Of a stretch of 32,716 nt of DNA, positions 1 through 32,716 are shown one piece after another. Under the pieces are notes generated by a model, which saw only the letters and a list, made by a program, of their open reading frames with translations, did no database searches and was not told where the DNA came from. Positions within the stretch are counted from its first letter, which is position 1. Each line of letters opens with the position of its first letter. The stretch is from positions 1 to 32,716 of the IMG/VR virus record IMGVR_UViG_3300019776_000690. One strand, given 5' to 3'. Source of the DNA: a virus. Position numbers and translations under genes: made by a program.

Positions 1-52
1 GGTGCAACTCACAACAGAACGGGGTGCAGCCTGGAACAGAACGGGGTGCAGC
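1..52 (+). repeat. 22-bp tandem repeat, possible origin iterons
   Basis: Units start at 1, 23 and 45, each opening with GGTGCA(A/G). AACAGAACGGGGTGCAGC occurs twice, at 13-30 and 35-52. The third unit decays after GGTGCAGC into a small palindrome, GGTGCAGCGGCTGCACC at 45-61. The period is not a multiple of three, so successive units are read in different frames and selection is likely on the DNA rather than on a peptide repeat. Lambda places its origin iterons inside gene O, and the location here, inside the O-like gene just before its C-terminal domain, is the same. More copies may lie upstream of the window. Confidence 0.5.
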
Positions 53-446
53 GGCTGCACCCAATACGTCAATTAACCATCAAGGAACCGAACAGCAGCC
101 GCAGCGCGGGAATTCCGATGTGATCGCCGAGCAGGACCAAGCCGCCATCGATGCGCTGGATGAACGCCAACGCTTCGCCATGTTCGCCACCTGGATACCG
201 AGCGAGAAGGGATTGGCTGATCAACTCGCAATCGCCGGGCTTCCGGTTGAGTCGGTGACTGATGAGTTGTTCGCTGATTTCAAGGGCTTCTTCGTTGCCA
301 AGCCTGTGACCGTCGACAGCCCGTCTGGCTGGTGCTTTCGACTGGTCAAGTGGATCAAGCGTGAGCAGGTGAAGCGTGCCGGAGGCCAATCTGCGCCGCC
401 TGACTTCGACGACTCCAGTTGGGCTGATGATCTGGGGGATTTGTGA
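3..446 (+). CDS. Phage replication protein O-like, DnaT-type C-terminal domain (5' partial)
   Basis: The reading frame is open to the left edge, so the start codon is outside; 147 residues are visible. The GTG at 24 is inside repeated sequence and is probably not the start. After a low-complexity Gln/Gly/Ala linker (about the first 40 residues), the segment with FAMFATWIPSEKGLADQ followed by FADFKGFF and WCFRLVKWIK has the pattern of the DnaT/primosomal ssDNA-binding domain found at the C-terminus of many phage O-type initiators. The tail is acidic (DDSSWADDLGDL). The next gene is a lambda P-like helicase loader that overlaps its stop codon, which supports the role. The linker contains 22-bp tandem repeats that may be origin iterons. 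Confidence 0.7.
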   Translation, partial: CNSQQNGVQPGTERGAAAAPNTSINHQGTEQQPQRGNSDVIAEQDQAAIDALDERQRFAMFATWIPSEKGLADQLAIAGLPVESVTDELFADFKGFFVAKPVTVDSPSGWCFRLVKWIKREQVKRAGGQSAPPDFDDSSWADDLGDL

Positions 447-1207
447 TGGAGATGAAAGCGCCGCGTAGTGCTACTCAACTGCTCAGCAAGATGGGAAATC
501 TGCCACCCGTTGCGCTGGTTCAACCGAAGCAACTGCCGCCCGGCACCACCGACGTCGTTAACGCACTGTTCAAAGAGCTACAGGCGATTTTTCCGGCATG
601 GAGACAAGCCTGGCCCGACGATGATGCTTTGCGAGCTGCAAAACGCAGCTGGATCAAGGCATTCATCGTCGCCGGAATCAATACCCTTGAGCAGATCCGA
701 TACGGGCTTCAGAACTGCCGTCAGTACGGCGGCGATTTCGCGCCGAGCGTTGGCAAGTTCGTGAAGTGGTGCCAGCCAACGCCTGAGATGTTAGGCGTCC
801 CTTCGCACGATAAGGCCTTCCGTGAAGCGCTGGTCAATTTGGACCCGAGCCGCGCCTCTTCCCGTGTGTGGTCGCACCCCGCGGTGCGTCATGCGGCGCT
901 CCAGTGCGAGATGCACAACCTGAACAGCCTGGTGTCGGAGAAGGCTAGCAAGGTCTTCGATCGGGCGTACGACATCACCATCCGGATGCTGGTCCAGGGA
1001 AAGCCGCTTGAGGATATCGCCGTCGGCATCGGGCACGACTCGCAGAAGCCCGAAGTGCAGCTGGCCCAGGAATACGGTGAGGCGCGGCTACTGGCAACCA
1101 TGGCTCGCCAATCCATTCCAGTCGACGGCCAGACCGCCCGCGCTCAATTGCTGTCTCGGTTCGGTACTCGAGAAAAAACAAACATCGAGGGCCACCCTAA
1201 TGCCTGA
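446..1207 (+). CDS. Phage replication protein P-like (helicase loader)
   Basis: The predicted product is 253 residues, similar in size to lambda P (233 aa). The segment from about residue 30 to 110, with LQAIFPAWRQAW, AKRSWIKAF, IRYGLQNCR and FAPSVGKFVKWC, is characteristic of the phage lambda P family, which recruits the host replicative helicase DnaB to the phage origin. The ATG at 446 overlaps the TGA of the O-like gene (TGATG), giving translational coupling, with a GGGGG stretch at 434-438 as ribosome site. An in-frame GTG at 443 is possible but less likely. The C-terminal 100 residues are less conserved and basic. Confidence 0.8.
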   Translation: MEMKAPRSATQLLSKMGNLPPVALVQPKQLPPGTTDVVNALFKELQAIFPAWRQAWPDDDALRAAKRSWIKAFIVAGINTLEQIRYGLQNCRQYGGDFAPSVGKFVKWCQPTPEMLGVPSHDKAFREALVNLDPSRASSRVWSHPAVRHAALQCEMHNLNSLVSEKASKVFDRAYDITIRMLVQGKPLEDIAVGIGHDSQKPEVQLAQEYGEARLLATMARQSIPVDGQTARAQLLSRFGTREKTNIEGHPNA

Positions 1208-1409
1208 TCGCCTGCTGGCTGTTCCTGACCCAGAGAACTACCGCTTCGCCGTGTTTTGCTGCTCTTACAAGTGGGATCTGGGGAGTACTCCCGATCACGC
1301 ACTCGCGCTGTTTGTTGATCAGGCGATGGCCGAGCGTTATGGCGCATCGATGTGGCCGAACACTTTTCAAGTCGTCGATCTTTTGGCGCCCGCAGGTAAC
1401 CCGCAATGA
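1200..1409 (+). CDS. Small hypothetical phage protein (69 aa)
   Basis: The ATG at 1200 overlaps the stop of the P-like gene (ATGCCTGA), and the stop at 1407-1409 overlaps the start of the integrase gene (ATGA). This tight coupling on both sides argues that it is a real gene of the early operon. The protein begins MPDRLLAVPDPENYRFAVFC and has no membrane segment or motif that I recognise. The phrase DHALALFVDQAMAERYGASMW looks helical. A GAGG at 1187-1190 is a plausible ribosome site. Function unknown. Confidence 0.6.
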   Translation: MPDRLLAVPDPENYRFAVFCCSYKWDLGSTPDHALALFVDQAMAERYGASMWPNTFQVVDLLAPAGNPQ

Positions 1410-2734
1410 CCGCCCAAGTGAAAACCCTGACCGTGAAACTTTCGGATGCCGAAATTGAGCGTAGTGCCAAGAAGCTGCACATCCGCGATCTGCGAGATGC
1501 GAGTCACCCGGCGTTGCACTTTCGTTTCGCGAAGAATCGAGCGCGCGGTTCCTGGTACTTGCTCAGCAAGCGCACCTGGCACCGGATTGGCGGGTTTCCA
1601 GATCTGAGTACCAAGCAGGTTGTGGCCGCGTTGCCGACGGTGCGCCTTCGGGTTGCTGCCGACGAGGGCTCAACGCTTTCAACTTGGGTCACTACCGGTG
1701 AGTTGTTGGCTTGGTATGCCGATCGAATGGCCCGCGACCGCAACCTGTCCGAGAAACGCAAGAAAACCGGTGCCTCGGCCATTAAATGCCACCTGATGCC
1801 ACGCTTGGGCGACCTGCCGCTGACCGACATCGACAAGGCCACACTCGACAGTCAGCTCATGTGGCCATTGCAGGAAAGCATTTCCATCGACTACGTGCGC
1901 CTGGTGTTCCAATTGCTGGCCCTGGTCTTCCGACAGGCGTTCAAGTTGGGCCTGATTTCGTCCAACCCCATGGCGTCCGTCAAGTTTAGTGACTTCTCCA
2001 AGGCGAAGGTGGGTATCAAGCCTTCCCGGTTGCGCAGCACCCAGCTTCAAGACCTCATGACATGTTTGCTCGATGCCATGGCGAACAACCCTTCAGACGG
2101 ACTGTTGGCTCTGATGATGCTCTGCCATGGCACCCGCATCGGTGAAACCCGGCTGGCACGCTGGTCGCACATCAGCTTGGCTGAGCGTGAGTGGTTCATT
2201 CCGGCCGAGCACACCAAGACCGGTGTAGAGCATCACCTGCCGCTGACCGATCAGGTGCGCAAGGTGCTCATCAGCTATCGCGAGATCCAGCGGGCCAACG
2301 GGTATGACGGTCAGTTCTTATTCCCGTCCCGTAATGGAAAGGCACTCAGCGAAGGGCAGGCGAGTGCCGTGTTCGTGCGGCTGGGGCATGGCGAGTGGAC
2401 CAGTCATGACTTGCGCAAAGTCGCCCGCACCGGTTGGGCAGACCTTGGCGTCGACCACCTGATTGGTGAACTGCTGATCAACCATGCCATGGGCCACAAC
2501 GTGAAGGTGTACATCCAGTCGGACGTCATGAGCCGTAAGCGCGATGCGCTAGAGCAGTGGCACGCGCATCTAGATACGAAGGGCTTTGACCAGATTCATA
2601 TGTTGACCGGCGTTAGATTCGGAGATTCCGGTAGAGCGCTGGAAGCCACAGAACACAAGGCCTGCGAGGCCACTCAAGAATCAACCATAGGCGAGGTTTC
2701 AAATCATGCAGAAAGGTCGAGTGCCTGGCTTTAA
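1406..2734 (+). CDS. int: Tyrosine-type site-specific integrase
   Basis: The product is 442 residues. A SAM-like core-binding domain lies at about 95-205 (KKTGASAIKCHLMPRLGDL, FRQAFKLGLISSNPM). The catalytic domain follows, with R244 (CHGTRIGE), a lysine in HTKTGVEHHLPL, H334 and R337 (TSHDLRKVART), H360 (INHAMGH) and the probable nucleophile Y369 (VKVYIQSD). The H360-Y369 spacing of nine matches the family. The last 50 residues are a poorly conserved tail. Integrases of this family recombine phage attP with a bacterial attB, often a tRNA gene. It overlaps the preceding gene by 4 bp and lies inside the early operon rather than at the prophage end, which is unusual. All catalytic residues are present. 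Confidence 0.9.
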   Translation: MTAQVKTLTVKLSDAEIERSAKKLHIRDLRDASHPALHFRFAKNRARGSWYLLSKRTWHRIGGFPDLSTKQVVAALPTVRLRVAADEGSTLSTWVTTGELLAWYADRMARDRNLSEKRKKTGASAIKCHLMPRLGDLPLTDIDKATLDSQLMWPLQESISIDYVRLVFQLLALVFRQAFKLGLISSNPMASVKFSDFSKAKVGIKPSRLRSTQLQDLMTCLLDAMANNPSDGLLALMMLCHGTRIGETRLARWSHISLAEREWFIPAEHTKTGVEHHLPLTDQVRKVLISYREIQRANGYDGQFLFPSRNGKALSEGQASAVFVRLGHGEWTSHDLRKVARTGWADLGVDHLIGELLINHAMGHNVKVYIQSDVMSRKRDALEQWHAHLDTKGFDQIHMLTGVRFGDSGRALEATEHKACEATQESTIGEVSNHAERSSAWL

Positions 2735-3026
2735 GCGAGAACGCATCGAGCTGGAGCTTTGCTCGATCTGCGTGGGGAAAGCGGTAGTAAAAGGTCTGTT
2801 TTATGAGCTGGTTTGTACTGATTGTAACGGATCTGGTTGGGTTGTTCAGGGCAGCAAGTTGGTGCTTTCTTCCGACGAATTGGTCACCCAATTGAGCTTC
2901 AAATTACAGAATGCTCAGCGTGAAATTTCAGTGCTGAAAGGTTCGCCACCGATGAGCGAACCACAAAGCCAAAACGAACGATCGAACCGCCTAGGGGCGG
3001 GCGGCACAAATTACACAGGGGATTAA
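2706..3026 (+). CDS. Small protein with paired CxxC motifs
   Basis: The product is 106 residues and overlaps the 3' end of the integrase gene by 29 bp. Residues about 18-45 contain CSIC and, 19 residues later, CTDCNGSGW, the layout of a zinc-ribbon or DnaJ-like Cys knuckle. The rest is a helical stretch (LVTQLSFKLQNAQREISVLKG) that may be a short coiled coil, then a polar tail. Base composition is lower in GC than in the replication genes. GAGG at 2695-2698 is the likely ribosome site. It is probably a nucleic-acid-binding or regulatory accessory protein, but no family is recognised. Confidence 0.6.
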   Translation: MQKGRVPGFKRERIELELCSICVGKAVVKGLFYELVCTDCNGSGWVVQGSKLVLSSDELVTQLSFKLQNAQREISVLKGSPPMSEPQSQNERSNRLGAGGTNYTGD

Positions 3027-3030
3027 AGAG

Positions 3031-3420
3031 ATGATGATTCGCAAGCCAGCGGGCCGGCCATTGGGCGATACCGAATATTTGCTTGAGCAATGGGGATGGT
3101 GGCGGATGGATGGGCTGGGAGTACCGGGATACACGTCACCGACACTTGCGCTGATGCGCCAAGCAATGACATACGTTGGGCCTAGTAAAAACTATTGCAT
3201 CACCGATGATTGGGCTCTTGCGATTGACAATGGCGTCGCTAAGCTTACACAACGCGATCAGCAGATGGGCGATATTATCTGGCTTTATTTTGGCGCCAAA
3301 TGGCCGATGGTGAAAGTTGGAAAGTTTTACGGTTTGAGTGAGGGCAAAGCAAGAGAGCTGGTCAGAGCTGGGGTCGCGTGGGTAGACTGCGCAGTAAGAA
3401 CAACAAGGTTGGTAGCCTAA
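3031..3420 (+). CDS. Probable phage antiterminator, Q-like
   Basis: The product is 129 residues. The N-terminal half has LLEQWGWWRMDG and the C-terminal half has a helix-turn-helix-like stretch, YFGAKWPMVKVGKFYGLSEGKARELVRAGVAWVD, split by a predicted turn at GLS. Phage Q-type antiterminators share this size, the Trp-rich N-terminus and the final ...ARxxVxxAxxWxD pattern. It is the last gene before the late region, which is where lambdoid phages keep Q. Q proteins load on RNA polymerase near the late promoter and let it read through terminators, which fits the two tandem terminators at 4512-4577. The call rests on pattern and position. The neighbouring ATG at 3034 is an alternative start. Confidence 0.55.
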   Translation: MMIRKPAGRPLGDTEYLLEQWGWWRMDGLGVPGYTSPTLALMRQAMTYVGPSKNYCITDDWALAIDNGVAKLTQRDQQMGDIIWLYFGAKWPMVKVGKFYGLSEGKARELVRAGVAWVDCAVRTTRLVA

Positions 3421-3470
3421 TAAAAAGTTGTTTGTATTAATGAAATTTAGATATGGCGGGGACGGGTAGA

Positions 3471-4397
3471 ATGAAATGGATTTGCCATGTGATTGCTTGC
3501 TGCTCATTATTGTTCGTTTTTTCTGCTGAGGCTAAGCAAGAAACTAATGTAGGTGCGGCTAGTGTTGGGTTGGCGAAAACTGATGGTGCAGTTTCTGTGT
3601 CAAGTTTGGTGGCGACCGTTGGTGATAAAGAACGTGAGTTAATTTTGCTGAGAGAGCAAAATAAACTATTTAAAGACTTCCAGTCTTTGCAGCAGACTAC
3701 GGTGTATTGGTCGTTGACTGGCGTGTTTGGGTTGGTGATGATTCTCGTAGGTGCGAGTTTTTACACTAACTTCAGGTTTTACGAAAAAGATAAGGAGAAT
3801 CTTAAAGTCGAATTAGATACTAAGCTTGAAAATTTCGGTTCAATTATCAATGCTCAAATGCTGGATCAGCGGCGCGAAGCCGATCAGTCAGTTGAGCGGA
3901 ACAGCCAAAGAATTCAAGATATAATGTTGGCTCAGCTTTCTGAAGTCCGCGCCTCACTGGATGCTATTCGCTTGGAGATCTCTAGCGAATTTAAAGGTGT
4001 GTCTGAGAGCCAGACAAAATTTGAAAGTGAACTGCGTTCCGTTCGAAAATCGCTCTCTGACGCTGAAATTGAACTGCGGAAGGTCGAGCTAGAGTTTTGG
4101 GATGCTCAAGATATTCCAGACAATATGATGATTACACTATGTCAGGCTCTCAAGGCAGCGGCCAGTGCAGGTGATAAGCGGGCCGTTTCTGATATATATG
4201 AAAAGATGGTGACTGTTTTAAAAGATAAGTATGAAGGTGATTTGGGGATGGATTTAGATGTGTCAATTTACACGAAGAAAATGTTGGATGTGTGTGCACA
4301 GTATGATCCAAAGGGTGTTGCTGAGGTGAAAAAGCATTTGTCAAAAGTCAAGGTGAACGTGGAGGCGGAAGCGGAAGCGGAAGCGGTAAGTAGCTAA
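3471..4397 (+). CDS. Membrane-anchored coiled-coil protein, AT-rich cargo gene
   Basis: The start at 3471 is chosen because GGCGGGGA at 3455-3462 sits eight bases upstream and the product then opens with a signal-like sequence, MKWICHVIACCSLLFVFS. The 308-residue product then has a short polar region, a transmembrane segment at about 83-105 (WSLTGVFGLVMILVGASFY) and a long charged coiled coil to about residue 215. A helical C-terminal domain ends in an EAEAEAEA run encoded by repeated GCGGAA units (4364-4387). Base composition is clearly more AT-rich than the flanking phage genes, suggesting recent acquisition. No family is recognised. A role in envelope modification or superinfection exclusion is possible but is only inference from its position. 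Confidence 0.65.
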   Translation: MKWICHVIACCSLLFVFSAEAKQETNVGAASVGLAKTDGAVSVSSLVATVGDKERELILLREQNKLFKDFQSLQQTTVYWSLTGVFGLVMILVGASFYTNFRFYEKDKENLKVELDTKLENFGSIINAQMLDQRREADQSVERNSQRIQDIMLAQLSEVRASLDAIRLEISSEFKGVSESQTKFESELRSVRKSLSDAEIELRKVELEFWDAQDIPDNMMITLCQALKAAASAGDKRAVSDIYEKMVTVLKDKYEGDLGMDLDVSIYTKKMLDVCAQYDPKGVAEVKKHLSKVKVNVEAEAEAEAVSS

Positions 4398-4469
4398 TCG
4401 GATATGCAGGTAGCTATTCTTGCGTTCATCTTTCTCGCGCAGGGTTTTCCGCGCGGAATAGTTGTGTTT

Positions 4470-4493
4470 TCATAGCAGCGTGAACTGCTATGA
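4470..4493. repeat. Perfect 9-bp inverted repeat
   Basis: TCATAGCAG at 4470-4478 and CTGCTATGA at 4485-4493 form a perfect dyad with a 6-base spacer. It lies between the Q-side cargo gene and the two terminators that precede the holin. It could be an operator or an RNA hairpin in the late leader. There is no T-run after it, so it is not itself a terminator. A second palindrome, TTCCGCGCGGAA, is at 4446-4457. Confidence 0.45.
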
Positions 4494-4511
4494 ACGCAGC
4501 GAGACGCTTTC

Positions 4512-4539
4512 AAAGCCCGACCATCGAGTCGGGTTTTTT
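4512..4539 (+). terminator. Intrinsic terminator before late genes (first of two)
   Basis: CCCGAC (4516-4521) and GTCGGG (4528-4533) enclose a 6-base loop and are followed by six T. The AAAG before the stem can extend pairing into the T-run. It is placed like lambda tR', between Q and the lysis/head genes, so it would need antitermination for late expression. Confidence 0.75.
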
Positions 4540-4551
4540 ATGCCTAATTAC

Positions 4552-4577
4552 AAGCCCTGCCTCTAGCAGGGTTTTTT
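4552..4577 (+). terminator. Intrinsic terminator before late genes (second of two)
   Basis: CCCTGC (4555-4560) and GCAGGG (4566-4571) enclose the loop CTCTA and are followed by six T (4572-4577). It stands 12 bases after the first terminator. Its sequence layout, ending TTTTTTCGTTTTTGG, matches the other hairpins set before late modules at 12251, 14055, 18549, 24342 and 25441. Confidence 0.75.
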
Positions 4578-4656
4578 CGTTTTTGGCCCCATGCTTGGCT
4601 CTTTGCTTCAAGCGGATGACAGTGACATGGATGCCGAATCAATTTGAGGACTGCAG

Positions 4657-5001
4657 ATGAACACGGAGCAACAAGCTCTCGCGGATGTTCCCCTTTGGTT
4701 ATTGATACTGTTGAGCATGGCGGGGCTGTCGGGAGAGATGCTGAGAGCGTCAGGCAGTGACCTCGGTCTGCAGCAGATCCTGCAACGCGTAGCGTTACGG
4801 TTTCTCGCATCCGGTCTGTTGGGGATGGCCACGTTGCTACTTGCAATGGCGCTCTGGAACAACCTGTACTTGGCGGCCGGCTTGGGCATCGTAATCGCGG
4901 TGATTGGGGCAGATGTCGCGGGAGGTCTTTACACGCAATTTTTGGCGAGAAAGGCGGGTGTTAGTGACCCATCGACAACGAACAATCTGGGCGATCAGTA
5001 A
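4657..5001 (+). CDS. Holin
   Basis: The product is 114 residues with three hydrophobic segments: about 12-30 (VPLWLLILLSMAGLSGEM), 49-67 (LASGLLGMATLLLAMALW) and 71-92 (YLAAGLGIVIAVIGADVAGG). A polar C-terminus follows. Size, three-segment topology and position as first late gene fit a phage holin, possibly of the LydA-like superfamily III type. Holins form inner-membrane lesions that release endolysin and time lysis. GAGGAC at 4645-4650 precedes the ATG at good spacing. Its endolysin and spanin partners are 20 kb downstream at 25481-26655, so the lysis genes are split. An upstream 18-codon open frame at 4591-4647 has no ribosome site and is not called. Confidence 0.75.
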   Translation: MNTEQQALADVPLWLLILLSMAGLSGEMLRASGSDLGLQQILQRVALRFLASGLLGMATLLLAMALWNNLYLAAGLGIVIAVIGADVAGGLYTQFLARKAGVSDPSTTNNLGDQ

Positions 5002-5027
5002 GAGCTGGCAGAGGGGAGGGCGGTGCA

Positions 5028-5765
5028 GTGTTCAAGGTAGGTATTGGATTGGATGCCGCCCCAGTTCTCTGGGAGTTGGACGATATTGCCCGTCGGCAGA
5101 TGCCTTTCGCGCAGGTGCTGACAGCGACCCGGCTGGCTCAGCGGGTCAAGAAGGGCATGATCCCCGTCATGAAGGCGCGACTTGATCGGCCGACACCGAC
5201 CACGTTGAACAGTCTGTTTGTGAAGGCGGCCACCAAGAGTCGGGCCGCGGAGGTCTATTTCAAGGACTCATGGGCGTCCGGTATCCCTGCTGATGCGTAC
5301 CTTCAGCAGGCTGTTGGTGGTGGGCTGCGTCCGCATAAGCGCTTTGAAAAGGCGCTGATTGCGCGCGGCGTCATGCAATCCAATGAGTACGCCGTGCCCA
5401 CGGCGCCATTCATGAACCAATACGGCAACGTCTCACGCGGCACCATGACCAAGATCCTTTCTGGCTTGGGCGCCGCGTCGATGCGGGCAGGCTACCAGGC
5501 CAATGCCACTAGCAGCCGCCGCAGCAAGTCCAAGGGCAACTCCCATCGATATTTCCCCGGAGAGGTTGATGGTTCGCGAGCAGTGTGGGAACGCGTGTCG
5601 ATGGGCATGGGGGATGCTGTTCGCCCGGTCTTTGTCTTCAGTGCGTCGGCCCCGCGTTACCGCACTATTTTCCCGTTCTTCAAGATCGGCGAGAACATTG
5701 TAAAGGCGAACCACGCGGCCGAGTTTGCCCAGGCATTCGCCGAGGCGCGCGCGTCCGCCCATTGA
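5028..5765 (+). CDS. Conserved phage protein of unknown function (holin-terminase interval)
   Basis: The GTG at 5028 is chosen because GAGGGGAGGG at 5011-5020 stands just upstream and the frame has no suitable ATG nearby. The 245-residue product contains VKKGMIPVMKARLDRPTPTTLNSL followed by a beta-like VYFKDSW. I recall this DRPTP-xTLxSL pattern from many uncharacterised prophage proteins encoded just upstream of terminase genes. It has no signal peptide or membrane segment; the middle is Ser/Arg/Lys-rich (SSRRSKSKGNSHR). A virion or DNA-packaging accessory role is suggested only by its location between holin and TerS. Confidence 0.65.
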   Translation: MFKVGIGLDAAPVLWELDDIARRQMPFAQVLTATRLAQRVKKGMIPVMKARLDRPTPTTLNSLFVKAATKSRAAEVYFKDSWASGIPADAYLQQAVGGGLRPHKRFEKALIARGVMQSNEYAVPTAPFMNQYGNVSRGTMTKILSGLGAASMRAGYQANATSSRRSKSKGNSHRYFPGEVDGSRAVWERVSMGMGDAVRPVFVFSASAPRYRTIFPFFKIGENIVKANHAAEFAQAFAEARASAH

Positions 5766-5791
5766 TCGGGCGTCGAGGTTGCGAAATGTGG

Positions 5792-5817
5792 AAAAAGGCC
5801 GCTTTTCGTGCGGTTTT
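5792..5817 (+). terminator. Weak hairpin with T-tract after the 5028 gene
   Basis: CCGC (5799-5802) and GCGG (5810-5813) enclose a 7-base loop, with an A-run before and TTTT after. The stem is only four GC pairs, so termination efficiency is doubtful. It lies at the start of the presumed cos region. Confidence 0.35.
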
Positions 5818-5905
5818 CGCTTGACAGGCGACCCTCCGGGCAAATCCAAAAGGTACTCCCAGACCCCACCCCCATTGGGGGTAATTCGGGCCCCGCTTCT
5901 TCGCT
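5818..5905. other. Candidate cos region upstream of terminase genes
   Basis: This non-coding stretch lies immediately before the Nu1-like TerS gene, where lambda-type phages carry cosN and cosB. It holds several dyads suited to a staggered cut, CCCCC-ATT-GGGGG at 5869-5881 and GGGCCC around 5888-5893, plus ACCCTCCGGGC at 5831-5841. A lambda-family TerS and GpA-type TerL in the next genes imply cos rather than headful packaging. The cut position cannot be fixed by eye. Confidence 0.4.
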
Positions 5906-5944
5906 ATGTATGACCCATTTTCAGAGGTTGGTTGTTGTGTAGTT

Positions 5945-6490
5945 ATGGCTAATCCATCGATCACTCGTAAGCCTGAATGGCTAAACAAATCCCGCATGGC
6001 TGAAAGCTTGGGTATCACCACGCAGGCCTTCGATAAATGGGGGGTCGTGGCCGTTGCAAAGATCGGGCGCGAGTCCTTTTATGACGTCCGGTCAGTGCTG
6101 GATAACCGGCTGAAACATCAGGATGGGAAACAACAACCTGGCTCCGAAGAAGTCGATCCGCTCATTGGTTACAAGATTGATTGCGAGCGCCTGCGCCTGA
6201 CCCGAGAGCAGGCCGATGCCCAGGCGCGCAAAAACAAGATCGGCGACAAGGAGCTTGTCCCGGTCGGGTTCATGATTTTCGCGCTCTCCAGCCTGTCGGC
6301 GCAGTTGGCCTCAACCCTGAACACCATTCCCAAAAGCGTGAAGCGCAAGCACCCCGATATCGCAGTGCGTCACCTTGATGCAGTCGAAACCGAAATTGCC
6401 GTTACGCGTAACGCTGCTGTCGGGTTGGCTGACCGCATACCGGAGCTTTTAGATGAGTACATCGCCACCGTGGATGAGGCCACTGGTTGA
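5945..6490 (+). CDS. Terminase small subunit, Nu1 family
   Basis: The 181-residue product begins MANPSITRKPEWLNKSRMAE and has a winged helix-turn-helix at about 15-55 (MAESLGITTQAFDKWGVVAV, ESFYDVRSVLDNRL), as in lambda Nu1, which binds cos DNA and recruits the large subunit. The C-terminal half is helical, with LERLRL-type heptads and a basic IPKSVKRKHPD, and would contact the large subunit. The start at 5945 matches family N-termini although its ribosome site is weak (AGAGG at 5923-5927 is far). The in-frame ATG at 5906 adds 13 residues. The 3' end overlaps the large-subunit gene by 38 bp. Confidence 0.85.
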   Translation: MANPSITRKPEWLNKSRMAESLGITTQAFDKWGVVAVAKIGRESFYDVRSVLDNRLKHQDGKQQPGSEEVDPLIGYKIDCERLRLTREQADAQARKNKIGDKELVPVGFMIFALSSLSAQLASTLNTIPKSVKRKHPDIAVRHLDAVETEIAVTRNAAVGLADRIPELLDEYIATVDEATG

Positions 6491-8522
6491 CGCTGTCCGG
6501 CGCGGACTGAAAAGCCTACAAAAAGATGCCCCTATGACGGCAGTCGAGTGGGCAGACGAATACTTCTACATGTCTTCGGAATCGTCCTACGGTGAAGGCA
6601 AATGGACGACCGAGGCCTTCCAAGTGCCCTTGCTTAACGCAATGGGCAACGACCTGATCGAAGAATTAAACCTGCTGAAGTCGGCGCGGGTTGGCTACAC
6701 CAAGATGTTGGTGGCGAACATCGCCTACAAGATCGAGCACAAGAAACGCAGCGTCTGCATGTGGAGTCCGACCGACGACGACGCCAAAGACATCATGAAA
6801 AAGCACGTCGATCCGATGATTCGCGACGTGCCGGTGATCAAGGCATTGGCGCCCTGGTGCGGAAAGAAGCACGGCGACAACACCCAAGAATCCAAAGTGT
6901 TCGAAAACCGCAAGGTGCTGTGGTGGCTGGGCGGCACCGCCGGCGGCAACTACCGGGAGAAAAGCCCGGATGAAGTCGGATACGACGAGCTGTCGAACTT
7001 CGATGAGGATATCGAAGGCGAGGGTTCGCCGACCTTCTTGGGCGATAAGCGCCTGGAAGGGGCGACTTACCCGAAGTCAATTCGCGGTTCCACGCCAAAG
7101 CTGGCGGAAACCTGCCAGATCACCCGGGCGGCCAACGAATCGGCCTACCTGATGCGTTTTCACATTCGCTGTCCGCATTGCCGCACTGAGCAGACGCTGA
7201 AGTGGGGCGGACCGGATGAGCCGTATGGCATCAAGTGGTTGAAGGATGAACGCGGCGAAGTCGTCAAGGCCTGGTATTTGTGCGAGTCCGGTCACGGCTG
7301 CACGTTCGAACACCACGACATGATCGAGGCGTCAAAGTCGGGCCGGTATATCTGCGAGAAAACCGGTATTTGGACACGCAACAGCATGGAGTGGTTTGGT
7401 GCTGATGATGCGCCGATGCGCACGCCGCGCCGCCTCACGTTCCATATCTGGACGGTTTATTCAACGTTCACGACGTGGGTAAAGATTGCCGACGAGCGGG
7501 TCAAGGCCGGTAAGGACCGGGGCAAGCTCAAGACGTTTACCAACACCACGTTGGGCGAGACATGGGAAGAAGACCAGACCGAGAAAGTCGACTGGGAGCT
7601 GCTGCACGCTCGGCGTGAGGTTTACGCCGCCCAGGTGCCGCCGCGCGTTGTCGTGCTGACTGGCTCGATCGACACCCAAGACGACCGATACGAGCTGCGT
7701 GTATGGGGTTGGGGGGCTGGCGAAGAGGCGTGGCTGATCGACCGTAAGATTCTTTACGGCGACCCTGACAGCGCGGTTCTCAAGCGCAAAGTCGGGCGCG
7801 AGCTGCACCGCATGTACAGCCGTGCAGACGGCGCAAAGATGCGGGTAGAGCGTTGGTGCTGGGACTCCGGCGGCCACCACTCGGACGCTGTCCGGGCTGA
7901 AAGCCGCAAACATGGCGTGCATTGGGTGATCCCGATTTTCGGGGCCAGCACCTACGGCAAGCCGATTGCGAGCTTCCCGCGTCGCAAGGAAAAGAAGTCG
8001 AAAACCTACTTGACGGAAATTGGTACCGACAACGCCAAAGAGGTGATCTACAACCGCCTCAAGCTACAGCCGGACGGCAATCGTCCGGTGCCGGGTCTGG
8101 TGCATTTCCCTGCCGACGACCAGATCTGCGACGGCGACGAGCTTAAGCAGCTCACCAGTGAAACCAAGAAATGGATCATGGCCCGAGGGCGCCGAGTGCT
8201 TCGCTGGGATGCCAGCAAGAAGCGCAACGAGGCGCTCGACTGCTTCGTATACGCCTTGGCGGCTTTGCGGATCAGTCAGGAGAAGTTCGGCCTCGATCTG
8301 GAGTATCTGGCGCGTCAGAACTCGGCAGCGAGTGACGAGTACGAGCGGGACAAACCAGATGAGCAGGACGAGTCAGACGAATCGATCGACCTTGACGAGC
8401 CACAAGCCCCGGCCCCCGAGCCAGAGCCTGAGCCAGCCCCGGCCCCGATCCAATCTCAACCAGACCACCAGCCTGCCGCCGGCGGCTGGATTGATACAGG
8501 AGCGAGCGCATGGCTGCGTTAA
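6453..8522 (+). CDS. Terminase large subunit, lambda GpA family
   Basis: The 689-residue product is close to lambda gpA in size (641 aa). The ATPase domain has a Walker A-type KSARVGYTKM at 76-85 and a Walker B VGYDEL at 175-180. A Cys-rich knuckle begins with CPHC near 238. The C-terminal nuclease domain opens near VVVLTGSIDTQDDRYELRVW (about 405), where the aspartates are expected to bind metal, and includes WDSGGHHSDAV. The last 60 residues are acidic and Pro-rich, with repeated PEPEP, and would be a flexible portal-docking tail. The enzyme cuts concatemeric phage DNA at cos and pumps it into the prohead. Overlaps with TerS and gpW genes show tight coupling. Confidence 0.95.
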   Translation: MSTSPPWMRPLVDAVRRGLKSLQKDAPMTAVEWADEYFYMSSESSYGEGKWTTEAFQVPLLNAMGNDLIEELNLLKSARVGYTKMLVANIAYKIEHKKRSVCMWSPTDDDAKDIMKKHVDPMIRDVPVIKALAPWCGKKHGDNTQESKVFENRKVLWWLGGTAGGNYREKSPDEVGYDELSNFDEDIEGEGSPTFLGDKRLEGATYPKSIRGSTPKLAETCQITRAANESAYLMRFHIRCPHCRTEQTLKWGGPDEPYGIKWLKDERGEVVKAWYLCESGHGCTFEHHDMIEASKSGRYICEKTGIWTRNSMEWFGADDAPMRTPRRLTFHIWTVYSTFTTWVKIADERVKAGKDRGKLKTFTNTTLGETWEEDQTEKVDWELLHARREVYAAQVPPRVVVLTGSIDTQDDRYELRVWGWGAGEEAWLIDRKILYGDPDSAVLKRKVGRELHRMYSRADGAKMRVERWCWDSGGHHSDAVRAESRKHGVHWVIPIFGASTYGKPIASFPRRKEKKSKTYLTEIGTDNAKEVIYNRLKLQPDGNRPVPGLVHFPADDQICDGDELKQLTSETKKWIMARGRRVLRWDASKKRNEALDCFVYALAALRISQEKFGLDLEYLARQNSAASDEYERDKPDEQDESDESIDLDEPQAPAPEPEPEPAPAPIQSQPDHQPAAGGWIDTGASAWLR

Positions 8523-8719
8523 CACCTCAGGAAATGCTTGATAAGTACCTGCAAGCCGAGGCGGACGTGCTGGCCGGTAAGGACGTGCAGTTCAACGGCC
8601 GGCGTGTCGTCATGGCGGATCTGCCGCAAATCAGGCAGGGCAGGGCGGAATGGGAACGCCGCATGGCCCAGGCACAGCGCGGAGGGCGCCCGGCGTATTC
8701 CCTGGCGTCGTTTGAATGA
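8510..8719 (+). CDS. Head-tail joining protein, gpW family
   Basis: The 69-residue product matches lambda gpW in length (68 aa) and layout. An N-terminal helix (TPQEMLDKYLQAEADVLAGK) is followed by a short beta hairpin (VQFNGRRVVMADL), a second helix (IRQGRAEWERRMAQAQ) and a basic/Gly tail. gpW plugs the portal after packaging and forms part of the platform for FII and the tail. The gene overlaps TerL by 13 bp and the portal by 4 bp, the same order as in lambda (A, W, B). Confidence 0.85.
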   Translation: MAALTPQEMLDKYLQAEADVLAGKDVQFNGRRVVMADLPQIRQGRAEWERRMAQAQRGGRPAYSLASFE

Positions 8720-10251
8720 ACCTGCTGGATAAGGCACTTGCGCCGCTGTTCCCGGGTTTCGTCGCCGAGCGGTTGCGTGCGCGTAACGTGATCATGGCGT
8801 TTGAAGCCGCCACGGTGACGCGCACGCACAAGGCCAAGAAGCAAACAAAAAGCGCTGATGCATCACTGAACAAAACGCTGAAATCGTTGCGTGAGCAGTG
8901 CCGCAAGCTGGACGAAGACCACGACATTGTCACCGGTTTGTTTGACCGCCTGGAGGAACGGGTGGTGGGTGGTCCGGGCATTGCGGTCGAGCCGATTCCG
9001 CTGGGTTACGACGGTACGGTGCATACCGTGTTTGCCGCGAAGGTCAAGGCACTGTGGGGGGAATGGTCGCTCAAGCCGGAAGCGTCGGGCGAGCTGAGCC
9101 GGCCGCAGGTGGAACGGCTGGTGTGCCGTACCTGGCTACGCGACGGCGAGGCGTTGGCGCAGATGCTGATGGGCAAGGTGCCCGGCTACGACCACCTGCA
9201 CGGCGTGCCGTTTGCGCTGGAGCTGCTGGAGCCAGATTACCTGCCCATTGAGTACACCGACCTGTCCAAGGGCATCGTGCAGGGCATCGAGCGCAACGAC
9301 TGGCGGCGCAAGCGTGCATTTCACTTGCTCAAATCCCACCCGGGGGATCAGCGCGGTGTGTTCGCGCAGAACACCAAGCGCGTGCCGGCCGAGCAGATGA
9401 TTCACATTGCGCACCGTAAGCGCATCGGTCAGAACCGTGGCCAGCCGCTGCTACACGCGGTGTTGATCCGCTTGGCGGATATCAAGGATTACGAGGAAAG
9501 CGAGCGGGTCGCTGCGCGCATCAGTGCGGCGTTGGCCATGTACATCAAAAAAGGGCTTCCTGACGATTACATTCCGCCGGCCGAGGGTCAGGTGCGCGCA
9601 GAGCGAACCTTTCCGATCGCCCCAGGCATCGTGATCGACACCCTGCTGCCCGGCGAAGACGTCGGGATGATCGAAAGCAACCGGCCAAACCCGTTCCTTG
9701 AGGGGTTCCGCAACGGCCAGCTTAAGGCCGTCGCGGCGGGTACGCGCGGCACCTATTCCAGTGTGGCGCGCAGCTATGACGGCACCTACTCGGCGCAGCG
9801 TCAGGAGCTGGTCGAGGGGCAGTTGGGTTACGACCTGCTGCAGCATGAATTCATCGACTACTGGTGCCGCCCGGTTTACCGCAAATGGCTCGAAATGGCG
9901 ATTCTGAGCGGCCAATTGGTGGTGCCTGTGGATGTCGATCCACGAACGATCTACGGGGCGTTTTATCAGGGGCCGGTGATGCCATGGATCAATCCGGTGC
10001 ATGAGGCCACGGCGTGGAATCTGCTGGTTGAGTCCGGTTTTGCCGACGAGGCCGAAGTGGCCCGATCGCGGCAGCGCAACCCTTCAGAACTCAAGGCTTC
10101 GCGCATGGCGGAAGTCGCCGCGAACCGCGAGCACGGGCTGGTTTTCAGCTCGGACTACTTCCACAAAATCTACGGGAAGAATCAACCCAATGATGACGAA
10201 AAGAAGCGGGCCGCTGATGCGGCCTCAGGGCTCGACCCCGCGCAAGGATGA
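8716..10251 (+). CDS. Portal protein, lambda gpB family
   Basis: The 511-residue product compares with 533 aa in lambda gpB. Typical elements are the early DHDIVTGLFDRLEERVVGG, LVCRTWLRDGEALAQMLMG, a central YKESERVAAR-like stretch (DYEESERVAARISAALAMYIKK) and SSVARSYDGTYSAQRQELVEG. The portal ring of 12 subunits sits at one capsid vertex, nucleates head assembly and is the channel for DNA. The start ATG overlaps the gpW stop (ATGA). Its 3' end overlaps the protease-capsid gene by about 60 bp. Confidence 0.93.
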   Translation: MNLLDKALAPLFPGFVAERLRARNVIMAFEAATVTRTHKAKKQTKSADASLNKTLKSLREQCRKLDEDHDIVTGLFDRLEERVVGGPGIAVEPIPLGYDGTVHTVFAAKVKALWGEWSLKPEASGELSRPQVERLVCRTWLRDGEALAQMLMGKVPGYDHLHGVPFALELLEPDYLPIEYTDLSKGIVQGIERNDWRRKRAFHLLKSHPGDQRGVFAQNTKRVPAEQMIHIAHRKRIGQNRGQPLLHAVLIRLADIKDYEESERVAARISAALAMYIKKGLPDDYIPPAEGQVRAERTFPIAPGIVIDTLLPGEDVGMIESNRPNPFLEGFRNGQLKAVAAGTRGTYSSVARSYDGTYSAQRQELVEGQLGYDLLQHEFIDYWCRPVYRKWLEMAILSGQLVVPVDVDPRTIYGAFYQGPVMPWINPVHEATAWNLLVESGFADEAEVARSRQRNPSELKASRMAEVAANREHGLVFSSDYFHKIYGKNQPNDDEKKRAADAASGLDPAQG

Positions 10252-12232
10252 ATCAAGCGCTGGGCAGAGCTGGTATCAGTTGCGCGCCGCTGCAAAGGGC
10301 GTGGTTGACCTGATGCTGTACGGCGATATCGGCGCCTGGGGCATCTCGGCCAATCAGTTCGCCCGCGACCTGAAAGCCCTCGGTGACGTGTCACAGATCA
10401 ACCTGCACGTTCACTCCCCCGGTGGGGACGTGTTCGAAGGCATGGCCATGTACAACCTGCTGAAGAACCACCCGGCCCGGGTGGAGGGGACGGTAGATGG
10501 TCTGGCGGCGTCCATGGGCAGCGTGATTCTGATGGCGTCGGACGTGATCCGAATTCCGGCCAACGCCATGATCATGGTGCATAAGCCGTGGGGGATTCAG
10601 GGCGGTGACGCCGACGAAATGCGCCGCTATGCCGACTTGCTCGACAAGGTCGAGGACTCGCTGGTGGCGGCCTACACCAGCAAGACCGGCCTGTCCGCCG
10701 AAGAGGTCAAGGCCTTGCTTGCGGCTGAAACCTGGATGACCGGCACTGAGGCGGTTGAACAGGGGTTCGCTGACGAAATGGTCGAGTCGATCGACGCCTT
10801 CGCAAAACTCAATTCACAACGTATGCAGGACTTCCAGAAAATGCCCGAATCCTTCAAAAGCCTGTTCGACCCGCGAGCCTCTGTAACGCCGCCAGCGAAC
10901 CCGCCAGCGACTCTGCCGCCCGCTGCTTTGACGCCTGAGCAAATCATGGCGCAGGGCGCGGCGGCAGAAGCGTCCCGTCGTAACGCGATCAGCGCGGCGT
11001 TTGCGCCGTTTGCGGCGCATCAAGAGCTTCGCGACACCTGCCTGAACGACATGGCCTGCACCCTGGAGGTGGCCAACGCCAAGCTGCTGGCCGTGATCGG
11101 CGCGGCCACGACTCCGACCGCAACCTCGCGTCATCAGGGTCATGTCGGTAACGGTAATATCGTGGGTGATTCGGTACAGGCTTCGCTGCTGGGTCGCCTC
11201 GGCATCGAAGACAACCAAGCGGACAACGCTTACAACCACATGACCCTGCGCGAACTGGCTCGCGCTTCCCTGGCCGATCGCGGCATTGGTGTCGCGACCC
11301 TGCGTCCAATGGACATGGTCGGTCTGGCGTTCACCCACGACGCCAGTGACTTTGGCAACATCCTGCTCGATGCTTCGCACCGTTCGTTGTTGGCGGGCTG
11401 GGAGGATGCGGAGGAAACCTATCACCTGTGGACTCGCCAAGGTCGTTTGAGCGACTTCAAGGTGGCCAACCGTGTCGGTTTGGGTTCGTTCTCGACGCTG
11501 CGTGAAGTTCGCCCTGGTGCTGAATACAAGTACATCACCCTCGGCGACACCGGCGAGACGATCCGTCTGGCCACCTACGGCGAAATCTTCAGCATCAACC
11601 GTCAGGCGATCATCAACGACGACCTCGACGCGCTGAGCGCGATTCCGCGGCTGATGGGGGCTGCCGCTCGCGCAACCATCGGTGATCTGGTGTATGACAC
11701 CCTGATCAACAACGGCAAGATGAAGGACGGCAAGCCGCTGTTCGACGCCTCGCGTAAAAACCTGTTCACCGGCGCCGGCTCGGCTCTGTCGATCGCGGCA
11801 ATGAGCGCGGCGAAAACCGCCATGGCATTGCAGAAGGGCAAGCCCGCCAAAGAAGGCGAGAAGACCCGCACGTTGAACGTGCGTCCTGCATACCTGTTGT
11901 GCCCAGTCGCGCTGGAAGATCAGGCCAATCAGTTGATTCGCTCGACGTCGGTGCCGACTGCACAAGTCAACGCTGGGGTGGTTAACCCGATCCAGAACTT
12001 CGCCCAGGTGATCGGCGAGCCGCGTCTGGACGACAACTCGTCGACGGCGTGGTATCTGGCGGCGAAGCAAGGTAGCGACACGATCGAAGTGGCCTATCTG
12101 GATGGCGTTGATACGCCGTACATCGACCAGATGGAAGGCTTCACCAGCGACGGTATCGCCACCAAGGTGCGTATCGACGCCGGTGTCTCCGCGCTCGATG
12201 CGCGCGGCCTGAACAAGTCCAACGGCGCTTAA
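10190..12232 (+). CDS. ClpP-like prohead protease fused to major capsid protein
   Basis: The start ATG (10190, or 10193) lies inside the portal gene; GGGAAG is 12 bases upstream. Residues about 25-230 form an S14/ClpP-type protease with nucleophile S108 in GLAASMGS and H131 in MIMVHKPWG; the SPGGDVFEGMAMYNLL segment is also typical. A Pro/Ala-rich linker follows at about 235-260. From about 320 (GNIVGDSVQASLLGRLGI) to the end is the major capsid protein, with SLLAGWEDAEETYHLW, RLATYGEIFSINRQAI and VAYLDGVDTPYIDQMEGF. Lambda keeps protease/scaffold (C/Nu3) and capsid (E) as separate genes, whereas here one 680-residue chain would be cleaved to give the coat. I know such fusions from annotated Pseudomonas and Burkholderia phages. 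No internal start is obvious at the capsid boundary. Confidence 0.92.
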   Translation: MMTKRSGPLMRPQGSTPRKDESSAGQSWYQLRAAAKGVVDLMLYGDIGAWGISANQFARDLKALGDVSQINLHVHSPGGDVFEGMAMYNLLKNHPARVEGTVDGLAASMGSVILMASDVIRIPANAMIMVHKPWGIQGGDADEMRRYADLLDKVEDSLVAAYTSKTGLSAEEVKALLAAETWMTGTEAVEQGFADEMVESIDAFAKLNSQRMQDFQKMPESFKSLFDPRASVTPPANPPATLPPAALTPEQIMAQGAAAEASRRNAISAAFAPFAAHQELRDTCLNDMACTLEVANAKLLAVIGAATTPTATSRHQGHVGNGNIVGDSVQASLLGRLGIEDNQADNAYNHMTLRELARASLADRGIGVATLRPMDMVGLAFTHDASDFGNILLDASHRSLLAGWEDAEETYHLWTRQGRLSDFKVANRVGLGSFSTLREVRPGAEYKYITLGDTGETIRLATYGEIFSINRQAIINDDLDALSAIPRLMGAAARATIGDLVYDTLINNGKMKDGKPLFDASRKNLFTGAGSALSIAAMSAAKTAMALQKGKPAKEGEKTRTLNVRPAYLLCPVALEDQANQLIRSTSVPTAQVNAGVVNPIQNFAQVIGEPRLDDNSSTAWYLAAKQGSDTIEVAYLDGVDTPYIDQMEGFTSDGIATKVRIDAGVSALDARGLNKSNGA

Positions 12233-12250
12233 GGCATCACCCCACCCTCA

Positions 12251-12280
12251 AAGCCCCGCCTAGTGCGGGGTTTGTTGTTT
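12251..12280 (+). terminator. Hairpin with T-tract after capsid gene
   Basis: CCCCGC (12254-12259) and GCGGGG (12265-12270) enclose CTAGT, followed by TTTGTTGTTT. The SD of the next gene (ACAGGAGA) begins within 10 bases of the T-tract, so the hairpin sits directly before a translation start inside the late operon. Confidence 0.65.
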
Positions 12281-12295
12281 CTGGACAGGAGAAAA

Positions 12296-12616
12296 ATGGC
12301 TATGGCCACGAACTATGTAAGCACCGGTGAAACCACTACCTTGCCGGCCCCCACTGGCGGCTCTGTCGCCGGCGTGCCGCAGGTGATCAATGACTTGGCC
12401 GTGATGCCGTTGCAAAGCGGCTCGAAAGGCACGCTGATCGTGTACCGCACCAATGGCAATTGGAGCGTGCCGGCGGATGCCGCACTGAAAGCCGGCATGA
12501 AGGCCAGCGTCAAGGCGGGCGCCTTGGTGGCGGCCGGCACTGCTGATTCGGCGCCCTACGGCAAGCTGTTGACCGATGCGGTCGGCGGTTATGCCGAAGT
12601 GCTGATTGTTCAGTAA
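12296..12616 (+). CDS. Capsid decoration/cement protein, DUF2190-like
   Basis: The 106-residue product starts at the ATG behind ACAGGAGA; a longer frame from 12263 runs through the terminator hairpin and is rejected. The pattern YVSTGETTTLPAPTGGSVAG, VINDLAVMPLQSGSKGT and a final GGYAEVLIVQ is typical of the small beta-rich DUF2190 proteins that decorate phage capsids. They occupy the place of lambda gpD next to the coat gene. Position directly after the capsid gene and before the FII-like gene supports the role. Confidence 0.75.
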   Translation: MAMATNYVSTGETTTLPAPTGGSVAGVPQVINDLAVMPLQSGSKGTLIVYRTNGNWSVPADAALKAGMKASVKAGALVAAGTADSAPYGKLLTDAVGGYAEVLIVQ

Positions 12617-12999
12617 TGCCGTTCGATCGGTTCCGGGTCTTGGCTGATCGCACTGACGCGCTGCTGGTTGCGCGTCTGGGCGACAAGGCGATCTTTGATG
12701 ATGGCCGCACGGTCTACGGCGACTTCACGTCGCCTTTTGTCGGTGCCGAGATTGGCGGCGGCAAGGCCGGATCTGCGCGCTTGGGCGCGGCCATCAACGC
12801 CGATGCGGTGCTTGAGCCGAATCTGAATGCGCGGACGGTCGACGTGCAGGGGGTCAAAAAGGGCGACTTTCTTACCATCGACTTGCCGGCCCACTTGGGC
12901 GGTGGCCGCTACAAGGTCAGCCGCTTGAAGCCTGACGGTTCGGGCATGGTCGATCTGGTGTTGAGTGTGGGCAATGAGCGAACTGACGACGTTACATGA
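12616..12999 (+). CDS. Head-tail attachment protein, lambda FII-like
   Basis: The 127-residue product starts with an ATG that overlaps the preceding TAA (TAATG). Features of the lambda FII/Phage_attach family are DRFRVLADRTDALLVARLGDKA, then beta strands to FLTIDLPAHLGGGRYKVSRLKPDGSGMVDLVL. FII caps the head after gpW and is the receptor for the tail. The gene order capsid, decoration, FII agrees with a lambda-type head module. It is slightly longer than lambda FII (117 aa). Confidence 0.75.
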   Translation: MPFDRFRVLADRTDALLVARLGDKAIFDDGRTVYGDFTSPFVGAEIGGGKAGSARLGAAINADAVLEPNLNARTVDVQGVKKGDFLTIDLPAHLGGGRYKVSRLKPDGSGMVDLVLSVGNERTDDVT

Positions 13000-13486
13000 G
13001 GCCATCACCCGCACGATCAGTGCGGCGATGCCGAATATCCTGCACGTCGAGCAATTCCCCGAGCTGGGTTCTGAGGTTCAGACCCCGGCGCTGTTGTACG
13101 GGCTGACGGACATGACCCTTGGCACCGATCGCGGCGAAGGAAAAACGGCGCTGATCGGCCGTTTTCAGTCGTGCATTTTGGTCGATGCGGTGCGCAAAAA
13201 GGCCTCGCTACAGGCCGCCATTCTGGCGTCTCAGATGGCGGTGATCTTGAAAGATCAATATTGGGATCTGGACTTTGTCACGGGCCCGCCGGAGAACATC
13301 CATGCGCAGCCAGAAGCCCCGACGCAAGACCTTGAGCAGTTCGTCATGTGGTCGGTGCAGTGGACGCAGGCCTTCGAAATCGGAACGCTTGAATGGCCAT
13401 GGCCGGATGAGCCGCCGGGCTCGCTGATGTTCGGTTTGGATGACGCCCCCGAAGACGAGTTTTTCCCACCGGAGAGTCCGCCATGA
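12974..13486 (+). CDS. Phage protein, probable tail completion/terminator
   Basis: The 170-residue product starts at the ATG at 12974, inside the FII-like gene. An alpha/beta N-terminal part (LHEAITRTISAAMPNILHVEQFPEL, ALIGRFQSCILVDAV) and a Pro/Asp/Glu-rich acidic C-terminus are seen. I do not recognise the family by sequence. Genes between the head-attachment gene and the gpV baseplate gene often encode tail terminator/completion proteins, and the size fits, so the call is from context. It overlaps the V gene by 4 bp. Confidence 0.55.
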   Translation: MSELTTLHEAITRTISAAMPNILHVEQFPELGSEVQTPALLYGLTDMTLGTDRGEGKTALIGRFQSCILVDAVRKKASLQAAILASQMAVILKDQYWDLDFVTGPPENIHAQPEAPTQDLEQFVMWSVQWTQAFEIGTLEWPWPDEPPGSLMFGLDDAPEDEFFPPESPP

Positions 13487-14040
13487 GTCACGCGCTGTCT
13501 GAGCATGATCGCATCATTGCGGCCATGCTGATGCCATGTGTGGTGGTCGGTGTGGATTTGGTGGCAGGCGCCGTGCGGGTGTCCGCTGGTGAGTGGACGA
13601 GCGCCTGGGTGCGCTGGCACAGCCTCGCGGCCGGCAAGGCGCGCCACTGGCGGGCGCCTAGTCCGGGCGAGCAGGGGGTGCTGTTCAATCCAAGCGGACA
13701 GGCCGGCATGGGCACCTTCATTCCAGGCCTGTACGGCAATGCCGGCAGTCAGCCGGATAACCGCGACCACGTCGAGGTCTGGCGCTTCGATGATGGCGGT
13801 TCACTGGTCTACGACTGGCAGGCCAAGAGCTACACCATCACCCTGCCGAGCGGCGCGGTGACGATAAAGGTCGGCGGTAGTGAGGTCGTCGTTACGGATA
13901 ACGCCGTTGACGTGAAAAGCGGGAATATCACCCTGAAAGGGTCGGTGAAGATCGACGGGACGTTACTCGTAACGGGCAACATCAACGGTTCCGGCAACAT
14001 CATGGCGGCCGGTAATAGCGACAACCACCACACGCATTAA
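13483..14040 (+). CDS. V: Baseplate spike protein gpV
   Basis: The 185-residue product has an N-terminal OB-like domain (MPCVVVGVDLVAGAVRVSAGEW, APSPGEQGVLFNPSGQ) and a C-terminal beta-helix built of short repeats (AVTIKVGGSEVVVTDNAVDV, GNITLKGSVKIDGTLLVTGN). It ends with DNHHTH. P2-type gpV spikes bind an iron ion at the tip through an HxH motif, and the terminal HTH here fits that. The trimer pierces the outer membrane on tail contraction. GGAG at 13471-13474 precedes the ATG. Confidence 0.9.
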   Translation: MSHALSEHDRIIAAMLMPCVVVGVDLVAGAVRVSAGEWTSAWVRWHSLAAGKARHWRAPSPGEQGVLFNPSGQAGMGTFIPGLYGNAGSQPDNRDHVEVWRFDDGGSLVYDWQAKSYTITLPSGAVTIKVGGSEVVVTDNAVDVKSGNITLKGSVKIDGTLLVTGNINGSGNIMAAGNSDNHHTH

Positions 14041-14054
14041 TCCATCAATCATCC

Positions 14055-14078
14055 AGCCCGCCGCGTGCGGGTTTTTTT
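14055..14078 (+). terminator. Hairpin with T-tract after V
   Basis: CCCGC (14057-14061) and GCGGG (14067-14071) enclose CGCGT and are followed by seven T. The next SD, CGGAGGA, begins about five bases after the T-tract. It has the same layout as the hairpins at 12251 and 18549. Confidence 0.7.
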
Positions 14079-14095
14079 GTGTCCGGAGGAAACCC

Positions 14096-14311
14096 ATGGC
14101 CAAGGCCACTGCAACACCTGACGCTGCTGAAGTTCCGGCGGCGGATCTGCGATTGAAGTTCCGCGACAAGCTGTTTACCTCGCGCACCCTGTGCATCCCA
14201 GGAACGGATCGCACCTTGTCGGTGGCCAAGGCCACGGTCGAGGCTTCGGCGTCCGATGAGCAGGCTGTCAGCTTCCTGAAATCCCATCCCGAACTTGAAG
14301 CCCTGGAGTGA
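14096..14311 (+). CDS. Small phage protein between V and W (71 aa)
   Basis: The ATG follows a strong SD (CGGAGGAAACCC). The product MAKATATPDAAEVPAADLRL has an Ala/Pro-rich start, then LKFRDKLFTSRTLCIPGTDR and a helical end, SDEQAVSFLKSHPELEALE. There is no signal peptide or membrane span. The gene sits within the baseplate cluster, so a structural or assembly role is possible, but I know no family for it. Confidence 0.65.
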   Translation: MAKATATPDAAEVPAADLRLKFRDKLFTSRTLCIPGTDRTLSVAKATVEASASDEQAVSFLKSHPELEALE

Positions 14312-14316
14312 CGCAG

Positions 14317-14643
14317 ATGATCGGAATGGATCGCCACACCGGGCAACCCATTTCTGGCATCGCGCGGGTTATTCAGGCGATCGGCGACATTCTTGGCACG
14401 CCGCTGGGCAGTCGCCGAGAGCGGCCGGAATACGGTAGCAAGCTGCGTTCTTATGTGGATTTGCCAGTAAACGCCGGGTGGAAAAGCTCGGTGCAAGCCG
14501 AGGCGGCCCGCGCGATCGGTAGATGGGAGCCGGCCGTGGAGCTGAAGAGTGTCCGCGTGGTGGCTGTGCTGGGCGGGAAAATTGATTTGGTTGTTGCCGG
14601 CAAGTACCTGGGCGACAGCTTCGAGATCGAGGTGAGTGCATGA
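14317..14643 (+). CDS. W: Baseplate assembly protein W (gp25-like)
   Basis: The start at 14317 is preferred over the GTG at 14308 because CTGGAG stands eight bases ahead and the family N-terminus MIGMDRHTGQPISGIARV is then reproduced. The 108-residue product contains the hallmark ILGTPLGSRRERPEYG. W (T4 gp25 homologue) is a baseplate wedge protein that also nucleates the sheath. The stop overlaps the start of J. Confidence 0.9.
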   Translation: MIGMDRHTGQPISGIARVIQAIGDILGTPLGSRRERPEYGSKLRSYVDLPVNAGWKSSVQAEAARAIGRWEPAVELKSVRVVAVLGGKIDLVVAGKYLGDSFEIEVSA

Positions 14644-15533
14644 CCATCGTGGATCTGTCAGCTCTTCCGTCGCCGGATGTGCTGGAACCGTTGGATTTTG
14701 AACAGACCTACGACGAGGGTCTGAGCACTTTTCGCGGGCACATGGGCGACGACTGGTCGGCCACCCTTGAGAGTGATCCGGTAGTCAAGCTGCTGGAGGT
14801 CGCGGCCTACAACAAGCTCGGCAACCGGGCCCGGGTCAACGACGCGGCCAAGGCATTGCTGCTGGCATATGCGATCGGCGCGGATCTTGACCAGATCGGA
14901 GCCGGCTACAACATGCCTCGCCTGGTGATCCAGGCCGAGGATCTGACGGCCGTGCCGCCAGTGCCGAAAGTCATGGAAAAAGACGACCCGTACCGCGAGC
15001 GCATCCAGTTAGCCTATGAAGGGCTGACCACGGCCGGGCCGCGAAACAGCTACATCCTGCACACGCGAAGCGCCTCGGGGCTGGTGGCGGACGCCACGGC
15101 CGAAAGTCCGGCGCCGTGCAACGTTACGGTAACGGTGCTGAGTACGGAGGGCGATGGTCGCGGGGTGGCCAGTCCCGCGTTGCTAGACATCGTCCGGGTT
15201 GCGCTGGATGACGAAGACACCCGGCCGCTCGGCGATCGGGTCAAGGTGCAAAGCGCGGAAATCATCGACTACCGGATTGACGCCATCCTGCACATGAACG
15301 GCGCCGGCCCGGAGACTGACGCCAGTTTGGCGGAAGCCACCCGACGGCTGGCGGCGTGGATCAATCCGCGCAAGCGGCTGGGGGTCGAGGTCGCGCGTTC
15401 CGCCGTGGACGCCCAGTTACACGTTGCCGGCGTTTCCCGGGTCGAGTTGCCCAGCTGGGTTGACCTGGCCCCAACGAAGGAACAGGCGGCCTACTGCACG
15501 GGCTACAGCGTGATGATGGCGGGGGCGACATGA
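14640..15533 (+). CDS. J: Baseplate assembly protein J (gp47-like)
   Basis: The 297-residue product compares with 302 aa in P2 gpJ. It contains TYDEGLSTFRGHMGDDWSAT, DPVVKLLEVAAYNKLGNRARVND, LLLAYAIGADLDQIGAGYNM and YRERIQLAYEGLTTAGPRNSY, all typical of the J family. J forms the peripheral wedge of the contractile-tail baseplate together with W and I. Coupled by 4-bp overlaps to W and I. Confidence 0.93.
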   Translation: MTIVDLSALPSPDVLEPLDFEQTYDEGLSTFRGHMGDDWSATLESDPVVKLLEVAAYNKLGNRARVNDAAKALLLAYAIGADLDQIGAGYNMPRLVIQAEDLTAVPPVPKVMEKDDPYRERIQLAYEGLTTAGPRNSYILHTRSASGLVADATAESPAPCNVTVTVLSTEGDGRGVASPALLDIVRVALDDEDTRPLGDRVKVQSAEIIDYRIDAILHMNGAGPETDASLAEATRRLAAWINPRKRLGVEVARSAVDAQLHVAGVSRVELPSWVDLAPTKEQAAYCTGYSVMMAGAT

Positions 15534-16138
15534 GAAGCCTGCTGCCGAGCAATAGCACGCCACTGGAACGGGCTATCGAGGCCACGTTCTACGAGAAAAC
15601 CATTGTTCCGCTGCGCACCCTGTACAACCCCGACACCTGCCCGGTTCACCTGCTGCCGCATCTGGCGTGGGCATGGTCGGTCGATCGCTGGGACTACCGA
15701 TGGTCTGAGGCGACCAAGCGTGCCGCCATCAAGGCGTCGTTCTACATCCACAAGCACAAGGGCACGATCGGCGCGATTCGTCGGGTGGTCGAGCCGCTGG
15801 GTTATCTGATCGAGATTATCGAGTGGTTCAAGACCGTGCCCGAGGGCGTGCCGGGCACCTTTGCGCTGAAGGTTGGCGTTCTCGATACCGGGATCACCGA
15901 GGAAATGTATCAGGAGCTTGAGCGCCTGATTGACGACGCTAAACCAGTCACCCGGCACCTGACCGGGCTGGCGATTAGCCTGGAAACCCAAGGTGATTTG
16001 AATATCGCCGCGTCCCTCTACGAAGGCGACGAAATCGACGTTTACCCGCCGGTGATGCGTGACATTGAGGTCACGGGCAGCTTCGGCGTGGTCGGGCGCG
16101 AACACTCCATAGACACCCTGGACGTTTATTATGATTGA
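15530..16138 (+). CDS. I: Tail protein I
   Basis: The 202-residue product has the family signature ALERAIE-like TPLERAIEATF, NPDTCPVHLLPHLAWAWSVDRWD and IHKHKGTIGAIRRVVEPLGY. P2 gpI (176 aa) is a baseplate protein linking the wedges to the tail fibre. The stop overlaps the fibre start (ATGATTGA). Confidence 0.9.
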   Translation: MRSLLPSNSTPLERAIEATFYEKTIVPLRTLYNPDTCPVHLLPHLAWAWSVDRWDYRWSEATKRAAIKASFYIHKHKGTIGAIRRVVEPLGYLIEIIEWFKTVPEGVPGTFALKVGVLDTGITEEMYQELERLIDDAKPVTRHLTGLAISLETQGDLNIAASLYEGDEIDVYPPVMRDIEVTGSFGVVGREHSIDTLDVYYD

Positions 16139-18116
16139 TGCGAATTCGCAGTTTTTCGCGATCCTCACGAACGTGGGGATGGCCAAGCAGGCGAACGCCG
16201 ATGCACTCGGCATTCCCTGGCTGATCACCCAAATGGGCGTAGGGGATGCCAACCCGGGCGCGGTGGAAAATCCGGCCAACCCGGTTCCGTCCCCGACCCA
16301 AACCAGGTTGCTCAACGAGTGGCGCCGCAAGCCGCTGAACCAACTCAAGATCGATCCGGTCAACCCGGCGGTGCTTATTGCCGAGCAGATCATTCCGGCC
16401 GATGAGGGCGGCAAGTGGATTCGCGAGATTGGTCTGTACGACGCGGACGGCGATCTGGTGGCGGTGGCCAACTGCGCGCCGAGCTTCAAGCCGTTGCTGT
16501 CGCAAGGCTCGGGTCGCACGCAAATTGTGCGCATGAACTTCATCGTCACCAGCACCGGCAACATCACACTCAAGATCGATCCGGCGATTGTCCTGGCCTC
16601 GCTGGCCTACGTCGACGCGGCCATTCTTGAAGTGCTGCCGGCGAACAAGACGGCCGGTGAATTCACTCGGGTCAAGGTCAACAATCGCGGGGTGGTGGTG
16701 TCGGGCGATAATCCGGCTACGCTGGCCGCGATGGGCATCACTGACAGCTTCACCAAGGCCGAAGTCGAAGCGATGATCGCCCAGGCTTCGGCGCTGCCGG
16801 TCGGTACCATGGTGGCGTTTCCCGTGAACAAGGTTGCGCCCGGGTTTCTGGAGATCGATGGCAGTGTTCAGAGCATTGCAGCGTATCCGGATCTGGCGGC
16901 GTTCCTGGGAACGGCGTTCAACAAGGGTGATGAGGGTGCCGGTAACTTCCGACTACCTGACTCGCGTGGCGAGTTCCTACGGGGCTGGGACCATGGGCGC
17001 GGTATTGATACTGGTCGTGCCATCGGTAGCTGGCAGGTCGGTACTTATGTTGGGGGGGATGGCGATGCTTTGAACCATCCAATCCCGAACTTGAACGATG
17101 CGAACCATATACGAGTACTCGGTATCGAGTACGACAAAATGCCTTGGGTGCCAGAGACGATTACCGTTAATGCAACGGGCTCGACAGTAGTCACCGGCGT
17201 GGCAATGGATGGCGTTCAAGCACCGGGCACGGCAAGCGGTGGGATTGACTTCGGGCGGAGCCGCCCTCGTAACGTGGCGGTGATGTGGTGCATCAAGGCC
17301 TGGAACGCCCCGATCAATCAAGGAAACATTGATATTGCGGCGCTCGCCGCTGAGGTTCAGTTGGCCAGGTCTTTGGCGATAGTTGGTAGTTATAAAGGGT
17401 TGTTTATTACCACGTCCGGCTTAAGTGCTGATATTGCGGTCACTGTCGATAAGTTAGTGGTGGGCTCTGGAAACCTTCTTAAGGTTTTGAGCAATGTAAA
17501 CCTGAGCTTTAATGGATTGGCTGTTGGGGCGAATGGTATTGATGTTGGCGCTATGGCTGCGTCAACTTGGTATGCGGTATGGGTTATCTGGAATGACGCC
17601 ACTGCGACAGCGGCGGGCTTGCTTTCTTTAAGTCGAACAGCTCCAGCGTTACCTGCGGGTTTCTCGCATATGGCGCTAGTTGGCTGGATCTTTACCGATG
17701 CTACCGCCAATAAGTTCCCACTATCGCAAATCAAGAAAGACAAGCGGGTTGTCTGGAAGACTGCAGCAGGCAGCAACGTTGCCACTCCACGCCGTATGGC
17801 GAATGGCGCGGCCGGAAATCCGACCACGCCAACGTGGGTTGCGGTATCGACTACAGCCTATGTATCGCCTACGGCCAACTCAATCAAAGTAGAACTCGTC
17901 AATTATACGGCTAACGCCGCCGGCGTTGCGCCTAATGCGGGATACGGCTCAGTTGTCGACTACTTAAATCCTCCGCCAATTGCCTCGTTTTTTGTCGGCG
18001 GCTCAGGTGGAGCGCATTCAAAGAATACCGGGGAGCTGCTACTTGAGTCGGCAAGCATTTACTGGGCGTCGGTAAACGAGAATTTATTCTGCCTGGGTTA
18101 TGAGGACAGTGTATGA
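16131..18116 (+). CDS. H: Tail fibre protein (gpH-like) with tail-collar domain
   Basis: The 661-residue product has three parts. Residues 1-160 are the conserved N-terminal fibre domain (SQFFAILTNVGMAKQANADA, GGKWIREIGLYDADGDLVAVA) that attaches to baseplate protein I. Residues about 220-385 are a tail-collar domain (LPVGTMVAFPVNKVAPGFLEIDG-type segment, GNFRLPDSRGEFLRGWDHGRG). From about 415 on is a distal beta-rich region (WYAVWVIWNDATATAAGLLS) that should recognise the cell surface. The DNA of the distal part is visibly less GC-rich than the N-terminal part, as expected for exchanged host-range modules. Confidence 0.92.
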   Translation: MIDANSQFFAILTNVGMAKQANADALGIPWLITQMGVGDANPGAVENPANPVPSPTQTRLLNEWRRKPLNQLKIDPVNPAVLIAEQIIPADEGGKWIREIGLYDADGDLVAVANCAPSFKPLLSQGSGRTQIVRMNFIVTSTGNITLKIDPAIVLASLAYVDAAILEVLPANKTAGEFTRVKVNNRGVVVSGDNPATLAAMGITDSFTKAEVEAMIAQASALPVGTMVAFPVNKVAPGFLEIDGSVQSIAAYPDLAAFLGTAFNKGDEGAGNFRLPDSRGEFLRGWDHGRGIDTGRAIGSWQVGTYVGGDGDALNHPIPNLNDANHIRVLGIEYDKMPWVPETITVNATGSTVVTGVAMDGVQAPGTASGGIDFGRSRPRNVAVMWCIKAWNAPINQGNIDIAALAAEVQLARSLAIVGSYKGLFITTSGLSADIAVTVDKLVVGSGNLLKVLSNVNLSFNGLAVGANGIDVGAMAASTWYAVWVIWNDATATAAGLLSLSRTAPALPAGFSHMALVGWIFTDATANKFPLSQIKKDKRVVWKTAAGSNVATPRRMANGAAGNPTTPTWVAVSTTAYVSPTANSIKVELVNYTANAAGVAPNAGYGSVVDYLNPPPIASFFVGGSGGAHSKNTGELLLESASIYWASVNENLFCLGYEDSV

Positions 18117-18490
18117 GCATTGGGTGGGCTGTTAAAAACGATCTATCTGGTATGCGTTCATTTGATAGTGAGCACAATGTGCTTCTGGATGATGAGTATT
18201 TTATCGACATCAACGAAGGGCCTGAGCCCGAAATTGTTCCGCTGCCACCGGGTAACGAAGAGCTGATGGCGCTGGCCAGGGAGAAGTGCAACCAGCTACT
18301 GGCCATTGCTGCTAACCGCATGGGGCCGCTGCAAGACGCTGTAGATATCGCCCGTGCGACTGATGACGAGGTGGCCCGTCTGATGCTGTGGAAAGGCTAC
18401 CGAGTCGACTTGAGCCGGATCGAGCAACAAGAAGGCTTTCCGCTCGATATCGACTGGCCCCTGTCACCTGACGAAGCCCTGGCCCAATAA
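18113..18490 (+). CDS. Tail fibre assembly chaperone
   Basis: The 125-residue product has SLDSEHNVLL-like FDSEHNVLLDDEYF at the N-terminus and, in the C-terminal half, LMALAREKCNQLLAIAANRMGPLQDAVDIA with DEVARLMLWKGYRVDLSRI. These match the tail fibre assembly proteins (gpG/Tfa-like) of P2-type phages and R-pyocins. Such chaperones help trimerise the distal fibre and usually pair with its C-terminus. The start overlaps the fibre stop, with GAGGA ahead. Confidence 0.85.
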   Translation: MSIGWAVKNDLSGMRSFDSEHNVLLDDEYFIDINEGPEPEIVPLPPGNEELMALAREKCNQLLAIAANRMGPLQDAVDIARATDDEVARLMLWKGYRVDLSRIEQQEGFPLDIDWPLSPDEALAQ

Positions 18491-18520
18491 ACGCCCCGCA
18501 CTGACGGGGCGTTTTCTTTT
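18491..18520 (+). terminator. Hairpin with T-tract after fibre chaperone
   Basis: ACGCCCCG (18491-18498) and CGGGGCGT (18505-18512) form an 8-bp perfect stem, followed by TTTTCTTTT. It begins one base after the chaperone stop codon. Confidence 0.75.
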
Positions 18521-18548
18521 CCGTTACGCGTAACACGAACACCCTCAC

Positions 18549-18573
18549 AGCCTCGCTTATGCGGGGCTTTTTC
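18549..18573 (+). terminator. Second hairpin before sheath gene
   Basis: AGCCTCGC (18549-18556) and GCGGGGCT (18561-18568) enclose TTAT, with one G.T pair, followed by TTTTCGTTTCTGGAG. The GGAG is the SD for the sheath gene. It repeats the terminator-then-SD cassette seen elsewhere in the late operon. Confidence 0.65.
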
Positions 18574-18593
18574 GTTTCTGGAGATTGACCCTT

Positions 18594-19760
18594 ATGAGTG
18601 GTTTTTTTCACGGCGTCACGACCACGCTGATCGACACCGGGACACGCACCATCTCGCTGCCGTCGTCCTCGATCATCGGTCTTTGCGACACTTTCACCCC
18701 GGGCGTTCTTGGCGGCGGCACGGCCAAGGCCGGCGAGCTGGTGTTGCTCACGTCCGAGCGCGAGGCGATCGCCGCCTTCGGCGTTGACTCGGCGATCACC
18801 AAGGCCGCCCAGGCCATCTATGTGCGCGCCAAGGCGGTGATCGTCGCGGTCGGCGTGCCCAAGCTGGCAGATGCGGCGTTGCAAACCTCGGCGATCATCG
18901 GCGGCGTTCTGGCCTCGGGCCAGCGTACCGGCCTGCAAGCGCTGTTGGACGGCAAGAGCAAGCACAACGCCCAGCCTAAGCTGTTGATTGCCCCGGCGCA
19001 CTCGGCGACTCAGGCGGTGGCGACCGCCATGGATGCCCTGGCCGCCAAGCTGCGCGCGATCGCCATCATCGACGGGCCGAACACCACCGACGAGGCGGCG
19101 CTGGCCTACGCCCAGCAGTTCGGCAGCAAACGCCTGTATATGGTTGATCCGGGCGTGCAGTTCTGGGACACCGTGACCAGCGCGACGGTGGACGCGCCGG
19201 GCTCTGCCTGGGTGGCGGGGCTGTTCGCCTGGACGGACGCGACCTACGGCTATTGGGCGTCGCCGTCGAACAAGGAGTTTGTCGGCATCACCGGCACCAC
19301 GCGGCCGATCGAGTACCTGGACGGCGACGAAACCTGCCGGGCCAACCTGCTGAACAACGCGTTTATCAGCACCATCATCCGCGACGGCGGCTATCGCCTG
19401 TGGGGCAACCGCACGCTGTCGAGCGATCCGAAGTGGTCATTCGTCACCCGCGTGCGTACCTGCGACATCCTCATGGATGCCATTCAGGCGGGCCACAAGT
19501 GGGCGGTAGACCGCTCGATCACCAAGACCTACGTGTCCGACGTGACCGAGGGGTTGCAGGCGTTCATGCGCGACCAGAAGAACGCCGGCGCGGTGATCAA
19601 CTTCGAAGTCTATCCCGACACCGAAAGGAACACGGCCAGCCAGATCGAGCAGGGCAAGGTGTATTGGCGTATTCGCTTCACCGACGTGCCGCCGGCCGAA
19701 AACCCGATTTTCCTGATCGAGGTCACCAACGAGTGGCTGACCGAAGTGCTTGAAGCCTAA
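18594..19760 (+). CDS. FI: Tail sheath protein FI
   Basis: The start at 18594 is chosen since GGAG at 18580-18583 gives good spacing; the upstream in-frame TTG at 18585 is too close to it. The 388-residue product (P2 FI is 396 aa) begins FFHGVTTTLIDTGTRTISLP and carries SSSIIGLCDTF, EREAIAAFG, WASPSNKEFVGITGTTRPI and WGNRTLSSDPKWSFV, all hallmarks of P2-type sheath. Sheath rings contract to drive the tube into the cell. Two hairpins precede it and the tube gene follows 12 bases later. Confidence 0.95.
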   Translation: MSGFFHGVTTTLIDTGTRTISLPSSSIIGLCDTFTPGVLGGGTAKAGELVLLTSEREAIAAFGVDSAITKAAQAIYVRAKAVIVAVGVPKLADAALQTSAIIGGVLASGQRTGLQALLDGKSKHNAQPKLLIAPAHSATQAVATAMDALAAKLRAIAIIDGPNTTDEAALAYAQQFGSKRLYMVDPGVQFWDTVTSATVDAPGSAWVAGLFAWTDATYGYWASPSNKEFVGITGTTRPIEYLDGDETCRANLLNNAFISTIIRDGGYRLWGNRTLSSDPKWSFVTRVRTCDILMDAIQAGHKWAVDRSITKTYVSDVTEGLQAFMRDQKNAGAVINFEVYPDTERNTASQIEQGKVYWRIRFTDVPPAENPIFLIEVTNEWLTEVLEA

Positions 19761-19772
19761 GGGGGCTAACCG

Positions 19773-20276
19773 ATGATTCCTCAAGTTCTCAAAAACATGG
19801 CGCTGTTCGTCGACGGCGTCAGCTTCTCCGGCGATGTGCCGACCCTGACGCTGCCCAAGCTGACCCAGAAGGTCGAGGACTATCAGGGCGGCGGCATGCT
19901 GGCCCCGATCGAGTTTGCCGTGGGCATGGAAAAGATGGAGGCGGCGTTTACCACCAACGGCGTGCGCCGCGAGTCGCTGAAGTTCTTCGGTCTGGCCGAC
20001 CAGACCGCGACCAGTCTGGTGTTCCGTGGCGTGTTCGCGGATCTGAAAGGCCGCAAGGTGCCGGTGATCGTCACCCTGCGCGGTGGTGTGAAAGAAGTGG
20101 ACATGGGCGACTGGAAGCCGGCCACCGTCGCGGAAATTAAGCACGGCGTGAAGATCACTTACTACAAGCTCGAAATCGAGGGTCGTGTGATGTACGAGAT
20201 CGACCCGCTCAACATGATCATGGTGGTCGACGGCGTTGACCAGGCCGCCGAAGAACGTTCGGCCCTTGGCCTGTAA
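19773..20276 (+). CDS. FII: Major tail tube protein FII
   Basis: The 167-residue product (P2 FII is 172 aa) starts MIPQVLKNMALFVDGVSFSG behind the SD AAGGGGG. The lines GMLAPIEFAVGMEKMEAAFT and VMYEIDPLNMIMVVDGVDQ are typical of the P2 tube family. Hexamers stack to form the inner tube inside the sheath. Sheath and tube are adjacent, as in P2. Confidence 0.95.
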   Translation: MIPQVLKNMALFVDGVSFSGDVPTLTLPKLTQKVEDYQGGGMLAPIEFAVGMEKMEAAFTTNGVRRESLKFFGLADQTATSLVFRGVFADLKGRKVPVIVTLRGGVKEVDMGDWKPATVAEIKHGVKITYYKLEIEGRVMYEIDPLNMIMVVDGVDQAAEERSALGL

Positions 20277-20287
20277 GGACTTAGAAA

Positions 20288-20599
20288 ATGACTCAAGCAA
20301 CTGCAAGCAAGCCGATCCCATCCTGGCTGTCCCTGAACGATTCCGGCGTTACCGTAACGCTGAAGGGCGCCGCCAATATTGGCGGGGTCTTGACCGACAA
20401 ACTGACCATGCGCACGCCGACCGTGCGTGATGAGCGGGCCGCGACCGCCGCTGCCAATGGCGACGCCATGGTCTACGAAATCAATCTGCTGTGCAGCCTG
20501 TTGCAGGCCACCGAGCCGGAGCTGGGGGCCCTGTCTACCCGGAACTACAAGCGCCTCATGGCGGGCTATTTTCGCATGGATGAAGAGGACGAGCTTTAA
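20288..20599 (+). CDS. E: Tail assembly chaperone E
   Basis: The 103-residue product has WLSLNDSGVTVTLKGAANIGG, LTMRTPTVRDERAA and LLCSLLQATEPELGALSTRNYKRLMAGYF, the pattern of P2-type gpE. It ends EEDEL just before a UAA. Tail chaperones E and the frameshifted E+E' product coat the tape measure before tube assembly. The gene stands between tube and tape measure, as expected. Confidence 0.85.
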   Translation: MTQATASKPIPSWLSLNDSGVTVTLKGAANIGGVLTDKLTMRTPTVRDERAATAAANGDAMVYEINLLCSLLQATEPELGALSTRNYKRLMAGYFRMDEEDEL

Positions 20600-20711
20600 C
20601 TCCGAGACGCAAAGGCTTGCGGCCAAGCGCTTGGCGAAAGAGACAGGGTTCTCTGCCGCCGAGATCGAGGACATGACCTTTGACCGGATGCTGTGGTGGC
20701 TCAGGGATTGA
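20288..20711 (+). CDS. E': Tail assembly chaperone E+E', probable +1 frameshift product
   Basis: A second frame, offset by +1, stays open from 20427 to 20711 and its unique part reads NSETQRLAAKRLAKETGFSA then EDMTFDRMLWWLRD, a typical E' C-terminus. It has no ribosome site of its own. Joining it to E needs a +1 shift. The E stop context is GAG-CTT-TAA-C at 20591-20600, the same kind of slippery CUU-stop-C used in the RF2 (prfB) gene, and an SD-like GAGGA at 20585-20589 lies four bases ahead of CTT. The predicted fusion is 140 residues (103 + 37). The exact shift point is inferred. Confidence 0.65.
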
Positions 20712-20746
20712 GCCGCTTTCGACTCGACGACGAATAGGGCATGCAC

Positions 20747-23242
20747 ATGGGCAACAAACTCGCGCTCGGCCTGGTCATTGGCGGGGCCATCAGTTCCACG
20801 GTGGGGACGGCGTTCAAGGATGTCGCCAACCGGATCAAGAAGCTGGAGGAAACCGGCAAAAAGGCCCGGGTGCTGGAAAAGGCCATTGGCGAGACCATGC
20901 GCCTGCGCGACGAATGGCGCAAGGCGCACATGGCGGGCGAGAAAGGCGCCGATGAGCTGCGCAAGAAGCTGGAAAACAACCTGTCGGCGCTGAAGAAACA
21001 GGGCGTCGAAGTCCGCAACCTGGGCAAGGCCTATACCCAAATGGGCAAGGCCGCGCGCGGCGCCGAGCTGAAGGCCAAGGGCCACATGCAGCTCGATGCC
21101 GGCAAGCAGCAGATGAAAAGCAGCATCGGTCAGGCCACGGCCGCCTCGGCGGCGATGGTCATTCCGGCGAAGATCAGCGCGGACTATGGCGCGATCATTC
21201 GTGACATCGCGATCAAGGCCAACATTGCCAACACGCCGCAAGAGGCGCAGTTGTCCAAGACCGTGATCGACACGTCACGCGATACCGGTATGGCGCGCAA
21301 TCAGGTGGCCGAGGTGGTCAACGCCCTGGTGGGCGCCGGCATGGAGCTGGACAAGGCCCTGTCTTATGCACCGACGGCGGCCAAGTTCGCGGTCGGGCAG
21401 GGTTCGGACGGCGGCGAAACCGCCAAGATGATCAATGCCCTGGGGCAGAACGCCAAGATCACCGATCCGGAAGTGATGCAGAAAGCGCTCGAGGCGATCG
21501 CCTACCAAGGGCAGGCGGGCAGCTTTGAGGCGGCCGACATGGCGCGCTGGTTCCCTGAACTGCTGGCGGGCATGGGCAAGTTGGGCATCACCGGCATGGA
21601 CTCGGTGACGCAGCTCGGTGCGATGCTTCAGGTGCAGATGAAGACGGCCGGCGGCTCCGACGAGGCGGCCAACAACCTCAAGAACTGGATGGAGAAAATC
21701 GGCTCCGGCGACACCGTTGAGGCGTACAAGAAGGCCGGGATCGACTATCAGGGGTCGATGCAGACCGGCCTGCAGAATGGCAAGTCCACCTTGGAATCCA
21801 GCTTTGCGCTGGCCCAAAAATACATTGAGGCGACCGACCCGAAGAAGGCCGCCGAGATGGCCAAGGCCGTGGCCGGGATCAGCAAGGAGACCGATCCCGA
21901 GAAAGCTAAGGCCATGATCGCCTCGCTGGAGGCGGCGCTGCGCACCGGCGACCTGTTCGCCGACATGCAGGTCAAGGGCGCCTTGACCGCGTACATGCAG
22001 AACAAGGATCTGTACGAGAAGCTGAAAAAGGACTCGGCCAGCGCGACCGGGATTCTGGACAAGAACCTGGCCGAGCGCCGGCAATCCTCAGCGCAGAAAC
22101 AAGCCGAGATGGTGCAGGGCCTGGACGATGCCATGCGCGGCATCGGTGATGCCATGCGCCCGGTAACGGACGCGGTGGCCGAGGGTATTACGTCGGTGGC
22201 CGGTGGGCTGGCCAAGCTGGCGGACGAATCGCCCCGGCTGGTGACGGGCATCGGCATGGCCACGGCCGGCTTGATCGGCCTGTCGGCGGCGGTGAGCAGC
22301 TTCAAGATGGCCAAGGGGCTGATGAACATCGGCCGCGGTTCGTTGATGGGTAATCCGAACATCCCGCAAAAGGTCATTGTGACCAACATGGGGAGCGGTG
22401 GCCTGGATGGCGGTTTGGATGCTGGCGACCTCGATGCCGGCGGTGACGCCGATGGCAAGAAGGGCAGGAAGGGCGGCAAGGGCGGTCGAGGCGGTCGGGG
22501 TGGCGGCGCCTCCGTTGGGTCCGTGGTGAAAGGCGCGGCCGTGGTAGCGGTTGTGGATGCCGGTTTCAAGGCCTATGACACCTACCAGAACGCCGAGACT
22601 CAAGACGAGAAGGCCGTGGGCTATGGCGAGGCCGCCGGCGGATTGGCGGGCACATTGGCGGGTGCGGCGGCGGGTGCGGCGATCGGTTCGGCAGTGCCTG
22701 TCATTGGCACGCTGATCGGTGGGTTGATTGGTGGTTATCTGGGCAGTCAAGGCGGCGATGCCCTGGGCGGTTACCTGGGCAAGTCGCTGTTTGGCGCTGA
22801 CGACGCGGCGAAGAAGTTGCCCGACGCCGGGCCGTTGATGATGGTTAACGCCGGCAAGGACATCAAGCCGGTGACGGGGGACATCGCGAAGTCGTTCGCC
22901 AAGCCAGCGGGCGCAACGCCGCTGATGATGGCACCGACTGGTCAGGCGCGGCCCTCGGGGGCGCCGGCGCAGTTGGGGGATGTTGGCCGCTCGATGCTGC
23001 TGCCGCCGTCCAGCGCCGACGCCACGGCCGGGCCGCTGGCCAAGCCGGCGCCTGCCAGTCCGCCACCGGCCAACATTGAAGCCCGGGTGGACATTCAGGC
23101 GCCGTTCTCGCTGACCGTTCAGGGCGACGTGCAGGACGCCAATGCGCTCTACACCAAGCTCAAGCCGATGCTCGATCAGCACTACCGAGAACTCGCCAAG
23201 GCGCAGGAAAACCGCAAGCTGTTCGATGCGCCGCACGTTTAA
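20747..23242 (+). CDS. T: Tail tape measure protein T
   Basis: The start at 20747 is preferred over the ATG at 20741 because AGGG at 20736-20739 is then correctly spaced. The 831-residue product begins MGNKLALGLVIGGAISSTVG, has a long charged coiled coil to about 130, then the family's conserved region (YGAIIRDIAIKANIANTPQE, VVNALVGAGMELDKALSYAP, LGQNAKITDPEVMQKALEAI). Further on is a Gly/Lys/Arg-rich stretch near 565-585 and hydrophobic Gly/Ala-rich segments at about 625-680 that may enter the host membrane. Tape measure length sets tail length; 831 residues suggests a tail of about 125 nm by the usual 0.15 nm per residue, an estimate only. Confidence 0.93.
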   Translation: MGNKLALGLVIGGAISSTVGTAFKDVANRIKKLEETGKKARVLEKAIGETMRLRDEWRKAHMAGEKGADELRKKLENNLSALKKQGVEVRNLGKAYTQMGKAARGAELKAKGHMQLDAGKQQMKSSIGQATAASAAMVIPAKISADYGAIIRDIAIKANIANTPQEAQLSKTVIDTSRDTGMARNQVAEVVNALVGAGMELDKALSYAPTAAKFAVGQGSDGGETAKMINALGQNAKITDPEVMQKALEAIAYQGQAGSFEAADMARWFPELLAGMGKLGITGMDSVTQLGAMLQVQMKTAGGSDEAANNLKNWMEKIGSGDTVEAYKKAGIDYQGSMQTGLQNGKSTLESSFALAQKYIEATDPKKAAEMAKAVAGISKETDPEKAKAMIASLEAALRTGDLFADMQVKGALTAYMQNKDLYEKLKKDSASATGILDKNLAERRQSSAQKQAEMVQGLDDAMRGIGDAMRPVTDAVAEGITSVAGGLAKLADESPRLVTGIGMATAGLIGLSAAVSSFKMAKGLMNIGRGSLMGNPNIPQKVIVTNMGSGGLDGGLDAGDLDAGGDADGKKGRKGGKGGRGGRGGGASVGSVVKGAAVVAVVDAGFKAYDTYQNAETQDEKAVGYGEAAGGLAGTLAGAAAGAAIGSAVPVIGTLIGGLIGGYLGSQGGDALGGYLGKSLFGADDAAKKLPDAGPLMMVNAGKDIKPVTGDIAKSFAKPAGATPLMMAPTGQARPSGAPAQLGDVGRSMLLPPSSADATAGPLAKPAPASPPPANIEARVDIQAPFSLTVQGDVQDANALYTKLKPMLDQHYRELAKAQENRKLFDAPHV

Positions 23243-23256
23243 TCAGGGGGAGAATC

Positions 23257-24102
23257 ATGGAAGCATTGGGGCAGTTGCAATCGGGGCTGAAGTATCTGGC
23301 CACGGCCGGCGAGACGGGGCGGCGCAGCCTCGACGGCATGATAGGCCCGGTGAATGGCGCGATCGGGGAAATCACCGGCGCCGCGTCCGAGTTGGAGGGC
23401 GTGCCCTTCGTCGGTCCGGCGATCGGCGCCAAGTTGCAGCGCGTCATGCGCGGGGTCAATGCGGCGCAGGCGCAAGTCGGGCGGGTGGCGGCCATGTACG
23501 GCACGGCCACCCGCGCGGTCGCGCAGATCGACGAGCGCCTGGGCGTGCTGAAGGAGCAGGCCGGCAGGGCTGCCACGGCGATCAACAAGATTGCCGGCAA
23601 GGCCAGCCCGGCATTGGCCAACATCGTGCCCACCGGAGCCTTTGCCACGGATCAGACGCCGGCGCCGGAGGCGGTGAAGCCGTTCCCGCACCTGCTGATC
23701 ATCCAGCCACAAGACCCGAAGGCGCCGCAGTACACCTTCAACCTGGACACGGCCGCTTTCGATGAGCTGCGCCGTTCGACCGAATTCCGTTGGGCCTCGC
23801 AAGAGCGTCTATCGCGGCGGCCGGCACAGCAGGCGGTGGGCATCGGCGACGAGAAAATCACCCTCAAGGGCGCGATCTTTCCAGGCTTCAAGGGCGGACT
23901 TAAGCAGCTCGATACCCTGCGCACCCTCGGCGGCCAACTTCAGCCGCTGACCTTGACCACGGGCTATGGCGACGTGTTGGGGACGTGGTGCCTGAAGAGC
24001 GTGGACGAAGAACAGAGCGCGCTGATGGCTGGCGGCATCCCGCGCAAGCAGGCCTTTACCTTGGAGTTTGTGCGCTATGGCGATGACATGCAGAACGTCT
24101 GA
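23257..24102 (+). CDS. U: Tail protein U with extra N-terminal domain
   Basis: The 281-residue product follows a strong SD (AGGGGGAGA). Residues about 140-281 are the P2 gpU domain: FPHLLIIQPQDPKAPQYTFN, FPGFKGGLKQLDTLRTLGGQ, TTGYGDVLGTWCLKSVDEEQ and KQAFTLEFVRYGDD. P2 gpU is only about 159 residues. The first 135 residues are an added Ala/Gly-rich helical region with alternating amphipathic helices. gpU takes part in tail completion. The 3' end overlaps the X gene. Confidence 0.85.
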   Translation: MEALGQLQSGLKYLATAGETGRRSLDGMIGPVNGAIGEITGAASELEGVPFVGPAIGAKLQRVMRGVNAAQAQVGRVAAMYGTATRAVAQIDERLGVLKEQAGRAATAINKIAGKASPALANIVPTGAFATDQTPAPEAVKPFPHLLIIQPQDPKAPQYTFNLDTAAFDELRRSTEFRWASQERLSRRPAQQAVGIGDEKITLKGAIFPGFKGGLKQLDTLRTLGGQLQPLTLTTGYGDVLGTWCLKSVDEEQSALMAGGIPRKQAFTLEFVRYGDDMQNV

Positions 24103-24283
24103 CGGGGATCTGCTGGACGTGATCTGTCACAACTACTACGGCCAGCTCGCCGGGGCCGTCGAAGCGGTGCTGGATGCCAATCAAGGGCTGGCCGATGAGG
24201 ATCAGCCCTACCGCGCCGGCGTGGTGATCGTGCTGCCGGATCTGGTCAGTCCCGTGGCCGAAGAGGTCACGCTGTGGGATTGA
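24083..24283 (+). CDS. X: Tail protein X (LysM-like)
   Basis: The 66-residue product with start at 24083 aligns in length with P2 gpX: the residues up to GD, then LLDVICHNYYGQLAGAVEAVLDANQGL and RAGVVIVLPDL. This is the gpX/LysM-like fold. Alternative in-frame starts are ATG 24077 and TTG 24068, nearer the GGAG at 24063-24066. X is needed for tail assembly, and the gene is coupled by overlap to U. Confidence 0.85.
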   Translation: MTCRTSDGDLLDVICHNYYGQLAGAVEAVLDANQGLADEDQPYRAGVVIVLPDLVSPVAEEVTLWD

Positions 24284-24341
24284 GTCCGTCCGGAGGCGCC
24301 GCCGGCGTCATTTTGCGTTACGCGTAACGCGCCACTTATCC

Positions 24342-24367
24342 AGCCCGCCTTGTGCGGGCTTTCTTTT
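24342..24367 (+). terminator. Hairpin with T-tract before D
   Basis: AGCCCGC (24342-24348) and GCGGGCT (24354-24360) form a 7-bp perfect stem with loop CTTGT, then TTCTTTT. A copy of the palindrome GTTACGCGTAAC lies just upstream at 24317-24328, as it does near the pair of hairpins at 18491-18573. Confidence 0.7.
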
Positions 24368-24378
24368 GGGCAAAACTC

Positions 24379-25425
24379 ATGACCCCCCGATTTCGCATTG
24401 TGGCCGATGGCAACGACATCACGGCGCTGTTGAACGACCGGCTGATTCAGTTGAGTGTCACCGACAAGACCGGGATGGAATCCGATGAATTCGAGCTGCG
24501 CATTGATGACCGCGACGGGCTGGTGACGTTGCCCCGCAAGGGTGTGGGGATCGAGGTCTATCTAGGCTATCTGGAGACGAAGCTGGCCCGGCTGGGCCGC
24601 TACGTGGTCGACGAAGTCACGGTGTCCGGCCCGCCGGATACCATCGTGATCAAGGGCAAGGCCAGTGACATGCGCGGCAGCGGCAAGACCATCCGCAGCG
24701 GGAGCTGGGAAAACGTGCCGCTGTCGAAGATCGTGGCGGACGTGGCGGCGCGCAACGGCTGGACGCCGGTGTGTCCGGTCAGTACCAAGGTTGAGCGGGC
24801 CGACCAGCTCAACGAATCCGATTTCAACTTCATCACGCGCCTGGCCAAGCAGTACGACTGCACGGCCAAGGTCGCTGACGGCAAGCTGCTGGTGATGCCG
24901 CGTCAGGGCGGGCAGAGCGCAAGCGGCAAGGCCTTCGCGCCGATCGTGATCACGCGCCGCGACGTCAGTCGCTGGCAGTTCCACCTCGGCGATCGCGATT
25001 CGCACAAGGCTGTCGGCGCCAAGCATCAGGACAAGAAGACCGGGACGCTGGCTGTGGTGTCACTGGAGAACGACGACGCCCCGGACGGCCTGCCGGCAGT
25101 GCACACCGATCGGCACATTCACCCCAACAAGAAGGCCGCCGAGGCCGCCGCCAAGGCGCGCTTGGCCGCGTTCAACCGTTCGACCGCCGGCGTGCGCCTG
25201 GAAATGGAAGGACGCACGGACCTGTTTGCCGAACGGACGATCATCGCCCAGGGCTTCAAGGTCGGACTCGACGGCGAGTATCTGGCCGAGTCGGTGGAGC
25301 AGACCTACACCCAAGCCGGCTGGTCGACCACCGTCGAGTGTAACGGCGGCAAGAACGGCAAGGCCAAGGCCAAAGGCAAGAAGAAAAAGGAGGTCAAGCC
25401 GGTCAAGGTCGTCAGCCTCAAATAG
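24379..25425 (+). CDS. D: Tail protein D (late control gene D family)
   Basis: The 348-residue product starts MTPRFRIVADGNDITALLND. Further family marks are LIQLSVTDKTGMESDEFELR, DDRDGLVTLPRKGVGIEVYL, NESDFNFITRLAKQYDCTAK and VEQTYTQAGWSTTVEC. gpD (T4 gp27-like) forms the baseplate hub that receives the gpV spike. The last 30 residues are extremely Lys-rich (GKAKAKGKKKKEVKPVK), a common tail in this family. Its SD is weak (TTGGG), so translation may depend on the hairpin-proximal context. Confidence 0.93.
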   Translation: MTPRFRIVADGNDITALLNDRLIQLSVTDKTGMESDEFELRIDDRDGLVTLPRKGVGIEVYLGYLETKLARLGRYVVDEVTVSGPPDTIVIKGKASDMRGSGKTIRSGSWENVPLSKIVADVAARNGWTPVCPVSTKVERADQLNESDFNFITRLAKQYDCTAKVADGKLLVMPRQGGQSASGKAFAPIVITRRDVSRWQFHLGDRDSHKAVGAKHQDKKTGTLAVVSLENDDAPDGLPAVHTDRHIHPNKKAAEAAAKARLAAFNRSTAGVRLEMEGRTDLFAERTIIAQGFKVGLDGEYLAESVEQTYTQAGWSTTVECNGGKNGKAKAKGKKKKEVKPVKVVSLK

Positions 25426-25440
25426 CGCCTCGGCGCCCAA

Positions 25441-25464
25441 CCCGCCGCCCTGAGCGGTTTTTTT
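25441..25464 (+). terminator. Hairpin with T-tract after D
   Basis: CCGC (25445-25448) and GCGG (25454-25457) enclose CCTGA and are followed by seven T, then ACGTCTGGAG, which supplies the endolysin SD. The stem is short. It lies between tail and lysis modules. Confidence 0.55.
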
Positions 25465-25480
25465 ACGTCTGGAGTTTGCT

Positions 25481-26140
25481 ATGCCCATCACTCAGCAGCA
25501 GTTGCTGCAAATCCTCCCCAACGCCCGCCCTGTCGCGGGCGTTTTTGTGTCTGCCCTCAATCAGGCCATGGCGCGCTTTGACATCACGTCGCCGGTGCGT
25601 CAGGCGGCCTTTATCGCCCAGCTCGGGCACGAGTCCGCGCACCTGACCAAGTTGTCGGAAAGCCTCTACTACAAAGACCCCGAGCGCGTCGCGCAGCTCT
25701 TCAAGTATGGCTTTGACCTGAACCAGAACGGCCGGGTAGAGCCGGCCGAGGTCGAGTTTGCCAAGGGGTATTTGCGCAACTCGGAAAAGCTGGCCAACCG
25801 TGTCTATGGCGGTCGTTACGGTAACGGCCCCGAGGCGTCCGGCGACGGTTACCGCTACCGCGCCCGGGGCGTGATCGGCATCACCTTTCGTGACAACTAC
25901 CGCCTGTGCGGCCAAGCGCTGGGCGTGCCGTTGCTCGACAAGCCCGAGCTGCTGGAGCAGCCGGAGTATGCCGCGCTGTCGGCGGCCTGGTACTGGTGGG
26001 ATCGCGGCTTGAACGAACTGGCCGACGCCGGTCTGTTCGACCGCATCAGTCGCGTTATCAACGGCGGCGACAACGGCCGCGAAGATCGGCGCGAGCTGTG
26101 GGCCAAGGCCAAGGCGGTGCTATGTCAGTCCTCGATCTGA
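25481..26140 (+). CDS. Endolysin, glycoside hydrolase family 19
   Basis: The 219-residue product begins MPITQQQLLQILPNARPVAG. Catalytic Glu51 lies in FIAQLGHESAHLTKLSESLYY, typical of GH19 phage lysozymes, which cut peptidoglycan glycan strands. The conserved GRG-type substrate loop reads YRARGVIGITFRDNY, slightly altered from the usual GRGLIQLTG. WYWWDRGLNELADAG and ISRVINGGDNGREDRR complete the domain. Residues 79-90, DLNQNGRVEPAE, match an EF-hand-like calcium loop. There is no signal peptide, so export needs the holin. CTGGAG precedes the ATG. Confidence 0.9.
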   Translation: MPITQQQLLQILPNARPVAGVFVSALNQAMARFDITSPVRQAAFIAQLGHESAHLTKLSESLYYKDPERVAQLFKYGFDLNQNGRVEPAEVEFAKGYLRNSEKLANRVYGGRYGNGPEASGDGYRYRARGVIGITFRDNYRLCGQALGVPLLDKPELLEQPEYAALSAAWYWWDRGLNELADAGLFDRISRVINGGDNGREDRRELWAKAKAVLCQSSI

Positions 26141-26655
26141 TTCCGGCGCTGGTGCGCCCTTGGGCGGTCGCCCTGGTACTGCTGTCGATCACCGGCGTCG
26201 GCGCTGCCGGCAGTTGGGTGATTCAGGATTGGCGTTACGGCAAACAACTGGCTGAACAGTCCGGCCTGCATAAGGACGATCTGACCGCAATAAGCAACGC
26301 GGCTGCCGCCCAGATGCGCGCCGATCAAGGCAGACGCCTCGCGCTCGAGCAGCGCCTGGCAATCAGCGACCAAGCCCACCACGAGGTTTTGACCAATGCT
26401 CAAAAAGACCAGGCTCGCCTGCGCGATCGCCTTGCCACTTCTGATCTGCGGCTGTCAGTCCTCCTTGCCGAGGATCCAGCCGGTGGCTGTTCAGTGTCAG
26501 CCGGTACCGAAGCCGGCGGCGTGGTTCATGGAGGAGCGCGCGCCCGACTTGACCCGGCGCATGCTCAACGAATTATCGGCATCACCGACGATGGTGACCA
26601 AGGACTGATTGCATTGGCGGCGTGCCAGGCCTTCGTGAGAGAGGCGAGCCGATAG
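26122..26655 (+). CDS. Rz: Inner-membrane spanin Rz
   Basis: The 177-residue product overlaps the endolysin gene by 19 bp. An N-terminal anchor (about 12-35, WAVALVLLSITGVGAAGSW) is followed by a charged helical periplasmic part with coiled-coil character (GRRLALEQRLAISDQAHHEV, NAQKDQARLRDRLATSDLRL) and a C-terminal globular tail. Rz pairs with the outer-membrane lipoprotein Rz1 to fuse the membranes in the last step of lysis. The Rz1 frame is nested inside this gene, the classic lambda layout. Confidence 0.88.
   Translation: MSVLDLIPALVRPWAVALVLLSITGVGAAGSWVIQDWRYGKQLAEQSGLHKDDLTAISNAAAAQMRADQGRRLALEQRLAISDQAHHEVLTNAQKDQARLRDRLATSDLRLSVLLAEDPAGGCSVSAGTEAGGVVHGGARARLDPAHAQRIIGITDDGDQGLIALAACQAFVREASR
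26396..26608 (+). CDS. Rz1: Outer-membrane spanin lipoprotein Rz1 (nested in Rz)
   Basis: This 70-residue product lies in another frame wholly inside Rz. It begins MLKKTRLACAIALPLLICGC, a lipoprotein signal with the lipid-bearing Cys probably at residue 20 (LICGC). A Pro-rich mature part follows (SSLPRIQPVAVQCQPVPKPA), as in lambda Rz1. GAGG at 26382-26385 gives a plausible ribosome site. The nesting, lipobox and Pro content together make the call. Confidence 0.85.
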   Translation: MLKKTRLACAIALPLLICGCQSSLPRIQPVAVQCQPVPKPAAWFMEERAPDLTRRMLNELSASPTMVTKD

Positions 26656-26845
26656 GGTATTTATAGGTTCGGCCTGGCTGCTACTGAAGAGCGTTGCTGA
26701 TCGAGCGATATAGCAAATTGTGTGCAGGAGAGAGTGTTGTGCAATACATCGTATGCAATTAGTTTGTGCGGCCACGCCTGAGCTAATGGAATATCCATTG
26801 ACCCGCGTAGCCCGCTTTGCAGGCTTATATGCTCTCATAAGACTT
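26656..26845. other. Non-coding interval after lysis genes
   Basis: No convincing gene, terminator or RNA is seen. Base composition shifts here from GC-rich late-operon DNA to AT-rich cargo DNA. The lysis operon and the minus-strand gene at 26846 converge here, yet no strong hairpin with a T-run is visible. Confidence 0.4.
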
Positions 26846-27218
26846 TTATTCTGTTGGCCTGATTAAGCCTAGCGAGATGAAAATTTCGCTTAATGCACTT
26901 ACTGTTTTAAGCGTTGATGAGTCCATGCCGCTACAGCTTGTGTGCCAATCTGCAGCGTCGATGGAGGCGAGGTTGATTACATCTAGGTCATCACGGAAAT
27001 TGCTACTTTTGGGTAGGAGATGTGTGAATGTCATTTCATCTGTAGTTTGATCAAGCTCTTCTATGCTGTGAATGTGGAACTTGGATATACCATCCTTGTT
27101 TTTTTTTCTCGTACATAAATCCATCATTACGCAATGGTTTGAACTCATAGGCGATTCCAAGCTTGTCTAATCTGTCTGATAATCCCATCCAGTGGCTGAT
27201 TTTCATGCGGTAAGTCAT
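26846..27218 (-). pseudogene. AT-rich cargo gene interrupted by frameshift at an A9 run
   Basis: On the minus strand an ATG at 27218 with a good SD (AAGGA, eight bases ahead) opens a frame MTYRMKISHWMGLSDRLDKL. It stays open through a run of nine A (27107-27099) and stops after 55 codons. Removing one A continues it into a frame of KKNKDGISKFHIHSIEELDQ and on to LIRPTE at 26849, a coherent 123-residue protein. The second half alone lacks a sensible start. So this is either a recent frameshift, a sequencing slip, or a gene that relies on slippage at the A-run. No family is recognised; the product would be soluble, mixed alpha/beta and acidic. Confidence 0.6.
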
Positions 27219-27284
27219 ATACACATCCTTATGTTGTTTTAAAAAGATATTTCATTAAATCCTTTTGCGTGAACTTTATTGTAG

Positions 27285-27974
27285 TCAAGATCCTGAGGTC
27301 AGGGGTTGGATAAATTCCTCCCCCTGATTCCTGACATTACCTACAGCCTGATTCACCCTGAACCGCCCAAACACATCAGCAGATTCGCCCTGATGCAGCA
27401 CCATCTGTTCGGCACGTTCCTTGGGCGTGGACAGGTCCAGCCATTCCCGCGCCAACTCCGGCGCGAGCACCACCGGACGCCGGTCGTGGATGTCGACCAT
27501 GCCACCGGCACTGTCGGCGGTGATGATAACGAAGCCGTCATGCTCCCCAGGGCCTTCATCGCTATCGGGAAATTGGCCGATGGAGGCACACAATATCGGT
27601 GAGCCGTCCCGGTGCCGGATCAAATAAGGCTGCTTCTTCGGTTCGCCTTCGTCTACCCACTCAAACTAGTTGTCGATGGGCGTGATTGCGCGGTGTGGCC
27701 AGATCGCCCGGAAGAATGGTCCGTGCGCGACTTTCTCAGCTCTGGCATTGATTGGCGCAGCTCGATCCTTCGCCCAGTGCGGGCGCCATCCCCTGCGCAC
27801 TCGGTCGGCGTGCAGGGTGTCGCCCTCGAGGTGGAGCAGGGCGACCTGAGTCGACGGCGCGACGTTGTAGCGCTCGAGCGGCAGATCGCCGACGGTGTTG
27901 GCCAAGGCATTCGGCATGCTCAGCGCTGCAACGAAGTCGTGGACACCCCGGTACTGTGAAAGTCTTCCGCGCAT
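27285..27974 (-). pseudogene. SOS response-associated peptidase (SRAP/YedK/HMCES), inactivated
   Basis: The minus-strand frame from ATG 27974 reads MRGRLSQYRGVHDFVAALSM, NVAPSTQVALL, AKDRAAPINARAEKVAHGPF and, beyond an amber codon at 27668-27666, FEWVDEGEPKKQPYLIRHRD and DIHDRRPVVLAPELAREWLD. This is a full-length SRAP protein (229 codons). SRAP enzymes use Cys2 to crosslink abasic sites in single-stranded DNA. Here Cys2 is Arg (CGC, one base from TGC), and the Trp of the WFEW active-site segment is TAG. Both lesions would abolish activity. The frame is otherwise unbroken, so decay is recent. The active-site Glu and His remain. Confidence 0.85.
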
Positions 27975-28396
27975 CGGTACCTCTCCGTCTGTCGAAATCC
28001 TCCACAAAAAAATTGACCGTAAGCTGAGTGCACAACTGACAGTGCATTCATTGACTCATGGAGGGCTGCGTCCTTGGCTTGTCGGTGTGTTCGTAACTAT
28101 CACCGTAGACCAAGACCAGCCATTCTTCATTTTTCGCTTTCAGTTCAGTTACCTAGCAACTAAGTGAATGTCATCTAAATTCGTCCCGTTGTTATTTTTA
28201 GCGATAAAAATCTTATTGTTAATAGCAAATAAAAGTTAGTGAGCTAGCCTTTTAAATTGCCGGCTTTAAATTTGACAGGAGGAGGGGTTCCATTCTTTAA
28301 TAATGGCGCGTATCCAAGGGTTGGATTCGCGTTACAGGGAGAAGTTCTTTTTCAGGACTTCATTGCATGCGGAAACAAGGAAATAAGGAAATTAAA
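27975..28396. other. Non-coding AT-rich interval
   Basis: Between the start of the SRAP pseudogene and the unknown gene at 28397 I see no supported gene. The DNA is AT-rich, with TTATTTTTAGCGATAAAAAT-like stretches near 28192-28212. A TTGACA promoter candidate for the next gene lies at 28272. A 27-codon open frame at 28304-28387 is not called because its SD-like sequence is too far away. Confidence 0.4.
28272..28301 (+). promoter_or_regulatory. Candidate sigma70 promoter for the 28397 gene
   Basis: A consensus -35 TTGACA (28272-28277) is followed after 18 bases by TTTAAT (28296-28301), or after 17 bases by CTTTAA. It points to an independent transcript of the cargo gene starting near 28308. 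The -10 match is only moderate. Confidence 0.4.
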
Positions 28397-28906
28397 ATGT
28401 CTGATTTGGCCAGCGAAAAAATCTCTAACCTAGAGCAAGACCCAGCTAAAGCCTTCACCATCTTCGAGCAGAGTGGTATCTCGATAGAATTGACTCTGCC
28501 CGGTGCTTTGTCGCTCAGCAAGGGTGGGAATAGCCTGTACGCAGCCACTGTAAAATTGAAAAATGATACGGAGTTTACAGTCACTTCGGCGGAGTTCAAA
28601 GTGACACTCAATAACGTGTACGATAATAATAGTAGGAATATGCAGCTCGCGACTGTGGGATTTAAGGGGCCCGGGGTTATGGACCAACCAAAACAGGAAA
28701 TGAGTTTCACTCTTGATGCAGCTGTTTTGGCTAATGGTTCGGGCAACTGTTCACCTAAAGTTACCGGATGCTCTAACGTTCAGTGGCTTGCCTCGATGAA
28801 CAACGGGCAGGGCACGGAAAACTTCACAACAAGCCTGACATCTGTCCAGCTTACGCTTATCTCCGACCCTGAAACGAAAAATGGGCCGACTTTAATTGTT
28901 CTCTAA
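28397..28906 (+). CDS. Unknown prophage cargo protein (169 aa)
   Basis: The start at 28397 has the SD AAGGAAATT at good spacing. The product begins MSDLASEKISNLEQDPAKAF and continues with alternating polar/hydrophobic strands (ISIELTLPGALSLSKGG, LYAATVKLKNDTEFTVTSAE, VQLTLISDPETKNGPTLIVL), suggesting a soluble beta-sandwich. Two Cys are close together (CSPKVTGC). It has no signal peptide or membrane segment and no recognised family. It is AT-richer than the late genes, stands alone near the prophage end and may have its own promoter, which are the usual traits of a cargo (moron) gene expressed in the lysogen. Confidence 0.65.
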   Translation: MSDLASEKISNLEQDPAKAFTIFEQSGISIELTLPGALSLSKGGNSLYAATVKLKNDTEFTVTSAEFKVTLNNVYDNNSRNMQLATVGFKGPGVMDQPKQEMSFTLDAAVLANGSGNCSPKVTGCSNVQWLASMNNGQGTENFTTSLTSVQLTLISDPETKNGPTLIVL

Positions 28907-29583
28907 CTGACCTACCACCGTGGGGTCCAGAAGTTCGGGCCTCGCGGTCGCCCTCCGACTCTAGGGGCTGGGATAAGACCTAGAGCTGAATCTTGAGTTT
29001 AGACAATCGTTTTTGATTGGGATTTCAGGTCAGCAAGCTTCTGCTGGAGGTAATCTGCTTCTCGTCTGTTCGATCCTGCTCTGGTGGTCCAGTCGCTTAT
29101 CTCCTTGCACTTGCCACCACTTTGACACCTCTCGTTGCCAGGTATCCCCTGAAATCTCTTTTAGCGGCCTCTCAGCATCTGCCAGCATTTTGGTCAGCCC
29201 GAAATGTCCTCTCGGGCCTTGCGTAGCTGCAGGTTGAGTTCCTGGATCTCGTTTTTAAGCAACGTTCAGTGCTGAATGCAAGTTTCGAGAGGCGTGCGGG
29301 TGCCGAGCCAATCGCCTGTGTCGTCGATGTGCACGGTACTGCCTCACATGCGTTTGCTGTTTGGATATACAGTGATCGAGGTTTCGAAGGTCTGTAATTT
29401 GAGGCGACGAATTGCAGAGGGTAGGGATTGTGTTCGGTCGGCAGGACGCCGGGAGGGTTGTGCGCAAAACCTCCGCTGTAAGCCACGGATTACCGTTTGC
29501 ATAAGCACAAAAAAAGGGATGTTTTGCCACCATGAATAGGGGATATATTTGTTTAATATCAATAGCTTAGGTTTGTACAGTCC
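28907..29583. other. Interval with decayed coding traces before the attachment site
   Basis: No intact gene is supported. On the minus strand between about 29260 and 29040, pieces in two frames read LKNEIQELNLQLRKARED and then LTKMLADAERPLKEISGDTW, which together resemble a coiled-coil protein broken by a frameshift. The open frames elsewhere here lack good ribosome sites and recognisable content. A short dyad CAATC-GTTTTT-GATTG is at 29004-29019. This looks like the wreckage of earlier genes at the prophage edge. Confidence 0.35.
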
Positions 29584-29633
29584 CCAGCATGGGGTGCTAG
29601 GGGTCGAGTGTTCGAATCACTCCGTCCCGACCA
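29584..29633 (+). other. Prophage attachment site: 3' half of tRNA-Pro(GGG)
   Basis: The sequence folds as the 3' half of a tRNA. The anticodon arm is CCAGC-ATGGGGT-GCTAG (29584-29600, anticodon GGG). The variable region follows, then the T-arm GAGTG-TTCGAAT-CACTC (29606-29622), acceptor strand CGTCCCG, A73 and CCA (29631-29633). No D-arm or 5' acceptor strand (CGGGACG) lies upstream, so it is not a whole tRNA. This is what remains at one prophage end when a phage integrates into the 3' part of a tRNA gene. The C-A mismatch at the second stem pair suggests that the shared core begins downstream of that base. Confidence 0.85.
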
Positions 29634-29641
29634 TATTATTC

Positions 29642-29678
29642 AAAGGGGTCGCGAGATTTTATCTCGCGACCCCTTTTT
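29642..29678 (+). terminator. Strong terminator of the tRNA-Pro transcript
   Basis: A perfect 16-bp stem (29642-29657 with 29661-29676) with a TTT loop ends in a run of five T. It begins nine bases after the CCA and is expected to be the native host terminator of the tRNA gene, showing that the DNA to the right is chromosome. Confidence 0.9.
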
Positions 29679-29822
29679 GTTTTTAAGTGTTTTTGCCCCT
29701 GTCCCGTCCTGAATCAGGTTAACACCTGTCTCAGGACTAGACATTGGCGCTGCCCTCGATCTGTTATGCGTGGAGTACATATGCGCTCCTTCTGGGTTTC
29801 CGGGCCAGAAGGGCTCGGGGGG

Positions 29823-30353
29823 TTATTGCTCCATGATCACCCGGTACCGCTTTTGGTACTCCTCATACGACGGTGCAGATTTATTCAACTGCTGAATTTG
29901 CTGCAGCTTCCACTGATCTTTGCTGAGCGGCCCGCCCGGAGCAGAAGTTGCTGCAGTGTCGGCAACGGGCGCGGTGGCGGCCGGTGTAGTGGAAGAGCTA
30001 GAGGTGTTGAGGTTACCCAAGCATTGGTATTGGACAACTATCTGACCTGCAATGCAGGTACCGTAGCCATTCATCTGGTTGCAGTGCTGGGTTTTTCCTC
30101 CAAAGGCCTCTGCATCGGAGTAACCCCACAACGCGCATTTTGATTTAGCAATGCTCTGGGCTTGCTCGACTCGAACCACAGGGGTCTCAAACTGCTGGAA
30201 GTCATATGCCATATCAACGACGCCATCAGCTCGGCTTCCCCCTTTGGCGTAAAAGTCCTTGTTAGTGGCGCAACCCGCGAGGGTTGCTGACAATGCGAGG
30301 GCGAGAGCTACCGATAACTTGCGGGCAACAGGGGGCGATGCTGAGAAGGTCAT
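29823..30353 (-). CDS. YecR-like lipoprotein
   Basis: The 176-residue product starts at ATG 30353 with the SD GGAG. The signal MTFSASPPVARKLSVALALA ends in a lipobox LAGC at about residues 25-28. The mature part has KDFYAKGGSRADGVVDMAYD, ARSKCALWGY-like KSKCALWGYSDAEAFGGK and a Cys-containing CIAGQIVVQYQCLG, the pattern of YecR-like lipoproteins. A Ser/Thr/Ala-rich linker leads to a helical end, DQWKLQQIQQLNKSAPSYEE. YecR has been linked to flagellar regulons in enterobacteria; its role here is unknown. It lies just outside the prophage. Confidence 0.75.
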   Translation of the reverse strand: MTFSASPPVARKLSVALALALSATLAGCATNKDFYAKGGSRADGVVDMAYDFQQFETPVVRVEQAQSIAKSKCALWGYSDAEAFGGKTQHCNQMNGYGTCIAGQIVVQYQCLGNLNTSSSSTTPAATAPVADTAATSAPGGPLSKDQWKLQQIQQLNKSAPSYEEYQKRYRVIMEQ

Positions 30354-30487
30354 ATATGGACTCCGTTCATCTTTAGAGCAGTTCGCAAACTCCGCGGTTC
30401 ATTACTGTACTGTAGGCGGAGGTCGAGCATTCTGTAGTCTCCAATGACAAACAGAGGCTATTTATTCAATCTGCCTTTATGCCGTTT

Positions 30488-30517
30488 CTGTGGCGATGGT
30501 ATGCACTCTCGCCACAG
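30488..30517. repeat. REP-like palindrome
   Basis: CTGTGGCGA (30488-30496) and TCGCCACAG (30509-30517) form a perfect 9-bp dyad. The sequence resembles the REP elements abundant between genes in P. fluorescens genomes. It lies 11 bases after the stop of the minus-strand DUF6124 gene and has no T-run, so it may stabilise the mRNA end rather than terminate strictly. Confidence 0.55.
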
Positions 30518-30527
30518 GGCACGACGA

Positions 30528-30890
30528 TTACTCCTTCAATTCGACGTGATCCAGTGCCTGGTTCACCGCCAGTTCACCGAGCATGACCACTTGCGCAATG
30601 CCCAGCAGGGTCTTGCGATGTGAGGTTTCCAGCAATGCTGCGAAATTGGTGAGCATGAGGGTGGCCGAGCCGAGTGTTTCGCTGGCGTTGGCCAGCAGGG
30701 ATTCGGTGTTGTACTTCGGGTTGGCGAGGTACATGGGCTCGGGTTCGTTGGCCGTGGCCATGATCTGCGCGGCCGGGTTGAGGTAGTGGTCGAGGGCGCG
30801 CTCGGCGGCTTCGTGGAGCTTTTTTGAATCGAGTGATTCGTACGGGGATGTCGGGTCTGTGATCGGCGGATTGGGTGTAGGTTTTAACAT
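30528..30890 (-). CDS. DUF6124 family protein
   Basis: The 120-residue product begins MLKPTPNPPITDPTSPYESL, then DSKKLHEAAERALDHYL, and ends TLLGIAQVVMLGELAVNQAL. This is the layout of small Pseudomonas DUF6124 (formerly DUF3077-type) proteins, usually present in several paralogues per genome and of unknown function. It has no signal peptide; the C-terminal half is helical and moderately hydrophobic. The SD GAGGAG (complement of 30899-30904) is eight bases before the ATG and lies in a 9-bp stem with an upstream anti-SD, so translation is likely to be regulated by the leader. Confidence 0.8.
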   Translation of the reverse strand: MLKPTPNPPITDPTSPYESLDSKKLHEAAERALDHYLNPAAQIMATANEPEPMYLANPKYNTESLLANASETLGSATLMLTNFAALLETSHRKTLLGIAQVVMLGELAVNQALDHVELKE

Positions 30891-31300
30891 AGATGAAACT
30901 CCTCATGCCGTAAGTAAGGAGCCATCCAACCTCGCTACCAAACGAAGGGTGGCGGCCATGCGCAGGTTGGTAGACCGGGACATGAGGAGGCCGGCGCACC
31001 CGAAGGTGCCCTGTGCATGACCACCATAAAGCCGAGACGAAAAAACGCCGCGAATGGTGATGCTGTGCAAATCTCATGTACGGGCTACCAAACCCGATCA
31101 CTGTTTTCAGTGACCAGGAAACGATAAAACCCGCAGCCAAAGCGCACAAGCCGGCGGATTCTGGCGCAGGCGTAGGCAACGACGCAAGGCGTTGTAGCCT
31201 CGATGAAGTAACACCGGGTGTACTTAAACGCACCGCTAAACATCCAGGGTAAGGCGAGCGGATATACAGAGCCATGATCTCTGCATTCATTGACGAAGAG
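30891..31300 (-). promoter_or_regulatory. Structured leader RNA of the DUF6124 gene, SD-sequestering stem
   Basis: Read on the minus strand, CTCCTCATG (30989-30981) is a perfect complement of CATGAGGAG (30907-30899), which contains the SD. Within the loop, CTACCAACCT (30973-30964) can pair either as CTACCAA with TTGGTAG (30941-30935) or as CCAACCT with AGGTTGG (30932-30926), but not both. A second GTTTGGTAGC copy lies further 5' (31093-31084) inside a CGGG...CCCG hairpin and can compete for the same CTACCAA. Further stems are TCACTG-AAAA-CAGTGA (31113-31098) and CAACG...CGTTG (31177-31194). No protein-coding frame here has supporting features. Confidence 0.5.
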
Positions 31301-31408
31301 TTGAAAACTCACTCAGCCCTGAAAGATCAGCCTTAAAGTAGCCAGCGTCATAATCACAGAAACCCAGCGAGGCTGGAATTCCAGCCCCGCAGCGCCAATA
31401 CATTGATC

Positions 31409-32035
31409 CTATTTTTGGCTGAGCGCCGCTATTGATACTCCCGAAGCGACGAAGGTGAGTCCTGCCCCTACGTTCAGGCCATTTACCAGCCGTGGGCTCT
31501 GACGCAAAAATCGGGACAGTACAGTGGCAAATACGCCCATAAGTGCGAATCCCACTGCCGTAAGTGCGGCGAACCATATGCCGTACACCAGCATCTGCAC
31601 GCTCACTGAGCCGCGTTGTGGGTCGACGAACTGCGGGATGAACGCAAGGACGAAAAACCCAGGCTTCGGATTGAGTGCTGCCGAGAGTAATCCCGTGAGG
31701 AAAATGCTCGGCAGTGATTGCCGAGTCGCCGGCTGGAAGCTAATCAGGCTACGAGAGCGCAGGACTTTTATGCCAAGCCAAAGCAAATAGCCGGCGCCGA
31801 TAAGCTTGATGACCCAGAAGGCAACGGCGGACGTCTGCATCAGCAAAGTCAGCCCTAGCGAAGCGGTTGCCACATGAAAGAGAATTCCCGCCCCAGATGC
31901 CATCCCCGACACGATAGCGGCGATCTTGCCCTGGCTGAGTCCTCGGCCTACGGCCAGCAGATTGTCCGGGCCTGGTGCGAGCACCAATAGCAAGCACGCG
32001 GCAGTATAGGCAAGCCAGATATTGATCGGAAACAC
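31409..32035 (-). CDS. LysE/RhtB-family amino-acid exporter
   Basis: The start GTG at 32035 is chosen because AAGGAG stands six bases ahead and the product then has the usual family length (208 aa). It begins with the first membrane span, FPINIWLAYTAACLLLVLAP, followed by the LysE signature APGPDNLLAVGRGLSQGKIA. About six membrane segments are seen. The internal LIGAGYLLWLGIKVLRSRS and SAALNPKPGFFVLAFIPQFV are family hallmarks. Such proteins export amino acids or their analogues across the inner membrane; the substrate cannot be told. A MerR-family gene lies upstream on the same strand and may regulate it. Confidence 0.9.
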   Translation of the reverse strand: MFPINIWLAYTAACLLLVLAPGPDNLLAVGRGLSQGKIAAIVSGMASGAGILFHVATASLGLTLLMQTSAVAFWVIKLIGAGYLLWLGIKVLRSRSLISFQPATRQSLPSIFLTGLLSAALNPKPGFFVLAFIPQFVDPQRGSVSVQMLVYGIWFAALTAVGFALMGVFATVLSRFLRQSPRLVNGLNVGAGLTFVASGVSIAALSQK

Positions 32036-32141
32036 GGCATTCTCCTTAAGCCTCACCGAGGCATCCATCCTCACGTAGCGCCAGAATGTGCACGTACCAG
32101 GCTGCAAAGTCAAAGCCACTGCATTTGAGAATATGTGTTTG

Positions 32142-32357
32142 AAGAGTCTATTCGCGGGCTCGTTACGCAGCGGCAAACGTGCGGCTGCGATTATGAGTTT
32201 GTACCCGTCGGCACGGCTTAACGGCCATGATCCGTATGCGTATTCAAAGGGCCTGCTCACGCGACTGCCGATGCAGCGGGGGAGTGAGATTACCGAGTTG
32301 CTGCCGCATGGATGGGCGCCCATTTAACCTCGCAAGGTCTGTTGGGCGGACGCTTAC
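32142..32357 (+). mobile_element. IS66-family remnant: transposase C-terminus and right end
   Basis: The + frame ending at 32327 reads SLFAGSLRSGKRAAAIMSLY, SARLNGHDPYAYSKGLL, TRLPMQRGSEITELLPHGW. This is the characteristic C-terminus of IS66-type TnpC transposases. Thirty bases on, GGGCGGACGCTTAC ends at 32357; read inward it is GTAAGCGTCCGCCC, with the GTAA start typical of IS66 inverted repeats. The rest of the IS is missing, so it is a dead scar between the MerR-like and LysE-like genes. Confidence 0.7.
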
Positions 32358-32451
32358 TGTCCAGGGCCTGGCCAGAAGGTTTTAGAAAATGCGTAAGGGG
32401 GGCTTGAAACTGGAAGCAGGCTGCAGCTTCCGTCTTCTAGATGCTGACAGT

Positions 32452-32716
32452 TCAGTTGGAAGAGTTGTTCAGCTGCTGAAGCTCAAGTTGCTTGGCAGCA
32501 CTGGCTTCGAGGTTTGCACGCTCTTCATCCAGATACCGATAAATGCTTTGGAGGTTGGCGATTTTCTGTTTGATTTCTGCCATCTTCTTTTCAATTAGCT
32601 TAGCGCCGTCAGCACAGTCGATCAGCTTGTTCCGCTGCGCATCCAGAATCTCGCCTATTTCCCCCAGGGAAAACCCCATGCTTTGCGCGCGCTGGATAAA
32701 GTCCAGATCCTGCAGA
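32452..32716 (-). CDS. MerR-family transcriptional regulator (C-terminal part, cut by window edge)
   Basis: The minus-strand frame is open to the right edge, reading LQDLDFIQRAQSMGFSLGEI then GEILDAQRNK, the end of the MerR winged-helix domain, followed by a long dimerisation helix (AKLIEKKMAEIKQKIANLQS, YRYLDEERANLEASAAKQ). The CADGAK segment places one Cys where metal-responsive MerR proteins carry a ligand cysteine, but the sensor type cannot be fixed from this part. The N-terminal DNA-binding half is outside. Confidence 0.8.
   Translation of the reverse strand, partial: LQDLDFIQRAQSMGFSLGEIGEILDAQRNKLIDCADGAKLIEKKMAEIKQKIANLQSIYRYLDEERANLEASAAKQLELQQLNNSSN

Follow-up and report, generated by a model that had tools for sequence, protein, structure and literature searches.

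C4-type antisense RNAs in the leaders of DUF6124 and DUF3077 genes of Pseudomonas

A C4 antisense RNA in the leader of a DUF6124 gene

An RNA domain corresponding to the C4 antisense RNA family (RF01695) is found immediately upstream of a DUF6124 gene in the window, by which we mean the whole stretch of 32,716 nucleotides that was analysed. Because it matches the C4 model and repeats the order and pairings of the phage P1 element, this leader is, judged by its sequence, a C4-type RNA, which is a described kind of Shine-Dalgarno (SD)-blocking RNA and not a ligand or temperature switch. We consider it very probable that the leader is an operon head similar to that of P1 immI, in which C4 blocks translation of the DUF6124 gene, and that it belongs to a chromosomal cassette with largely separate antisense/target pairs in Pseudomonas. 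The features of the leader are as follows.

31121..31149, minus strand: putative promoter-like sequence, as read in the sequence, with -35 TTGTGC (31149-31144), a 17-nt spacer and -10 TATCGT (31126-31121)
31077..31127, minus strand: c4-a1b1 target element of two hairpins, the second being CGGGTTTGGTAGCCCG with a1 (RF03163, 44.7 bits, E 5e-10)
31085..31091, minus strand: a1 target TTGGTAG, complement of a', 150 nt upstream of the identical a2 copy (from sequence)
31073..31079, minus strand: b1 target ACATGAG, 7 bp with b' (from sequence)
30945..31031, minus strand: C4 antisense RNA, three helices (RF01695, 80.7 bits, E 1.6e-14, full length 1-87)
30979..30989, minus strand: b' loop CTCCTCATGTC, anti-SD, 11 bp with b2 (-19.6 kcal/mol)
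30967..30973, minus strand: a' loop CTACCAA, 7 bp with a2 and with a1
30935..30941, minus strand: a2 target TTGGTAG, which is GTTTGGTAG, just 3' of C4, complement of a' (from sequence)
30899..30909, minus strand: b2 target GGCATGAGGAG, with the SD sequence (from sequence)
30528..30890, minus strand: DUF6124 gene, 120 amino acids (Pfam PF19619, 65.8 bits, cut-off 27)

RF01695 is the sole Rfam family matched in the whole window, and its full-length score lies far above the cut-off of 45 bits. The upstream target element carries the two hairpins of c4-a1b1 RNAs at the expected place, although its score is about 2 bits short of the curated gathering score of 46.7. In an alignment of 44 sequences that includes phage P1, 96-98% of cells in the three C4 helices are paired, versus 34-45% in controls in which the whole structure was slid, and 20 of the 27 helix pairs covary through double changes. 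Two arrangements on which membership in C4 RNA depends are also present: a second target pair, a1-b1, is located upstream of C4, and a' and b' are complementary over 7 bp and 11 bp to a2 and b2, the latter lying just ahead of the start codon.

A preliminary description of this leader, made from sequence alone, had pointed to a 9-bp complement between an anti-SD segment and the SD region, and its pairings matched ours base for base. CTCCTCATG (30989-30981) forms nine Watson-Crick pairs with CATGAGGAG (30907-30899), enclosing 73 nt, and the extended b'-b2 duplex adds one G.U and one G-C pair to give 11. CTACCAA pairs with TTGGTAG at 30941-30935, as described, and of the two GTTTGGTAG copies the upstream one (31091-31085) is a1 and the downstream one a2. 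The AGGAG of the SD ends 8 nt before the DUF6124 ATG (30890). The chance expectation of about 0.0004 once given for the complement is reasonable as a naive estimate for a single 9-mer, but the real evidence against chance is comparative, namely the 80.7-bit model match and covariation at 116 loci. What had been overlooked is a stable three-helix RNA (31031-30945) that presents both antisense segments as loops. The proposal of a new ligand or temperature switch was wrong in kind, since the element belongs to a described antisense family; such a riboswitch is rejected because there is no Rfam riboswitch match in the window, and because the loop segments vary between copies and track their targets.

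Copy-specific pairing of loops and targets

We scored pairing as the longest complement of each loop, comparing its own target with every other target. In the complete genome of Pseudomonas sp. DTU12.3 (G025), pairing is strongly copy-specific between b' and the SD (z = 13.5) and between a' and a2 (z = 11.3), with neither value reached in 20,000 shuffles, and for 18 of the 26 C4 RNAs the best-ranked SD target is their own. In a second genome (G175), the corresponding values are z = 10.5 and z = 8.3, in a test that is only weakened by one mis-registered C4 at a contig end (L169). Across 116 distinct loci, which carry 70 distinct b' loops, z is 31.4 for b'-SD and 19.1 for a'-a2. The shuffles ignore relatedness, which is corrected in part by exchanging targets with the nearest neighbour whose b' loop differs; the own target was then better in 74 cases, equal in 19 and worse in 5.

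Other comparisons concern the individual targets. All seven a'-a2 pairs show double changes in the 44 sequences including P1, amounting to 78 cells where shuffles give 18.6. An SD-like tetramer is present at 96 loci, and at 92 of these it is overlapped by the duplex of b' with its target. Pairing with sites upstream of C4 is likewise copy-specific at the 116 loci, with z = 16.7 for a' and 11.9 for b'. In 98 of 102 loci a1 repeats the 7-mer of a2, ~64 nt before C4, versus 1.6% in loci with a different a2. Both pairings of the preliminary description are therefore conserved and covary across DUF6124 leaders, and these conserved, covarying pairings support its view that RNA-RNA pairing masks the SD of this gene and that the second upstream copy is able to compete.

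In some copies, such as L114 and L129, b' pairs with the SD region over only 5-6 bp, and therefore not every copy looks functional. The 102 loci contain only 22 distinct a2 targets, so that many a' loops are held in common and, as read from these sequences, cross-talk between C4 copies is possible.

The leader had originally been viewed as purely cis-acting, with the anti-SD folding onto the SD of the same molecule in a bistable arrangement set by a ligand, protein or temperature. Pairing in cis is sterically possible, as targets and antisense are on one transcript, and a local hairpin of GGCTCC with AGGAG could also hide the SD in the window. Nonetheless, we regard a cis-acting leader as very unlikely. 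Both b' and a' are loops within a three-helix RNA of very high predicted stability (-42.8 kcal/mol); this RNA shows strong covariation as a closed structure and corresponds to an antisense RNA known to act in trans. When the whole leader is folded to minimum energy, C4 remains intact and b' does not pair with the SD. The local hairpin is weakly copy-specific (z = 3.5), a signal far exceeded by that of the b' loop (z = 32), and it was rejected as the main mechanism.

Distribution of C4 RNAs in Pseudomonas

C4 RNAs are detected in 184 of 199 Pseudomonas genomes, versus 24 of 369 genomes of the class, where mostly one to three copies are found. About 70 of the 199 Pseudomonas genomes have at least 20 copies, and a more sensitive search of 20 genomes picked for holding DUF6124 relatives yielded 15-43 copies per genome. 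DUF6124 itself occurs in 158 of the 199. Of 105 DUF6124 loci, most of them retrieved through protein similarity, C4 precedes the gene in 98, ending 48-57 nt from the start codon in 97 and 100 nt from it in one. Of the other seven, one is at a contig end, two have a replaced leader and four are the second gene in a tandem pair. Most copies are preceded by a promoter-like TTGTSC-17-TATCGT/TAGCCT sequence: TTGTSC precedes C4 at 102 of the 116 loci, and in 75 cases a -10-like hexamer follows after a gap of 17 nt.

The G025 genome contains 26 C4 RNAs and 27 DUF6124 domains. Of these RNAs, 21 are followed on the same strand by a DUF6124 domain no more than 500 nt away; random placement gives 0.03 such RNAs on average, and no more than 2 in any of 20,000 trials. 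The remaining five precede a DUF3077 gene (one), small ORFs without a Pfam name (three) and a DUF6124 gene broken by a transposase (one). G175, by comparison, has 24 C4 RNAs, a single DUF6124 domain and 17 DUF3077 domains; 16 of its C4 RNAs immediately precede DUF3077, and a small first ORF often intervenes.

Several G025 loci depart from the usual arrangement. At L117 (G025:C1:2354210-2354298, plus strand) the DUF6124 gene of a C4 unit is split by a gene for a transposase that looks by eye to be of the IS3 type, and L154 is the remainder of that gene past the insert. At L160 (G025:C1:1386981-1387094, minus strand) DUF6124 is frameshifted and C4 is deleted, such that the a1 hairpin is almost directly joined to the SD. 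The DUF6124 gene at L145 (G025:C1:2613668-2613853, minus strand) lacks C4, looks intact and adjoins an apparent divergent regulator gene. L138, L139 and L140 are each the second DUF6124 gene of a tandem, lack a C4 of their own and are preceded by a palindromic GTAGGAGCTGCCGCAGGCTGCGATC repeat that is probably a REP-type element, judging from its sequence. In another case, L027, a C4-DUF6124-type unit (Orf1) resides beside prtR at the edge of a bacteriocin/prophage cluster (EU982300.1, P. fluorescens Q8r1-96 prophage DVM-2008), in a record where C4 is unannotated.

Genomic setting of the unit

Homology between the window and other copies ends at about 30490-31257, defining a unit of ~0.75 kb. 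Positions 1-26652 of the window are a Myophage-type prophage with integrase, helicase loader, terminase, portal, sheath, tape measure and endolysin genes. The unit is ~4 kb past the endolysin gene among host-type genes (SRAP, a YecR-like lipoprotein, LysE and MerR), and the right end of the virus record seems, from its gene content, to run several kb into host DNA. A copy in another genome (G763), 89% identical, also adjoins this LysE gene, with no homology there to the prophage portion of the window, and in five other genomes the LysE site has no unit. Given these host-type neighbours, the G763 copy and the five sites without the unit, it behaves, as far as the sequences indicate, like a discrete element of the chromosome that a site can gain or lose.

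The source is an IMG/VR virus record whose first 26.6 kb form a tailed-phage late region, and C4 is a phage RNA family, all of which would fit a cassette that is merely a gene of this prophage. The distance from the endolysin gene, the surrounding host-type genes, the LysE sites of G763 and the five genomes lacking the unit, and the dozens of copies scattered over chromosomes make that reading extremely unlikely.

Proposed regulation and relationship to known RNAs

In the annotated phage P1 record, the order of elements is promoter, a1, b1, c4, a2, b2, icd and ant. In P1 the a' loop (CTGTCAA) is complementary to both a1 and a2 and the b' loop (TCACTAAC) to b2, and 10 nt separate the end of b2 from the start of icd. 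The Pseudomonas leaders share with the C4 RNAs of P1 and P7 (RF01695; immI operon c4-icd-ant) the three-helix RNA and the order a1-b1-C4-a2-b2-ORF. As in P1, the partner of b' lies ahead of the start codon and that of a' adjoins C4. However, the next gene is DUF6124 or DUF3077 rather than icd and ant, and the Pseudomonas units are chromosomal, have 15-43 copies per genome and carry diverged loops. The window was also considered as a P1-type immI immunity operon, with C4 over icd and ant, but its next gene is DUF6124, which has no PHROG match.

By this comparison, a single transcript, probably starting within 31149-31121, would carry the a1-b1 decoys, C4, the a2-b2 targets and the DUF6124 gene. 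C4 would then be released, probably by RNase P; this cleavage and action in trans are both carried over from P1. The a' loop is predicted to bind a2 and the b' loop the SD (b2), on its own and on identical mRNAs, which would block DUF6124 translation, and the a1-b1 element may serve as a decoy that titrates C4. Lost translation may also terminate transcription early, as it does in P1. A phage-type immunity RNA would thus have become a widespread chromosomal cassette in Pseudomonas, with ~15-43 copies in rich genomes before DUF6124 or DUF3077. Divergence of the loops would leave most C4 RNAs matching their own copy best, as largely separate antisense/target pairs.

C4 RNAs of P1 and P7 are processed by RNase P and repress in trans (PMC5320573, PMC11143913, PMC8546580), and RNase P accepts C4 precursors as substrates (PMC5320573, PMC11143913). 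In Acinetobacter, RNA-seq supports processing of C4 from longer transcripts and suggests a GGW motif as the site (PMC5320573). The Group 1 C4-like sRNAs of Acinetobacter baumannii (PMC5320573) are also multicopy, chromosomal C4-type RNAs with variable target loops. There are about 21 copies in A. baumannii and their targets are unknown, whereas in Pseudomonas the likely target of each copy is the SD of the adjacent gene, and covariation is copy-specific. The occurrence of C4 in Pseudomonadales was already listed by Weinberg et al. 2010, as cited in PMC5320573.

IsrK of Gifsy-1 (RF01394; PMC4825925) is similarly a short upstream RNA followed by an ORF, and the a1-b1 hairpins match part of its model. 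IsrK nevertheless activates translation whereas P1 C4 represses it, and the window has no clear terminator. Membership in the IsrK family was rejected (34.5 bits against a cut-off of 50).

C4 RNA and the multicopy C4-like RNAs of A. baumannii are already known. The link to DUF6124 and DUF3077, the scale in Pseudomonas and the copy-specific pairs appear to be new, as we found no report of them in the open-licence literature. In that literature, C4 is described for P1, Acinetobacter, Xylella and Burkholderia or appears in Rfam lists, with no connection to either family; DUF6124 is absent from what was searched, and DUF3077 occurs only in an unrelated mutation list. In agreement with the preliminary description, no described riboregulator for the DUF6124 family was found there. 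The RNAs suggest a common, testable mode of control in most Pseudomonas genomes for two large families of unknown function, and a phage lysogeny RNA that would have become dispersed over host chromosomes, giving each cell dozens of diverged antisense pairs. They also suggest where the targets of the multicopy C4-like RNAs of Acinetobacter may be sought, and offer a natural library of separate antisense/SD pairs.

DUF6124 and DUF3077 proteins

The AlphaFold model of the DUF6124 protein has a low-confidence N-terminus and a confident C-terminal helical hairpin. The protein has no PDB match below E = 1, and neither a PHROG match nor a useful NCBIfam match. Because the L145 protein is matched by both the DUF6124 and the DUF3077 Pfam models, there are hints, at the level of sequence, that the two families are related; hhalign of one against the other, based on shallow alignments, is not significant (probability 2.6%).

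The cassettes might resemble type I toxin-antitoxin systems, with the antisense RNA neutralizing a harmful DUF6124 or DUF3077 protein. This reading is compatible with control by C4 as proposed above and concerns only the role of the protein, and we view it as possible, if rather unlikely. As in type I systems, an antisense RNA is predicted to pair with the mRNA of a small protein, here one RNA per gene and in a copy-specific manner. A toxin-antitoxin role would explain the many separate pairs and the presence or absence of the cassette-like unit at one site. The C4-lacking copy L160 is a frameshifted pseudogene, and Icd, the target of C4 in P1, inhibits cell division (PMC8198154). On the other hand, some DUF6124 genes without C4 look intact (L145 and the second genes of tandem pairs), and the predicted low-confidence N-terminus and helical hairpin are without a fold match.

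A broader proposal, which we advance tentatively as possible though less likely than not, is that Pseudomonas has turned a phage immunity RNA into genus-wide dispersed cassettes whose private antisense/target pairs each guard a DUF6124 or DUF3077 protein. The proteins might act as toxins, as antirepressors or as effectors of phage defence, and would be set free if C4 did not form or were titrated away, for instance by the C4-type targets of an incoming phage.

Small first ORFs follow some C4 RNAs. At L108 (G025:C1 near 586900, minus strand), C4 targets the SD of a 24-amino-acid ORF whose stop overlaps the DUF3077 start at ATGA, and the two genes are, from this overlap, likely to be translationally coupled; the arrangement is similar to that of P1 icd overlapping ant1. 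In G175, the first ORF after C4 at L167, L171, L175, L177, L180 and L186 starts M-x-K-I-V-P-D-P-P and is followed by DUF3077. This start resembles the M-x-K-P-T-P-N-P-P of DUF6124, giving two-gene units with an N-terminal motif in common.
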